From Candidatus Mcinerneyibacteriota bacterium (lineage in GTDB: Bacteria > Macinerneyibacteriota > Macinerneyibacteria > Macinerneyibacteriales > DSCS01): DNA of 9,509 nucleotides. The number at the start of each line of letters is the position of its first letter. Position 1 is the stretch's first letter. Below, in pieces: positions 1-9,509 of the stretch. The position numbers and the translations under genes were made by a program. The notes below the pieces were generated by a model that saw only the letters and a list, made by a program, of their open reading frames with translations, searched no databases and was not told the origin of the DNA. The stretch lies in the NCBI GenBank assembly GCA_016937175.1, contig JAFGWL010000046.1, forward strand, positions 1-9,509, read 5' to 3'.

Positions 1-744
1 GAAATCAGCCGCCAGGTCGGTAAGGGAAATATCGATCTCGTGGCCCACAGCAGAGATCACCGGCGAGGGAAAAGAAGCCACCGCCCGGACGACCCCTTCG
101 TCGTCAAAAGCTGAGAGGTCTTCTCTGCTGCCTCCACCCCGGCCCAGGATGATCACATCCACCTCTTTCAAGGAGGCCAGTCTTTTCAAAGCGCTGATAA
201 TAGTGGAAGGGGCCTCCTCGCCCTGGACACTGCAGGAAGAGAGAAGGACCGTAACATGGGGGTTACGCCGCCTGATGACTTTTACGATATCCTGTAAGGC
301 GGCTCCCCCGGACGAAGTGACCACCCCCACAGTCCTTGGAAGAAAGGGAAGGGGACGTTTCCTCGCCGGATCGAACAACCCTTCCTTTTCAAGTCTTTCC
401 TTGAGCTCCCGCAGCCGGAGGCTTTTCAGCCCCTTACCGGCCACTTCAATATAATCGACGATGAGGGAATAGCGCCCCCCCTCACGATAGAGATTCAGTT
501 TCCCCCTGAGTATGACCCCTGTCCCGTTGTCTATTACTTCGGGGAGGAGACGGGCACGGCTTCTCCATAGAATACATTGGATCTGGCTTTTCTGATCCAG
601 CAAAGTAAAATAGACATGGCCGGAAGCGCTCTTTTTGTAATCCCCGATCTCTCCCTCTACAAAGAGGGCCTGGGGAAAAGAATCTTCCAGCAGGTCCCCG
701 ATAAGGGCATTGAGTCCCGATACTGTATAAGTCTTAGGTCCCAT
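1..744 (-). CDS. xseA: Exodeoxyribonuclease VII large subunit, N-terminal 248 residues (cut by window edge)
   Basis: Catalytic subunit of exonuclease VII, which with several XseB subunits degrades single-stranded DNA to oligonucleotides in the cytoplasm and acts in repair. The translation begins MGPKTYTVSGLNALIGDLLE. Residues about 5-105 form the OB-fold DNA-binding domain, with the typical VEGEIGDY (29-36) and GHVYFTLLD (42-50) segments. The catalytic domain follows, with TVGVVTSSGGAALQDI (138-153), GRGGGSREDL (201-210), AFDDEGVVRA (212-221) and SAVGHEIDISLTDLAADF (231-248), all family hallmarks. The frame is open to the edge; full-length proteins are usually 400-450 residues, so roughly 40% is missing. 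The ATG at 744 lies inside the end of folD (11-base overlap) with only a weak upstream AAGG, which suggests translational coupling. The identification is firm; only the missing C-terminus is unknown. An xseB gene would be expected further left, but that is inference. Confidence 0.95.
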   Translation of the reverse strand, partial: MGPKTYTVSGLNALIGDLLEDSFPQALFVEGEIGDYKKSASGHVYFTLLDQKSQIQCILWRSRARLLPEVIDNGTGVILRGKLNLYREGGRYSLIVDYIEVAGKGLKSLRLRELKERLEKEGLFDPARKRPLPFLPRTVGVVTSSGGAALQDIVKVIRRRNPHVTVLLSSCSVQGEEAPSTIISALKRLASLKEVDVIILGRGGGSREDLSAFDDEGVVRAVASFPSPVISAVGHEIDISLTDLAADF

Positions 745-1567
745 ATTGCAGCTGATGGGCCTTTACCAGATTACGAAAAAGGGATGCCGTGGTGACGCTC
801 CCCACCCCTCCCGGAACGGGTGTAATGGCAGAAACACGTTCGAAGACCCCTTCAAAATCCACATCTCCCGCTGTCTTCCCGTCGCTCATATTAAACCCTG
901 CATCCAGGACAACAGCGCCCTCCTTAAAAAAATCTCCCTTGAGCAACTCGGCTTTGCCCACAGCAGCGATGACGATGTCTCCCCGCTTCACCACTTCTTC
1001 CAGGGAGCGGGTACGGGAATGACAGATCGTCACCGTGGCATGTCTATGGAGAAGAAGAAGAGCTGCGGGTTTTCCTACAATATTGCTGCGCCCTACGACA
1101 ACAGCTTCCTTTCCCTTGGGATCTATGCCGTAAAAATCAAGGATCTCCAGGAGCGCTTCCGCTGTAGCCGGGAAAAGCCCGGGGCGGTTGAAGTAGAGAT
1201 TAGCTCCGTTAGCGGTCGTTACACCGTCGATATCCTTTATCGGGTCCACAAGCTCCGGAAGAGCCAGGGTATCGTATCCAGGGGGAAGGGGCTGCTCTAT
1301 AAAGATCCCCGTGATCTCCTCCCGGCTATTCAGTCGGCGGATCAGAGATTCGATCTCAGGGGCCGGGACGAAGGTATCGAAGAGATACTCCTCAAAGACG
1401 ATACCCAGGCGGTGCGCCTGCCTTTTTTTAGCTTCCCGGTAAGCCCCGGAAGCCGGGTCATCCCCCACCTGGATGACAGCCAGGGTCAAGTTGTGCTGCG
1501 AGGCATAATCAGCGGTCTCAGCATTGATCTGTCTGGCCAGCTTCTTCCCCTCTAATAAAGTAGCCAT
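734..1567 (-). CDS. folD: Divergent bifunctional methylenetetrahydrofolate dehydrogenase / methenyltetrahydrofolate cyclohydrolase
   Basis: FolD interconverts 5,10-methylene-THF, 5,10-methenyl-THF and 10-formyl-THF using NAD(P), supplying one-carbon units for purines and formyl-Met-tRNA. The 277-residue length is slightly below the family norm. The N-terminus [11 protein letters not shown] is the classic FolD start and is preceded by GGAG four bases before the ATG. Tyr43 and Lys47 match the catalytic Y-x3-K pair; IKDIDG (110-115) supplies the conserved Asp114; GRSNIVGKP (159-167) is the dinucleotide-binding signature; PVPGGVGSVTTASL lies near the C-terminus. Odd points: the usual Q-L-P-L-P reads E-Q-P-L-P (91-95), putting Glu where the conserved Gln sits; the usual P-C-T-P reads PATA (133-136); and the loop after KDIDG lacks the common FHP motif. 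It overlaps ymdB by 50 bases and xseA by 11. The fold is certain; that both activities are retained is inferred. Confidence 0.93.
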   Translation of the reverse strand: MATLLEGKKLARQINAETADYASQHNLTLAVIQVGDDPASGAYREAKKRQAHRLGIVFEEYLFDTFVPAPEIESLIRRLNSREEITGIFIEQPLPPGYDTLALPELVDPIKDIDGVTTANGANLYFNRPGLFPATAEALLEILDFYGIDPKGKEAVVVGRSNIVGKPAALLLLHRHATVTICHSRTRSLEEVVKRGDIVIAAVGKAELLKGDFFKEGAVVLDAGFNMSDGKTAGDVDFEGVFERVSAITPVPGGVGSVTTASLFRNLVKAHQLQYGT

Positions 1568-2366
1568 TTTTCTCCACCCCCCTGTATTGGATCCGTTTGA
1601 TCGAAAGGGCCTTACCGGTCACGGGATCAGCTTCGATCACCACCCCGGTATACCAGACATCTTCCCCGGCTTCCCTGAAGCGTTCAGGAAGATTCGTTAC
1701 AAAGCGTTTTAGGATGACCTCCTTGTCCACACCGATCACAGAATGATAACTCCCTGTCATCCCCGCGTCGGTGAGGTAGGCCGTATGTCCTTCCAAAATC
1801 CTTTCGTCGCTGGTGGGGATATGGGTATGAGTCCCGATGAGAGCCGTGACCTTGCCTGCCAGAAACCAACCCATGGCCATCTTTTCAGAAGTGGCTTCCG
1901 CATGAAAATCACAGAAGATCAATTTCGTCTCCGTCCCGATCTCATTTAAAACCGAAAGCGCTTTCTGAAAGGGAGAGTCCACAGGCTCCATAAAGACCCT
2001 CCCCAGAAGATTAAAGACAGCCACCTCACAGCCCCGTATACGCAGACGGACAAAATCCCGCCCCGGAGCCCCCGTTGGGTAATTGGCCGGACGCAGGACC
2101 CGCTTGTCTTCCTCCAGGACATCGAAGGCCTCCTTTTGGCGCCAGACATGGTTCCCCGATGTAATGCAGGACGCTCCCGCTTCAAAAAGCTCATCCGCTG
2201 TCTTTCTGGTCAATCCTGTTCCGCCCGCGAGATTCTCCCCGTTGACGATGACCAGGTCGATCCCATGTTCCCGGATAAGGATCGGAGTCAGGGCGCGGAA
2301 GGCCTCCCGACCGGGGCCTGCATAGACATCTCCCACGAAAAGAGTCTTAAAAGGTCTATTTGGCAT
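1518..2366 (-). CDS. ymdB: YmdB-type metallophosphoesterase (TIGR00282 family)
   Basis: Member of the YmdB family of calcineurin-like metallophosphoesterases; Bacillus subtilis YmdB hydrolyses 2',3'-cyclic nucleotides and affects motility and biofilm choices. All expected metal ligands can be placed: Asp13 (FVGDV), Glu44 and Asn45 (VNGEN), Asn72 (GNHVW), His155 (FHAEATSEK), His180 and His182 (GTHTH). [12 protein letters not shown] (91-102) and YLTDAGMTG (197-205) are further family signatures. At 282 residues it is about 15-20 longer than usual; the extra tail (about 266-282) is exactly the part overlapping folD in another frame. The start ATG lies in the rny stop region (11-base overlap, no strong Shine-Dalgarno), which points to translational coupling. 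The rny-ymdB pairing is conserved in many bacteria and suggests a shared role in RNA metabolism, but substrate specificity here is inference. Confidence 0.93.
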
Positions 2367-3909
2367 ATTCTATATATCTTTTTTCCCGGATGACATTGAC
2401 TTTGATCATCCCGGGATAATCCAGCTCTCCTTCGATCTTCTGGGCGATCTCCCGGGCCATCTTTGAGGCATTCATATCATCCACATCGTCGGGAGAGATA
2501 ATAATACGTATCTCCCGGCCGGCCTGAATGGCATAGGCTTTTTCCACTCCTTTGAACCCCTGGGCGATCCCTTCAAGCTTTTCAAGTCTTTTGATATAGG
2601 ATTCGATGCTTTCCCTCCGGGCTCCGGGACGAGCGGCTGAGATAGCATCAGCTGCCATGAGGAGGACGGCAAAGACCGATTCCTGCTCGATCTCACCATG
2701 ATGGGCTCCGATGGCGTTGACGACCACGGGCTTTTCGCCATACTTTTTCGCCAGGTCGCTTCCGATCTGGGCATGAGTCCCTTCCATCTCAAAATCTACG
2801 GCTTTCCCGATATCATGGAGAAGCCCGATTCTTTTAGCCAGGGCGACGTTCAAGCCGAGTTCTCCGGCCATCACGCCCATGACAATGGCGACTTCCTTGC
2901 TGTGGTTCAAAACATTCTGCCCGTAACTGGTCCTGTATTGAAGTCTTCCGAGAAGTTTTACCACTTCTTTATGGACATGGGGAATATTGAGGTCGATGAT
3001 GGTCTTTTCCCCCTCTTCCCTGATCTTCTTGTCCACTTCCTTCCGGCTCTTCTGGACGATATCCTCAATCCTTCCGGGATGGATCCTGCCATCGACGACA
3101 AGCTTTTCCAAAGACTGGCGGGCTATTTCCCTCCTTATGGGGTCAAAACAGGAGAGGGTCACCGCTTCCGGCGTATCATCAATGATGATGTCCACACCGG
3201 TGACACGCTGCAGGGTCCGGATGTTCCTTCCCTCGCGTCCGATAATCCGCCCCTTCATCTCATCGCTGGGCAGGGCCACAACAGAGACGGTATGGTCGGT
3301 CACTGTATCCACTGCCGTCCGCTGGATCGCTTCGACGATGATCTTTGTGGCCTCTTCATCCGCCTTTTCGAGGATCTCTTCCTTGACACGCTTAGCCAGA
3401 TGTTCCGCTTCTTCACGGGAATCGCGGGCCACCTTTTCCAGGAAGATCTCCCGGGCCTCTTCCTCAGTGAGGGACGCGATGGCGCTGAGCTCTTCCATTT
3501 CCCGCTGTTTCATCGCTTCCACTTCCCGAACCCGTTCCCGGAGCTCCTTTTCTTTATCATCAACCTTTCGCTCTGTCTCGACAAGTTCCCGCTCTCTTTT
3601 TTCCAGCGTCAGGATGCGTTTATCGAGATTCTCCTCCTTCTGGAGAAGCCGCTGTTCGAACTTCTGAAGCGTTCGGTTTTTTTCGTCTTTTTCCTGTTCG
3701 AACTTGTTCCGCATCTCATAGAGCTCGCTTTTAGCTAGAAGCTGCCCTTCACGCTTGATGGATTCAGCCTCTTTATGGGCATCATTAAGAATATGCGCAG
3801 CCTGCATTTCAGCGCTTTTTTTATTGAGTTTCCCGATGAATATTCGCAGGAAAAATCCGAGAAGGACTCCTACCGAGACGAATACGACGATAAGCAGGGT
3901 ATTTTCCAT
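2356..3909 (-). CDS. rny: Ribonuclease Y, membrane-anchored endoribonuclease
   Basis: RNase Y starts decay of many mRNAs and processes some riboswitch and operon transcripts from the inner face of the membrane. The 517-residue product begins with one hydrophobic segment (about 3-25), then a long charged coiled coil (about 35-190), a KH RNA-binding domain with [10 protein letters not shown] (220-229), and an HD hydrolase domain with His336, His365-Asp366 (GLLHDIGK), His379, His403-His404 and Asp421. The C-terminus ([19 protein letters not shown]) is typical. I chose the ATG at 3909: GGAGG (3915-3919) lies five bases upstream and the membrane anchor follows at once. The frame stays open to an ATG at 4071, but those 54 extra residues would be encoded inside the 6S RNA and are not family-like. 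It follows the 6S RNA and overlaps ymdB by 11 bases. Confidence 0.96.
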
Positions 3910-3914
3910 GCACA

Positions 3915-3919
3915 CCTCC
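3915..3919 (-). promoter_or_regulatory. Shine-Dalgarno that sets the rny start
   Basis: GGAGG on the minus strand, five bases before the ATG at 3909. It decides between the short RNase Y (517 residues, anchor at the very N-terminus) and the longer open frame starting at 4071. A CCTCC at about 14 bases further upstream could pair with it (see findings). Confidence 0.8.
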
Positions 3920-3961
3920 GATATGTTATTCCGGGAGGAGCTCAGGATTTCAGATGAAAAG

Positions 3962-4120
3962 AAAAAGCCCGCGACAGAGTGGCGTTCCTTTTTAGTTGAG
4001 TCCCTTTTTACAAGTGGGCGCCTTGTAAGCGGCTTCCTGATTCCATTCCACCGCCCGAATCGGGCTCCCAAGGGAAAAATGTTGGCTCAACATAAATAGG
4101 CATCCTCTCATGCCGCAGGC
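3962..4120 (-). ncRNA. ssrS: 6S RNA
   Basis: 6S RNA binds the housekeeping RNA polymerase holoenzyme by imitating an open promoter and tunes transcription when growth slows. Read from 4120 downwards, the RNA starts GCCUGCGG and its 3' side ends CGCGGGC (3967-3973), forming a 7-bp closing stem (one G-U pair). An inner stem pairs GUUGAG (4086-4091) with CUCAAC (3995-4000). Between them lies the large central region, with the hairpin GCCCG-AUU-CGGGC (4053-4065) and a segment around GGCGCCCACUUGU that resembles 6S RNAs known to me. A U-rich run (3957-3966) follows the closing stem and probably ends the transcript. Length about 159 nt, slightly short of the common 160-200. It sits directly after zapA, the classic neighbour of ssrS. 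No covariance search could be run; the call rests on fold, motifs, promoter and context. Confidence 0.87.
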
Positions 4121-4126
4121 AGTTAT

Positions 4127-4155
4127 ATAATAACACTTTGCCGGTGCCAATGCAA
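4127..4155 (-). promoter_or_regulatory. Sigma70-type promoter of the 6S RNA
   Basis: A -35 element TTGCAT (4150-4155) and a -10 element TATTAT (4127-4132) are separated by 17 bases. The expected start, seven bases beyond the -10, is the G at 4120, which is exactly the first base of the 6S closing stem. It begins six bases after the zapA stop, so 6S RNA can be made independently of the PheRS operon. Confidence 0.75.
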
Positions 4156-4161
4156 TATAAT

Positions 4162-4425
4162 TCATAGGTGTCTCTCTATGGTTTTTTCTATTTCATCGAT
4201 TTCCTGGACGATCCTCCGGTGTTCCTCTTTCAACTCCCAAAACTCTTCGATAACAGTCAACAGTGTCAAAACCAGTATATCTTTGGGAGCTTCCATCCCG
4301 CCTGCGGTTCTGGCTTCTTCGATCTTCTCTTCCAGAAAACGCGCCATGGCGGTGATCTCCCCACTGCCTTTATCCGAACTCACTTTATACTTTTTTCCTA
4401 AGATTTCAAGCTCTAAGGTATTCAT
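4162..4425 (-). CDS. zapA: Cell division protein ZapA
   Basis: ZapA binds FtsZ filaments and bundles them, stabilising the cytoplasmic Z-ring. The 87-residue product has the family's usual size and architecture: an N-terminal strand pattern (MNTLELEILGKKYKVSSD) corresponding to the ZapA globular head, a helix with MARFLEEKIEEAR (27-39), a central ILVLTLLTVIEEFWELKEE stretch (50-68), and a charged coiled-coil tail ending IDEIEKTIERHL. The start lies three bases after the stop of the preceding small coiled-coil gene, in the same operon as pheST. The 6S RNA promoter begins within six bases of the stop. Only a weak GGGG lies ahead of the ATG, so translation is probably coupled to the upstream gene. 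Confidence 0.9.
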   Translation of the reverse strand: MNTLELEILGKKYKVSSDKGSGEITAMARFLEEKIEEARTAGGMEAPKDILVLTLLTVIEEFWELKEEHRRIVQEIDEIEKTIERHL

Positions 4426-4428
4426 CTT

Positions 4429-4629
4429 TCAAACCCCGAGGTTTTCCAGGGTATCGACGATCTTTTGAAGCCGAAGCTGCTCTTTATGTCTCGTCTCTTC
4501 CAACACCCTGAGGGATTCGCGTGCTTCCGTCAACGCATCCTCCTTTTCCCGGAGCTGGCGCCGGAGCTCTTCGACCTTCTCGATCAGTCCGAAGACTTTC
4601 TCTTCCAGGAGCGCCAGAGATCTTTCCAT
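4429..4629 (-). CDS. Small coiled-coil protein, possibly ZapB-like
   Basis: A 66-residue, highly charged protein with leucine-rich heptads along almost its whole length (LLEEKVFGLIEKVEEL at 7-22, then LRRQLREKEDALTEARESL), predicted as one continuous helix with no membrane segment. It starts two bases after the pheT stop, with GAGG inside the pheT end as ribosome binding site, and ends three bases before zapA. Size, composition and position immediately before zapA fit a ZapB-type partner that would link ZapA to other division components. Coiled coils attract false similarity, so ZapB identity is only a suggestion. That it is a real gene is well supported by tight packing between two certain genes. 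Confidence 0.75.
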   Translation of the reverse strand: MERSLALLEEKVFGLIEKVEELRRQLREKEDALTEARESLRVLEETRHKEQLRLQKIVDTLENLGV

Positions 4630-4631
4630 CC

Positions 4632-7022
4632 TTACCTCAATTCCGCATGAAAAACCTTTTTCATCCGGGCTACTATCTTTTGGATTATACCATCGATTTC
4701 CTTTTCCGTCAAAGTCCTTTCTTGTGACCGGAAGGTCAGAGAGAAGGCCAGGCTTTTCTTGTCCGAAGGAAGGCGGTCCCCCTCATACCGGTCGAAGAGG
4801 CGACACTCTTCCAGCAAAGCCCCGCCCTGTTCTACGATCTCGCTTTCCAGCTCACCGGCAGGAAGGGAAGAATCCACTACAAATGCCAGGTCGAAGTATA
4901 CGGGAGGAAAAGGGGAAAAGGGCACAAAGGAGCGTCCCGGCTGAAATCTTTCCGCCAGAGCCGCTGTTCGGGCATAACCGCCCCAGACTTCCTGACGTAT
5001 ATCAAAGATATCGGCGAGGTCTTTTCGCAGCATTCCTATTTCCAGGGCCTCCTTTCCGTTCACCATGTAGACAAACCCAGACTGCGGTGCCCAGACGGGA
5101 CGACGGCTCTCTCTTCTCTCAGCTTCTCTGCAGCCGGCTTTTTCCAGCAATCCCTCGATGATAGTTTTGGCGTCAAAATATCCCAGCTCATGGCCGGGAG
5201 AATAGACGGTCTTGGGTTCAAATCCGGCACAGAGGAAAGAAAGGGTCTCTGCTTCCCCTTCGAAAGAAGGATAGGACTTTCCCCATTCATAGAGCCTGAC
5301 AGCCCCGGCTCCTCTTTTCAGGTTCGTCTCTGCGGCTTTCACCAGCCCGAGAAGAGGTTCGGGGTTCATATATTCCATGTCCCGGTTGAGCGGATTGACC
5401 ACACGGGGCCGATCTCCGGGTTCATATCCGATTTTTTTCATCAGCTCTTCTGAAATGAAGGGATAGAGATAACATTCATAGAATCCGTTGGCTAAAAGAA
5501 TCATCTCTATCTCTCTGTAAAAAAGGGTTCGTTTGTCGCTTTTCCCCTTTCTCATCTTTAAAAGGGGAAGACTCTCGGGGATCTTGTCATATCCGTAAAA
5601 CCGCGCGATCTCTTCGATGAGGTCGATCTCCCGGCTTATATCCCAGAAGCGGCCGGACGGGACAGAGAGGGAGATAAGCCCTTCTCTCTCCTCGATAATA
5701 TCGTAATCCAGTTTTTGAAAAAGGAGAGACACTTCATCCTGAGAAAGCGAAATCCCCAGATGGCGGGGGATCTGGCTCACACGCAGAGAGAGGGCTCGCC
5801 TTGGTTCAAAGGAAGTGCTTTTTTCATCCACCATACCCCGGCAAAGTTCCCCTCCCCCCCATAGGGCGATAAGTGACGCTGCTCTCTGCGAAGAGGTCTC
5901 CACCGCCTCGAAGTCCATCCCCCGTTCAAATCTGTAGGAAGAATCTGTCTTCTGGTTGTGACGTTTTGCTGTCATCCGGATAGAGACCGGGTCAAAAAGG
6001 GCTGCCTCCAGGACGACATCCTTTGTCTCGGGTGTGATCTCCGAGTTTTCACCCCCGATGACCCCGGCCAGGGCGATTCCCCGCTTCGTATCGGCTATGA
6101 GCAGGTCCTCGTCTGTCAACTGAAGATGCTCACCGGCCAGGGTGTCAAACCCTTCCCCTGCCGAGGCCTTCCTGACGACGATCTTTCCCCCGCTTACTCC
6201 GCTCCTGTCAAAGGCATGGAGGGGTAATCCATACTCCCACATCACGTAATTGGTGGCATCCACAATATTGTTGATGCATCGCAGTCCCACAAGAGCCAGC
6301 CGGCAACGGACGAGAAGGGGAGACTCTTTGACAGAGACCCCCTGGATCACACGGGCGGTGTACCTGAGGCATTTGGCTGAATCCTTCACTTCCACCCCGA
6401 TCTTGTCCGTAACAGCCGTATTGCTTTCCCGGATCTGAAGAGGAGGGGTTTTCAGAGGCCTTCCCGCCGCCATGGCCACTTCCCGGGCGATCCCCCTTAC
6501 AGAGAGACAATCGGGGCGGTTGGAAGTGATCTCAAAATCGATCACCGTATCATCCAACCCGAAATAGGGAAGCGCGGGGGCTCCCCGGACCGGTTCAGGG
6601 GATTCCTCCATCAGGAAGATCCCCTCTGAATGCTCTTCAAGGCCCAGCTCCTCAAGGGAACAGAACATCCCCCGGGATTCCACGCCTCTCAATTTTGCTT
6701 TTTTTATGACCATCCCGCTGTGAAGGACCGCTCCTTCCACTGCGACAGGGACGAAAGCTTTTTCCCGGACATTGGGTGCTGCTGTGACGATCTGCAAAGT
6801 CCCCTTTTCTCCCATGTCCACATGACAGACTTGCAGCCGGTCAGCATCGGGATGTTTCTCCACCCGGGTAATATAACCGATATAGACCTCTTTGATCCTG
6901 TCTGAAGGACAAAAGACTTCTTCTATGTGAAGGCCTTGGGAGGCCAGCCGGTGCTCGAGGTCCTCGAGGGCCAGTCCGTCCAGGTCCACAAATTCATTCA
7001 GCCAGTTCCATGTCACTTTCAT
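4632..7022 (-). CDS. pheT: Phenylalanine-tRNA ligase beta subunit
   Basis: Beta subunit of the cytoplasmic alpha2-beta2 enzyme that charges tRNA-Phe; it carries tRNA-binding and editing functions. At 796 residues it has the normal bacterial length. Domains in order: N-terminal module; tRNA-binding (OB) domain with HPDADRLQVCHVD (57-69) and RGVESRGMFCSLEELGL (112-128); B3/B4 editing region (about 165-390) with NIVDATNYVMWEYGLPLHAFD (split across 252-272); B5 domain (about 405-485) with VPSGRFWDISREIDLIEEIAR (454-474); catalytic-like core (about 495-690); and the C-terminal anticodon-binding (FDX-ACB) domain (about 703-796), with the late KKSLAFSLTFRSQERTLTEKEI segment. In the core, the usual MRxSLxxGLL stretch reads MNPEPLLGLV (552-561), an unusual change. 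It starts 18 bases after pheS with GAGGAG eight bases before the ATG. Confidence 0.97.
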   Translation of the reverse strand: MKVTWNWLNEFVDLDGLALEDLEHRLASQGLHIEEVFCPSDRIKEVYIGYITRVEKHPDADRLQVCHVDMGEKGTLQIVTAAPNVREKAFVPVAVEGAVLHSGMVIKKAKLRGVESRGMFCSLEELGLEEHSEGIFLMEESPEPVRGAPALPYFGLDDTVIDFEITSNRPDCLSVRGIAREVAMAAGRPLKTPPLQIRESNTAVTDKIGVEVKDSAKCLRYTARVIQGVSVKESPLLVRCRLALVGLRCINNIVDATNYVMWEYGLPLHAFDRSGVSGGKIVVRKASAGEGFDTLAGEHLQLTDEDLLIADTKRGIALAGVIGGENSEITPETKDVVLEAALFDPVSIRMTAKRHNQKTDSSYRFERGMDFEAVETSSQRAASLIALWGGGELCRGMVDEKSTSFEPRRALSLRVSQIPRHLGISLSQDEVSLLFQKLDYDIIEEREGLISLSVPSGRFWDISREIDLIEEIARFYGYDKIPESLPLLKMRKGKSDKRTLFYREIEMILLANGFYECYLYPFISEELMKKIGYEPGDRPRVVNPLNRDMEYMNPEPLLGLVKAAETNLKRGAGAVRLYEWGKSYPSFEGEAETLSFLCAGFEPKTVYSPGHELGYFDAKTIIEGLLEKAGCREAERRESRRPVWAPQSGFVYMVNGKEALEIGMLRKDLADIFDIRQEVWGGYARTAALAERFQPGRSFVPFSPFPPVYFDLAFVVDSSLPAGELESEIVEQGGALLEECRLFDRYEGDRLPSDKKSLAFSLTFRSQERTLTEKEIDGIIQKIVARMKKVFHAELR

Positions 7023-7040
7023 CTGTCTTTCTCCTCATTT

Positions 7041-8051
7041 CTACATGGTGGTCAGCATACGCAGGTCATTTTCATAAAAGTAGCGGATATCCGGGACTCC
7101 GTACATGAGCATGGCCATCCGCTCCAGCCCGAATCCGAAAGCGAATCCGGTATACTTCTCAGGGTCGATTCCCACGGCCCGAAAGACTTCAGGGTCCACC
7201 ATCCCGGCCCCTCCTATCTCCAACCACCCGCTACCCTTGCAGACAGAACAGCCCTTGCCTCCGCAAAAACAACTCATATAGACTTCAGCTGAAGGTTCTG
7301 TAAAGGGAAAGAATGAATTGTCAAACCTGGTCTTGACACCGGAGCCGAAAAGTTCGCTTAAAAAGGCATAGATGACCCCTTTAAGATCTCCGAAGGTGAT
7401 GTTTTCATCCACAGCCAGGGCTTCTACCTGATGAAAGACCGGGGAATGGCTGGCATCGGGGACATCGTTACGATAGACACGCCCCGGAGCGATCATATAG
7501 ATGGGGGGTTTCTCTTCCAGCATAGTCCGGATCTGGACAGGCGATGTATGGGTCCTGAGAACCATCTTCTCCCTGTTCAAATAGAATGTATCCTGCTCGT
7601 CCCGGGCTGGGTGGGTCTCAGGAATATTCAGGGCATCAAAACAGTGCCACTCGGTCTCCATGTCGGGACCCTGCCTGATATCAAACCCCATGCGGATGAA
7701 AATATCTTCCATCTGCCTGCGGACCGTAGTCAGGGGATGGACTTTAGCAGGAAGGACCCCGCGCGCCGGAAGGGTCCAATCCACCGCTATCTGTCCTTTA
7801 CAACTTTCCACAGCCCTTTTCTTTTCTTCCAGGGCTCTCTCCATCTCTGCTTTGGCTTTATTGACTTCTTTTCCCAGGGTCTTCTTATCTTCAGGAGAAA
7901 GTGTCTTGAGAAGCTTCATCATCTCCATGATAACGCTCTTTCGCCCCAGGTATTTCACCCGTACATCATTCCACTCCCCGGGGGATGCCGCAGCATCACA
8001 CTCTTTATGAAACGCCTGGAGCAGAGGCCCGATTTTTTCTGTTTCTTTCAT
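7041..8051 (-). CDS. pheS: Phenylalanine-tRNA ligase alpha subunit
   Basis: Catalytic subunit of phenylalanyl-tRNA synthetase (class II), making Phe-AMP and Phe-tRNA. The 336 residues match the short bacterial form. An N-terminal coiled coil (about 1-85) that grips tRNA is followed by the catalytic domain: HPLTTVRRQMEDIF (105-118, motif 1 region), RTHTSPVQIR (166-175), GRVYRNDVPDASHSPVFHQVE (motif 2, within 190-210) and GFAFGFGLERMAMLMYGV (motif 3, 302-319). Cys261, Cys263, Cys268 and Cys271 form a C-x-C-x4-C-x2-C knuckle also seen in part of the family and possibly zinc-binding. The ATG shares its A with the stop of the upstream ribbon-helix-helix gene (TAATG), with GAGGG just ahead, so translation is probably coupled to that gene. 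pheT follows directly. Confidence 0.97.
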   Translation of the reverse strand: MKETEKIGPLLQAFHKECDAAASPGEWNDVRVKYLGRKSVIMEMMKLLKTLSPEDKKTLGKEVNKAKAEMERALEEKKRAVESCKGQIAVDWTLPARGVLPAKVHPLTTVRRQMEDIFIRMGFDIRQGPDMETEWHCFDALNIPETHPARDEQDTFYLNREKMVLRTHTSPVQIRTMLEEKPPIYMIAPGRVYRNDVPDASHSPVFHQVEALAVDENITFGDLKGVIYAFLSELFGSGVKTRFDNSFFPFTEPSAEVYMSCFCGGKGCSVCKGSGWLEIGGAGMVDPEVFRAVGIDPEKYTGFAFGFGLERMAMLMYGVPDIRYFYENDLRMLTTM

Positions 8052-8245
8052 TATCCCTCACTGACTTTCTGTGTCCTCTCCCATGTCTCTTCGGCTACTT
8101 TTGCCATTTTATATCTTTTAAGATACTCATCCAGTATCACATTTAACGCTTTAGTCCGGTTTTCAAAAAAATGGTCCTCTTTAATGATCCTGTCCAATTC
8201 CTCGATCAGATAGGTCGATACAGCAACTGTGGTAAGTCTGTGCAT
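8051..8245 (-). CDS. Small ribbon-helix-helix (CopG/NikR-fold-like) protein heading the pheST operon
   Basis: A 64-residue protein whose pattern fits the ribbon-helix-helix DNA-binding fold: a short polar/hydrophobic alternating strand (LTTVAVS, 4-10), helix A (TYLIEELDRIIKE, 11-23), a turn, then helix B starting at NRTKALNVILDEYLKRYK (29-46), and a charged tail. Such proteins dimerise and insert the paired strand into the DNA major groove. I chose the ATG at 8245 because GGAGG (8254-8258) lies eight bases upstream; the open frame extends to a GTG at 8275 but those residues would overlap the ribosome binding site. No toxin gene is adjacent, so a toxin-antitoxin role is not supported. Position directly behind a promoter and palindrome, and stop-start overlap with pheS, suggest an autoregulator of the PheRS operon; this is inference. 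Confidence 0.8.
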   Translation of the reverse strand: MHRLTTVAVSTYLIEELDRIIKEDHFFENRTKALNVILDEYLKRYKMAKVAEETWERTQKVSEG

Positions 8246-8253
8246 GGCAACCA

Positions 8254-8258
8254 CCTCC
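8254..8258 (-). promoter_or_regulatory. Shine-Dalgarno that sets the ribbon-helix-helix start
   Basis: GGAGG eight bases before the ATG at 8245. It lies downstream of the alternative GTG (8275) and partly within an ATG at 8260, so the 64-residue product is the most probable. Confidence 0.75.
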
Positions 8259-8268
8259 ATTAATTTAT

Positions 8269-8289
8269 GACACACCTGCCCAGTGTGTC
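8269..8289. promoter_or_regulatory. Perfect inverted repeat at the transcription start, candidate operator
   Basis: GACACAC and GTGTGTC form perfect 7-base arms around a 7-base centre. The repeat begins about six bases beyond the -10 element, so it covers the predicted transcription start and first 20 transcribed bases. As DNA it suits a symmetric repressor dimer pair such as the ribbon-helix-helix protein encoded 24 bases downstream; as RNA it would form a hairpin at the very 5' end of the transcript, which could protect the mRNA. The sequence alone cannot decide between these. Confidence 0.55.
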
Positions 8290-8295
8290 TCCTCC

Positions 8296-8323
8296 ATTAT
8301 ACAGGGGGGGTCAAGAGTTTCAA
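8296..8323 (-). promoter_or_regulatory. Sigma70-type promoter of the ribbon-helix-helix / pheST / zapA operon
   Basis: TTGAAA (8318-8323) and a perfect TATAAT (8296-8301) are spaced by 16 bases on the minus strand; the predicted start is near 8289. The -35 begins 17 bases after the stop of the HD-Nudix gene, and no hairpin terminator lies between, so read-through from that gene is also possible. A run of seven C (8304-8310 on this strand) lies in the spacer. A second TTGACC nearer the -10 is too close (7 bases) to serve. Confidence 0.8.
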
Positions 8324-8339
8324 GAGCAAATCTCCGGGG

Positions 8340-9335
8340 TCACAGGCGGACTCTCTCCATAAAAAGGGAAAGGATCTTTCCATGGTCGAAAGCCAGGGAA
8401 GGAAGAGCGGAAAAAGAGAACCAACGGCTGTCACAGGCATCATCTCCCGGCCTGAGATCACCCTCGTCTGCGGCTGTCCCGTAATAAGCCAGCGAAACGG
8501 TCCCCCGTTCAAGGTCGCGTCCCGGAGAATCGAAGACAGCAAGAAAACGGGGGTCTTTCAGCTCAAGACCGGTCTCTTCGCGGACCTCCCGGACTACCGC
8601 CTCCCCAGCCGTCTCCCCCCAGTCCATAAATCCTCCGGGGAGAGCCCAGCTTCCCCGGAAGGGGTCCCTTCCCCGCCGGATGAGAAGAATCTTCCCCTGG
8701 CTGTTCAGCACGATACCGTCCACCACGGCAGGCCGGTTTTTCCAGCGGCCGCAATAGGGACAATCCTGCCGGATCTCTTCTGATAGAGGGTCCAGTGCCC
8801 GGTTATAGGCTGAAAGAGTCGCGGGGTGGATGAAAAGCCCTTCCTTCCCCAGAAAAGCAATGACCAGAGAAAGGGCTTTAAAGTAGGCCTCCCGGGGAGC
8901 TTTCCGGGCCAGCTTGCGCAGGAGGCGTCCTTCTTCCCACTTTCTTCCCGGTTCTCCCTTATCGGCCACATAGAGAAGGCGGGCCAAAGGTGTCATCGGA
9001 GGCCGGGCTGTCACATGGGAAGAGATAGCTGTCAGCACCTCTTCGTCCGTGACAATCCCTTCTCTTTTCAGAAGACAGGCTCCGGCCTCACCATGGAGAA
9101 GAAGAGGCCTCTCTTCTTCCCAGGGTTCGGGATGAGTCCCTCCTTCTCTGCACAGGCGGAGTATCTCCTCCGGGGGGAGGCCCCGGGCAATATCATGGTA
9201 AAGCCCTGCCTGGTAAGCCCTGGCAGGGGAAATATTCCAAAGAGGGGCCACTTCCGCCATAAAGGCCGCGGTCCGCTCCATGTGACGGACACGCCCCGGC
9301 TCCACACCCGCTATTTCAAAGATCTTCTTTTCCAT
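8340..9335 (-). CDS. Fusion of YqeK-type HD hydrolase and Nudix hydrolase
   Basis: A 331-residue two-domain protein. Residues 1-185 match YqeK-like HD proteins, some of which cut Ap4A symmetrically to two ADP: His18, His47-Asp48 (GLYHDIAR), His81 (HGEAGA), His107 (SSHVTA) and Asp125 followed by EPGR (128-131). The usual HTTG motif reads HVTA. Residues 190-331 are a Nudix hydrolase: a short CPYCG (192-196) precedes the domain, and the Nudix box is complete (Gly235, Glu241, Arg249-Glu250, Glu253-Glu254, Gly256). Nudix enzymes cleave nucleoside diphosphates linked to another group; the substrate here cannot be told, though ADP-ribose or Ap4A-type compounds are plausible. YqeK normally sits beside nadD and is a stand-alone protein, so both the fusion and this location are unusual. 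GAGGG abuts the ATG. It lies upstream of the pheST operon on the same strand. Confidence 0.88.
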   Translation of the reverse strand: MEKKIFEIAGVEPGRVRHMERTAAFMAEVAPLWNISPARAYQAGLYHDIARGLPPEEILRLCREGGTHPEPWEEERPLLLHGEAGACLLKREGIVTDEEVLTAISSHVTARPPMTPLARLLYVADKGEPGRKWEEGRLLRKLARKAPREAYFKALSLVIAFLGKEGLFIHPATLSAYNRALDPLSEEIRQDCPYCGRWKNRPAVVDGIVLNSQGKILLIRRGRDPFRGSWALPGGFMDWGETAGEAVVREVREETGLELKDPRFLAVFDSPGRDLERGTVSLAYYGTAADEGDLRPGDDACDSRWFSFSALPSLAFDHGKILSLFMERVRL

Positions 9336-9343
9336 CCCTCAAC

Positions 9344-9369
9344 TCTATAGGGCCTGTGAAAAAAGTCAA
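9344..9369 (-). promoter_or_regulatory. Weak candidate promoter for the HD-Nudix gene
   Basis: TTGACT (9364-9369) and TATAGA (9344-9349) on the minus strand, with a 14-base spacer that is shorter than normal. A start from it would give an almost leaderless mRNA. Reported because nothing better lies in the gap; treat as tentative. Confidence 0.25.
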
Positions 9370-9386
9370 GAAGAGCACCCTCTCTC

Positions 9387-9414
9387 TTTACAAATCTTTC
9401 GGAAGGCGTAGAAT
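9387..9414 (+). promoter_or_regulatory. Candidate sigma70-type promoter of the rightmost gene
   Basis: TTTACA (9387-9392) and TAGAAT (9409-9414) spaced by 16 bases on the plus strand, giving a start near 9421. AAGGAGG (9424-9430) then lies seven T residues ahead of the ATG at 9438, so promoter, ribosome binding site and gene form a consistent unit. Confidence 0.55.
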
Positions 9415-9437
9415 GTGAGAAATAAGGAGGTTTTTTT

Positions 9438-9509
9438 ATGGCTGATAAAAAAAATCTTTCTCCCGGAGACCTCTATCGGCTTGAAGTCCTGACAGGGCTC
9501 TCCCTTTCC
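9438..9509 (+). CDS. N-terminal fragment, possibly an S9-family (prolyl oligopeptidase-like) peptidase
   Basis: Only 24 codons are visible before the window ends. The start is well supported: AAGGAGG seven bases before the ATG and a plausible promoter upstream. The protein begins with a lysine-rich stretch followed by LSPGDLYRLEVLTGLSLS. This resembles the opening of S9-family peptidases (dipeptidyl aminopeptidase or acylaminoacyl peptidase type), where an L-[ST]-P-x-D-L-Y-x-[LIF] segment leads into S-P-D-G of the first beta-propeller blade. No signal peptide is seen, so the product would be cytoplasmic if the call is right. The fragment is too short to be sure and lacks any catalytic residue. 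It is transcribed away from the rest of the window and is probably a separate unit. Confidence 0.6.
   Translation, partial: MADKKNLSPGDLYRLEVLTGLSLS

Follow-up and report, generated by a model that had tools for sequence, protein, structure and literature searches.

The window, a 9,509-nucleotide stretch of contig JAFGWL010000046.1, belongs to a Candidatus Mcinerneyibacteriota bacterium, the draft genome of which comprises 1.88 Mb and is 98.7% complete. The minus strand of the window carries a pheST operon headed by a 64-codon gene, whose product is likely of the ribbon-helix-helix (RHH) type. The gene is followed by pheS, pheT, a gene for a short coiled-coil protein, and zapA (Table 1). The stop codon TAA of the 64-codon gene and the ATG of pheS share one base in the sequence TAATG. 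Gaps of 2–3 bases separate pheT, the coiled-coil gene, and zapA. The coiled-coil open reading frame, which bears a weak resemblance to ZapB, is conserved in the sister species.

The operon is preceded by a sigma-70-type promoter, the best promoter-like site in the 1.6 kb scanned, with TTGAAA at positions 8323–8318 and TATAAT at 8301–8296 separated by a 16-base spacer. An Rfam search gave no match to a T-box or other leader RNA, and a run of Phe codons is absent from the leader of approximately 44 bases. The only short open reading frame of the leader, MEETHWAGVS, lacks Phe, begins inside the -10 box, and was rejected as a leader peptide. An in-frame ATG further upstream (MEVVAMHRL) was rejected as the start of the 64-codon gene, since it is missing from both relatives. 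A first-pass annotation of this DNA had described the promoter, a perfect 7-7-7 inverted repeat at the predicted transcript start, the 64-residue reading frame overlapping pheS, and a leader with neither a T-box nor a Phe-rich peptide; all of these features are present as claimed.

Table 1 Features of the pheST operon and its promoter region in the window.
Feature	Position	Strand	Remarks
Sigma-70-type promoter TTGAAA-N16-TATAAT	8296..8323	-	11/12 consensus bases; kept in sister species
TATAATGGAGGAGACACAC, -10/+1 block including left arm of inverted repeat, alternative candidate operator	8283..8301	-	0 differences in 19 bases in sister species
Inverted repeat GACACAC-N7-GTGTGTC at expected transcript start; also 8-pair RNA hairpin	8269..8289	-	Perfect arms
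64-codon gene, likely RHH type, operon head	8051..8245	-	ATG start; GGAGG 8 bases upstream
pheS	7041..8051	-	TIGR00468, 321.6 bits
pheT	4632..7022	-	18 bases after pheS; named from sequence features and position
Short coiled-coil protein, ZapB-like (weak)	4429..4629	-	PF06005, E 0.01, below cut-off
zapA	4162..4425	-	PF05164, 47 bits

Both flanks of the operon contain additional features. A 6S RNA gene (window 3962–4124, minus strand; Rfam 51.7 bits) is located between zapA and rny, and is found in the congener as well (L062 6627–6789). The linkage of zapA to 6S RNA is known from E. coli. Directly upstream of the pheST operon (window 8340–9335, minus strand) is a gene for a 331-residue protein composed of a YqeK-like HD domain and a Nudix domain. 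The HD domain matches TIGR00488, symmetrical Ap4A hydrolase, above the cut-off. Ap4A is made by tRNA synthetases.

The 64-codon gene is real and is under strong purifying selection. Comparison of the window and congener genes gives a dN of 0.08, a dS of 1.29, and a dN/dS of about 0.06, and 24 of their 35 differences are in third codon positions. The protein is 89% identical in the sister species, with one conservative change in the predicted strand. Between families, residues 1–52 of the protein are 75% identical, as compared to about 62% identity for PheS (312 residues).

The phylum Mcinerneyibacteriota is represented in the collection by only three genomes from two families. When 84,980 species genomes were scanned with the 64-residue protein, by a method that detects close relatives only, the matches were limited to Candidatus Mcinerneyibacterium aminivorans and a congener that had been submitted as a Bacillota MAG. 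Each of the three genomes of the phylum contains exactly one copy of the gene, positioned directly before pheS. The congener has the same TAATG overlap; in Candidatus Mcinerneyibacterium aminivorans, the two genes are 2 bases apart. The upstream neighbor of the operon is the HD-Nudix gene in the window and the congener, whereas in Candidatus Mcinerneyibacterium aminivorans it is an fhs-type gene for a 556-residue formate-THF-ligase-like protein. The linkage of the 64-codon gene to pheS is thus kept across families with differing upstream genes. None of the 28 pheS loci sampled from other families has a match to the 64-codon gene upstream of pheS.

The assignment of the protein to the RHH type was based on remote homology. 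A Pfam search of the window protein gave no match, and the curated RHH cut-off was not reached. The protein has weak matches to NikR (E 0.02–0.03), and one family member matches RHH_1 with an E of 0.03, below the cut-off. A search of 386 genomes identified nine small proteins with 24–34% identity over approximately residues 7–54. Both members of this MazE-type set that were scanned match RHH_1, and in all nine loci a MazF/PemK gene lies beside the relative, with the RHH gene first. Profile comparison using hhalign aligned residues 11–54 of the window family to the MazE-type set with 96.3% probability. The alignment shows that the motif NR(T/S) at the start of helix 2 is kept in the window family and the MazE-type relatives; this position anchors the DNA in RHH complexes (PMC9477884). 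The RHH protein named in the first-pass annotation is therefore backed by remote homology and not by a direct Pfam match.

The RHH type is likely and not proven, because the predicted strand is outside the profile match, its outward-facing residues are rather unpolar, and structure prediction was uninformative. The strand has the unpolar residues L4 and A8 at positions where the relatives often place DNA contacts. The AlphaFold2 monomer model, calculated from three sequences, is one long featureless helix with a pTM of 0.42, and therefore does not confirm the RHH fold.

The promoter and leader of the window and the congener were aligned over 86 columns with a one-base gap, and are 87% identical. 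Synonymous sites are near saturation between the two genomes, and there is no clear similarity upstream of TTTGCTCTTGAA. The promoter and leader stretch is therefore under selection. The sequence from TATAAT through GGAGGA, together with the left arm of the inverted repeat, is unchanged between the window and the congener. The conservation of this block is restricted to the genus, and the third genome shares no candidate operator. A conserved promoter alone does not prove a repressor site. Over the -35 box, there are two copies of CTCTTGA at a distance of 9 bases (CTCTTGAAACTCTTGACC; window 8308–8325, minus strand), which are imperfect in the congener and possibly form another candidate site for an RHH protein. 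In the third genome, AACCTA-N10-TAGGTT over the -10 box was considered as an operator and rejected, since 53% of shuffled leaders contain a repeat with 6-base arms.

We hypothesize that the first gene of the pheS-pheT(-zapB-like-zapA) operon encodes a small dimeric RHH repressor and is closely coupled to pheS. Most likely, the dimer would occupy the operon's promoter across the -10 box and the start of transcription, in competition with RNA polymerase. The resulting autorepression would keep the level of the RHH protein and, through the common transcript, that of PheRS homeostatic. Autorepression at the -10/+1 region is favored because small RHH proteins heading their own operons often bind there: MazE6 autoregulates by binding an 18-base site containing the -10 box (PMC9477884), and TrcR of Anabaena, a small RHH autorepressor, binds across its own -10 box and transcript start, repressing translation genes as well as its own gene (PMC10272220). 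The sequence data establish the gene, its linkage and overlap with pheS, the promoter, and the remote RHH homology; dimer formation, DNA binding, repression, and the exact site are inferred, as are the two steps that lead from a resemblance to RHH proteins to binding and from there to a controlled level of PheRS. We put the probability that the protein represses its own operon over the -10/+1 region, and thereby sets pheST, at about one half. The control of division and possibly downstream genes, as proposed in the first-pass annotation, is suggested by gene order only.

The inverted repeat at the transcript start may have a role of its own, independent of the RHH protein. Folded into a hairpin close to or at the 5' end of the mRNA, it may protect the transcript from 5'-end-dependent decay or tune translation. 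The hairpin contains 8 pairs in the window (z about -3.2), and its counterpart in the sister species also has 8 pairs, interrupted by one bulge (GACACACC-GGGC-GGTG-A-TGTC; z about -3.3). When an equal number of bases was substituted at random, this stability was retained in only 1–2% of trials; however, it was kept in 22% of trials when the change was modeled as one substitution and two indels. The comparison is limited to two sequences, as the leader of the third genome forms no stable hairpin (z -0.5), and the start of the transcript is itself predicted. We regard the hairpin function as a tentative proposal, with the odds somewhat against it.

The RHH protein could alternatively act on other promoters, as a global regulator or one with an unrelated target, and owe its place in the pheST operon only to a coupling of its level to translation capacity. 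Its conservation is strong for a mere autoregulator, and it is the single gene of its type in each genome. There are precedents in IHF, as ihfA is carried in the pheST operon of E. coli according to the account in PMC8942017, and in TrcR, which is an RHH regulator of translation genes (PMC10272220). Nevertheless, when the window's own genome and those of its relatives were searched for operators with either the palindrome or the conserved 18-base block, no site other than that of pheST rose above the control level. The block search of the genome identified no other site family, with counts similar to the control. A target elsewhere is rather doubtful.

The palindrome itself was proposed by the first-pass annotation as the operator; in this model, a pair of RHH dimers would span the transcript start by occupying GACACAC half-sites. 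The repeat has perfect 7-base arms located exactly at the expected start, and GACA-N13-TGTC is kept in the sister species. It is the sole match within two mismatches in the 1.88 Mb genome, which marks it as unique and also means that there is no second copy. The probability of any perfect repeat with 7-base arms and a loop of 3–12 bases in the 51-base leader is about 0.6% by shuffling, and the density of comparable repeats in the window predicts a count of 0.09. The repeat is therefore unusual and not extreme, and its rarity is suggestive, not strong. No stretch of the leader is less conserved than the right arm: three of its seven positions are changed in the sister species, in which the strand of the protein is almost unchanged. 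Of the 11 differences in the leader, 5 fall within the loop or the right arm (hypergeometric P about 0.015, for a region chosen after the fact). The leader of the third genome has no such dyad, even though the N-terminal strand of the protein is nearly identical. Since the symmetry is lost while the strand persists, the evidence does not support a conserved operator in the palindrome, and this assignment is unlikely. Of the two properties that the first-pass annotation expected relatives to share, linkage of the gene to pheS is conserved in 3/3 genomes and the palindrome is not. The palindrome is one candidate site for the RHH repressor, and the -10/+1 block is favored over it.

The nearest relatives of the protein outside the phylum are the RHH antitoxins of MazEF operons. 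No match to MazF/PemK (PF02452) was found in the window's genome or in genome G002, and the gene downstream of the RHH-type gene is pheS. The C-terminal toxin-binding tail, which ends with EWPEY in the MazE-type relatives, is missing from the window protein in the alignment. The absence of MazF and of the antitoxin tail rules out a MazEF toxin-antitoxin pair. The congener carries a PemK/MazF-like gene (G001:C58:2973-3290), which is absent from the window's genome. The protein probably descends from, or shares ancestry with, the MazE-type RHH antitoxins. That it is an orphan or decayed antitoxin without a regulatory role in pheST is nonetheless highly improbable in the face of the missing toxin gene, the strong purifying selection, the pheS linkage kept across families, and searches of viral, phage, and plasmid collections that found no relative of the protein.

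The locus can be compared to several known systems. The first-pass annotation considered control of pheST by a DNA-binding protein as undescribed; however, himA-mediated operator-repressor control of the pheST-himA operon in E. coli is on record (Mechulam 1987, as cited in PMC8942017). In both E. coli pheST-himA (ihfA) and the window, a DNA-binding protein is encoded in the pheST operon. In contrast to the RHH gene, which is first in the operon, the E. coli IHF gene is located downstream, has its own promoter as well, and encodes an HU-type protein. E. coli pheST is additionally controlled by Phe attenuation through a leader peptide, whereas no attenuator was seen in the window. TrcR shares with the window protein the small RHH type and, on the reading proposed here, autorepression at the -10/start region and an action on translation genes; it differs in being encoded outside pheST and in regulating many promoters. 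The RHH-type MazE antitoxins share with the window protein the RHH motif NR(S/T)xAI/L and the position as the first gene of an operon, but have a MazF partner and the EWPEY-ending tail, in place of which the window protein has pheS as the partner gene and no tail.

The gene order infC-rpmI-rplT-pheST of many bacteria likewise places a regulator-type gene directly upstream of pheS. The ribosomal protein L20 autoregulates by RNA binding. Among the 28 loci from other families, rplT was found by eye upstream of pheS in 14. In the window, the RHH gene occupies the rplT position, and rplT of the genus is on another contig. A search of the open-access literature found no description of a pheST operon that begins with an RHH gene. 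Control of pheST by a repressor from its own operon is a known principle, of which the RHH gene heading pheST is a variant, so far of one small phylum.

We speculate that an antitoxin of the MazE type lost its toxin and gave rise to an RHH autorepressor present throughout the phylum, which replaced both RNA-based attenuation and the customary link to rplT in controlling PheRS; such a succession of events is doubtful on present evidence. The gain is at present modest, as the gene is restricted to the phylum and has a plausible, putative role. If the autorepression proves true, a DNA-binding protein resembling an antitoxin would have become a domesticated regulator devoted to an essential tRNA synthetase, in a phylum of which little is known. 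It would add a further mode of pheST control beside attenuation, T-box RNA, and IHF, and would provide a small, easily tested case of toxin-antitoxin parts turning into housekeeping regulators.
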